Source: Lachnospiraceae bacterium (GTDB lineage Bacteria; Bacillota; Clostridia; Lachnospirales; Lachnospiraceae). Taken from it: a stretch of DNA of 42,479 nucleotides. The notes under the pieces were generated by a model. The model was not told the DNA's origin, made no database searches, and was given only the letters and a program-made list of their open reading frames with translations. Within the stretch, counting starts at the first letter, position 1; each line of letters opens with the position of its first letter. Below, piece after piece: positions 1 to 42,479 of this stretch. The position numbers and the translations under genes are program-made. Location of the stretch: the NCBI GenBank assembly GCA_017479285.1, contig JAFVCL010000019.1, forward strand, positions 1-42,479, written 5' to 3'.

Positions 1-357
1 ATAGAAGATATCCGCCGCGATATCCGCATCGGTCTCGAGCTGTCCTGCTGCCTCGTCGATGCCTACGATAGCGATCTCATAATTAATATTGAACTCGTCA
101 TGGATCTCATCAAACTTCTCAACCATCTCGCCGGTAAACTCAACCTCTTCCTCTGGAACCCAGATCTTAAGGGTTACATCCTGGTTTTCTCCCGAGGCTG
201 CCTCTGCTGCGCTCGAAGCAGCAGTTCCTGTGCCGTTACCCGTCGATCCCGTGCTTCCCGCTGAGGCAGAGCCGTTATCCGAGCTCCCGCAGCCTGCAAG
301 TACGCTTACTCCGAGAGCCATGCTCATGAGAATCGCTGTTAGTTTTTTCATCTTCAT
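1..357 (-). CDS. ABC transporter sugar-binding lipoprotein (5' part only)
   Basis: This is the N-terminal part (119 codons) of an extracellular solute-binding lipoprotein; the rest runs off the left edge of the window. The protein begins MKMKKLTAILMSMALG and has a lipobox ending LAGC, so it should be lipid-anchored outside the membrane. A Ser/Gly/Ala-rich linker follows, and then the start of a periplasmic-binding-protein fold (VTLKIWVPEEEVEF), typical of maltose/maltodextrin-type SBP family 1 proteins. I chose the ATG at 357 because AGGAGG lies 10 bases upstream; the ATG at 351 would be 16 bases away. A LacI operator overlaps its promoter, and the neighbouring LacI and GH13 amylase genes suggest an alpha-glucan or maltodextrin ligand. 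The ligand is inferred, not visible. Confidence 0.85.
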   Translation of the reverse strand, partial: MKMKKLTAILMSMALGVSVLAGCGSSDNGSASAGSTGSTGNGTGTAASSAAEAASGENQDVTLKIWVPEEEVEFTGEMVEKFDEIHDEFNINYEIAIVGIDEAAGQLETDADIAADIFY

Positions 358-375
358 AATGTTTTTTCCTCCTGG

Positions 376-391
376 TTGGTTAAACGCTTTT
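376..391 (-). promoter_or_regulatory. Possible auxiliary LacI half-operator in the SBP leader
   Basis: The sequence GGTTAAACG (378-386) repeats one half of the main operator at 436-451 exactly, but its other half is degenerate. It sits immediately upstream of the SBP Shine-Dalgarno, about 60 bp from the main operator, a spacing that could allow looping. Weak as a stand-alone site. Confidence 0.35.
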
Positions 392-435
392 GTTGCTAAA
401 AGTATTGTGTTGATTTGCGATATTTATTTTTGTTT

Positions 436-482
436 GGTTAACCGTTTAACCATAATATACTAACTCCCCCTTTGACAGTCAA
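436..482 (-). promoter_or_regulatory. SBP promoter with LacI-family operator
   Basis: Read on the minus strand there is a -35 TTGACT (482-477), a 17-bp spacer and a -10 TATATT (459-454). The operator GGTTAAACGGTTAACC (451-436) follows at once and covers the expected transcription start. The same operator occurs at the amylase promoter (3163-3177), so the LacI protein encoded between them probably represses both. Roadblock-type repression is inferred from position. Confidence 0.75.
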
Positions 483-546
483 TACCTTTTTTTCTTTTCC
501 ACTTTTTTAACAACAGGTTTTAAAAATCATTGTGCGAATTGCACAG

Positions 547-1557
547 TCAGACTATTTCCTTTACGGAATTTCTCTCGATTACCTGAACCGGCTGGACATA
601 GTTCAGCGCGCCTATTTTCTCCCCTCCGATCATGCGAAGAAGCAGCTCACAGCTCTTTTCCGCTTTCCCCCTGTAGTCTTGGGAGATCGTGGTAAGTCTG
701 GGATTTCTTATCTCGGCCTCAGGTATATTATCGAAACCTATCACGGAAACATCCTCAGGAACCCTTAAGCCAAAGGGAGACATTCCGTCGGTTATTCCGA
801 AAGCTACAACATCGGAAAATGTTGCGACAGCAGTATATTTTTTCTTTGAAAAGGCAATATCCTGACCTACTTTGATCGCCTTGTCATAAATGGTATCGGT
901 TATAAAAACATCCTCTTTTTTAAACTCAACTCCAAATTTTTTGCAGGCATCCGAAAAGCCTTTATAACGCTCGTGAATAACTCCGTCAGGCTTATACTCC
1001 GGGGTCACGAGCGCAATGTTTTTGTGTCCTTTTCCGATCAGATAAGACGCGGAAAGAAACCCTCCCCTGTAATCGTCTATGCCCACATTAACGATATTGT
1101 CCCCGGCGGAATAGGTATCCATAAAGACTACGGGTATATCAAGACGATCGGTGATATTCTTTATCTCATCGCGAAAAACACCAAGGAATATCGCGCCGTC
1201 CACATTCCATGAATTAAGAAGAGGTGCGATATCCGTGCACTCTCTTACACACCGCAGCATAAGATAATAATCCCTTACGCGGATATACCTTTCTATCGCA
1301 GCGATCACCCTCGCATAGTATGGATTGCTGAGAAAATCTTCGTTATCAAGAAGGTAGGGCACGATTACACCGATCATCTTACTCTCCCCTCGTGCAAGCG
1401 AACGCGCGATTATACTGGGCTTATAGTTGGTTTCCTGTATTATCTTTTCTATTTTCTCGCGTGTCTGCGCAGAAACCTTATGATCGTTTCCGTTAACGAC
1501 ATTTGATACTGTCGCCGTGCTGACACCGGCTAATTCTGCAATCTGTTTAAGATTCAT
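547..1557 (-). CDS. LacI family transcriptional regulator (probable alpha-glucan/maltose repressor)
   Basis: A 336-residue LacI/GalR repressor of normal length. Residues 1-55 form the helix-turn-helix and hinge (LKQIAELAGVSTATVSNVVNG), followed by a periplasmic-binding-protein-like effector domain (IGVIVPYLLDN through SVIGFDNIPEAEI). It lies 46 bp downstream of the GH13 amylase in the same direction and upstream of the SBP gene, so it is probably co-transcribed with the amylase. Matching palindromes GGTTAAACGGTTAACC at both neighbouring promoters are the likely operators, and a half-like site (CGGTTAAAT, 1578-1586) lies near its own ribosome binding site. A MalR-like role in sensing alpha-glucan breakdown products is inferred from context; the ligand cannot be read from the sequence. 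Confidence 0.9.
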   Translation of the reverse strand: MNLKQIAELAGVSTATVSNVVNGNDHKVSAQTREKIEKIIQETNYKPSIIARSLARGESKMIGVIVPYLLDNEDFLSNPYYARVIAAIERYIRVRDYYLMLRCVRECTDIAPLLNSWNVDGAIFLGVFRDEIKNITDRLDIPVVFMDTYSAGDNIVNVGIDDYRGGFLSASYLIGKGHKNIALVTPEYKPDGVIHERYKGFSDACKKFGVEFKKEDVFITDTIYDKAIKVGQDIAFSKKKYTAVATFSDVVAFGITDGMSPFGLRVPEDVSVIGFDNIPEAEIRNPRLTTISQDYRGKAEKSCELLLRMIGGEKIGALNYVQPVQVIERNSVKEIV

Positions 1558-1603
1558 TTTCTTCTCCCGTTATTTTTCGGTTAAATACTGATTCTGTTTT
1601 ACT

Positions 1604-3091
1604 TTAATATAAAACCACGAAGAATTCCCAAGGTTCAAAGGAATATGTTCCATCCGGGAAACCGGCATCAACTTCGTATTCACCGCTCTTTTCATTATCT
1701 CCGGCCGTCTCGTACTCCCCGCCGGATCCCTTTATAAGTATCCTGCCTCCACCGGAAAAGATTCCCGAAATATCGACATCCTCCTGAGCTCTTTTTGAGA
1801 GATTGTACACGCATACTATCCTCTCCCCATCCGCTGTACGAGCGAATGCAAATATGTTTTTATTTCCCGTATCAAGAAGCTCAAAATCCCCACCTTCGGC
1901 TCCCGCATGCAGTGCGCAGTGTTCTTTTTTTAGTCCCGATAAATACCCTATAAGCTCACGATAGTCTCCGATCCCTCCGTCCCAATCGATACAGTCCTTG
2001 TCCATAAAAGCAAGAGGCTTATCATTTCCTATCTCGGCTCCGGAATATATCATCGGTATCCCGGGAAGCGTAAAAATAAGGCTGTACATCTCCGGAAGCT
2101 TTTCCGCACCGAAGGCCTCGGCGATCGTCCGATCGTATGAATTTACATCATGATTATCCAGATAATTCATCGGAAAAGTATTGTTTTTATCCTTTGGAAG
2201 ATATAGCTTTAACTTATCGGCACTCTTAGAATCATGCGATATTGCCACAAGTGTTTCATATACCTTTGACGAGTAATTCGTATCAAATGCATAGTCAAGA
2301 AGACCTTCGTTTACCCAGCCCAGATCCTCCTCTATAAAATAAAGATCCTTTATCGTATCAAGCTCTGTTCTTGCTTCCTCCCAGAAATCCTTCGGAACCC
2401 CGGGCGCATAATCGCACCTGAAGCCGTCTATATCAAATTCCCTTACCCAGTACTCCATACAGGAGATCATTTCCGCCCGCATCTCGGGATTGTCGTAATT
2501 AAGATCCGCAACATCATTCCAGCCCGTTCCCTTAGGCGGGATTATCTCTCCATTCTCCTGCGTGTACCAGTCCGGATGCTCTTTTATCCACGCATTGTCC
2601 CATCCCGTGTGATTTGCCACCCAGTCCAGCATTACATGAAAACCCTTTTGATGAGCTGCATTTACAAGATTTCTGAAATCTTCCTCCGAGCCAAACTCCG
2701 GATTTATACCCCTGTAATCGTCCACCGAATAATATGAACCCAGAGAACCTATACGATTAGTCGCTGATATTGGATGAATGGGCATAAACCAGAGGGTGTT
2801 GACCCCCATATCCCATAGCTCGTCGAGATGAGTTTCAAAAGCTTTAAACGTGCCTTCTGCTGTGTACTGACGAATGTTTACCTCGTAAAGCACAGCCGTC
2901 TTTGTCCACCCGGGAGCCTCGGAGATACCCGTTTTCGGATTTTCTTCACCGGGTAGCATTTCCCCGGTACTGCTGATTCCCCCTACACTCCCGGTTTCTT
3001 CAAGGCTCCCGCTTTTACTGCTCCCCGAACAGCCAGACAGACCGAGCGTCGCTATCAGCGCGGCAAGCGCTACAGCTAAAAATTTTTTCAT
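1604..3091 (-). CDS. GH13 alpha-amylase family lipoprotein
   Basis: A 495-residue cell-surface glycoside hydrolase. A lipoprotein signal ends with LSGC (Cys21), followed by a Ser/Gly linker to about residue 55. The GH13 (beta/alpha)8 barrel motifs appear in order: DWVANH (region I, around Asp156), GFRCDY with nucleophile Asp227 (region II), YFIEEDL with probable acid/base Glu254 (region III), and YLDNHD with Asp315 (region IV). All catalytic residues are present, so it should cleave alpha-1,4-glucans outside the membrane and supply oligosaccharides to the SBP/ABC system. Its promoter carries the LacI operator. The exact product (amylase, neopullulanase or maltogenic type) cannot be decided by eye. 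The C-terminal ~80 residues look like the usual GH13 beta-sandwich domain C. Confidence 0.9.
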   Translation of the reverse strand: MKKFLAVALAALIATLGLSGCSGSSKSGSLEETGSVGGISSTGEMLPGEENPKTGISEAPGWTKTAVLYEVNIRQYTAEGTFKAFETHLDELWDMGVNTLWFMPIHPISATNRIGSLGSYYSVDDYRGINPEFGSEEDFRNLVNAAHQKGFHVMLDWVANHTGWDNAWIKEHPDWYTQENGEIIPPKGTGWNDVADLNYDNPEMRAEMISCMEYWVREFDIDGFRCDYAPGVPKDFWEEARTELDTIKDLYFIEEDLGWVNEGLLDYAFDTNYSSKVYETLVAISHDSKSADKLKLYLPKDKNNTFPMNYLDNHDVNSYDRTIAEAFGAEKLPEMYSLIFTLPGIPMIYSGAEIGNDKPLAFMDKDCIDWDGGIGDYRELIGYLSGLKKEHCALHAGAEGGDFELLDTGNKNIFAFARTADGERIVCVYNLSKRAQEDVDISGIFSGGGRILIKGSGGEYETAGDNEKSGEYEVDAGFPDGTYSFEPWEFFVVLY

Positions 3092-3121
3092 AAATTAACC
3101 GCCTCCGTTCCAATACAAAAC

Positions 3122-3145
3122 CCTCCGAAAAGTATCTTCCGGAGG
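3122..3145 (-). terminator. Hairpin in the amylase leader, possible terminator of the upstream fab operon
   Basis: CCTCCG (3122-3127) pairs with CGGAGG (3140-3145), with an inner AAG/CTT. On the minus strand it is followed by GGTTTTG, a weak U-tract; on the plus strand a longer T-rich stretch follows. It lies between the amylase promoter and the amylase start codon, so it would act on both fab-operon read-through and amylase transcripts. Confidence 0.4.
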
Positions 3146-3162
3146 AGTTTTATTATATTTTC

Positions 3163-3215
3163 GTTAAACGGTTAACCTGTTTTTAACTATAAACGAAACC
3201 TTATGTACTTGTCAA
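3163..3215 (-). promoter_or_regulatory. Amylase promoter with LacI-family operator
   Basis: Minus-strand -35 TTGACA (3215-3210), 17-bp spacer, -10 TTATAG (3192-3187), then the operator GGTTAACCGTTTAAC (3177-3163) about nine bases downstream of the -10. The operator is nearly identical to that at 436-451. The -35 lies only 12 bp beyond the accDA stop codon, so a regulated catabolic promoter begins directly at the end of the lipid operon. Confidence 0.75.
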
Positions 3216-3227
3216 GAATAAATGCAG

Positions 3228-4871
3228 TTAATACTTTCTGAATCTGTTGTATCTTTCCTCTGCGAGCTGTTCTCCGCTCTTTCCCTCCATCTTTTTAAGA
3301 AATTCGCGGATCCTGCCCTTCATATCGCTTGCCATGGAAGAGAGTGCCGCTTCGTCCGCCCCTCCGTACTCGGGGATGATGTCTTCGATAACACCGAGCT
3401 TCTTAAGATCCTGGGCGGTAATCTTCATTACCTCCGCAGCCTCCTCCTTACGGCTTCCGTCCTTCCAGAGGATAGATGAGAAGCCCTCCGGCGAGAGGAT
3501 CGAATATATCGCGTTCTCGGTCATCCAGACCTCGTTTCCGACTGCCAGCGCTATCGCGCCTCCGCTTCCGCCTTCTCCCACCATTATTGCAAGGATAGGA
3601 ACCTTTAAGGCGGACAACTCATACAGGTTTCTCGCGATTGCCTCTCCCTGTCCGTTCTCCTCGGCTTCCTTTCCGGGATAGGCACCCGATGTGTTTACAA
3701 AAGTAATTATGGGTCTTCCGAATTTTTCTGCCTGCTTCATGAGACGAAGTGCCTTGCGGTAGCCTTCCGGTGAAGGCATTCCGAAATTATGTCTCTGACA
3801 CTCGGCAAAATCCCGTCCTCTGTTTACACCGATAACGGTTACCGGCTGCCCGTCAAGATAGGCGATACCGCCCATTATAGCCGGGTCATCCCTGAAATAT
3901 CTGTCCCCGTGAAGCTCTGTGAAATCGTCAAATATCGCGCCGATGTACTCCGCAGCTCCGATCCTTGAAACCTTTCTTGCCTCCTGGACCTTCTCCCAGG
4001 CGGATAACTGAGCCGCCTTTGCTCCCCGCTCCTTCATTATCTCTGTCGGTCCGTAATAAACCTTTCCGTCTGGCTCCTTAAAGTCCGCGAAGTGTCCCTT
4101 TTTGGAGTGAATATCAAGTATCTTTACAAGTGTGGGCTTTAACTCTTCTCTTCCCACAACCTTGTCCACAAATCCGTGCTCCAACTGGAATTCCGCTCTC
4201 TGAAAGCCCTCGGGTAGCTTTTCTCCGATGGTCTGCTCTATAACTCTCGGTCCCGCAAAACCGATCATGGCACCGGGCTCCGCAAGGATTATATCTCCAA
4301 GCATCGCAAAGCTTGCGGTAACTCCTCCGGTGGTCGGATCCGTTAGAACCGAGACATACAAAAGCCCGGCATCCGAATGTCTTTTCAAAGCCGCGGAGGT
4401 CTTTTCCATCTGCATAAGGGAGACTATTCCCTCCTGCATTCTCGCTCCGCCCGAGCATGCAAAGAGTATTACGGGGAGCTTCTCCTTAGTCGCAAATTCA
4501 ACGACGCTCGTAATACGGTCTCCCACGGCGTGTCCCATACTTCCCATAAGGAATCTGGAATCTATCACCCCGAGCACCGCTCTATGGCCGCCTATAAGAC
4601 ACTCACCGACGGTTACTCCCTCGCTCAGTCCGGTGGCCTGCTGTGCCTTTAAAAGCTTCGCTTCATATTCGGGGGTTCCGAGAACATTGCTCGTCCCGAT
4701 ATCACCGTACATCTCCTTAAAGGTACCTGTATCCGCGATCATCTTTATACGGTTGTCCGTCCAGACGCGGAAAAGTCTGCCGCATTTCGGGCAGACATAT
4801 AATTTCTTTTTTACTTCCGACCATTCTACCTCAGCCTTACAGCCGGGGCAGGTTTCTACAACATTTTCCAT
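3228..4871 (-). CDS. accDA: Fused acetyl-CoA carboxylase carboxyltransferase (AccD-AccA)
   Basis: A 547-residue protein combining both carboxyltransferase subunits, which are separate polypeptides in E. coli. Residues 1-258 are AccD-like, with a four-Cys zinc ribbon (Cys8, Cys11, Cys27, Cys30) and the crotonase-fold stretch [11 protein letters not shown]. Residues ~285-547 are AccA-like ([36 protein letters not shown]). The enzyme transfers carboxyl from carboxybiotin to acetyl-CoA to make malonyl-CoA in the cytoplasm. The start lies one base after the fabD stop, implying tight coupling, and this is the last gene of the lipid operon. Biotin carboxylase (AccC) and BCCP (AccB) are not in the window and must be encoded elsewhere. 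Confidence 0.93.
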
Positions 4872-4872
4872 T

Positions 4873-5829
4873 TCAACCTCTGAGATAAGTCCTTAAATCC
4901 TCTAACTTATCAATGCTCACCGTCTTTACTTCCGAATTAAGTTTTCTTACAAATCCTGAAAGCGTGGATCCGGGTCCCAGCTCTATAAATAGATCCGCCC
5001 CGTCCGCGATAAGCCTTTCCAGCGTCTGCTGCCATTTTACCGAGGAGGAAACCTGAGCGGTAAGAAGGGGCTTTATCTGATCGGCATCTGTAACATAATC
5101 AGCAGTTACATTTGCAAGATAAGGTATCCCGGGCTTATTTATTGTAACGCTGTCAAGCACTTCTCCCAGTTTTTCTCCTGCGTCCTTTAAAAGTGCGGAA
5201 TGGAAAGGCCCACTTACCTTAAGGGGAACCGCTCTTCTCGCGCCGCGCTCTACGCAGAGCTCCGACACCTTCTTAACAGCATCCTCCCGTCCGGTTATAA
5301 CGATCTGGACCGGGCTGTTGTAATTCGCAACGGAAACAACATAGGGAAGGGAATATCCCGACGCATCCCCGTCCGGTCCGGCATCCTGTACTTCCTTACA
5401 TACCTCTGCCACAACACCCGGGTCAAGATTAAGTATCGCCGCCATTGCGCCCCCTTCGGGAACCGCGTCCTGCATAAGCTTTCCACGGTGCTTTATTACC
5501 TTGAAAGCATCCTCCATGCTCATGGCGCCGGAAGCGATCACCGCTCCGTATTCTCCGAGGCTCAGTCCCGCAGTATAATCACACTTAAGTCCTTCCTTTA
5601 CGGCAGCGGTATAAACAGCCGCCTCAGCAGCGAGCATACATATCTGGGTATACTCTGTAATATTTAATTTATCGTTTTCCTCAAAGCACAGCTTTTCCAC
5701 TGAAAAGCCCGCAGCTTCGGAGGCCTTTGCAAAAACCTCCCTTACCTCGGGATACTCGTCATAAAAATCCTTTGCCATCCCGATGTACTGGCTTCCCTGT
5801 CCGGGGAACATAAATACTGTCTTACCCAT
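4873..5829 (-). CDS. fabD: Malonyl-CoA:ACP transacylase
   Basis: A 318-residue FabD-type acyltransferase that loads malonyl units onto the acyl carrier protein. Visible motifs are GQGSQ (11-14), the nucleophile elbow GLSLGEY with Ser90, and GPFH with His210. In many family members the residue before the catalytic Ser is His (GHSLG); here it is Leu, which I regard as a tolerated variant rather than a defect. It lies between fabZ (about 40 bp upstream) and accDA (1 bp downstream). Within this operon it should supply malonyl-ACP to the fused ketosynthase. Confidence 0.93.
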
Positions 5830-5868
5830 TTTTACAACTCCATTCCAAATTTCTGCGACCGCATTGAT

Positions 5869-6312
5869 TTAAGAATAAACATTTTCCTTAGGCATCGATG
5901 TAAAGGCGAGTTTGCCCTTTGCACGGACTCCCCCGTCCACGGAGATCTTTACATCAAACTTTACAAGTCCGGCACCGCCCGCAGTCTTTGTAACCTCTAT
6001 CTCGCATACATCTCCGGGAATAACAGGCTTGACGAATTTAAATTCATCAACCTTTAAAAGCACATAAATTATGCTCTCATCCGTCCCTTCGCTCTCTATG
6101 GTCACGGAGCAAAGCTGGGCTGCAGCCTCGATAAGAAGAACGCCCGGCATTATCGGGGTGTCGGGGAAATGGCCCATGAAATAAGGCTCATTTATCGAGA
6201 CATTCTTTATTCCTTTTGCGTATTCTCCGTCCCTTATCTCCACGATCTTCTCGATCATCTGGAAGGGAGGACGCTGTTTGATTCTCTTCTGTACTTCGTT
6301 TATATTCAGCAT
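5869..6312 (-). CDS. fabZ: 3-hydroxyacyl-ACP dehydratase (FabZ type)
   Basis: A 147-residue hot-dog-fold dehydratase of normal FabZ length. The catalytic motif GHFPDTPIMPGVL contains His48, and Glu62 in LLIEAAAQ is the second catalytic residue. It removes water from 3-hydroxyacyl-ACP to give the trans-2-enoyl-ACP. It starts 21 bp after fabG, with GAGG upstream of the ATG. No enoyl reductase follows in this operon; unless one acts in trans, the enoyl product would be extended unsaturated. Confidence 0.92.
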   Translation of the reverse strand: MLNINEVQKRIKQRPPFQMIEKIVEIRDGEYAKGIKNVSINEPYFMGHFPDTPIMPGVLLIEAAAQLCSVTIESEGTDESIIYVLLKVDEFKFVKPVIPGDVCEIEVTKTAGGAGLVKFDVKISVDGGVRAKGKLAFTSMPKENVYS

Positions 6313-6333
6313 AATCTGATCCTCTATAACTCT

Positions 6334-7083
6334 TTACAGGCTGAGTCCGCCGTCAAGCACAAGTACCTGTCCCGTCACATACGAGCAGGCATCGCTTGCG
6401 AGCATAACAACCGCATTTGCCACCTCATCGGCAGTTCCGAATCTTCCAAGGGGAATATCCTTGATGTACTGCTCTCTCTTTTCCTCGGGGATAGCCTCGA
6501 TCATCTCCGTTGCAATAAAGCCCGGAGCCACGGCATTTACTCTTATCCCATAGGGGGCAAGTTCCTTTGCCATCGTAGCCGTCATGGAATTAACCGCGCC
6601 CTTCGTCGAGCTGTATACCGACTGACCGGGAACGGCAAGAACAGAGCTTACGGATGAGACATTGACAATGCAGCCCTTCTTCTTGGAAAACATCTTAACC
6701 GCAGCCTGCTGTGAGCAGTAAAGATATCCCTTGATATTAAGATCAAGACACATATCTATCGTGTCGGGATTCATCATCATTACATACTCATCCTTAACGA
6801 TTCCGGCGTTGTTGACAAGAAGATCTATCTTTCCGAAGGTCTTAACAAAGGTACGCATCATATCCTGTACTTCCTTGAGATTTGACGCATTAGCCTTGAT
6901 AGCGATTGCTTCGCTTCCCGCCTCTTCGATAGCCTTAACAACCTCCTGGGCGGCAGCCTCGTTGGAATTATAATTTACTCCCACCTTGTATCCCGCCTTA
7001 CCGAGCGCGATGGCACAAGCTCTTCCGATACCCCGGGATGCACCCGTAACCAGCGCTGTCTTTACTTCCTGTGTGTTTTCCAT
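6334..7083 (-). CDS. fabG: 3-oxoacyl-ACP reductase (FabG type)
   Basis: A 249-residue short-chain dehydrogenase/reductase. The cofactor motif TGASRGIG (13-20), NNAG (91-94) and the catalytic Ser144, Tyr157 and Lys161 (YSSTK) are all present, so it should be an active NAD(P)H-dependent ketoreductase acting on 3-oxoacyl-ACP. It lies 61 bp after the fused ketosynthase and 21 bp before fabZ, with AAAGGGA as ribosome binding site. The FabG name rests on operon context; SDR sequences alone do not fix the substrate. Confidence 0.92.
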   Translation of the reverse strand: MENTQEVKTALVTGASRGIGRACAIALGKAGYKVGVNYNSNEAAAQEVVKAIEEAGSEAIAIKANASNLKEVQDMMRTFVKTFGKIDLLVNNAGIVKDEYVMMMNPDTIDMCLDLNIKGYLYCSQQAAVKMFSKKKGCIVNVSSVSSVLAVPGQSVYSSTKGAVNSMTATMAKELAPYGIRVNAVAPGFIATEMIEAIPEEKREQYIKDIPLGRFGTADEVANAVVMLASDACSYVTGQVLVLDGGLSL

Positions 7084-7144
7084 ACCTGTCCCTTTCTTAT
7101 TGTTCTGCTGCTTCTTTCTGTTTCCTTAATAACTCAATACATTA

Positions 7145-9523
7145 TCAAACCTTCTTCAGCACGACCGCACAGTACGATCCGCCCTCGGAAGTGGCTGTGG
7201 CAAGCACATACCTGTACGCGGATGTATCAGCCTTGCCCTCGCTGACACTGTCTCCAAAGAAGTATGCCTTCTGCTCATCTCCCAGCTCACCGGAAAGAGT
7301 AAGTGCTGCGGTTGCAACGCTCAGCGCACTTGCTGCGGCGCGGCTCTCTCCGACATAAGCCCTTACATTGTGTACAGGCTTCGCTGAGCCCAGTAATTTC
7401 TTATATACATTTTTCTCCACGGAGTCAATCTCGCTGCATCCGTTACCGAATCCGTATACCGCATCAATATCACCGATGGTTATTCCGGCATCCTTAAGCG
7501 CAATATCTATTGCCTCCTCAAGTCCCGCCTCGGTGCCTGCGATCTTTCCGTACTCCGTAACCGCGTGGGTCATGCCGTATCCCGCTACCCGGGCGTACTT
7601 CTTTGCACCACGGGCATCAGCGCTTTCTGCGCTCTCAAGTACAACGGTCGTACTTCCGTCCGACATCGCAAAGCCCGTATCTCCGTAAAGCTTCGCGCTT
7701 CCGTTTGCCACATGCCCGAGCTGTCTGTAAAGCTTCTCCATTACCTCGCTGTTCTCGTCCGTACCTGTGGCTAGCATAACCTTTGCATGATTCTGGCGTA
7801 TCTCGTTGTATGCATAGCAAAGGGAGGACATACCGGACTGGGCACCGTTGGTTACGGTTACATTCACGCCTCTCATATTTGTCTTTATCGAAAGATATCC
7901 GCCGGCGGCATTATAAACCGTGGTGGGGAAGTTGAATGCGGAGCCGCTCTTGGTTCCGTTTGCCGTTATATTCTCCTGGAATTTGTAAACCGTCGTAAGA
8001 GGACCGTCATCCGTACCGATTATCATACCGTAATCCTCGGCCTTCTCATCTGCGATCTCGATACCGGCATTCGAGAGAGCCTCAAGTCCGGATACGACCT
8101 GCATAAGAGAGAGCTTGTCAAGCTTACGGTAAAATGCCATCTTTACATCATATTTATCGTAATCATCCTTGGTAGTCTCTGCAAATACGGAGTCTGCGGC
8201 GATGGTCTCACCGTTCTTTACCTTGTCCACATAATTTGCAACTCCGTTTCCAAGAGGGCTTACGATACCCATACCGGTAATGTAGATAGGCTCATCATTT
8301 GCGGTCTCGGCAACATTGCCGGCACCCTTTGAGAATATGATCGAAGCATTGCTTCCGCCGAATGCGAAGGAGTTGCTCATTACGAAGTCGAGCTGCTTTT
8401 CCTTCATCTCGTTGGGCATGAAATCAATCTTTCCTGCCTTCTCGGCAAGTGCTGTCTTATCCTCGTCGGTATAACCGATGGTTGCGGGAATCTTGTTTTC
8501 CACAAGAGCCTTGATAGCGTAGACAGCTTCAATGGCTCCGGCTGCACCGAGGCAGTGTCCCACCATTGCCTTTGTGGAGCTTACGGAAAGATTATCGTTT
8601 ACATCATCAAATATCGCGTGAAGTGAAAGGAACTCGGCCTCGTCATTTTTTGCGGTTCCTGTTCCGTGTGCATTTACATAGTCAATATCCTCGGGCCCCA
8701 GTCCGGAATTTGCAATTGCCGTGCGGATTGCGTACATCTGTCCGATTCCGTCAGGTCTCGGCGCAGTGATATGGTGCGCATCGCTGCTTACCCCTGCCGC
8801 AAGTACATCACAGTATATGCGGGCATTTCTCTTCTGTGCGTGCTCGTAGGACTCTACCACGATAGCTCCGGCACCCTCTCCGAGAGTAATTCCGTTTGAA
8901 TGGTTGAAGGGTGAGCAGGGCTGCTCGGAAAGAGCGTGAAGTGCATGGAATCCGGCAAAAGGAACTGCCGCAAATGCATCCGCGCCACCTACTATAAACA
9001 TATCGGCAACGCCCGCGCGGATAAGCTCGCACGCGTATGCCACGCTTATGCTTCCGGCTGCACACGCATTACCGACATTTGTAATAACACCGCCCGCACC
9101 CACACGGTTTGCGACATGGTTAGCGATGGGGGAAATGGTCATCTTTCTTATGTCCTCGGTCTTTTCTCCGCGTGCGACATAATTCTCGATGCTGACAACT
9201 CCGCCGACACAGCTTCCCATTACAACACCGAATCTGGTGGCATCTTCCTTGCTCATATCTATCCCGGCATCCTTAAATGCCTCCTCGGATGCCTTAAGGC
9301 AAAGCTTTGAAGCTCTGTCAACTCCCTCGTAGGTATCGAGGTCTTCACAGTCAACCTCTGCTCCGAGATTTGCATAGCACTCATCCGCGTTGACTGACTT
9401 TACCTCAGCGATTCCGCTCTTGCTTGCAAGTGCGTTGTCCCAGCACTCCTGAACATTGTTTCCGATGGCATTGATCATACCGAGTCCGGTAACTACACAG
9501 CGGGTATTAATAGGCTTGTTCAT
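7145..9523 (-). CDS. Fused double ketosynthase: active FabF-like KS plus inactive CLF-like domain
   Basis: A 792-residue protein made of two thiolase-fold ketosynthase domains in one chain; ordinary FabF is about 410 residues. Domain 1 (~1-405) keeps the triad Cys154 (GNACAAG), His286 (VNAHGTGT) and His323 (VGHCLGAAGA), so it should condense acyl and malonyl-ACP. Domain 2 (~411-792, starting EPIYITGMGIVSPLGNG) is clearly homologous but the aligned triad is Ala561, Phe692 and Glu726, so it cannot condense. This recalls the KS-alpha/KS-beta (chain-length factor) pair of type II polyketide and aryl-polyene systems, here covalently joined. In an ungapped alignment a Gln (562) sits one position after the lost Cys, not exactly at the Gln of classical CLFs. 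Its neighbours supply ACP, KR, DH, AT and malonyl-CoA. The product is unknown. Confidence 0.88.
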   Translation of the reverse strand: MNKPINTRCVVTGLGMINAIGNNVQECWDNALASKSGIAEVKSVNADECYANLGAEVDCEDLDTYEGVDRASKLCLKASEEAFKDAGIDMSKEDATRFGVVMGSCVGGVVSIENYVARGEKTEDIRKMTISPIANHVANRVGAGGVITNVGNACAAGSISVAYACELIRAGVADMFIVGGADAFAAVPFAGFHALHALSEQPCSPFNHSNGITLGEGAGAIVVESYEHAQKRNARIYCDVLAAGVSSDAHHITAPRPDGIGQMYAIRTAIANSGLGPEDIDYVNAHGTGTAKNDEAEFLSLHAIFDDVNDNLSVSSTKAMVGHCLGAAGAIEAVYAIKALVENKIPATIGYTDEDKTALAEKAGKIDFMPNEMKEKQLDFVMSNSFAFGGSNASIIFSKGAGNVAETANDEPIYITGMGIVSPLGNGVANYVDKVKNGETIAADSVFAETTKDDYDKYDVKMAFYRKLDKLSLMQVVSGLEALSNAGIEIADEKAEDYGMIIGTDDGPLTTVYKFQENITANGTKSGSAFNFPTTVYNAAGGYLSIKTNMRGVNVTVTNGAQSGMSSLCYAYNEIRQNHAKVMLATGTDENSEVMEKLYRQLGHVANGSAKLYGDTGFAMSDGSTTVVLESAESADARGAKKYARVAGYGMTHAVTEYGKIAGTEAGLEEAIDIALKDAGITIGDIDAVYGFGNGCSEIDSVEKNVYKKLLGSAKPVHNVRAYVGESRAAASALSVATAALTLSGELGDEQKAYFFGDSVSEGKADTSAYRYVLATATSEGGSYCAVVLKKV

Positions 9524-9557
9524 TTATCTGCTTCCTTTCAGAATTTTATACACAACT

Positions 9558-9706
9558 TTTAACCGGCTTACCCTTTCGGGGTCCGGTTAAAGATTGACTT
9601 CCAATTGTGGTAATATAAGGATTGCTCATATTCGCGTGTATCTGATGGCTGCTTATCCCTGCGTGCAGGCACGGCGGCTAAACAGCCATCGATCCGCTTA
9701 TATTAC
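9558..9706 (-). promoter_or_regulatory. Structured intergenic RNA between ACP and ketosynthase genes
   Basis: The 179-bp gap between acpP and the ketosynthase gene is unusually structured. A perfect 10-bp pairing joins GTAATATAAG (9610-9619) with CTTATATTAC (9697-9706) and overlaps the ACP stop codon. Inside it, GATGGCTG (9644-9651) pairs with CAGCCATC (9683-9690), with a further CCTG/CAGG hairpin (9658-9669). Separately, TTTAACCGG (9558-9566) pairs perfectly with CCGGTTAAA (9583-9591), with CCC/GGG continuing inward. No U-tract follows either on the minus strand, so these are not plain terminators. A processing, stability or attenuation element setting ACP:KS stoichiometry is my inference. 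Confidence 0.5.
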
Positions 9707-9951
9707 ATGTGCTCAACTACATACTTGGTAAGGCTGGTGATGTTGTAGAAATGCTCCTTGGGAACACCGGTCATAACTACACCATACTCATTGTCGATGC
9801 AGGAAATGATCTCAAGTGAATCTACAGAATCAAGTCCGATACCTTCGTTGAAAAGAGCGATATCGTAATCGAGCTCCTCCTCGGGAATGTTGAGGTTCTC
9901 AGATAACATGCTCTTGATCTTTGCAGCTACTTCAAGTTCTTTCTCGTTCAT
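9703..9951 (-). CDS. Acyl carrier protein
   Basis: An 82-residue acyl carrier protein. The phosphopantetheine attachment serine is Ser42 in GLDSVDSLEI; the usual housekeeping motif is DSLD, and DSVD is a conservative variant. I chose the ATG at 9951 (MNEKELEVAAKI), preceded by AAAGGATAAGAAA, over a longer frame opening at 10002 with no good ribosome binding site. It carries growing acyl chains between the KS, KR, DH and AT encoded downstream. Its sequence around the Ser and in helix III (VVMTGVPKEHFYNI) departs from the standard FAS ACP, which fits a dedicated carrier for this operon. The gene is flanked on both sides by structured spacers. Confidence 0.9.
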   Translation of the reverse strand: MNEKELEVAAKIKSMLSENLNIPEEELDYDIALFNEGIGLDSVDSLEIISCIDNEYGVVMTGVPKEHFYNITSLTKYVVEHM

Positions 9952-10061
9952 TTTCTTATCCTTTCGTTTCCTTTGGTTCCGGGCCGGCAGTCCTGCACAC
10001 ACCCAAAACCTCGTAATATATGAATCCGCTTTGCGGTCATAATCATATCATCCCGGCAGGT

Positions 10062-10694
10062 CTACACCTCACCGTTTTTCAGTTTCTCCCCAAGCCCTTC
10101 TATATAGCTCCGGCTCTCCTCGCAGTATTTCTTAAGCACAAGTGAGGGTCTTCCCTTTTCGTGAAGGTCGAAATCAAGCGGTTTCCCGATAACAAGATGG
10201 GTCAGCCTGAAGGGTTTTATCTTGCGGCTTATGAACATCGGTACCGGAGTGGCATCCGTCTGCTTTGCGAGCACGAGAAAGCCCGGCTTAAAGGTATCCA
10301 TACAGCCGGCCGGTGAGGTATGTCCCTCCGGCAGAATATATACAGACGCGCCGTCCTTCATTATCCCGGTCGTCTTTTCGAGCCAGTCCGTATCCATCCC
10401 GCTCTTTCTGTCTATGGAGATATACGGCAGATTCCTGAAGAGCCAGTTTATCGGCTTTTTATCATACCAGTCCTTCCCCACAAAGGTCCAGACTCTGTAT
10501 CTGTGGAGCAGCCTTGTTATAAAAAGGCCTTCGACATATCCGAGGTGGTTTGAAAAAACTATACAGCTTCCTTCAAGCGCTTTCTCGGTAGCCTTCCTGT
10601 CCTCCCAGTGGATCTTCATCGGGTAAAGGACTCGCAGTACGGGATAAGCGATAAAAAATATCCCCCTCGCTATTACCTTTAAAACTCCGTTCAT
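10062..10694 (-). CDS. PlsC-like lysophospholipid/ACP acyltransferase
   Basis: A 210-residue 1-acyl-glycerol-3-phosphate acyltransferase (LPLAT/PlsC) family protein. An N-terminal hydrophobic segment (~residues 5-22) suggests membrane association. The HX4D motif appears as NHLGYVEG, with Glu in place of the usual Asp, and a later block reads ILPEGHTS in place of the common EGTRS. The start codon overlaps the stop of the upstream reductase by one base (TAATG), so translation is coupled. In this operon it probably transfers the finished acyl chain from the ACP to a glycolipid or phospholipid acceptor; PlsC-type enzymes play this part in aryl-polyene clusters too. The acceptor is unknown. Confidence 0.8.
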   Translation of the reverse strand: MNGVLKVIARGIFFIAYPVLRVLYPMKIHWEDRKATEKALEGSCIVFSNHLGYVEGLFITRLLHRYRVWTFVGKDWYDKKPINWLFRNLPYISIDRKSGMDTDWLEKTTGIMKDGASVYILPEGHTSPAGCMDTFKPGFLVLAKQTDATPVPMFISRKIKPFRLTHLVIGKPLDFDLHEKGRPSLVLKKYCEESRSYIEGLGEKLKNGEV

Positions 10695-11446
10695 TACTGC
10701 GCCTGACCCTTTCTGCCGTAAGGTCCCACATTCGGGTCGTCCCAGTTGAGATTTATAAGGCGCTCGAAGGTATTATGTCCGAGCATCGGAACCGCGAGCT
10801 TTGAAAGAGTCTCCTCACTCACCCTTCCGGTCCTTGCAAACTCGGCTCCGGCCTCGGTGAATTTTACAAGATACTTGTCGACCTTGCCCTGAAGGGTTTC
10901 CTCGGCAAGCATACCGCCCTGTGAGGCAGTGATAAGCGTGTAGTTACCCTCACCGCAGATAATATCATACTGCTGCTTTATCGGGCCGTAGCACCCTTCC
11001 GTCTTCTCGTAGCCGCAGCTGGAGACAAGGACAAGCTTCTTCTGCATAAGCTCGGGATAACGCATCTTGTGGAGAAAGCTTCCGCTCTCCTCGTTTCCTC
11101 CCACGCCCCTGTACTCGGAGACATAGGAAATCATTCTGTCGACAAAGGCCTTCATCTTTGAGGGCTGACCAAAAAAATAAAGCGGAAAGCTCTCGATGAT
11201 AACATCATTTGCCATAACAAGATCCCGGAGTTCATCCATATCATCATGGATAATGCACTTACCGCGGTCGTTTTTCCAGCAGCTAAGGCATCCAAGGCAA
11301 TGTTCGATTTTCTTATCCCTGAGCAGTACCTCTGTAACCTCGGCATCGGGGACCGTCCCGGTAATTCCGCGCACAAAAGCGTGAGCCACCTTTATTGACG
11401 AGCTGCGATCTCCGCGCATACTGCCGTTCAGCAAAAGGATCTTCAT
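10694..11446 (-). CDS. NADPH-dependent FMN reductase / flavodoxin-like oxidoreductase
   Basis: A flavodoxin-fold oxidoreductase of about 250 residues. It begins MKILLLNGSMRGDRSSS, the FMN-phosphate loop of the NADPH-dependent FMN reductase family, and contains LGCLSCWKNDRGKCIIHDD, a Cys-containing loop common to iron-sulfur flavoproteins and related quinone reductases. I place the start at 11446, where GGAG lies about eight bases upstream; an in-frame ATG at 11479 lacks a ribosome binding site. It is the first gene of the lipid operon and overlaps the acyltransferase by one base. It is not a FabK-type enoyl reductase (that is a TIM barrel), so its role in the pathway, perhaps a redox tailoring step, is open. 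Confidence 0.8.
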   Translation of the reverse strand: MKILLLNGSMRGDRSSSIKVAHAFVRGITGTVPDAEVTEVLLRDKKIEHCLGCLSCWKNDRGKCIIHDDMDELRDLVMANDVIIESFPLYFFGQPSKMKAFVDRMISYVSEYRGVGGNEESGSFLHKMRYPELMQKKLVLVSSCGYEKTEGCYGPIKQQYDIICGEGNYTLITASQGGMLAEETLQGKVDKYLVKFTEAGAEFARTGRVSEETLSKLAVPMLGHNTFERLINLNWDDPNVGPYGRKGQAQ

Positions 11447-11568
11447 ACTGAAACTCCGTAATCTGAGACCGGTAAGCATCCGGCTTTATACAACGCTTTA
11501 TTCTCTCACATATTTCAAAATAAGGCAACCCTAAAACCGTGAGTTTATTTTTTTTTCAGATGCTTATA

Positions 11569-11597
11569 TTTACTATATTGCGCAATTTTGCTAAAAT
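11569..11597 (+). promoter_or_regulatory. Probable promoter of the diguanylate cyclase gene
   Basis: Plus-strand -35 TTTACT (11569-11574), 17-bp spacer, -10 TAAAAT (11592-11597), about 55 bases upstream of the GGAGG-preceded ATG at 11660. The divergent lipid operon must start in the same ~210-bp gap, but I find no convincing minus-strand promoter there. Confidence 0.5.
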
Positions 11598-11659
11598 ATT
11601 TCATAAGTGGGCGGATTTTTTGTCCGTTTACTATAAAACAAGTATTTGGAGGCCTTACT

Positions 11660-12973
11660 ATGGCTGATGATTTTAAAGTAAAAAACGGAATTTCCCAAAA
11701 GCTTTTGGTCATTGTTATAATCCCAATGCTTCTGCTTACCGCCGTCGCTACAATAATCGGGTATAATCTTACGCTTTCCGCCCTTACAGAGCAATTAAAA
11801 AAAGAACTTACCACCGCGGCGGCAATGACCGGGCTGACTATCGACACGCTGGTTCCCGGAGACTATTCGCTTACCGGGGATGAATCCCTAAGCCTTTATA
11901 AAGGCGAGACGGATATAACCCGCCGCTACGAGCTTGTGGATACCGTGGGGGAAGCCACCGGACTCGAACTCAGCCTTATCTATCGCGATACAAGAATCCT
12001 TACCACGATCCGTGACCGCGAAGGACTGAGAGTAGTCGGAACCGGACTTGCCGACCAGGTAAAGTCAAAGATAAATGTCTCCCCCGACGGACTCTTTTAC
12101 GATAAAACCCTTATCAATAGGGAGAATTATTTCTCATATTACTATCCACTGTACAACTCCGACGGCACCTTCACCGGCGCCATCGAGGTCTGCAGTCCCT
12201 ACTCTCCGGTGGCGTCCCTTGCCTGGAGATCCGTGCTGATAACATCCGGACTCATCCTTGCAGTCATGGTACTGCTTATAGTTTTGATCTTTAACCACAA
12301 TAAGAGTTCCAACATTGCAATTGAAAAGCTTCTTAAATTCACAAAACTTGCCTCCTCCGGAAACGATTCCGCGGAGCTGGACAGCAGCGTTATCTCAAGG
12401 GACGACGAGCTCGGGTCCATCGGAACAAGTGTCCTCGAGATGCACCGCTCCATGCGGGATATGATGGACAAGGATGCGCTTACCAAGTTATTTAACCGCC
12501 GCAGCGCAAACCGCAAGCTCGATCTTATCCGTTCTCATTACGAGAAGGACGGAAAGCCTTACTCGGTTGCCATCGGCGATATCGACTTCTTTAAAAAGGT
12601 CAACGACACCTACGGACACGATGCCGGCGACCTGGTGCTTGTAACGGTGGCAAACCTTCTCCAGAAGCACCTTAAGCCCCTCGGCTTTGTGGCAAGATGG
12701 GGCGGCGAAGAGTTTCTTATGGTATTTGACAAGCTGGATCTTGCGCCCTCGGAGAAAGAGCTCTGGAATATACTCGAGGAAATGCGCGCTACCGAGATTG
12801 ATTACGATGGTACGATCTTAAAGGTCACCATGAGCTTCGGTGTTGTATGCGCCCCCGAGCTTCCCCAGGACGATCTCATAAAGCTTGCCGACGAGCACCT
12901 CTACTATGCCAAGGAGAGCGGCCGTAACCGCGTAACCGCTTTTATCCCGGTAGAGGACTCCCCTGTGGAGTAG
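11660..12973 (+). CDS. Membrane-bound diguanylate cyclase with extracytoplasmic sensor
   Basis: About 437 residues from the ATG at 11660 (MADDFKVKNG), which has GGAGG seven bases upstream; a longer frame from 11588 lacks one. An N-terminal transmembrane helix (LLVIVIIPMLLLTAVATIIG), an extracytoplasmic single-Cache-like domain of ~150 residues and a second helix (LITSGLILAVMVLLIVLIF) lead into a cytoplasmic linker. The GGDEF domain is marked by DALTKLFNRRSAN, DIDFFKKVNDTYGHDAGD and the signature GGEEF. GGEEF is an active variant, so it should make cyclic di-GMP. The RxxD inhibitory site is absent (KPLG in its place), which suggests no product inhibition. It is divergent from the lipid operon. 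Confidence 0.92.
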   Translation: MADDFKVKNGISQKLLVIVIIPMLLLTAVATIIGYNLTLSALTEQLKKELTTAAAMTGLTIDTLVPGDYSLTGDESLSLYKGETDITRRYELVDTVGEATGLELSLIYRDTRILTTIRDREGLRVVGTGLADQVKSKINVSPDGLFYDKTLINRENYFSYYYPLYNSDGTFTGAIEVCSPYSPVASLAWRSVLITSGLILAVMVLLIVLIFNHNKSSNIAIEKLLKFTKLASSGNDSAELDSSVISRDDELGSIGTSVLEMHRSMRDMMDKDALTKLFNRRSANRKLDLIRSHYEKDGKPYSVAIGDIDFFKKVNDTYGHDAGDLVLVTVANLLQKHLKPLGFVARWGGEEFLMVFDKLDLAPSEKELWNILEEMRATEIDYDGTILKVTMSFGVVCAPELPQDDLIKLADEHLYYAKESGRNRVTAFIPVEDSPVE

Positions 12974-13059
12974 CCTTTTCCGGCATAAGACTCCCCGCTT
13001 TCAAAAGCGATAAAACATACCGCAATTTTGCGGAGCAAATTGAAGCCATAGCCAAAAGA

Positions 13060-13088
13060 CGCCGGCAAGAACTGCCGGCGCCTTTTTT
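13060..13088 (+). terminator. Intrinsic terminator (bidirectional) after the diguanylate cyclase
   Basis: Perfect 8-bp stem CGCCGGCA (13060-13067) / TGCCGGCG (13073-13080) with an AGAAC loop, followed by CCTTTTTT. On the minus strand the same stem is followed by TCTTTTGG, so it may also serve the convergent hydrogenase-like gene that ends at 13170. Confidence 0.85.
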
Positions 13089-13169
13089 CAAATAATCTCT
13101 TATACAGTTGTCTGTTTTCTTTATACGCATATTGCTTCGCAAAGGGTTTCATAAAGCATATCACTGCCC

Positions 13170-15119
13170 TTACTCAGCCTGTGCAGCAAGGTTTTCCAGC
13201 TCCTTACCGACTCTGTCAACCGTCTCAAGAATGATATTGGCGGAAGCAGATATCTCCTCAGCCGAAGCCGCAAGGTTCTGGGTCCTTGAGTTTACACTGT
13301 TGACGATCTCCAGGAGCTTTCTTGTATCATCGACGATCTTCTCGATAGCGGTTCTGATCGCTGTATTATTTACCGCTGTACCCTCGGCAGTCTCTCTTGA
13401 GTCGGATGCCAGGGAATTGATCTCGTCCGCAACGACCGCAAAGCCTCTTCCCGCTTCTCCCGCTCTCGCTGCCTCGATGGAAGCATTAAGTGCAAGAAGG
13501 TTTGTCTGGGATGCGATATCCACAACCCTTGCGTTACTGTTTTCGAGTTCCTTTAAAGCATTAAGAATATTGTCCATGGAATCATTCATTTCGCGGCAGA
13601 ACTCATCAACCTCTCCCACATCCTGTGAAATTCCGGTACTCTCGTGGGCATTCATCTCGTTGCCGTCAACCATCTCGCCGATGGACATTCTCAGGGCTTC
13701 AAAGTTCTCATTGACAACCTTGATCGTCTCAAAGAGAGCGTTCTTCTGGCGGTCGAGCTGTTCCTTCTCATGTACCACCATAGCCTGTGCGCTCTCGCGC
13801 TCCTCCTCAACAAGTCCCTTGAGGTAGTGTACGCAGTTGTCCTTGTGGTTAAAGCCGTTAAATATGGCGGTAGCCATTTCCTTACAGGTCTCATATCCGC
13901 AGCACGAGCAGTTGATAATTCTCTGTTCCTCCGTGCGTTTACCCATCTCGTTAAAGATACGGTCAAGATCCGCTGCGCTCGGCATCTTTATCGGACATGT
14001 CTTTGATCTGTCGGTATAATGCCTTAAATAGTCGTTCAGATCAAGACCCGCAAACTGCTTGTTCAGTGCGGCAAGTCTCTGTGCCGGGGTAAGTTTCTTT
14101 GCCCAGGCGCCCTTCTTGCCATCCTTCTTAACCGACTCACGGATCTTTAACAGAGCGTAAAGCGCATCATCCGTCTCGGATATCTTCGGATCGGTTCCTG
14201 TTCCGCAGATACATCCGTTCTCGCAGTTAAGAGCATCTATGAATAGATATGGAGTCTTTGCTCCCTTGATCCTGTCCTTGTTTTCCTGGAGGAAGTGGTA
14301 CATTCTCTTTTCTCCCTCGATCTGGCGGATAAACACGCTCTCGCCGAGGAGCCAGTATACATTCTCCTTAAGTCCGCCGGGTGTCGGGTAGATTGAACCG
14401 AGGCCGTACTCTATCTCATCGGAGCAGGGCGCACCCTTGATATTGTTCTTGCGGACATACTCCATAAGGTGATCAAAGGTAACATTGTACGAAATATATC
14501 CCTTGTTGTTCGGATCATCGATTTCCATCTTCTTTGCGATACAGGGGCTTATGAACGCAAGCTTGTCCTTTATTCCCATTGTCTTTTTCGCGTAGATGGC
14601 TGCGCACATCATCGGGCTCTGTACGGGGAAAAGCTTGGGAAGAAGCTCGGGCATATATCTCTCGATGTAACCTACTACCGCAGGGCAGGGCTGTGAAATG
14701 CCCCCAAGGAAATTGTTCTTCTGGATATAATTGATATATCCCCAGGTGGTAATATCGGCACCGAAGGAAACGCTTATAAAGCGCTTGACTCCGAGAGCCT
14801 TGAGGCCTCCCAGTACGCTCTCATACTCCCTGGGATAATTTGCCTTAAAAGCGGGAGCGATCAGAACGGAAATATTCTCACCCTTTTTAAGATCATCGAA
14901 AAATCTCTGGGTATCATCACGGTATTCCCTTGCTCCATGCATACAAACATCAAAGCAGGCTCCGCAGGCTATGCATCTGTCTCCATCGACATCAATCCGG
15001 GATTTACCGTTTTCATCCGCATCCTCGGATACGCAGGCACCTAATGCGCTGCAGACTCCGATACACTTATTACAGCCGACGCACTGATCATTTGTAAAAA
15101 CAAGTCCTTCTCCCAACAT
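13170..15119 (-). CDS. Soluble ferredoxin / [FeFe]-hydrogenase-like / methyl-accepting chemotaxis fusion
   Basis: A 649-residue cytoplasmic protein with no membrane segment. In order: two 4Fe-4S ferredoxin motifs (Cys13, 16, 19, 23 and Cys49, 52, 55, 59); an [FeFe]-hydrogenase H-cluster-like domain (~75-320); a further four-Cys iron-sulfur module (Cys404, 407, 412, 429); a coiled linker; and a chemoreceptor signalling domain whose hairpin tip is [19 protein letters not shown] (~537-555). The hydrogenase domain keeps all four cluster cysteines (Cys145, 193, 299, 303) and the L2 Lys, but the proton-relay Cys of TSCCP is replaced (SQPCP, Pro144) and L2 reads SPC rather than MPC. It is therefore more likely a redox or H2 sensor signalling to CheA than a catalytic hydrogenase. 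No CheR-binding pentapeptide is seen at the C terminus. Confidence 0.88.
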
Positions 15120-15246
15120 AATCCATTTCTCCCTTTCATTTTTAACACTTGAACAGTGATCATCAGTGAACGGTACTGAAATTATTATACATCGTTTTGA
15201 CGATAAAAAGTATCAATTATTTAATCTATCACATTTTCCGTACAAA

Positions 15247-15262
15247 ACCGTTACAAAACGGT
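15247..15262 (-). terminator. Weak intrinsic terminator after the response regulator operon
   Basis: On the minus strand ACCGTT (15262-15257) pairs with AACGGT (15252-15247) around a TTGT loop, followed by TTTTGT. It lies just beyond the response regulator stop and upstream of the hydrogenase-like gene. Confidence 0.45.
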
Positions 15263-15271
15263 AAACCCCCG

Positions 15272-16066
15272 TCATAGATTTTTATTTTGAAGAAAAGCCC
15301 TTGTATCCTCCGCAAACTCATACTGCGTCATATATTCCCCGCAGAAGCTGTTCCGTGCCTTTTCATCCCCCGCAAGATAGTCATAAAAATCGCAGTCAAA
15401 CATCTCGGTATTCAGCCACATATTGTTTCTCTCGCGGATTATCAGTCCCGTTATCCCAAGCTCTCCGAAAGCATTTATCATCTCATAGGACGCAACCCGG
15501 AGATGTGTCTTAAGGCTCTCCGTGGGCGGAAGCTCGGGCCAGATGTTCCCGATTATCATCTCCGGCGTACAGGCCGCGCCCCGTCTGTCAACAAGATATG
15601 CAAAAAGCTCCTTGGACTTGCTCCTCCCAAAGTGGACCGGTCTTCCGTCGACAAAGGTTTCAAAGCTCCCGAAGCACTGCACCCTTACTCTTTTTTGCTT
15701 CTTCGTTTCAACAGGGTATCTTAAATGCTCCATGGCATCCTTAAGATCTTCCTTTGTAACGGGCTTCACAAGATATCCGCTGGCGTAGAGCGAAAAGGCG
15801 TCCCGCATATACTCCTCATGGCCGGTTATAAATATTATATTGGTCCCGGGATTTATGGACTGAAGCTTTTTAGCCAGAGTGATTCCGCTCATCCCCGGCA
15901 TCTCCACATCCAGAAACGCCACATTTATCGAATTATTCTCAGCGTACTCCGCCACCTCCTCCGCGGCGGTAAATCCGATATGCTCAGCCTCCGGGTATAA
16001 TTCCCGCAGGTGCCTTAGAACCATATTCACCACCGGCTGTGAGTCATCTACTGTTATGGTCTTCAT
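15272..16066 (-). CDS. Response regulator with SARP-type winged-helix output domain
   Basis: A 264-residue two-component regulator. Residues 1-120 form a receiver domain with the acidic pair DD (7-8), phospho-acceptor Asp53 (FLDVEMPGMSG) and the conserved Lys in YLVKPV. Residues ~128-264 resemble the DNA-binding half of SARP-type activators (VRVQCFGSFETFVDGRPVHF, SKELFAYLVDRRGA), without the usual long TPR/BTAD domain beyond it. It follows the histidine kinase gene in the same direction, separated by the 15-bp repeat array at 16080-16200. The start ATG is preceded by GAGGATAAGG. Its targets are unknown. Confidence 0.88.
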   Translation of the reverse strand: MKTITVDDSQPVVNMVLRHLRELYPEAEHIGFTAAEEVAEYAENNSINVAFLDVEMPGMSGITLAKKLQSINPGTNIIFITGHEEYMRDAFSLYASGYLVKPVTKEDLKDAMEHLRYPVETKKQKRVRVQCFGSFETFVDGRPVHFGRSKSKELFAYLVDRRGAACTPEMIIGNIWPELPPTESLKTHLRVASYEMINAFGELGITGLIIRERNNMWLNTEMFDCDFYDYLAGDEKARNSFCGEYMTQYEFAEDTRAFLQNKNL

Positions 16067-16079
16067 CCTTATCCTCTTT

Positions 16080-16200
16080 TTCTCTCCTTATTGTGGCTCT
16101 TCTTAATTGCGCCTCTCCTTATTATGGCTCTCCTTATCGTGCCTCTCCTTATTATGGCTCTCCTTATCGTGCCTCTCCCTGCTTATGGCTCCCCGTGCTC
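16080..16200 (-). repeat. 15-bp tandem repeat rich in Shine-Dalgarno motifs between kinase and regulator genes
   Basis: Two identical 30-bp units (16111-16140 and 16141-16170) are flanked by a degenerate copy on each side (16080-16109 and 16171-16200). Each 30-bp unit is itself two 15-bp halves, read on the minus strand as CCATAATAAGGAGAG-like and GCACGATAAGGAGAG-like, so AAGGAG recurs every 15 bases. The array fills the whole kinase-regulator spacer and reaches to within about 15 bases of the regulator start codon. Fifteen is a multiple of three, but the array is non-coding because the kinase stop precedes it. Confidence 0.85.
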
Positions 16201-17281
16201 AGGCATCAGCCTTTAACGGTATGACGATAAGCACCCTTGAGCCCTCCCCGGTCGTTGTAAGTTCAAAGCTTCCGCCGCATTGGGAAGAAAGCCTCTCCTT
16301 AACATTGCTGATACCGATGCTCTTATGCCCTTCCTGCTTTTCGGTAAGCTCGGTTCCTATCCCGTTATCCTCCACTGTTATCCTTACAAAGTCCCCGACT
16401 CTCCCTGTGGTCAGGACCACCATCCCCGTTCCGTCCCTTCTTGAGAGCGTGCCGTGCTTTATCGCATTTTCCACAATGGGCTGGACCGTGAGCGCCGGTA
16501 TCTGGAAGTCGGTAACATTAAGCTTGTATTCCATTGAAAAATCAAGACCGGTTCTTGCGTGCTCCAGCGCTTCATATTGCCTTATATGCTTAAGCTCCTG
16601 TTCAAAGGGTATAAGTCCCTCCGTGGTAAGCGCATCGATATTTCCCCGCAGATATCCGGAGAAATCCTCTATGCATTTCGCCGCCTTTTCGGGGTCATTG
16701 TAGCAAAGATCCTCAATGCTCATAAGGGCATTAAAAATAAAATGGGGCTGGATCTGGTCGGTCAGTATTTTCGCGTATGTGGCGGAAATCTCCTTCTCCT
16801 TTTCCAAAAGCCTCAATTCCTCTTCTCTCTGGAATATTATATACAAAACACACAGGGAAATGCCATATCCGAAGTCGATAAAATGAAAACCGTTGAAGAT
16901 TATCTCGAATGCGAGCGCTGTCAAAAAGGGCATCGTAATTGCCGCCAGCATCCCCGGGAAAAACCGTTCCTTCCACATACGAACCGTTATTTTTCCGTCT
17001 GCCGTGGAAAAAATCGAAAAAATTATCGTGACAAAAGAAGCGATGTCAAGAACCGCCGCCATTATCACAAAGCTCGGGACAACCTGATCCACCTCGTTAT
17101 GTTCAAGAATAAGATCGGCAATCTTCATGATGATGGAAAAGAAATGCAGTCCCGATGCAGTAAGAAGTTTTCTTACCCTCTCATTCCGAACCTCCTTGAC
17201 GATTATGAGCGCGATAATAAAAAGAAGGTTTATTCCCGATGTTATATTAAGTATCATTTCAACCAGTATACGACTTGTCAT
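16199..17281 (-). CDS. GHKL sensor histidine kinase (LytS/YesM-like)
   Basis: A 360-residue histidine kinase. Residues 1-150 contain about five hydrophobic segments without a recognisable extracytoplasmic domain, followed by a short coiled coil (~151-170). The His-kinase block is DQIQPHFIFNAL with phospho-acceptor His180, and the ATP-binding GHKL domain has PIVENAIKHG (N box) and DNGIG (G1 box). It lies 8 bp after the multi-pass membrane protein gene and immediately upstream of the response regulator, so the three genes form one signalling operon. The short membrane-embedded sensor suggests detection within the membrane or through the partner protein; the stimulus is not visible. Confidence 0.9.
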   Translation of the reverse strand: MTSRILVEMILNITSGINLLFIIALIIVKEVRNERVRKLLTASGLHFFSIIMKIADLILEHNEVDQVVPSFVIMAAVLDIASFVTIIFSIFSTADGKITVRMWKERFFPGMLAAITMPFLTALAFEIIFNGFHFIDFGYGISLCVLYIIFQREEELRLLEKEKEISATYAKILTDQIQPHFIFNALMSIEDLCYNDPEKAAKCIEDFSGYLRGNIDALTTEGLIPFEQELKHIRQYEALEHARTGLDFSMEYKLNVTDFQIPALTVQPIVENAIKHGTLSRRDGTGMVVLTTGRVGDFVRITVEDNGIGTELTEKQEGHKSIGISNVKERLSSQCGGSFELTTTGEGSRVLIVIPLKADA

Positions 17282-17289
17282 CCGATCTC

Positions 17290-18156
17290 CTATTTATAAA
17301 CACTCTCCACAGTCTTCCAGACCAGTCTGCTCTTCCTTACTATAAGGAACTGTATCACCACCCTGAAAAAAAGCGCACCGATGCTGACAGCAAGAAATAT
17401 CATGCTTAACGCAAAGTTCAGATCCTTTGTGCCGCTGTATCTCAAAGCTACAAATCCATCGTAAAACCCGTAGAAGTCATAGGGCAATGCCATCAGTAAA
17501 AAAGCCGTAAAGTTGCCGAGATAAATAAAGCTTGTCACCAAAAGCCATCTCTTCAATGTGAAGGTTCTTTTAATCTCCCCGGCGCCTCCTCCGTATGTGT
17601 AAAGTACTTCCGAATATCCGTGGAGAATGTAGGCATTTACGCAAAAGCTTATCAGAAAGGTAAGCATAAGATTCATCGGAGTTTCGAGTCTGGCAAGAAG
17701 GTGTACCCTGCTGAAGGCCTCATCCGCCTCGAATGCGTTTTTCGAAACAACCGCCACAAAGGTATCAAACAGCGCAAACGCGGAGTGGGTAAGTATAAGC
17801 ACCAGTGCCCATATTATCGCCCTCTTGAATACCGTAGAAAGATGCTTTATATCCACAAGACCCCCGAGAGTCTCGATGGTTGCAAATATCTGCAGCAGCA
17901 ATAAAAGAGTATTGACCGTCCTGAAAGGAACCTCATATACTCCGGGAAGGGTCGACTCTCCGGTGGAATAAAGAAAAACGGTCGCGAAAAAATACGAGAC
18001 CGGACTGAGTATCCAGCTGATAAGTCCTATCAGCAGACCCACATATATTCTTTTAAATTTTTCACTGAGAATTATATTCAATCCGGATTGCCTTCCAAAG
18101 AATATTGATACAGAGCAAAGGAAAAGGGTCACAGGAAGAACGATGTGAAAACACAT
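17290..18156 (-). CDS. Multi-pass membrane protein in a two-component operon
   Basis: A 288-residue integral membrane protein with about seven hydrophobic segments (for example IYVGLLIGLISWILSPVSY and AIIWALVLILTHSAFALF). I recognise no family. It is encoded 8 bp upstream of the GHKL kinase and probably co-transcribed with it and the SARP-type regulator, so it may be the receptor or an accessory sensor for that kinase. The likely ribosome binding site GAGG lies 12 bases before the ATG, a long spacing, so the start is not certain. A promoter in the preceding gap (18198-18226) would separate it from nrdD. Confidence 0.75.
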   Translation of the reverse strand: MCFHIVLPVTLFLCSVSIFFGRQSGLNIILSEKFKRIYVGLLIGLISWILSPVSYFFATVFLYSTGESTLPGVYEVPFRTVNTLLLLLQIFATIETLGGLVDIKHLSTVFKRAIIWALVLILTHSAFALFDTFVAVVSKNAFEADEAFSRVHLLARLETPMNLMLTFLISFCVNAYILHGYSEVLYTYGGGAGEIKRTFTLKRWLLVTSFIYLGNFTAFLLMALPYDFYGFYDGFVALRYSGTKDLNFALSMIFLAVSIGALFFRVVIQFLIVRKSRLVWKTVESVYK

Positions 18157-18197
18157 ACGGTCTTTGATCCTCTGACCCTCGGCACCGAAGCCAATAT

Positions 18198-18226
18198 ATC
18201 ATATCGGCCGTACAATACCGTTACAA
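18198..18226 (-). promoter_or_regulatory. Probable promoter of the membrane protein/kinase/regulator operon
   Basis: Minus-strand -35 TTGTAA (18226-18221), 17-bp spacer, -10 TATGAT (18203-18198). The -35 overlaps the nrdD stop codon, so the signalling operon would start at the very end of nrdD. Confidence 0.5.
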
Positions 18227-20392
18227 ATGCAAAACCCGCTCTTTTATCTCCTGGGTTCTTCCCTGATTCCAGAACTGGGTTCCGATGTAACCGCATGTAC
18301 GCCTTGCTACATTTAATTTATTTTGATCCGTGTTTCCGCAGTTGGGACATCTCCAGATCAGCTTTCCGTCCTCATTCTCCTTTATCTCAATCTCGCCGTC
18401 AAAGCCGCACTCCTGGCAGTAATCGCTCTTGGTATTAAGCTCCGCGTACATAATGTGATCGTAGATATACTTGATTATCGAAAGCACCGCCTCAAGGTTA
18501 TCCTGCATATTCGGAACCTCGACATAGCTGATCGCTCCTCCGGGAGAAAGCGCCTGGAATTCGGACTCCAGCGAAAGCTTGGTAAACGCGTCTATATGCT
18601 CTGTAACATGGACATGATAGCTGTTTGTGATGTAATTCTTGTCGGTAACACCCTCGATAATACCGAAACGCTTCTGGAGGCACTTTGCGAATTTATAGGT
18701 CGTGCTCTCAAGCGGGGTTCCGTAGAGTGAATAGTCGATATTCTCCTCAGCCTTCCAGCGCGCGGTGTATTCGTTTAACTTCCTCATTATCTGGAGACCG
18801 AGTTCCTTGCCCTGGGGCTCCGTAAGCTTCTTTCCGTTAAGGCTGTACACACACTCCCAGAGTCCGGCGTATCCCAGCGAGAGAGTTGAATATCCACCGT
18901 AAAGGTACTTATCTATGGTCTCGCCCTTCTTGAGACGAAGGAGCGCTCCGTGCTGCCAAAGGATGGGAGCGACATCCGATAAAGTTCCGAGAAGCCTCTC
19001 ATGTCTCGCTCTTAAGGCCTTGTGGCAGAGCTTCATCCTATCGTCAAATATCTCCCAGAAACGGTCGAGATTCTTCTCCGCGGAAAGACCGATATCAACG
19101 AGATTCACCGTGACAACGCCCTGGTTGAAGCGCCCGTAGTACTTGGGCTTTCCGTTCTCGTCGACATAAGGGGTAAGGAAGCTTCTGCAACCCATGCAGG
19201 TGTAGCAATGTCCCTCACCGTTTTTGTCTATCTTGTTCTTAAGCATTATCTTTTCGGATATATAATCCGGAACGAGTCTCTTTGCGGTACACTTTGCAGC
19301 CAGCTTTGTAAGGTAATAATACTCGCTGTCCTCGTGGATATTGTCCTCCTCGAGAACATAGATAAGCTTCGGGAATGCGGGTGTTATCCACACGCCCTTC
19401 TCGTTCTTTACGCCCTCATAGCGCTGCTTCAGCATCTCCTCGATTATAAGCGCGAGATCCTTTTTCTCCTGGTCGTTCCTCGCCTCGTTAAGATACATAA
19501 ACACGGTAACGAAGGGGGCCTGACCGTTGGTCGTCATAAGGGTTACGACCTGGTACTGAACCATCTGGACGCCGTTTTTCACTTCCTCCCGAAGGCGCTT
19601 GTCGGTAATACGCTCAATATCCTCGGAGGTCGCATTTAAATCCTTTAATTCTTCCGCAACCTGCTCGCGGATCTTCCTGCGGCTCACATCAACGAAGGGT
19701 GCAAGATGGGTAAGGGAAATGCTCTGTCCTCCATACTGGCAGGATGCAACCTGGGCGATTATATGGGTCGCGATGTTGCAGGCGGTCGAAAAGCTGTGGG
19801 GCTTCTCGATCATCGTTCCGCTTATAACGGTGCCGTTCTGGAGCATATCCTCGAGGTTTACGAGGTCGCAGTTATGCATGTGCTGGGCAAAATAGTCCGC
19901 ATCATGGAAATGTATAATACCCTGCTCGTGAGCCTGGGCAATGTCATTAGGTATAAGGAAACGGCGGGTAATGTCCTTGCTTACCTCACCTGCCATATAA
20001 TCGCGCTGTACGCTGACAATGGTAGGGTTCTTGTTGGAGTTTTCCTGCTTAACCTCCTCATTGTTGCACTCAATGAGGGAAAGTATCTGCTCGTCGGTGG
20101 TGTTCGATTTACGGACAAGTTCACGGGTATAGCGGTAGGTAATGTAATGACGCGCAACCTCAAAAGCGCGCTGATTCATTATCTGGTTCTCGACGATATC
20201 CTGAATTTCCTCCACGCCAAGAGAACGGTTCATATTTGAAACCGCGATCTCCACATCCTCCGCAATACGGCGTATCTGAAGGTCTGTCATCCTCTCGCTG
20301 GGTATAACGCTGTTATTTGCCTTTGTGACTGCGGTAATGATCTTTTGTCTGTCAAATTCGACTTCCGCTCCGCTTCGCTTGATGATCTTCAT
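18221..20392 (-). CDS. nrdD: Anaerobic ribonucleoside-triphosphate reductase (class III)
   Basis: A 723-residue glycyl-radical enzyme that reduces ribonucleoside triphosphates to deoxyribonucleotides under anaerobiosis. Residues 1-95 form the ATP-cone allosteric domain (MKIIKRSGAEVEFDRQKI). The large barrel contains GHCYTCMGCRSFL with catalytic cysteines. Near the C terminus are four zinc-binding Cys (CQECGF and CPNCG) and the radical glycine Gly701 in RRTCGYIG. Length and motifs are normal. The activating radical-SAM enzyme NrdG, often adjacent, is absent from this window. The promoter carries two NrdR-like boxes. Confidence 0.96.
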   Translation of the reverse strand: MKIIKRSGAEVEFDRQKIITAVTKANNSVIPSERMTDLQIRRIAEDVEIAVSNMNRSLGVEEIQDIVENQIMNQRAFEVARHYITYRYTRELVRKSNTTDEQILSLIECNNEEVKQENSNKNPTIVSVQRDYMAGEVSKDITRRFLIPNDIAQAHEQGIIHFHDADYFAQHMHNCDLVNLEDMLQNGTVISGTMIEKPHSFSTACNIATHIIAQVASCQYGGQSISLTHLAPFVDVSRRKIREQVAEELKDLNATSEDIERITDKRLREEVKNGVQMVQYQVVTLMTTNGQAPFVTVFMYLNEARNDQEKKDLALIIEEMLKQRYEGVKNEKGVWITPAFPKLIYVLEEDNIHEDSEYYYLTKLAAKCTAKRLVPDYISEKIMLKNKIDKNGEGHCYTCMGCRSFLTPYVDENGKPKYYGRFNQGVVTVNLVDIGLSAEKNLDRFWEIFDDRMKLCHKALRARHERLLGTLSDVAPILWQHGALLRLKKGETIDKYLYGGYSTLSLGYAGLWECVYSLNGKKLTEPQGKELGLQIMRKLNEYTARWKAEENIDYSLYGTPLESTTYKFAKCLQKRFGIIEGVTDKNYITNSYHVHVTEHIDAFTKLSLESEFQALSPGGAISYVEVPNMQDNLEAVLSIIKYIYDHIMYAELNTKSDYCQECGFDGEIEIKENEDGKLIWRCPNCGNTDQNKLNVARRTCGYIGTQFWNQGRTQEIKERVLHL

Positions 20393-20486
20393 GTTAGAAT
20401 TCTCTCTCCTTTGGAAATAAACGATCGGTTTACATAATGCCGATGCGACAGAGCGAAACTTCCCCCTTTTATGCCCTGCGGATACT

Positions 20487-20538
20487 ATTCTAACAAGATA
20501 TAGTGGCTTTGTAAATATTTTGTAACTAAATATTGTGT
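20487..20538 (-). promoter_or_regulatory. nrdD promoter with two NrdR boxes
   Basis: Two 16-bp sequences, 20491-20506 and 20523-20538 (minus strand CCACTATATCTTGTTA and ACACAATATTTAGTTA), resemble the NrdR consensus and are spaced exactly 32 bp apart, the three-turn spacing typical of NrdR sites. The proximal box lies in the spacer of a promoter with -35 TTTACA (20515-20510), 17-bp spacer and -10 TAGAAT (20492-20487). Repression by NrdR-(d)ATP is the expected mode. Confidence 0.78.
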
Positions 20539-20599
20539 CTAAAAAAACGGAATAAATTTGTGCAAAATGTCAATTGCCTATATTTTCCGGCAGAAAAAG

Positions 20600-21289
20600 C
20601 TAAATGATTTCAGGATACATATTATTTTTTAAATAACCGTAAATATCATTGATCACATCTGAATCTGTAAAGAAGAAATCTCCGTTCGTATCAATCCCCA
20701 AAATGTAAAACGGAGTGGTTTTTATGTATTGTATATCGCTCCAGTTTTCTGCTTCAAAGCATTTGCTGTTGTTCGGACTTCGGATAACGACCGTCCCATC
20801 ATTTTTCAGCCCCGCCGTTATACCCGGAGAGGCTGATATTTGTACTAATTTTTCCCAATCTGAAACATCGGACGCATCACCATAGTTATAATTTGTAGAA
20901 TGCGCTTTTCCGTCCGAGGAAATACCAAACGGAACATAGCCTAAAGCTATATCGGTTATATCTTTCCACTCCTCCGGATCTTCGGATTGTGTTTGCGGCG
21001 TATTTATAACAATATGTGTTAAAACTGTACCATCGTTTTTCAGCTCCATCTGATAAACTCCGTACTCCTGCTCAAGCTTATTTAGATCGTCCCAATCGAC
21101 CCAATTAAAATCTTCCTCAAAGAAACATATCCATTTTCCGTCCACCTTAACAGCAGTGCTTCCCATTTCCGCAAGGTACAGATCCTGTATTTGTCCACTG
21201 TATTTACTGTATAGAGACAGCAGTGAAGCCAATCTGTTATCCTTTGGAGTATCCGTATTATTGACATCGGTTATGTACTCATCCGACAA
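20600..21289 (-). CDS. RCC1-like repeat protein, 3' fragment of a frame-broken lipoprotein gene
   Basis: A 229-residue open frame starting at a TTG without a convincing ribosome binding site. It contains three or four degenerate RCC1-type (beta-propeller) repeats, each with a W-x-[DK]-[IL] stretch followed by a K-N-D-G-T or S-S-D-G-K turn (WKDITDIALG, WEKLVQISASPG, WSDIQYIKTTPF). It appears to continue the frame of the lipoprotein fragment at 21322-21648: restoring one base near the T/A run at 21318-21327 reads IFADGTNIVF straight into LKKSGHVLIYDTLSDEY. I therefore treat both as one broken gene of ~349 codons. An intact, separately translated gene is less likely. Confidence 0.65.
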   Translation of the reverse strand: MSDEYITDVNNTDTPKDNRLASLLSLYSKYSGQIQDLYLAEMGSTAVKVDGKWICFFEEDFNWVDWDDLNKLEQEYGVYQMELKNDGTVLTHIVINTPQTQSEDPEEWKDITDIALGYVPFGISSDGKAHSTNYNYGDASDVSDWEKLVQISASPGITAGLKNDGTVVIRSPNNSKCFEAENWSDIQYIKTTPFYILGIDTNGDFFFTDSDVINDIYGYLKNNMYPEII

Positions 21290-21321
21290 GGTATCGTAAA
21301 TAAGAACATGACCGCTCTTTT

Positions 21322-21648
21322 TTAAAATACTATATTGGTTCCGTCAGCAAAGATTTTTATAGTGTCCCCGGATTCCGGGATTGTTCGTCCTACCGGTTCG
21401 TCATAGTAACCGGTAACACAGTAAACGCTATTTTCATTTGTTATATAAGCGAATAGATACTCTCCGCAGACAACACGCGTGTCAAAGCCGCGACGATTCC
21501 CGGCATGGTCATCATCAATCTGATTCGCACAACCGGATAGCAAAAAAGTGCAAAAGATCAGAACTATATAAAAACATTTTATATGCAGTATGTTTAATTC
21601 TTTGTGAAGATATTTTAATAATGTGTGCACCGCTATTTTTACATTCAC
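21322..21648 (-). CDS. Lipoprotein, 5' fragment of the same frame-broken RCC1-like gene
   Basis: About 108 residues. I place the start at GTG 21648, which has GGAG eight bases upstream and begins 11 bp after the anti-sigma stop; the longer frame to 21714 overlaps that gene and lacks a site. The hydrophobic stretch FYIVLIFCTFLLSGC is a lipobox, so the mature protein would be anchored outside the cell. The mature part ends abruptly at IFADGTNIVF with a stop inside a T4A6 run. With the 20600-21289 fragment it would form a surface RCC1-like propeller lipoprotein controlled by the upstream sigma/anti-sigma pair. Confidence 0.6.
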   Translation of the reverse strand: MNVKIAVHTLLKYLHKELNILHIKCFYIVLIFCTFLLSGCANQIDDDHAGNRRGFDTRVVCGEYLFAYITNENSVYCVTGYYDEPVGRTIPESGDTIKIFADGTNIVF

Positions 21649-21659
21649 AGTATAAACTC

Positions 21660-22529
21660 CTATTTCAGCCTCACGCTTCCTGCTATCTCCTCGGCTTCCT
21701 CCTCGGAAAAGCATTCTGCCGACAGTGAGAGCTCATAGTATACATCCGAATCCCTGTTTACGAAAAGGAAGACCCAATAGTCGCCTGTAAGGTCATGCTT
21801 TTGCAGCGTCAGTATGTAATACCAGCCCTCACCCAGCTCCTCACACCCTGCCGACTTTATAAACTCCGAAGAAGTGTGGTTGTCTGTTATTTCCGGGTTT
21901 CCCATCGGAGCACCGCTGTCATCAAATTCAATATTCCTGTACAGTTCCGCGCTTACAGGCACACTCGTTATACAGCCAGACGCCTTCCACTCATCCGGAA
22001 GTGTGATTTCCGGCAGCTTTGATTCTCCCGTTTCTAAGGCTTCTCCCTCTGCCGCTTCCATATTTAAAGCCGCATCCGTCGCTTCTGTAGTCTCAGCCGA
22101 TTCCGCTATCGGATAACCGTTAAATTCCTCCTCATAGCTTTCCGCTTCCTTTTCTGCGGCGGCTCCCGATGTCTCTTCAGCAAAGGAGGGGTCCTCTGCC
22201 ATGGCATATTCTGCCGGAGCGGTTTGCGAAGCCGTGTCCATAGACGCTCCTCCCATTTTGAGACTCAAAGGTCCGCCTTTTACGAATATGATAACCCCTA
22301 TAAAGAGCACTGCCGCAGCGGCGATGGGAAGGGCTATGTACCTCAGCCTTCCCGCCTTCCCGGGAGCATGAAGGCCTCGTCCTTTTCCGGATGAGCCGTG
22401 GGTATATTCAGCCGGCTTTTGTCCGGTGCGGAATCTGTCCGCCTCCATGAGGAGGTCCTCATCGATATTGCCTATGGCATCCATTATAGCTTCAGCCTCC
22501 GGCTTTTTTCTGTCAGCATCCGTATTCAT
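21660..22529 (-). CDS. Putative membrane-bound anti-sigma factor
   Basis: A 289-residue single-pass membrane protein. Residues 1-75 are cytoplasmic and charged, one transmembrane helix follows (IALPIAAAAVLFIGVIIFV, ~69-87), and then comes a long acidic Glu/Ala/Ser/Thr-rich extracytoplasmic linker (~95-190) and a folded C-terminal domain. Its start overlaps the ECF sigma stop by four bases (ATGA), the usual arrangement for a cognate anti-sigma factor. There is no zinc-binding HxxxCxxC motif, so it is not a ZAS-type protein. Assignment rests mainly on topology and position. Confidence 0.75.
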   Translation of the reverse strand: MNTDADRKKPEAEAIMDAIGNIDEDLLMEADRFRTGQKPAEYTHGSSGKGRGLHAPGKAGRLRYIALPIAAAAVLFIGVIIFVKGGPLSLKMGGASMDTASQTAPAEYAMAEDPSFAEETSGAAAEKEAESYEEEFNGYPIAESAETTEATDAALNMEAAEGEALETGESKLPEITLPDEWKASGCITSVPVSAELYRNIEFDDSGAPMGNPEITDNHTSSEFIKSAGCEELGEGWYYILTLQKHDLTGDYWVFLFVNRDSDVYYELSLSAECFSEEEAEEIAGSVRLK

Positions 22530-23086
22530 ACCGCAAAGCCCTCCTTCTTAAGATATTCCCTCAGCGCTTCCCTCTCCCTTAAAAGTACGCTCCTTACCGA
22601 CACTTCCTTCATCCCGGCGTTCTCCGCTATATCCTTTATTGCGTCGCAGTAAAAATACCGGCTTATAAAGATGTTTCTCTTTTCAGCCTTCCTTGTCCTA
22701 AGGAAATCCGATATTGCCCCGGAGAGGAGCTTCCCCTCCACCTCCTGCTCCACGGTGCTTCCGGAGGGTATCATCTCATCCAGCTCATCTATCGACAGCG
22801 CGTATTCCGAATCCTTCCTCTTCATACTGTTTCTCTTTCTGAAAATATCGATCGCAAGATTTCTTATTATCCTCGCGAGATAAGAGGAGAGCAGCTCCGG
22901 CCTGTCATCGGGCATTGCATTCCATGCCCGCATATAGGTATCATTCTCACATTCCTCACAGTCGCCGTTGTCTGCGAGGATATTGAACGCAACCTTCTTA
23001 AGATACCTCGAATACTTGACCGAGGTTTCTGTTATCGCTCTCTCATCCCGCGCCCAGTACAGGTCTACAATTTTAGAGTCTTCCAT
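22526..23086 (-). CDS. ECF-type RNA polymerase sigma factor
   Basis: About 186 residues from the ATG at 23086 (MEDSKIVDLYWARDERAI), which has GGGAG four bases upstream; an in-frame ATG at 23164 would add 26 residues without support. Region 2 is seen in VKYSRYLKKVAFNILAD through DTYMRAWNAMPD, and region 4 in FISRYFYCDAIKDIAENAGM with a helix-turn-helix VSVRSVLLREREALREYL. Regions 1 and 3 are absent, as usual for ECF sigmas. Coupled to the putative anti-sigma gene downstream, it probably controls its own operon, including the RCC1-like lipoprotein. Confidence 0.9.
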   Translation of the reverse strand: MEDSKIVDLYWARDERAITETSVKYSRYLKKVAFNILADNGDCEECENDTYMRAWNAMPDDRPELLSSYLARIIRNLAIDIFRKRNSMKRKDSEYALSIDELDEMIPSGSTVEQEVEGKLLSGAISDFLRTRKAEKRNIFISRYFYCDAIKDIAENAGMKEVSVRSVLLREREALREYLKKEGFAV

Positions 23087-23143
23087 TTTTCTCCCTCTTA
23101 AGAATCTTACAAAGGACTCCCAAAAAAGTCCCTTATGTAAGCA

Positions 23144-23173
23144 AAAGCCGGAAGTACTTGGCATTCCGGCTTT
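23144..23173 (-). terminator. Intrinsic terminator after the EAL gene
   Basis: A perfect 10-bp stem, AAAGCCGGAA (23144-23153) with TTCCGGCTTT (23164-23173), is followed on the minus strand by TTTTGCTT. It separates the EAL gene from the ECF sigma operon. Confidence 0.8.
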
Positions 23174-23256
23174 CCTATCTGATAATATATACGAATTTTG
23201 TCTTCAAATGTTGCAGTCTGATCCGTTTTTTTACGAAATACCCGTTTGCTGAGAGC

Positions 23257-25176
23257 TTATCCGATTTTCTCGAAATATTCCGTAAGTCTCTCGATCGGGA
23301 TAGGCTTTGAATATTTATAACCCTGGAGATATTTTGCCTCCATATCTATGCATCGGCTCTCATCGTTTTCATCCTCAACTCCCTCATAGAGGACGGAATA
23401 ATTAACATCCTTAAACATCCTTGCAAGGTTTGAAACCATCGTTTTCGAACGGTCGTCGATTCCCGAAGCAATTACCAGCGAGCGGTCAAATTTTACTATA
23501 TCAAAAGGAAGCTCCATGATCCTTTCAAAGTTTGAATAACCGGTTCCAAAATCATCGAGATAGAACTTTATTCCGCTTTCTTTAAGCTCCTCGATCCTTG
23601 TCTTTATAAGCTCGAAATCCTTTTCGTTCTGGGATTCCGTAATCTCTATCGCTATCTTTCCGAAGGGAATTCCATTACTTTTTATAATACTCTCTGCTGT
23701 CTCGCAGAAGCTGTCCTCTCTGATATCGTAAACAGAGAAATTAACCGATATCCGCTTTACATTATATCCCTTGTCGAGCATATACCGTATCTGTTTACAG
23801 GTCTTGAAAAGGATGATCTTTGTAAGCACCCCGATATACTGGTTTTTCTCGGCGATGGAAATAAACTCGTTCGGATAGATCATTCCGGTTTTCGGAAGCA
23901 CAAGCCTCATAAGTGCCTCGGCCGTATCAAAGGTTTTTGATCTTATATTAAAGACCGGCTGGCAATATACATGGACTCTCTCGTCCTCATAGTTGTTCTT
24001 TAAGGCTATGTCCGCGAGCTCGTCAACTATATATTTGTACTTAAGATAATCCTTTACATCCTTTTCGTCAGCCGCGAGGAAACTGTTTTGCGGCATCCTG
24101 TCATGGAGAAAGCTTATATAGCCGATATAATCGTTGTCCTTGTTAAGCAGATCATAAGTCCCGGTATATACTATCTTGTAATCGATCTTGTACCGCGGGT
24201 ATACACGATTGAACTCATCGAGCATCTTTTGTCCGCTCTCGAGATAGTCCGGGTTTTTCAGCGTATCAACAGCCATGATCATGTGTCCGCCGGATATCTG
24301 GAAAAGCGTAGCAGACTTGAAGAATCTTGATGAAAAATAGCGGATCGTGCCCTGTATCTCTGGCGGGTATTTTCTTCCCTTTCCCTCAAAGTCATGCATA
24401 TAAAGGCTCATAAGATACAGCTTTTCTTTTCTTGTCCTGCTCTCCCCGATCCTTTCCTCAAACGCGCTCTCGCTGACCGTACCGATCTCGATATTATACG
24501 GATTTGAATGCACATGGTAAAGGAGGGCGTACACAGGGAAAAGGAAGGTCGCGGCAGTAAACGAAGATTGTCTGTAGAGCTGCTGGATTGCCATTATAAC
24601 CACCGATACGATAACCGTCCCGGTAACGCTCGCCACAACCTGCCGTATAAAGCGGCTCCGGTGTTTAAAGACCATGACGGAAAGTATGACAATATAATAC
24701 ATGTAACCGAAGGGAAAGATCGGGAAGCCCATGTGGATATTATCGGCATTATCTATATAGAATCCGAACTTGAACACCGTACCGGCGATCTCGTTGAAAA
24801 CGATGATATAAAAGCCTACCGCCGCCAGATGGAAATACGGTCGCCCCGTCTTTTTATCCAGCCCCAGCAGATCCTTTGCGTACAGCACAAACAGCCACAT
24901 AGTAGAAAAAAGTCCTATGTGGTACGCGGATCTGAAGAAATAATGAACTATCTTCGGGGCAACCCCCAAAAACCTGCTCATCGAGACATTATATATAAGA
25001 TCCGCTGCGGCGGACAGCATAAGTATCCCGATTATAAAGCGCAGATACAGAAAACCTCTTGTTCTGTTTATATATGCATTTCTTATAAGAATAATAAAAA
25101 CTATTCCTATTGCGATTACAAGCACATCTGCGGCAGGTGTATAATTCTCGTAATAACCGGTCACCGATCCAAGCAT
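23257..25176 (-). CDS. 7TM-EAL cyclic di-GMP phosphodiesterase
   Basis: A 639-residue membrane protein. Residues ~15-220 contain about seven transmembrane segments, residues ~240-360 look like a degenerate GGDEF-type domain without a GGDEF signature, and residues ~385-635 form an EAL domain. The phosphodiesterase residues are all present: Glu420 (EAL), Asn479, Glu511 (EITES), Asp541-Asp542 (DDFGTG), Lys562, Glu598 (YEGVED) and Gln618. It should therefore hydrolyse cyclic di-GMP and counteract enzymes such as the cyclase at 11660. It is monocistronic, with its own downstream terminator. The 7TM sensor ligand is unknown. Confidence 0.92.
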   Translation of the reverse strand: MLGSVTGYYENYTPAADVLVIAIGIVFIILIRNAYINRTRGFLYLRFIIGILMLSAAADLIYNVSMSRFLGVAPKIVHYFFRSAYHIGLFSTMWLFVLYAKDLLGLDKKTGRPYFHLAAVGFYIIVFNEIAGTVFKFGFYIDNADNIHMGFPIFPFGYMYYIVILSVMVFKHRSRFIRQVVASVTGTVIVSVVIMAIQQLYRQSSFTAATFLFPVYALLYHVHSNPYNIEIGTVSESAFEERIGESRTRKEKLYLMSLYMHDFEGKGRKYPPEIQGTIRYFSSRFFKSATLFQISGGHMIMAVDTLKNPDYLESGQKMLDEFNRVYPRYKIDYKIVYTGTYDLLNKDNDYIGYISFLHDRMPQNSFLAADEKDVKDYLKYKYIVDELADIALKNNYEDERVHVYCQPVFNIRSKTFDTAEALMRLVLPKTGMIYPNEFISIAEKNQYIGVLTKIILFKTCKQIRYMLDKGYNVKRISVNFSVYDIREDSFCETAESIIKSNGIPFGKIAIEITESQNEKDFELIKTRIEELKESGIKFYLDDFGTGYSNFERIMELPFDIVKFDRSLVIASGIDDRSKTMVSNLARMFKDVNYSVLYEGVEDENDESRCIDMEAKYLQGYKYSKPIPIERLTEYFEKIG

Positions 25177-25337
25177 AATACTGACCTCACGACTATCAGA
25201 ACGAAGTTAACAAAAGCTGTCTGTCATTAATCTTAATTGTAACATATTGTTCTCAAAAAAACACTATCGAACATAATAAACCCATGACAGATTTCCGCAA
25301 ACGATCTCTTTCTTTAAACAAAGACAAAGGTATAGTT

Positions 25338-27755
25338 TTATACCTGCTCCATAAAATATATTCTTGAGCCGAAATCCTGGAAATGTCTGACTTCCCCGTT
25401 ATATCCGGTGGCACCGAAGGCCTGCTTTAAGTGCACCCCGCCGTTCATAAGCGTATCTCCGCTTGCGGTCACATCCTCGGTCTCACCGTCCATCTTAACA
25501 AACTTCGCGATCATATCGATGAGCAGTCCGTCTTTTTTTACATGTATCGGAGCCACCGTATTTACAAGGTCTCCGAATTCCCTTACATCGATCTTCAGCG
25601 CCCTGTTGTAAAAATGGTAAAGCTCCCCATCGCTCAAGCCCCTCGCGTGGTAACAGTGGAAGGGAGAGTTCGGGACCACAAGTCTTTGCATAACCATCCC
25701 GACTGCCTTCTTTTTATCGGACGAAACACAGGTCCACTCGGAAAAGTTCCCGCTTTCGAAGGGCACGGCAGCTGCGCCGCTCATGGAAGCACTTACCTGC
25801 GGCATTGCCGCGGAACCCTTTCCTCGGTAGAAATCGCCCCACTGCAATACTTCTCTCCACTCCTTATAAAGCTCAATCTGCGCCTTTATAGCGGCGACCT
25901 CCTCCTTCTTCATGTCACAGAGATTGCACTCATATCCGAGCACTCCGAAGGAAGCCACATTAAATCTGGTCTCGAGGGGAGTTGTCCGGAGCGTCTGGTG
26001 GTTCGGACAATCCGAGACATGAGCCGTTACGGTGGACATGGGATAACCGTAGCTGTATCCGGTCTGTATGCTGAGCCTGCACATGGCATCCGTATCATCG
26101 CTCGCCCATATCTGGGGGAAATATGAAAGTATTCCGAGGTCGAACCTGTTTCCTCCGGCGCTGCACCCCTCGAAAAGGATATGGGGGAATCTCTCTGTCA
26201 GAGTTTTCATACAGTGGTACAGTCCCAGCACATATCTGTGGGCAAGTTCTCCCTGCCTGTCGGCAGGAAGGCTCTGTGAGAAATAATCCGAGAATATCCG
26301 GTTCATATCCCACTTTACATACGATATGTTCGCCGAGGAAAACACCTCGCTCATCTTATTTATAATAAAATCCTGTACTTCCGGATTCGAAAGGTCAAGT
26401 AACCGTTGGTTACGCCCTTCACTGTGGGGCTTACCGGGTATTTCTACCGACCACTCCGGATGTGCTTCATAAAGCCTGCTCTTTACGCTTATCATCTCCG
26501 GCTCTACCCAGATACCAAAATCAAGCCCTAATCCGTTTATCTTCTCCGCAAGATGCTTTAATCCGCCCGGAAGCTTCCTGGGGTTTACATCCCAATCCCC
26601 AAGGGAGGTTGAATCATTGTCCCTCTCCCCGAACCATCCGTCATCCATAACGAAAAGCTCGATACCGACTTCCTTTCCTGCCTTTGCCAGCTTAGTAAGC
26701 TTATGCTCGTTTATGTCAAAATATGCAGCCTCCCAGCTGTTTAAAAGAACCGGTCTCGTTTTGTGCTTCCACTCGCCCCGGACTATGTGTTCCCGGACAA
26801 AGTGGTGCATATTTTTGCTCATTCCGTTGTAACCACAGGCGCTGTAGGTCATGACTGCCTCGGGGGTATGGAAGGAATCCCCCTCCCCGAGAAGAAACTT
26901 AAAGCCCTCCGGATTTATTCCGGAAACAACTCTTGTTTTTCCAAACGCGCCTGCCTCAACGCACTCATAGTGATTTCCGCTGTATACAAGGTTAAACCCA
27001 TATACTTCACCGGAATCCTCACTCGTCTCAAGAGGATGGAGCATAAAGAAGGGATTGCACTTGTTCGAGCTGGTCCCGGTCATGGAGGAGGCGATATGCT
27101 TTCCCCCTGTCACAAGGCAGTCATCCCTTTGCATCTCCCTTGCCCATGCTCCGCGGAATGTGGTAAACACATATCCCGCCCGGTCAAAATCCATCTGCAT
27201 ACTCATAAGTCTCTCAAGAATTATCTTATTCCTGCTGTTGTTTACAAGCCCGGCGTTCCTTGTTATAACATCGCAGTCCTCATAAACAACATAATTAAGA
27301 TAAAGAGTAAGGTCGTAGGAGCGGTCTTTTAAAATGACCGTAAGCGTCTTTGCCTTATTGCCTTCATCATAGGATGCGGGCATATCCCCAAGATCCAGTG
27401 TACCATCCTTTATCTCATAGCCCTCGTAAACAAAGTCCGATGTGGTGCTTCCGTCCGCATGCCAAATGCATACAAAGGGTTCCCTTATGTCGCCCTTTCC
27501 GTAGGCTGACATTTCAAGGCGCATATCCTCAAGTGAATACATAAGGTGCTCCTGGTCGTAACCGGTCGTATTTCCGGGATAGAAAGCGTGTTTTTCCGTA
27601 AGCGCATCCAGCGTTCCCTCCTCAGCACCCTCCGGGATCGTTATTTTCCTTCCGTAGTAAAGATGCTCCGGCTGCCCGGTGGGAAGGATCCTGAATATGT
27701 ATGATGTTGAACCGGTTTCGAGAATAAAGCCCTTATTGTCCGTTACGCGTATCAT
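25338..27755 (-). CDS. aga: GH36 alpha-galactosidase
   Basis: An 805-residue cytoplasmic alpha-galactosidase of glycoside hydrolase family 36, slightly longer than the ~730-residue family norm. An N-terminal beta-sandwich (~1-300) precedes the barrel, which shows PVLLNSWEAAYFD, FVMDDGWFGERD, the nucleophile Asp in YVKWDMNR and the acid/base Asp in WASDDTDA, plus the substrate-binding CSAGGNRFD block. It releases galactose from raffinose-family oligosaccharides or galactomannan. No signal peptide is seen. It appears monocistronic; the GPH transporter at 28256 could supply a substrate, but the two are separated by the small-toxin locus. Confidence 0.95.
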   Translation of the reverse strand: MIRVTDNKGFILETGSTSYIFRILPTGQPEHLYYGRKITIPEGAEEGTLDALTEKHAFYPGNTTGYDQEHLMYSLEDMRLEMSAYGKGDIREPFVCIWHADGSTTSDFVYEGYEIKDGTLDLGDMPASYDEGNKAKTLTVILKDRSYDLTLYLNYVVYEDCDVITRNAGLVNNSRNKIILERLMSMQMDFDRAGYVFTTFRGAWAREMQRDDCLVTGGKHIASSMTGTSSNKCNPFFMLHPLETSEDSGEVYGFNLVYSGNHYECVEAGAFGKTRVVSGINPEGFKFLLGEGDSFHTPEAVMTYSACGYNGMSKNMHHFVREHIVRGEWKHKTRPVLLNSWEAAYFDINEHKLTKLAKAGKEVGIELFVMDDGWFGERDNDSTSLGDWDVNPRKLPGGLKHLAEKINGLGLDFGIWVEPEMISVKSRLYEAHPEWSVEIPGKPHSEGRNQRLLDLSNPEVQDFIINKMSEVFSSANISYVKWDMNRIFSDYFSQSLPADRQGELAHRYVLGLYHCMKTLTERFPHILFEGCSAGGNRFDLGILSYFPQIWASDDTDAMCRLSIQTGYSYGYPMSTVTAHVSDCPNHQTLRTTPLETRFNVASFGVLGYECNLCDMKKEEVAAIKAQIELYKEWREVLQWGDFYRGKGSAAMPQVSASMSGAAAVPFESGNFSEWTCVSSDKKKAVGMVMQRLVVPNSPFHCYHARGLSDGELYHFYNRALKIDVREFGDLVNTVAPIHVKKDGLLIDMIAKFVKMDGETEDVTASGDTLMNGGVHLKQAFGATGYNGEVRHFQDFGSRIYFMEQV

Positions 27756-27890
27756 TCCTGCCCTCTTTCTTAGTTGTCTTCTTTAATGTACCTGTTACCA
27801 ATTTACCTTTTTGCAATGTGGAATATTCCCTCAAAAGCCATAAAATAATTGCGGTATCAAAAAAATTATGCTATCTTTATATAAAAGGAA

Positions 27891-27906
27891 AGCCACGAAA
27901 GCGGCT
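27891..27906 (-). terminator. Predicted terminator of the small toxin-like mRNA
   Basis: On the minus strand AGCCGC and GTGGCT pair around a TTTC loop, followed by TTCCTTTTATAT. It ends the transcript that starts near 28142, giving an mRNA of about 250 bases. Confidence 0.55.
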
Positions 27907-27927
27907 GACCTCAATGTGGTTTAGATG

Positions 27928-28059
27928 CTACTTGGTAGCATTGCCGTCACTGTTGCTGTCAGTGGCGGCTCTTTTTTTATCCCTGTGTACTTCGTACAGC
28001 AGTTTAAAAACAGACAGAAGAACATTCAGTCCTTTAAATATCAGACTCAATATCTCCAT
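27928..28059 (-). CDS. Small toxin-like peptide (43 aa), candidate type I toxin
   Basis: A 43-codon gene: start MEILSLIFKGLNVLLSVFK, an amphipathic or membrane-active hydrophobic helix of ~24 residues, then a charged tail beginning EVHRDKKR and ending DSNSDGNATK. A near-perfect ribosome binding site AAAGGAGGT (28075-28067) lies seven bases before the ATG, and a second AAAGGAGGT (28097-28089) without its own start codon lies upstream. The strong promoter at 28149-28178, the terminator at 27891-27906 and the antisense RNA on the other strand make it a plausible membrane-acting type I toxin (Fst/TxpA-like in size and plan). I recognise no exact family, and toxicity is inferred from architecture only. 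Confidence 0.65.
   Translation of the reverse strand: MEILSLIFKGLNVLLSVFKLLYEVHRDKKRAATDSNSDGNATK
27943..27978 (+). terminator. Strong plus-strand intrinsic terminator inside the toxin ORF region
   Basis: GCCGTCACTG (27943-27952) pairs with CAGTGGCGGC (27960-27969) over 10 bp with one G-T wobble, loop TTGCTGT, followed by TCTTTTTTT. No plus-strand protein gene precedes it, which is the main evidence for an antisense RNA here. Confidence 0.85.
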
Positions 28060-28139
28060 AGCTCTCACCTCCTTTCTCCGGGATTTTTACCTCCTTTCGT
28101 CAGGATGTGAGATCAGCCGCCTTGGCTTCGTGGTTTCCT

Positions 28140-28190
28140 ATGGGTAATATAATATCAATCGCGTTTAGTCGATGTCAATTTATTACCCAT
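28140..28190 (-). promoter_or_regulatory. Toxin-like gene promoter inside a 10-bp inverted repeat
   Basis: Minus-strand -35 TTGACA (28178-28173), 18-bp spacer, -10 TATTAT (28154-28149). A perfect inverted repeat, ATGGGTAATA (28140-28149) and TATTACCCAT (28181-28190), brackets the promoter from just upstream of the -35 into the start region, with centres 41 bp apart. Two regulator half-sites are one possible reading. Confidence 0.65.
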
Positions 28191-28255
28191 ATAAATACTC
28201 ACAAATATTCACTATACGACTTCACCATATTGCATAAGTCATAAGTGTCATTTTT

Positions 28256-30106
28256 TTATGCTTTTGCCTTCTTCGATGCAAGCTCCTTTGTAATCTCCTC
28301 GAGTTTTTCATCCGTGAGCTTATATCTTGCCTTAAAGATGATAAGAGCTACCACAAGGACGAATACCGGCAGAACAGTCATTACAAAGCGAAGTCCGATG
28401 ACTGAATTGTTTGAAACCACTGTCACCCCATTTGCCATTATATCGGCAATATAGCTCTTAAGCCCATAGCATCTCATACCGTCAATGACCTCTCCACCCT
28501 GGGAAGCGTATGTACTGCCCGATTCGCTTATATTAAATATTGAGAGGCATATCGATGCAACAAGAGCAGCGATTCCGGATGCAAGCTTAACAACAAATGT
28601 CTGCATCGAGAAGATTACCGACTCATCGCGGCGATTGTTCTTAAGCTCGCCGTAATCTACAGTGTTTGCAAGAAATACCGTAACTATAACATTCAACATT
28701 CCAACCGCTGCCATGATGAAAAATCCGGGTGCGAGGAAGGGATATACACTGCTTGTTCCCGCAAGCGCCATGATAAGCAGGATCACATATCCGCCTATGG
28801 CCGAGAAAATACAGATGTAAAAAATCTTCATGGTGTTAAAGAATTTCCTGAGCAGCGGAAAAAATGCCATCATCGCAAGTATCTGGCAGGCTCCGGCAAA
28901 TGTGTTGAATGTGGTGTAATCTCCCTGCCAGTTTGAGCCTCCGAGATCGTACTTAAAGAAATATATGAGCAGGTTTGATGTGATGTAGGTGGCTGAATTT
29001 ACAAGCACTATCGTTATAACCATCGCCATCGCCTGGTCGTTTTGAAGGAGCGCCTTGAACATATCGCTGACCTTGGCAGTCTGCACATCCACCGTTGATT
29101 TTTCCTTGATAAACAGGCAGGTGATAAGGATAAATCCAAAGAACAGAACCGCTACGATGAGCGAGAACCATTTAAATCCGACTCTCTCAACCTCCTTCTT
29201 CGAGGAAAGATAGGTCGTCATCCCATCGCTCTCTGATATCTTCGCATAGTTTTCTTCGGAAACATATACCGCGATTACAGCCTCTCCGTCCTTATCATCC
29301 ATAACAACATCAAATTCATTGACCGTAAGGGCATCCTTGGCTTCACTTGAAAAAACAAGGTTTCCGATAGTAATGTCATATTTTGCGTTGCTGGTTGTGA
29401 ATGAAATTGCATTCTCAAACTCTGCCTTGTTGGCGGTTATTCCGAGAGTCGCTCCGCCGGTAAGAGTCTTTACATTTCCGGTGGCTGCTCCTGTCTCATC
29501 CATCTCCACAACATAAGCGGTTGTGTCCGTAACGGTAAGAGTCTCATTGTCGGCACTCTTTCCAACGGCGGCATTTCCCAAAGCGGAAACCGCAAGTACG
29601 GTGACAATGGTAACGATCGCAGAGCCAACGCCTGCACAGGTTCTTCCCAGAGCGGACATATTCTCACGCTCTTTGCCGCCGTCGGTAAACGCGGGAACCA
29701 TCGACCAGTAGGGAATGTCCATCATTGTATATGTAACGCCCCAAAGGATGTAGAATGCCGCTGCATAAGCAACAAGTCCGCTTCCGGACAGTGAGGGAGG
29801 TGCCGCAAACATAAGGAATAGTATCACGGCATTTGTCAGCGTTCCGATAAAAAGCCAGGGTCTGAACTTGCCCCACTTTGTCTTTGTCTTTGCCACAAGC
29901 ACTCCCATAAGAGGATCATTGAAAGCATCGAATACGCGGGCGATGAGAAGGATTATACCCATAACCCATGCGGACACTCCCATAATGTCCTGATAATAGT
30001 AAAGGATATAGCTTGCCGAGAGCATGTAAACCATATCCTTGCCCACAGCACCGATACCATAGGCAAACTTTTCTTTTCCTGTAAGCTTTTTCTTACCCTG
30101 TTCCAT
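28256..30106 (-). CDS. GPH-family sugar:cation symporter with a large extracytoplasmic insertion
   Basis: A 616-residue transporter of the glycoside-pentoside-hexuronide (MelB-like) family. The family signature RVFDAFNDPLMG (Asp60 and Asp64, the cation-site positions of MelB) and MMDIPYWSMVPAF are present. Family members are usually ~450-480 residues; here about 130 extra residues (~177-305) sit between predicted helices 5 and 6, a loop expected to face outside. The insert is Thr/Asp/Glu-rich and beta-like, without Cys. It lies 38 bp after the GT-B-like gene in the TetR-led operon. A galactoside, glucoside or glucuronide substrate is possible; nothing in the sequence decides. Confidence 0.88.
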   Translation of the reverse strand: MEQGKKKLTGKEKFAYGIGAVGKDMVYMLSASYILYYYQDIMGVSAWVMGIILLIARVFDAFNDPLMGVLVAKTKTKWGKFRPWLFIGTLTNAVILFLMFAAPPSLSGSGLVAYAAAFYILWGVTYTMMDIPYWSMVPAFTDGGKERENMSALGRTCAGVGSAIVTIVTVLAVSALGNAAVGKSADNETLTVTDTTAYVVEMDETGAATGNVKTLTGGATLGITANKAEFENAISFTTSNAKYDITIGNLVFSSEAKDALTVNEFDVVMDDKDGEAVIAVYVSEENYAKISESDGMTTYLSSKKEVERVGFKWFSLIVAVLFFGFILITCLFIKEKSTVDVQTAKVSDMFKALLQNDQAMAMVITIVLVNSATYITSNLLIYFFKYDLGGSNWQGDYTTFNTFAGACQILAMMAFFPLLRKFFNTMKIFYICIFSAIGGYVILLIMALAGTSSVYPFLAPGFFIMAAVGMLNVIVTVFLANTVDYGELKNNRRDESVIFSMQTFVVKLASGIAALVASICLSIFNISESGSTYASQGGEVIDGMRCYGLKSYIADIMANGVTVVSNNSVIGLRFVMTVLPVFVLVVALIIFKARYKLTDEKLEEITKELASKKAKA

Positions 30107-30144
30107 AATAGTCTCCTTCTTAATACTCCAACCTGTTACGCTTC

Positions 30145-31647
30145 TTAGTTATTACCCTTTAAACCCATCGCGATCTCTACGACCCTGTACGCTCCATCGT
30201 AAAGACCGATACCTTTGTTTGTTACTATCGCCTCACACATATCCTTGAGAAGTGAAGGCGAAGTCATAAACTCCTCCACCATCTGAAGGGTATGGGGAAT
30301 ATCTCTGCACTCGAGCGTCCCCTCTCCCATCTCTGCGGAGTGGATCGCTCCCCACATCTCGTGCTTTCCCACACGCCTTATGAACAGCTTCGGCACCGGA
30401 TAAAACGCCAGCTCACTCGGCTTGGTAACAAGCACATCACAGCTTCTCATAAGAAGGTTCGTGCAATAGACCGCCTCAAAAATATTCCTGTGCCAGAAGC
30501 CGTGGATACCTGTAACCTCTGTATCTTCCGAGAGTGCGCCCGAGGCGAATTTTACGGTATCGTTCCAGTCGTCCATATGTTCCGAAGTAAGCTCAGCCAT
30601 TCCCGGGATTTCAGCCTTAAGCTGATCCCATACATTACGGTAATCTCCCACATTTACATAGAGTGCCGCCTTCTTATCCTTTATGTACGGAAGAAGATAT
30701 TTTATTATAGCGGCAAATATCTCCTTCTGGGCACCGGCTCCGCCGATGGTGAGCAAAAATCTCATCGGCTTTCCACCGGTCTGTCTCTTTATTCTCGCTT
30801 CACAATCAGCTTCTATATTTGCAACGAGCTCATGATCGATATAATGTCCGGTGTAAACAAGACTTCCCTCCGGCATCGGTCTGCAAACCTTCTTTTTCAT
30901 CATTCCGTTGCATATCTTATAACCCTGGTATGCATTCCGGCACTGAACCGTATGAACCGCGCCCTCCGCGTAGTGAAGCGCCATCGGCCAGTTGTCGGGG
31001 ATCGCATTTACGACATATTTCATCCCTGCATGGATTGCCGCCTGTGCGGGCCATACATGGGTTCCCACAACCGGAATACCCTTTGGAACATTCCTGTAAA
31101 CAGGAGCCATAAGCTCCGCATTTTTCTGGTCGGCAGCATTGTAGGAAAACGCTCTGAAGCCTTCGTAGTTCATGGGTTCCCAGACAAGCTTGTTAAAGAT
31201 GGGGTTCTTTGAGAGTCTTGAGCCCAGTGAGTACAGATCGTTCTGCGCTCCTATAACCTTTGTGCAGGTTGTCTCCCTGTATGAATTAAGATCCATCCAA
31301 TACGGAGTATAGCCCATGTGCTTTGCAGCCGAGGCAATTGCCATCGATATGCGGTAATGTCCGAAGCCCATCCTTATGTTTCCGACTATGATTCCTTTTT
31401 CCGTATCCCAGTCAAGCGCCGGCAGGTTGTCCTCCTCCACATAATGCGCGTTCTGCTTAAGGTCCCCCACAAGGACATTGTTTACACCGAGGTAGTCTCC
31501 GATATATTTATTCTTTTCGATCTTTACAGGGTAATCGGCCGCCGAGTCATCCCCGTACTTTTTCGCATATTTCTTTTTTGATCGGACTGCCTTGTTGTAT
31601 ACCCCCTGGGGCATTTCATTTCCGAATATTATTTTTGATCTTTCCAC
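30145..31647 (-). CDS. GT-B-fold glycosyltransferase-like protein of unknown function
   Basis: A 500-residue cytoplasmic protein. After ~85 N-terminal residues, IIVGNIRMGFGHYRISMAIA resembles the N-terminal loop of GT-B enzymes of the MGDG-synthase/MurG type, where Gly-His contacts the acceptor. RFLLTIGGAGAQKEIFAAI and LVTKPSELAFYPVPKLFI resemble the nucleotide-sugar-binding C-terminal half (the latter like the 'KpGG' strand of MurG-like enzymes). I cannot name a specific family. It lies between a TetR regulator (44 bp upstream) and a GPH transporter (38 bp downstream), so it may modify a glycoside or lipid connected with that transporter. Both the enzyme class and role are tentative. Confidence 0.6.
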   Translation of the reverse strand: MERSKIIFGNEMPQGVYNKAVRSKKKYAKKYGDDSAADYPVKIEKNKYIGDYLGVNNVLVGDLKQNAHYVEEDNLPALDWDTEKGIIVGNIRMGFGHYRISMAIASAAKHMGYTPYWMDLNSYRETTCTKVIGAQNDLYSLGSRLSKNPIFNKLVWEPMNYEGFRAFSYNAADQKNAELMAPVYRNVPKGIPVVGTHVWPAQAAIHAGMKYVVNAIPDNWPMALHYAEGAVHTVQCRNAYQGYKICNGMMKKKVCRPMPEGSLVYTGHYIDHELVANIEADCEARIKRQTGGKPMRFLLTIGGAGAQKEIFAAIIKYLLPYIKDKKAALYVNVGDYRNVWDQLKAEIPGMAELTSEHMDDWNDTVKFASGALSEDTEVTGIHGFWHRNIFEAVYCTNLLMRSCDVLVTKPSELAFYPVPKLFIRRVGKHEMWGAIHSAEMGEGTLECRDIPHTLQMVEEFMTSPSLLKDMCEAIVTNKGIGLYDGAYRVVEIAMGLKGNN

Positions 31648-31691
31648 GGTTTCCTCCTTTTATGCCGGTCGGCTCAGTCTTAAATACCTTT

Positions 31692-32294
31692 TCATTTCTT
31701 TTTTGTTACAGCTTTTTGGGGCTGCTTTACTGCTATCCCGTCAACGAGGATATCAACAACGGCTTCGAGTGCATCGTTATAGCTTATTTTGTTTGTCACA
31801 AGAATATCCCTTGCAAAGAACTGTTCCAGCGAAGCCTCAAGCATCGTCTTTACAAGAAAGATCGGAACATCTCTTATCACGCCCTCTTTCTTTCCCTGCT
31901 CGATAAGAGCGATGGTCTCCTCCCAGCCCGTCTCAAGTCTCTTTTCCACCTGGCTGTAGAGTACCGGATATTTGTCCTTAAGCATATAGAGCTGGCGGAA
32001 GTCTATCTCCGAGTAGCTCTCAGGCATAACTCCCAATATCCTTCTTATCTTCTCAACGGTGGTCAGATCACCATCGGTTACCACCTCCCGCTTCTTCTCG
32101 CTTATGTTATCGAAGAGGTAATCCACCATATCAAAGAACAATCCCTGCTTATCCTTATAGGAAACATATATGGTCTTCTTGCTCATCCCCAGTTCTTTGG
32201 CAAGGTCATCCATCGTAAACTTCATGCCCTTCTTGTTAAAGACCCGTATGGTTCCTTCAAGGATATGTATTTGCTGCTCGCTTCTTCCTTTCAT
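31692..32294 (-). CDS. TetR/AcrR family transcriptional regulator
   Basis: A 200-residue regulator. The N-terminal helix-turn-helix is typical: ILEGTIRVFNKKGMKFTM, DDLAKELGMSKKTIYVSY, and KDKQGLFFDMVDYLF. The C-terminal ~140 residues form the variable ligand-binding domain. It is the first gene of an operon with the GT-B-like protein and the GPH transporter, and two inverted repeats around its promoter (32398-32481) look like its own operators, so autoregulation and control of the operon are likely. The ligand is unknown. A degenerate 15-bp repeat fills its 5' leader. Confidence 0.9.
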   Translation of the reverse strand: MKGRSEQQIHILEGTIRVFNKKGMKFTMDDLAKELGMSKKTIYVSYKDKQGLFFDMVDYLFDNISEKKREVVTDGDLTTVEKIRRILGVMPESYSEIDFRQLYMLKDKYPVLYSQVEKRLETGWEETIALIEQGKKEGVIRDVPIFLVKTMLEASLEQFFARDILVTNKISYNDALEAVVDILVDGIAVKQPQKAVTKKK

Positions 32295-32299
32295 TTTCA

Positions 32300-32388
32300 G
32301 CCTCTCTTGTTCCAGTCTGTCTTATTCCGGCGCTCTTTTATTCCGGTCGCTTTTTTTCAAATTTTTTATTCCAATCTCTTTATTCCGA
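32300..32388 (-). repeat. Degenerate ~15-bp repeats in the leader of the TetR gene
   Basis: Read on the minus strand the leader contains five copies of a CGGAATAAAAGAG-like word (variants CGGAATAAAGAG, TGGAATAAAA, CGGAATAAGACAG, TGGAACAAGAGAGG), at spacings of about 14, 28, 16 and 15 bases, ending at the start codon. It resembles, in period and purine-rich content, the array before the response regulator at 16080-16200. Confidence 0.6.
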
Positions 32389-32397
32389 TGCCACTTT

Positions 32398-32481
32398 GGA
32401 AACTTATTTTGTTTTTACAGTTTCCATTATATTATAAGCGTTTTATTTTTCGCAAGAAACTAAATACACAAAAATAGTTTC
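32398..32481 (-). promoter_or_regulatory. TetR promoter flanked by two inverted-repeat operators
   Basis: Minus-strand -35 TTGCGA (32455-32450), 18-bp spacer, -10 TATAAT (32431-32426). Directly downstream of the -10 is an inverted repeat GGAAACT-N14-AGTTTCC (32398-32425), and directly upstream of the -35 is GAAACTA-N12-TAGTTTC (32456-32481). Both share the half-site GAAACT and abut the promoter elements exactly, as expected for a TetR autorepressor. The divergent gene at 32640 may be affected too. Nothing further is recognised in the 345-bp gap apart from the leader repeats. Confidence 0.7.
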
Positions 32482-32639
32482 CTTCTTTGTATATTATTCA
32501 CAAAGTGTATTACTCAAGAATCTCTTCCCCATGTTTTTGATTTACACCCCGTTTTATGGTAGTATTGTTTGTGAGTTGTATTTTAATATAGTGAACGAAT
32601 TTATTTCGTCGCATCATAAATCACGGTAAGGAAAGCATT

Positions 32640-33365
32640 ATGAAAAAGACAAACGGATTTCTTGTATTTATGGTAATATTCCTCCTGCTGATCCTTTTGA
32701 CCGGCGGAGGTCTTCTCGCATACAAATACTATTTTGCGAAGGACACAAGCTATATAGGAAGCTGGGAACGCGAAATAGACCTTCGCGGATATGTGATCGA
32801 AGAGATGAATACCTGGTTTGCCGACCCCACTACCGCTGGAAGCGTAGAATTTGCGGACGGTGATGTGAAAGTAAGGGTGATCCTTAAACTCTCCGAGGAC
32901 GGTAAATTCTCCGAAAAGATCGATGAGGAGAGTTACAATGAGGCTAAAACTGCTGCCGCCCGGATTGCGGTATCGGGATTAAACAGTTTCCTCGAAAACA
33001 GGCTGTCAAACGCCGGAACAGATTTAAACGAGGTCGGAAAGACGGTGGATGAACTCATAGAGGAGGCTCTCGGAATGACCGCGGAGGAATATTTATCCGA
33101 CAAAGGTCCCGAGCTTTTACCCACGCTCTCCGCGCTTGAAGAAATGTACAATACAAACGGAAGCTATTCGGCAGAGGATGGAGTCTTAAGCAGAACCCTT
33201 TCCGGAAAGACCATAAACGAGACCTTCTTTACCAAGGATGATTATCTTATGATAACCGCGAAAATATCCGAAACCGGGGCGGAGTCTTTAGGCGAATCGA
33301 TGAACGGTACGGACGAGGGATTCGGATTTCTCTATGACTATCCCGCGGTATATAAAAAGCACTGA
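32640..33365 (+). CDS. Membrane-anchored protein of unknown function
   Basis: A 241-residue protein with an N-terminal transmembrane anchor (FLVFMVIFLLLILLTGGGLL, ~7-26) and an extracytoplasmic domain. The mature part begins with a GSWEREIDLRGYV strand like those in small lipocalin-like 'TIGSW' domains of Firmicute lipoproteins and ends with DYPAVYKKH. No catalytic motif is recognised. AAGGAAAG precedes the ATG. It lies 11 bp upstream of the carboxypeptidase gene and is surely co-transcribed with it, suggesting a cell-envelope role. No family name is proposed. Confidence 0.75.
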   Translation: MKKTNGFLVFMVIFLLLILLTGGGLLAYKYYFAKDTSYIGSWEREIDLRGYVIEEMNTWFADPTTAGSVEFADGDVKVRVILKLSEDGKFSEKIDEESYNEAKTAAARIAVSGLNSFLENRLSNAGTDLNEVGKTVDELIEEALGMTAEEYLSDKGPELLPTLSALEEMYNTNGSYSAEDGVLSRTLSGKTINETFFTKDDYLMITAKISETGAESLGESMNGTDEGFGFLYDYPAVYKKH

Positions 33366-33376
33366 GGTAAATATAT

Positions 33377-34972
33377 ATGTACAAGTTCAACAAATCTCTT
33401 AAGTCCGGCCTGGTTTTTATACTTCTCTTTTCACTGCTTATGTCGGTTCACGGCTTCTTAAACCCTGTTTACGCGGCAGGCGAGGACACGGAGTACCAGA
33501 GAAATCTCACCGTCCATATCGGGGGCGGAGATACCTTCAATGTAAAATATATCGATATGTATTATGACGGCGCCTCCTATGTGTCTCTCAGAGATATGGC
33601 CGCCGCCCTCTCCGGAACCGATGCGAAATTCGATGTTGCGGTCGAGTCTGACGGAGTAAGGCTTTCAAAAGGCGGAACCTATACCCCTGTCGGCGGCGAA
33701 GGCTCCCGCTTTGCCCTGCTTGTAAGGGACCGCAGCGCAAAGGAATACATACGGGCAAGAAACTATTTTAATCTTGACGGCTCCACAAGACATTATTATA
33801 CCTTCATTTACATGGACGAAGAGACGGAAAAATACGACTGCTATATGTACCTCGCAGACCTTGTGCTCATCCTTGGAGTCTCTATGCATTTTGAGGGCGG
33901 AGAGCTCTACATCGACCCCTCTTCTCCCCTTTCCATCGACCCGGAAGCGCTTGAAGCCTCCGGATATTTCTACGCGACAAACTCCGTGCTGGTGGGCGAT
34001 GCGACAAACGGCGAGGTCTATTATTCCTACTGCCCCGACATATCCGTTCCGATAGCAAGTACAACAAAGCTCATGGCATACACCGTTGTTATGGATGCCG
34101 TAACCCGTGGGGAGCTTTCCCTCGAAGATACTGTCATGACCTCCTCAAATGTCCAAAAGCTGTCAAATTCCATAGACCGGATTTTCCTTATTCCCGAGGG
34201 AACTTCCGCCAATGTGTCCGACCTTATATACGCCATGCTCCTTCCCTCGAGCAACGAATGCACCCTTGCCCTTGCCGAGGCAGTCGCCGGTTCGGAGGAT
34301 AACTTCGTCAGACTTATGAACCGCAAGGCTTCCGATCTCGGTCTCTCCGAAGGAACAAGATTTTATACCTGCAACGGGCTTCCCGTGTATACCGATGAAG
34401 CCTTTGAGAGCAAGGTACAAAACTACATGACCGCCAATGATATGTTCAAGCTTGTATGTTATATCCTTTCCACTTACCCACAGGTAACCGAAATAACCTC
34501 AAGCGCCGCAAAATATCTTCCTTCCTTTGACAGAACCGTTTACAACACAAATCCGATGCTTCGGAATATGCCGGGCTGTATCGGTCTTAAGACAGGTACG
34601 ACCAACAAGGCCGGCTGCTGCCTTGTAAGCGCGGTAGCGGTAACCAGGGCTGACGGCGTACATACCGTGGTCTCCGTAGAGCTCGGTGCCGAGGATATAA
34701 TCATGAGGAACAATGTTTCGCAGACCATGCTGACTTACGGAGAGCAGGTATGCAAAAACGGCGGTGCCTCCTCCATACCGGATACCGATCCGGCAAAGGA
34801 AAACACCGCCGATGATATTTTTACCTGTTTAAGCGAAGGAGTTCCCGAGACTCCGGATGAACTCGCGCGCCTCATAGTATGGACCGCGAGAAACTATCTT
34901 CCCGTTCCCGCGCCGGAAGACCTGGATTCGGACACCGACGCAAGGGTATCGGATGAAGAAACCGCACACTGA
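33377..34972 (+). CDS. dacA: Secreted D-alanyl-D-alanine carboxypeptidase (peptidase S11) with N-terminal stalk domain
   Basis: A 531-residue low-molecular-weight penicillin-binding protein. A signal peptide (~1-33, ending VYA) precedes a domain (~40-180) resembling the copper-amine-oxidase N-terminal-like module of Firmicute surface proteins (YYDGASYVSLRDMAAALSG). The S11 transpeptidase-like domain follows with Ser228 in STTK, SSN at 291-293 and KTG at 405-407, so it should trim the terminal D-Ala from peptidoglycan stem peptides. The C terminus is acidic with no clear membrane amphipathic helix. The stop codon is only 2 bp from the convergent mfd stop, with no terminator between. The dacA symbol is by function; several paralogues usually exist. 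Confidence 0.9.
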   Translation: MYKFNKSLKSGLVFILLFSLLMSVHGFLNPVYAAGEDTEYQRNLTVHIGGGDTFNVKYIDMYYDGASYVSLRDMAAALSGTDAKFDVAVESDGVRLSKGGTYTPVGGEGSRFALLVRDRSAKEYIRARNYFNLDGSTRHYYTFIYMDEETEKYDCYMYLADLVLILGVSMHFEGGELYIDPSSPLSIDPEALEASGYFYATNSVLVGDATNGEVYYSYCPDISVPIASTTKLMAYTVVMDAVTRGELSLEDTVMTSSNVQKLSNSIDRIFLIPEGTSANVSDLIYAMLLPSSNECTLALAEAVAGSEDNFVRLMNRKASDLGLSEGTRFYTCNGLPVYTDEAFESKVQNYMTANDMFKLVCYILSTYPQVTEITSSAAKYLPSFDRTVYNTNPMLRNMPGCIGLKTGTTNKAGCCLVSAVAVTRADGVHTVVSVELGAEDIIMRNNVSQTMLTYGEQVCKNGGASSIPDTDPAKENTADDIFTCLSEGVPETPDELARLIVWTARNYLPVPAPEDLDSDTDARVSDEETAH

Positions 34973-34974
34973 TC

Positions 34975-37900
34975 TTATTCCGCTTTACCCTCAGGCTCCG
35001 TTCTTAGCACCGCCATCTCCCCGAGCAGCCACTCCGTCAGTTCAAGGAGCTGCGCCTCTTCCTTTTCTACAAGAGTCGCCTTCTCGTAGCTGTATACAAA
35101 GCTGGGCTTTCCGTATGGCGAGAACTTCATATTCTTACCGCACTTAATCATAACATCCGGAACCTTCTCTCCGTTTAATTTCGCATCCGGCTTGAAGGTA
35201 AAGATTATCTGCCCCTCGGAGTTTCTTACTTCGGTAATATAGAGCCTGTGGGCCGCGGCTCTTATAAGCGCGATCCTTAAAAGATTTTCCGCAGACGGAG
35301 GTACGCTTCCGTACCTGTCGATAAGCTCGTCCTTTATTTCATCCTTTTCCTTTTCTGTCTCGATCCCCGCTATCCTCTTGTACATATCAAGCTTTTGCTC
35401 CTCATTGAATATGTACTCCTGGGGGATATAAGCATCCACACCTAAGTTTATAACCGTGTTAAAGGATTCCTCGATCTTTATACCCTTCAGCTTGGCAACC
35501 TCCTCGCCGAGCATCTTGCAGTAAAGCTCGTAACCCACCGCCTCCATATGTCCGTGCTGGGTCTTTCCGAGGAGATTTCCCGCGCCTCTTATCTCAAGAT
35601 CCCTCATTGCGATCTTAAATCCGCTTCCGAGGTCGGTAAATTCCCTTATCGCCTCGAGTCTTTTCTCCGCAACCTCCGAGAGGATCTTGCTCTTATTGTA
35701 CATAAGGAATGCATACGCCGTCCTGTTTGACCTTCCGACACGCCCGCGCAGCTGGTACAGCTGGGAGAGACCGAATCTGTCGGAATCCTGGATTATAAGA
35801 GTATTGACATTCGAAATATCCATTCCGGTTTCGATTATCGTTGTCGATACGAGCACATCTATCTCGCCGTTTACAAAATCGTACATTATGTCCTCAAGCT
35901 CACGCTCCGGCATTTGGCCATGCGCGTATGCCACCCTCGCATCGGGGATCAGCTCCTCGATACGGGTGGCTGTTTCCGCAATCTGGTTTACGCGGTTGAA
36001 CACATAATAAACCTGTCCTCCGCGCGCAAGCTCACGGGTTATCGCTTCCCGGATCATCTCAAGATTATACTCGCATACAAAGGTCTGGATGGGAACTCTG
36101 TCACTCGGCGCCTCGGTAAGAAGACTCATATCCCTTATTCCGACAAGGCTCATATGTAGCGTTCTCGGGATCGGGGTCGCGGAAAGTGTAAGCACATCCA
36201 CATTTTCGCGAAGCTTTTTTATCTTCTCCTTATGGGCAACTCCGAAGCGCTGCTCCTCGTCTATTATAAGAAGCCCCAGGTCCTTGTACTCCACATCCTT
36301 CGAGAGCAGTCTGTGGGTTCCGATAACTATATCAACCTGACCTTTTTTAAGGTCCGCAATTACCTTCTTTATTTCCCCCGCAGTCCTGAACCGGCTGAGA
36401 AGCTCCACTCTCACAGGGAAATCCTTCATTCTCTGGGCAAAGGTATTGAAATGCTGCTGCGCAAGGATTGTCGTCGGAACAAGGTATGCTACCTGCTTGT
36501 TTTCCTGCACGGCCTTGAATGCCGCCCTTATCGCAATTTCTGTCTTTCCAAAGCCGACATCACCGCAGATAAGTCTGTCCATTATGCGGTTTGATTCCAT
36601 ATCAGCCTTTGTATCGGCAATGGCAGTCTTTTGATCCTCGGTCTCCTCATAGGGGAAGAGCTCTTCAAACTCCTGCTGCCATACGGTATCCTTGCCGTAC
36701 ATAAATCCCTGCATATTCTGTCTTTTTGCGTACAGCTCCACAAGATCCTGGGCTACGCCCGAAGCCGCCTCGCGCACCCGGGTCTTTGTCTTTTCCCACT
36801 CCTTGGAACCGAGCTTATTTATCTTAGGCACCTTTTCCGCGTCGGAGGAAGCGTACTTCTGGAGCTCGTCAAGCTCCGTCGCGAGGACATAAAGAACTCC
36901 TCCGTCACGGTATTCGAGACGGATATAGTCCCTTATCATCCTGCCGGATTCAACCTTCTCAATGCCCTTGTATACACCGAGACCATGTACCTCATGAACA
37001 ACATAATCCCCCGGCTTAAGGTCATCGAGCGAATTGATCTTCTGTCCCTGAAGATACGAGGACTTGCGGCGCTTTTTCTTTCTCTGTATGCCGAATATAT
37101 CCGTCTCCGCAAGGACGACGAATTTAATCAGCGGATACTCAAAGCCCTTTGATATTCTCCCGTATTTTACAAGAACTTCTCCGGTTACTACCTCCCTGTC
37201 CTCATCCTCTGAATATACCGCGGGAATGTCAAGATCCGACAGCTCCTGCGCAAGACGCCTTGCCCTTGTTCTGGAGGGCGAGAGGAGAAGCACCTTATAT
37301 TTTTTCTTTCTGTATCCCTCAAGGTCCTTTGAGAGAGCCTCAAAGCTTCCGTTGTATGACGGAGCGTTTCTCGCTCCTATATCATATTTATACGCCGCCT
37401 TAAAATATCCCATCCCGCCGCTTAAGGTAGAGATCGATATCGTATTGCAGACTGCAAGCTTCGCCGCAACCTCCGCGCCGGTATATACAAGTCCCGTCTG
37501 GCCCGGAAGACAGTAGCCCATCTGGAGTCTGTGGGTAAAGCTGTCCGTAAATTCAAACCATACGGCCTCCGCCTGCTCCTTTAACCGGTCCGGTTCCTCG
37601 AGAAAAATAAAGGCTTTGTTATCCGTGAGTCTTGCTATCCACTCGGGCAGACTTAATATTTCAGCGTCCTTGTTGTCCTCATAAAAATACTTTATATAGC
37701 TGTCGAGATTAACCTTTAAGGAGAGCTCGAGAACCTCCTCCCGAAGCTGTTTTATCGAGGTTGAAAGCCTGTGTGCCTCCTCTGTTTTAAAGGCATCGCG
37801 AAGCTTTTTCTCCTGCTTTTCCCCTTCCTTCGTGATCCGTTCAATGCCCTCCCTGAGCTCATCCTCGGAGAGTATGAGCTCCGTGGCGGGATATATCGAT

Positions 37901-38556
37901 ATCTCACCGACTGTCTCCATCGAGCGCTGGGTCAATATGTCAAACTCCCTTATACTCTCGATGGTATCTCCCCAGAGCTCGAGCCTGAAGGGATTCTCCT
38001 CCGTAAGGTCAAATATATCGATTATATCTCCCCTTATTGCAAACTGTCCTGCGGCTTCAACCTGGGGAACCTTTTCATATCCCAGCTTTACAAGCTTTTT
38101 TGCAAAGCTTTTCTGTTCAATTTCATCATCCTTTGAAAGCCTGATCACCGAATCCTCTGTCTGTTTTACCACAACCGGATTCATAAGCGCGGCATAGGTG
38201 GTGACAATGGTTACCGGCTCCCCCTCGTAGAGCCTTCGCATGGTCTGGATGCGCTGCTTTGTAAGCTCGTTGCCTCTTATATCCGCCTGAAAAAAAATAA
38301 GATCTTTCGCAGGAAAATAACAGGCCTTTGGATCATAGAAGAGATACTCCTCATATATATCCCGGGCCTTTAACTCGTCGTATGTGACTATCAGCGTAAC
38401 CTTGCTGCCTATGGAAAGTGCCCGCATGATATGAAGCTTTTGGGCATCCACACAGCCGGTCAGCGATATGATGTCTTTACTGTTTTTTCTTTTTAAAGTG
38501 TCCCTTACAGAAGCGAAATCAGACAGCTGCTCAAGGGGTGAAAACATTGCTCTCAT
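34975..38556 (-). CDS. mfd: Transcription-repair coupling factor
   Basis: A 1193-residue Mfd of normal length. It displaces RNA polymerase stalled at DNA lesions and recruits UvrA. The N-terminal UvrB-like region (~1-450), the RNA-polymerase-interacting CarD-like domain (GDYVVHEVHGLGVYKGI), the RecG-like helicase motifs (CGDVGFGKTEIAIRAAF, DEEQRFGV, LSATPIPRTLHMSL, GRVGRSNRTAYAF) and the C-terminal regulatory TRCF domain are all visible. Its start codon overlaps the pth stop by one base (TAATG), the same pth-mfd coupling seen widely in Firmicutes. Confidence 0.97.
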   Translation of the reverse strand: MRAMFSPLEQLSDFASVRDTLKRKNSKDIISLTGCVDAQKLHIMRALSIGSKVTLIVTYDELKARDIYEEYLFYDPKACYFPAKDLIFFQADIRGNELTKQRIQTMRRLYEGEPVTIVTTYAALMNPVVVKQTEDSVIRLSKDDEIEQKSFAKKLVKLGYEKVPQVEAAGQFAIRGDIIDIFDLTEENPFRLELWGDTIESIREFDILTQRSMETVGEISIYPATELILSEDELREGIERITKEGEKQEKKLRDAFKTEEAHRLSTSIKQLREEVLELSLKVNLDSYIKYFYEDNKDAEILSLPEWIARLTDNKAFIFLEEPDRLKEQAEAVWFEFTDSFTHRLQMGYCLPGQTGLVYTGAEVAAKLAVCNTISISTLSGGMGYFKAAYKYDIGARNAPSYNGSFEALSKDLEGYRKKKYKVLLLSPSRTRARRLAQELSDLDIPAVYSEDEDREVVTGEVLVKYGRISKGFEYPLIKFVVLAETDIFGIQRKKKRRKSSYLQGQKINSLDDLKPGDYVVHEVHGLGVYKGIEKVESGRMIRDYIRLEYRDGGVLYVLATELDELQKYASSDAEKVPKINKLGSKEWEKTKTRVREAASGVAQDLVELYAKRQNMQGFMYGKDTVWQQEFEELFPYEETEDQKTAIADTKADMESNRIMDRLICGDVGFGKTEIAIRAAFKAVQENKQVAYLVPTTILAQQHFNTFAQRMKDFPVRVELLSRFRTAGEIKKVIADLKKGQVDIVIGTHRLLSKDVEYKDLGLLIIDEEQRFGVAHKEKIKKLRENVDVLTLSATPIPRTLHMSLVGIRDMSLLTEAPSDRVPIQTFVCEYNLEMIREAITRELARGGQVYYVFNRVNQIAETATRIEELIPDARVAYAHGQMPERELEDIMYDFVNGEIDVLVSTTIIETGMDISNVNTLIIQDSDRFGLSQLYQLRGRVGRSNRTAYAFLMYNKSKILSEVAEKRLEAIREFTDLGSGFKIAMRDLEIRGAGNLLGKTQHGHMEAVGYELYCKMLGEEVAKLKGIKIEESFNTVINLGVDAYIPQEYIFNEEQKLDMYKRIAGIETEKEKDEIKDELIDRYGSVPPSAENLLRIALIRAAAHRLYITEVRNSEGQIIFTFKPDAKLNGEKVPDVMIKCGKNMKFSPYGKPSFVYSYEKATLVEKEEAQLLELTEWLLGEMAVLRTEPEGKAE

Positions 38557-39131
38557 TATTTCTTTTTCTTTGTATTGTATTTGTTCATTGCCTTTTCGGT
38601 GCCTTCGAGGATCATCATCTCCACGGCATCGGCAACATTTTTTATCGTTTCGTCATACAACTCAAGGTCATCCCCCGCAACGCTTCCGAGGACATGGGAT
38701 ACAAGATCCCCGCCCGCGCGCTTTGCACCGACGCCTATCCTTACCCGCGCAAAATTCTCCGTACCAAGATGCTGTATTATATTCTTGAGTCCGTTGTGTC
38801 CGCCCGCACTTCCTTTGGGTCTTATCCTGAGCTGTCCTATATCGAGATCTATGTCATCGGAGATCACGATAAGCTCACTCTCCGCATCGACTTTATAGTA
38901 GTCCGTCACTTCGCGTATGCTCTCACCGCTTAAATTCATATATGTCTGCGGCTTTACGAGTACCACCTTCTCCCCCGCAAAAACCCCCTTGCCGATCAGT
39001 GCCTTATGCTTCTTTTCGCTTATGCCTATCCCGGCTTTTTTCGCGATTTCATCAATAGCTTTAAAGCCTGCGTTATGTCTTGTATTTTCGTATTCTCTGC
39101 CCGGATTTCCGAGCCCCGCTATAATGTACAT
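38556..39131 (-). CDS. pth: Peptidyl-tRNA hydrolase
   Basis: A 191-residue Pth that releases peptides from peptidyl-tRNA dropped by ribosomes. The protein begins MYIIAGLGNPGREYENTRHNAG, with the conserved Asn and the catalytic His in TRHNAG; LVKPQTYMNLSG, SDDIDLDIG and GSAGGHNGLK follow. I chose ATG 39131, preceded by AAGGA about seven bases upstream, because the longer frame to 39170 adds an unconserved 13-residue leader. It is translationally coupled to mfd. Confidence 0.96.
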   Translation of the reverse strand: MYIIAGLGNPGREYENTRHNAGFKAIDEIAKKAGIGISEKKHKALIGKGVFAGEKVVLVKPQTYMNLSGESIREVTDYYKVDAESELIVISDDIDLDIGQLRIRPKGSAGGHNGLKNIIQHLGTENFARVRIGVGAKRAGGDLVSHVLGSVAGDDLELYDETIKNVADAVEMMILEGTEKAMNKYNTKKKK

Positions 39132-39252
39132 CCTGTCTTCCTTTTTGTTCTTCGGTGCAGCCGGCGGCAAGCCCGAAAATGTTTTATCCTTTGCCGTATC
39201 TTACAAATTATAAGCCTTAAGCAAAAAAATTAAAATCCCCATTATCACCAAA

Positions 39253-39288
39253 AAGCAGGTTGACTTCCCTCCGGCGGTCTTCCTGCTT
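39253..39288 (-). terminator. Probable terminator after spoVG
   Basis: On the minus strand AAGCAGG (39288-39282) pairs with CCTGCTT (39259-39253), followed by TTTGG; the 22-base loop may form a second small stem. A separate plus-strand-oriented hairpin, GCCCCTT/AAGGGGC with a T-run, lies at about 39325-39344, but no plus-strand gene precedes it. Confidence 0.5.
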
Positions 39289-39348
39289 CTTGATATTTTT
39301 TTAACACATTATTCAATTTTTTTGCCCCTTAAAAAGGGGCTTTTCGCG

Positions 39349-39639
39349 TTACGACTCGTTCAGTTCCGAACCGGTGCCTTCGTCATCCTTGGCGTTTTCA
39401 TACGCTTCAAGGATCTTATTCTGTAATTTCTCTCTCGTGGCTGAATTAATCGGATGTGCGATGTCACGGTATTCTCCGTCCGCTGATTTCTTGCTTGGCA
39501 TTGCGATGAATAGCCCGCGTTCGCCTTCAATCACTTTTATATCGTGAATGACAAACTCATCCTCAAGGGTTACCGAGACAATTGCCCTCATCTTACCCTC
39601 TTTAGTAGTTTTGCGAACTCTTACATCCGTAATTTCCAT
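39349..39639 (-). CDS. spoVG: SpoVG family regulator
   Basis: A 96-residue SpoVG protein, starting [20 protein letters not shown] and containing [17 protein letters not shown] and the FIAMPSKK block. SpoVG proteins are small nucleic-acid-binding regulators affecting sporulation, capsule and cell division in Firmicutes. AGGAG lies upstream of the ATG. It is followed by pth-mfd, much as in Bacillus, but the B. subtilis neighbours glmU and prs are replaced upstream by glgD/glgC. A GAAGGATTT word upstream resembles a sigma-H -35 but no matching -10 is seen, so I make no promoter call. Confidence 0.95.
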
Positions 39640-39734
39640 TTCGTACTACACTCCTATATGAAATTTTTTATATTATCCGCACCCACGGGAAATCCTTCCA
39701 TTAAAGAAGAACTTCCCATGCGACGGATGATATC

Positions 39735-40853
39735 TTAGATAGTGTACCGTTCATTCCTTTCCACGACGATCTTAACGCCGTTGTCTCCCTTGTAGTAGGA
39801 GCCTGCTTTGATGGTACTGTGGCTCTCGATAATGCAGTTCTCTATTGTTACATTATCTGCGATATAGACATCATTCAATATGATCGAGTTCCTGATGGTC
39901 GTATTGTTTCCGATATAGCTCTTCTTGAATATAACGGAATCCTCGATCACACCGTTGACGATACATCCGCTGGATACAAGGCTGTTTGCGATCTGCGCTC
40001 CCGGATTGTACTTTGCGGGAGGAAGGTCATCAACCTTTGAATAGATATCGGGATGTGTGCGGAAGAAGTAATCACGAACCTCTTTCTTGAGGAAATCCAT
40101 ATTGGTGTTGAAATAATCATCAACTGCCGCAATGTTTCTCCAGTAATCCGTGGTCTTATATCCGTAGATTCTCTTGATATCCTTATAGCGGATCAGGATG
40201 TCTCTTACGAAGTCGTAGCGGTCCTCCAGGGCACTCTTCTCAATCATCTCGATAAGCTGGCGGCGACGGATCACATACACACCGCAGGATACGATGTTGG
40301 ACTTGGCCTGAAGAGGCTTTTCCTCGAATTCCTCGATACGGTTATCCTCGCCGAGTGTAATCGTGCCGTAGCGCTCTATAGCGGATCCTTCCGGAAGATC
40401 GGAACATACGACCGTAATGTCAGCCTTCTTGTCTATATGATACTCCAAAACTTTATTAAAGTCCATCTTATATACACAATCGCCGTTGGCAATTACGACA
40501 TAAGGCTCGTGGCTCTTCTTTAAAAAGCTCAAATTCTGGTAAATCGCATCGGCTGTTCCGCGATACCAGTTGCTGTTATCTGCGGTAACTGCGGGTGTAA
40601 GCACATACAGACCGCCCTGCTTTCGTCCGAAATCCCACCACTTCGATGAATTAAGGTGTTCATTGAGGCTTCCGGCATTGTACTGTGTCAGTACAGCCAC
40701 CTTCTGGATATGGGAATTGGACATATTGCTAAGTGTAAAATCGATGCTTCTGTAACTGCCCGCGATAGGCATCGCACATACGGCTCTCTTCTGGGAGAGG
40801 ACATCCATACGATGATTGCTTCCGCCGGCTAAAATTATTCCGATTGCTCTCAT
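39735..40853 (-). CDS. glgD: Glucose-1-phosphate adenylyltransferase subunit GlgD
   Basis: A 372-residue nucleotidyltransferase-like protein, the non-catalytic or regulatory partner of GlgC in Clostridia and Bacilli. It has a divergent nucleotide loop (GIILAGGSNHRMDVLSQKRA; compare [18 protein letters not shown] in GlgC), the block YRGTADAIYQNLSFL and a left-handed beta-helix C terminus of hexapeptide repeats (~280-370). Its start is 3 bp after the glgC stop, so the two are made together and should form the mixed ADP-glucose pyrophosphorylase for glycogen synthesis. Confidence 0.95.
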   Translation of the reverse strand: MRAIGIILAGGSNHRMDVLSQKRAVCAMPIAGSYRSIDFTLSNMSNSHIQKVAVLTQYNAGSLNEHLNSSKWWDFGRKQGGLYVLTPAVTADNSNWYRGTADAIYQNLSFLKKSHEPYVVIANGDCVYKMDFNKVLEYHIDKKADITVVCSDLPEGSAIERYGTITLGEDNRIEEFEEKPLQAKSNIVSCGVYVIRRRQLIEMIEKSALEDRYDFVRDILIRYKDIKRIYGYKTTDYWRNIAAVDDYFNTNMDFLKKEVRDYFFRTHPDIYSKVDDLPPAKYNPGAQIANSLVSSGCIVNGVIEDSVIFKKSYIGNNTTIRNSIILNDVYIADNVTIENCIIESHSTIKAGSYYKGDNGVKIVVERNERYTI

Positions 40854-40856
40854 AAA

Positions 40857-42125
40857 TTAATCACCTGCCTTGATCAAAGTTTTTCCGCTGGGAAGGTATC
40901 CTCCCGGGTAATCCGCTGATGTAGTTTCGCCGAATACTACTGAGTTCTTTCCGACCGATACTCCGTCCGGAATAATACTCCTCTCTCCGACAGTCACCAA
41001 TCCGTGATTATAAATATGAGGTGCTGTGTCATTCTCGGCTTCCTCACCGACTCCGAGCTTAACATTATTGCCGATCACGGTGTCCTCTGCGACTATAGCC
41101 TTGTACAGTTCACAGCCGTCACCGATCTGCGTCTGGTTCATTATGATGGAATCCCGGACAACCGTACCCTTTCCGATCATAACACCACAGCCGATAACGG
41201 AATTGTAAACCTCTCCGTATACCTCGCTGCCTTCACCTATGATGCTCTTCTCAACCTTACTGTCTCTTGAGAAGTACTGCGGGGGCTGGATCTCGGATTT
41301 AGTGTATATCTTCCAGTATTCCTCATAAAGATTGAATTCCGGAACAATATCAATAAGCTCCATATTGGCCTCCCAATATGAACTCAGTGTTCCTACATCC
41401 TTCCAGTAGCCGTTAAATTCGTACGCATAGAGAAGCTTACCCTTCTCATGGCAGTAAGGGATGACATGCTTACCAAAATCGAGATTAGGCTGATCTTTAA
41501 GTGCGGTGAATGCCGCCTTAAGAGTCTTCCATGTGAAGATATAGATACCCATGCTCGCAAGATTACTGCGGGGATGCGCGGGCTTTTCTTCGAAATCGGT
41601 AATGCGCTTGTTTTCATCGGCTATCATAATACCGAAGCGGCTCGCTTCCTCCATGGGAACGGGCATAACGGCTATCGTCACATCGGCTTTGTTTGCCTTG
41701 TGAAAATCAAGCATTACCTCGTAATCCATCTTATAGATATGGTCTCCGGAAAGTATAAGAACATACTCCGGATTAAAGCTCTCCATATACTCGATGTTCT
41801 GGTAGATTGCGTTAGCGGTTCCGGTATACCACTCACTGTTCTCACTCTTCTCGTAAGGAGGCAGTACGCTGACTCCACCAATGTTACGGTCAAGGTCCCA
41901 CGGAATTCCGATTCCGATATGGGTGTTCAGGCGAAGAGGCTGATACTGTGTAAGTACGCCGACCGTGTCTACGCCGGAATTGATACAACTGGATAGCGGA
42001 AAGTCGATTATACGGTATTTTCCGCCAAATGCAACCGCAGGTTTTGCTACCTTCGACGTCAGTACCCCGAGACGGCTGCCCTGTCCGCCAGCAAGAAGCA
42101 TGGCAATCATTTCCTTTTTAACCAT
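40857..42125 (-). CDS. glgC: Glucose-1-phosphate adenylyltransferase (catalytic subunit)
   Basis: About 422 residues from ATG 42125 ([20 protein letters not shown]), which has GGAGG four bases upstream; an in-frame ATG at 42167 has no site. It makes ADP-glucose from ATP and glucose-1-phosphate, the first committed step of glycogen synthesis. The nucleotide loop [54 protein letters not shown] and a C-terminal beta-helix domain are all intact. It forms an operon with glgD. glgA, glgB and glgP are not in the window. Confidence 0.96.
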
Positions 42126-42378
42126 ATACCCTCCAAGCTTGCAGATTCGCCTGTATGCGCCCTGCAAAGCCCCATTATTCTAAACGAATCTTCCTTCGTT
42201 TAATATAAATGCATAAAGTTATTATAACACCACTGCGAGGTATATGGAATAATTTACACAAAATATTTTGAAATTTTGTGAATTTTCTATCTATTTTATA
42301 CAATTTTTCGACAAAATGACGAAATAAAATCGCAAATATCGGGTCTTCGACACTTTATAGCAGCCTAAATTAATTCAA

Positions 42379-42402
42379 AGCGCGTAAAAGCGCTATTTTT
42401 TT
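42379..42402 (+). terminator. Orphan plus-strand intrinsic terminator
   Basis: AGCGC (42379-42383) pairs with GCGCT (42390-42394), followed by A and seven Ts. The stem is short and no plus-strand gene lies upstream within the window, so it would end either antisense transcription or an unrecognised small RNA. Confidence 0.4.
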
Positions 42403-42435
42403 GTCAAATTTTTCAACATTTTGTGTTGTATGGTG

Positions 42436-42464
42436 TTGTATTTATCATTATATTGTGATATAAT
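42436..42464 (+). promoter_or_regulatory. Plus-strand promoter at the window's right edge
   Basis: -35 TTGTAT (42436-42441), 17-bp spacer, perfect -10 TATAAT (42459-42464). An ATG (42471) follows six bases after the -10, where transcription would be expected to begin, so a leaderless mRNA is possible; the real start may equally lie beyond the window. Confidence 0.55.
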
Positions 42465-42479
42465 GTTTGTATGAAACTA

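Follow-up and report, generated by a model that had tools for sequence, protein, structure and literature searches.

A single-chain active/inactive ketosynthase built like a KS-CLF pair and its conserved operon in gut anaerobes

The fused gene, its operon and its relatives

The window analysed here is the whole of contig JAFVCL010000019.1 (42,479 nt) from Lachnospiraceae bacterium, assembly GCA_017479285.1, a draft of 102 contigs that is 87.5% complete and carries the genome label G000. On its minus strand, at 7145-9523, lies an ORF of 792 aa with an ATG start and the stop codon within these coordinates. It was found where the original prediction had placed two ketosynthase (KS) domains in one chain, and Pfam likewise gives two stretches each of the ketoacyl-synt N and C domains. 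All residues named in that prediction (Cys154, His286, His323, Ala561, Gln562, Phe692 and Glu726) were verified in the translation. In the window the genes follow each other in the order flavoprotein, acyltransferase, acyl carrier protein (ACP), the fusion of an active and an inactive ketosynthase (KS-KS0), FabG, FabZ, FabD and AccDA:

3228..4871, minus strand, fused AccD-AccA carboxyltransferase, both parts over NCBIfam cut-offs
4873..5829, minus strand, FabD malonyltransferase, over the NCBIfam cut-off
5869..6312, minus strand, FabZ-type dehydratase
6334..7083, minus strand, FabG-type ketoreductase, YxxxK kept
7148..8299, minus strand, half 2 of the fusion, residues 409-792, a predicted complete ketosynthase fold with Ala561-Gln562, Phe692, Glu726 and Arg728, without catalytic residues
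8300..8317, minus strand, residues 403-408 between the halves
8318..9523, minus strand, half 1, residues 1-402, active FabF-type ketosynthase with Cys154, His286, Lys318 and His323
9703..9951, minus strand, acyl carrier protein of 82 aa with the DSVD phosphopantetheine motif, start set by comparison with 82-aa relatives
10062..10694, minus strand, PlsC/LPLAT-type acyltransferase
10694..11479, minus strand, flavodoxin-fold FMN protein with CX2CX2CX7C, possibly an iron-sulfur flavoprotein

Elsewhere in the window an alpha-galactosidase gene (25338-27755) lies near that of an MFS_2 sugar transporter (28256-30106, 616 aa), which was matched in two stretches and perhaps holds a large insert; the ORF at 30145-31647 codes for a protein of two domains, DUF6937 and DUF6938.

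Full-length fusions with 80-91% identity were found in eight genomes of the same genus among 59 relatives searched, and one further fusion, in another family (G042), is 32% identical. Across 392 genomes of the order, five matched at E<=1e-90, the own genome included: G000, G369 (70%), G358 (57%), G131 (33%) and G042 (32%). Scanning GTDB genomes with an alignment of half 2 brought up 245 relatives, and the best 80 were kept as loci. The ORF exceeds 700 aa in 77 of these best 80. L173, one of the 77, is truncated where its contig ends, and the same kind of truncation leaves shorter pieces in L134, L160 and L170; the piece in L160 stays open over 657 codons in frame 0. An assembly or sequencing error that joined two genes, a danger pointed out in the original prediction, could have been suspected in a window that forms an entire contig of such an incomplete, fragmented draft. 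Full-length fusions in the eight same-genus genomes and a fused ORF at 77 of the 80 scan loci exclude it, and this reading, by our estimate extremely improbable, was dropped.

Carriers among the best 80 of 245 belong mostly to Bacillota, Mycoplasmatota and Treponema. They comprise Lachnospiraceae, Butyrivibrio, Ruminococcus, other Oscillospiraceae, Eubacterium, Erysipelotrichaceae, Christensenella, Anaeroplasma, Acholeplasmatales and Treponema, as well as two putative Bacteroides (L117, L153). Several are named strains not marked as MAG: Ruminococcus bromii YE282, Anaeroplasma bactoclasticum ATCC 27112, Lachnospiraceae bacterium G41, Eubacterium sp. MSJ-21 and Eubacterium sp. AF22-9.

All eight same-genus relatives keep the gene order as far as contigs and ORF calls show, with variable flanks; the exceptions are L037, where the ACP was not called, and L044, which starts at the fusion. 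For the scan, same-strand ORFs within 8.5 kb were BLAST-clustered at 79 loci (from the best 80 of 245), giving ketoreductase (KR) at 74, flavoprotein at 66, dehydratase (DH) at 65, ACP at 59, LPLAT at 53, FabD at 48 and carboxyltransferase at 46. KR is the next same-strand gene downstream of the fusion in 72 of the 79. Where 6 kb or more of sequence flanks the fusion to each side (36 of these loci), the flavoprotein is present without exception, followed by KR (33), ACP (29), DH (28) and FabD, LPLAT and carboxyltransferase (26 each). The motif CX2CX2C, with one more Cys after a gap of 7 or 8 residues, was registered in 65 of the 66 flavoproteins from the same best-80 set, a pattern known from Isf-type iron-sulfur flavoproteins. 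By tblastn the 80 loci (best 80 of 245) yielded FabZ-like (75), flavoprotein (69), acyltransferase (56), patatin-like (14), AccC (9) and PlsX (6) matches, and three of them carry an AMP-ligase resembling the one in G358; biotin ligase forms one accessory family among the fusion loci. Two FabH queries and one FabK query found no tblastn match in these best 80 of 245 loci, the search for enoyl reductases covering the FabK type.

Properties and origin of the two halves

Conservation of single residues was followed in an alignment of 80 fusions: 77 came from the scan (best 80 of 245), and the window protein and the distant fusions L045 and L081 were added. In half 1 Cys154, His286, Lys318 and His323 are invariant (80/80). 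In half 2 none of the 80 has His at 692 or 726, and the column of the lost Cys (561) is occupied by Ala in 35, Ser in 19, Asn in 7 and other residues, with Cys in a single protein. This is L164 from Anaeroplasma bactoclasticum ATCC 27112, whose inactive half has neither of the two histidines. The inactive half has instead a signature of its own: Gln562 in 76, Phe692 in 69, Glu726 in 74 and Arg728 in 78 of the 80 aligned fusions. Gln562 is missing from the distant L045 and L081 and from two Treponema rows (L168, L169). In classical aromatic chain-length factors (CLFs) Gln replaces the active-site Cys, and the motifs SDQAGG and SEQAGG occur in two of our four aromatic reference CLFs. Half 2 does not have Gln at that position. 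As the original prediction stated, its Gln is offset from the Cys column by one residue (NACAAG in half 1 vs NGAQSG in half 2), and it stands one residue later in 76 of the 80.

The stretch connecting the halves (399-413) is 14-19 residues long in the 80 aligned fusions, with a median of 15. Half 2 diverges faster, its mean p-distance in 78 proteins being 0.467 vs 0.317 for half 1, and the correlation of 0.91 between the two looks as if both halves travelled together. Both halves look constrained, with dN/dS of 0.036-0.115 for half 1 and 0.048-0.157 for half 2 in 10 pairs, values which are rough, since dS exceeded 1 throughout.

In the full-length model (pLDDT 90.3, pTM 0.92) the two KS folds are predicted to form an intramolecular pseudo-dimer, a feature that the original prediction named as support. 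Its best full-length Foldseek match is the PfaC KS-CLF didomain 6riw (TMq 0.80 over both halves, rmsd 7.4, identity 19%), while FabF chains among the matches listed reach TMq 0.46-0.48. The structure of the PfaC KS-CLF was reportedly described by Santin et al. in 2020. Since 6riw is absent among the 50 VIA-align matches listed, where single-domain matches to half 1 took the rows, the relative orientation of the halves is taken from Foldseek. Half 1 shares 39% identity with B. subtilis FabF in structural alignment. For the half 2 model FabF also leads the fold-comparison rows, with an alignment over 374 residues; the CLF chains 1tqy_B and 6kxd_B are absent among the matches listed for this half, which does not by itself exclude them. 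PDB 9s5h (chains B and C), by sequence a possible ketosynthase heterodimer, was set aside, being absent among the matches listed (50 each) in four fold comparisons. Thus, because the predicted structure matches PfaC over both halves and the active/inactive split is conserved, the protein is built like a covalent KS-CLF.

Against the NCBIfam fabF equivalog cut-off of 493.75 the whole protein scores 480.7, half 1 alone 355.2 and half 2 139 bits, all below it; the broader subfamily PRK07314 has a cut-off of 387, which the whole protein exceeds (455.9) and half 1 alone does not reach (339.9). Compared as a profile, half 2 scores 312 with FabF, 268 with CLFs and 261 with KS-alpha. The tree of halves contained 84 rows, made of 27 out of 81 fusions (the 80 aligned ones and a Priestia plasmid fusion, L186) split in halves and of 30 references; E. 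coli ApeC, being short (240 aa), was left out. In this tree SH-aLRT 100 supports one group made of the 24 close half-1 rows and another made of the 24 close half-2 rows. The distant fusions (Priestia plasmid L186, G042 and G131) join them half by half, with SH-aLRT 96 for half 2 and 91 for half 1, the latter group including also one long-branched row of an aryl polyene (APE) KS. Aromatic CLFs stand elsewhere, alongside a two-gene partner from Priestia. Within the limits that long branches set to both the tree and the AU tests, none of the tested placements was rejected: p was 0.52 for grouping half 2 with CLFs, 0.698 for grouping it with all inactive partners, 0.242 for an ancient duplication within the gene and 0.238 for placing half 1 with FabF/FabB.

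According to these data the original prediction, a KS covalently joined to a CLF-like partner in an anaerobic Firmicute, is supported for the architecture, given the 6riw match and the active/inactive split in 80 aligned proteins, and is not supported for an affinity of half 2 to CLFs: half 2 makes its own group, the AU test left p at 0.52 and the profile is nearer to FabF. Membership of half 2 in the aromatic CLF clade was not established by tree, AU test or profile comparison. A recent duplication of FabF, the alternative named at the start, disagrees with separate deep groups common to all 24 close relatives sampled and was dropped. The same data bear on a reading in which half 2 serves purely to complete the dimer, as the remnant of an old tandem FabF duplication without influence on chain length. 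Such an origin is in line with the preference of half 2 for FabF over CLF profiles, with the leading place of FabF in its fold rows and with an intragenic duplication that was not rejected. The conserved Q562, E726 and R728 together with low dN/dS argue for some specific role, and the halves form separate deep groups, so that we regard a purely structural partner as very unlikely.

A ketosynthase joined with its inactive partner is not new as an idea. The single chain of PfaC, from PUFA synthases, carries an active KS and after it a KS-like CLF that is inactive (PMC12895367, PMC9702510). The difference is that PfaC belongs to a multidomain synthase, whereas the window ORF ends after half 2 and KR, DH, ACP and FabD are separate genes. 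Type II polyketide synthases (PKS) resemble the 80 aligned fusions in combining a Cys-His-His KS with a KS-homologous partner that lacks catalytic residues, but use two polypeptides for it. KS and CLF are two proteins also in the highly reducing type II PKS of ishigamide (Iga11-Iga12, 6kxd); this polyene type shares with the window operon discrete ACP, KR and DH. The accessible part of one account gives Iga13 as the KR and Iga16 as the DH of the ishigamide system, naming neither a flavoprotein nor an LPLAT, and describes ApeC as about half-size with one thiolase fold (PMC8358021). Half 2 of the window protein, unlike ApeC, is predicted to be a full KS fold. Aryl polyene synthases (ApeO-ApeC; CFT073 locus) likewise combine KR, DH, ACPs and an LPLAT gene with a KS whose partner is inactive, but encode KS and partner separately, and the window operon is without their MMPL transporter, LolA and acyl-CoA synthetase genes. 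FabF (KAS II), a homodimer with two active sites, resembles both halves, half 1 being FabF-like and half 2 keeping the full fold; half 1 alone, however, stays below the fabF equivalog cut-off. Celluxanthene-type PKS, a polyene system of anaerobes, was discarded from the comparison, as it is reported to be an iterative type I PKS (PMC12144888).

An analogue outside the main group is the 809-aa active/inactive fusion from the Priestia megaterium plasmid (WP_013060151.1, L186:3947-6376), which lies beside FabD, FabG, ACP and FabZ and whose halves join those of window-type fusions in the tree. It is distant and differs in having a GcvT-like gene and an MFS transporter, with no flavoprotein annotated in the 9.1-kb stretch. 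L186, L045:7835-10273 and L081:6316-8727 make up a second, distant KS-KS0 lineage with a GcvT-like neighbour in all three; FabD- and FabG-like genes accompany it, and a FabA/FabZ-type dehydratase was seen in L186 and L045. The G042 locus (L046:4800-18188) contains three two-gene KS/KS-like pairs in one cluster.

Genomes carrying the fusion and the fatty acid synthase alternative

Beyond the fusion, the genome of the window (G000) has a KS-domain match of 25 bits only, and that gene is a thiolase. The same genome gave no PF08541 match and a FabH match of 18.6 bits; its matches to FabK (19-21 bits) stay far below the cut-off. The fusion is the sole FabF-type KS found in G000, G005, G006, G012, G013 (94% complete), G029, G358 (99%) and G131 (91%), each of which has besides only a partial match of 25-29 bits (its thiolase identity was established for G000); most genomes compared are incomplete, G011, G027, G358 and G369 being 98-100% complete. 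Another KS accompanies the fusion in G008, G014, G016, G369 and G042, in the first four as a separate FabF. PlsX was present in 12 of the 12 genomes tested.

These observations bring forward the main rival of the KS-CLF synthase reading, namely an alternative fatty acid synthase, where the fusion would prime and elongate ordinary fatty acids in place of FabH and FabF and the flavoprotein would be an unrecognised enoyl reductase. Genomes with the fusion as the sole FabF-type KS speak in its favour, as do the absence of FabH and FabK above cut-off in G000, the flavoprotein in 36 of 36 well-flanked loci (from the best 80 of 245), AccC and PlsX at nine and six of those best 80, and the biotin ligase family. 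Against it are the separate FabF beside the fusion in four genomes, the patchy distribution with five matches among 392 order genomes, and four genomes of the same genus in which FabF-type KS was not found. To our knowledge, no flavodoxin-fold protein acts as an enoyl-ACP reductase. On balance we consider this alternative rather unlikely. The four same-genus genomes just mentioned (G003, G009, G010 and G023, 89-93% complete) show only a 25-bit match and look auxotroph-like; with no FabF-type KS found there, fatty acid scavenging is possible in them.

No biotin carboxylase domain over the cut-off was detected in nine fusion genomes of the genus (a sub-threshold match in G005), three of which carry also a separate FabF, nor in the four same-genus genomes in which no KS was found; it is present in G011 and G027, which have ordinary FAS operons. 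The biotin carrier gene of G000 adjoins a carboxyltransferase gene and lies between an oxaloacetate-decarboxylase gamma-like gene and a beta subunit gene, and in G013 an OadA-like gene follows the biotin carrier region. By Pfam, the carrier gene at L082:5418-9304 neighbours a carboxyltransferase and genes like the gamma and beta subunits of oxaloacetate decarboxylase, and at L083:5857-11383 an OadA-like gene follows. Because the biotin carrier adjoins decarboxylase-type genes in AccDA genomes without biotin carboxylase over the cut-off, malonyl-CoA may be supplied by transcarboxylation.

Proposed pathway and its significance

Taking these data together, we consider it fairly probable that the protein is a single-chain equivalent of KS/CLF serving a self-contained operon, in which the dead half would shape a length-setting tunnel and the chain would be unsaturated. 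Half 1 would condense malonyl-ACP, supplied by carboxyltransferase and FabD, onto the growing chain, and half 2 would pack on it as a pseudo-dimer partner and help to form the acyl tunnel that sets chain length. In each round FabG would reduce and FabZ dehydrate. Because the cluster has neither FabH nor a recognised enoyl reductase, the chain probably starts by decarboxylation of malonyl-ACP inside the enzyme and is probably left unsaturated, as a polyene or partly unsaturated product. At many loci the LPLAT-type acyltransferase would then take the completed chain off ACP and attach it to a lipid or an alcohol, and the flavoprotein, seemingly always needed, would perform a redox step. The score of half 1 alone, under the fabF equivalog cut-off, also speaks for this reading, and the patchy spread of the fusion and the position of Treponema rows among Bacillota and Mycoplasmatota in the tree of halves fit an accessory pathway.

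Several findings count against this KS/CLF explanation. The flavoprotein, linked in all 36 well-flanked loci, could be an enoyl reductase, and the product would then be saturated; LPLAT is absent from 10 of the same 36 (from the best 80 of 245). Half 2 is without established CLF ancestry and without the classical Gln. The fusion being the sole FabF-type KS in some genomes is what one would expect of a fatty acid synthase, and a biotin carboxylase to provide AccDA with its carboxyl group was not found over the cut-off in the genus's nine fusion genomes. A bolder version would be a self-contained lipid synthase of gut anaerobes dispensing with FabH and FabI/K, with a KS-KS0 that primes itself by malonyl decarboxylation, length set by the dead half and the flavoprotein as an enoyl or polyene reductase of a new class; it might be the sole fatty-acyl synthase in organisms such as G358. 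We judge this version quite unlikely.

In the open-licence literature, our search scope, no description of this fused KS-KS0 family was found, and the available portions of PMC9582728 and PMC8241843 do not describe it. A catalogue of type II PKS includes KS-CLFs from Firmicutes and gut samples, and its main text lacks the words "fused" and "fusion" (PMC10132072). As far as found, what is new here is the discrete one-chain form, its signature, the conserved operon and the spread in gut anaerobes. KS-CLF pairs set the chain length of polyketides, and a natural discrete version in one chain would be convenient for dissecting the role of the inactive half. If the operon made a polyene or some unusual membrane lipid, this would represent a new class of gut metabolites; should the system be a fatty acid synthase, the known set of FAS enzymes would be widened. 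With 245 relatives in the scan, this appears to be a widespread and apparently undescribed pathway of rumen and gut bacteria, and it is testable, since some of the carriers are named strains not marked as MAG.
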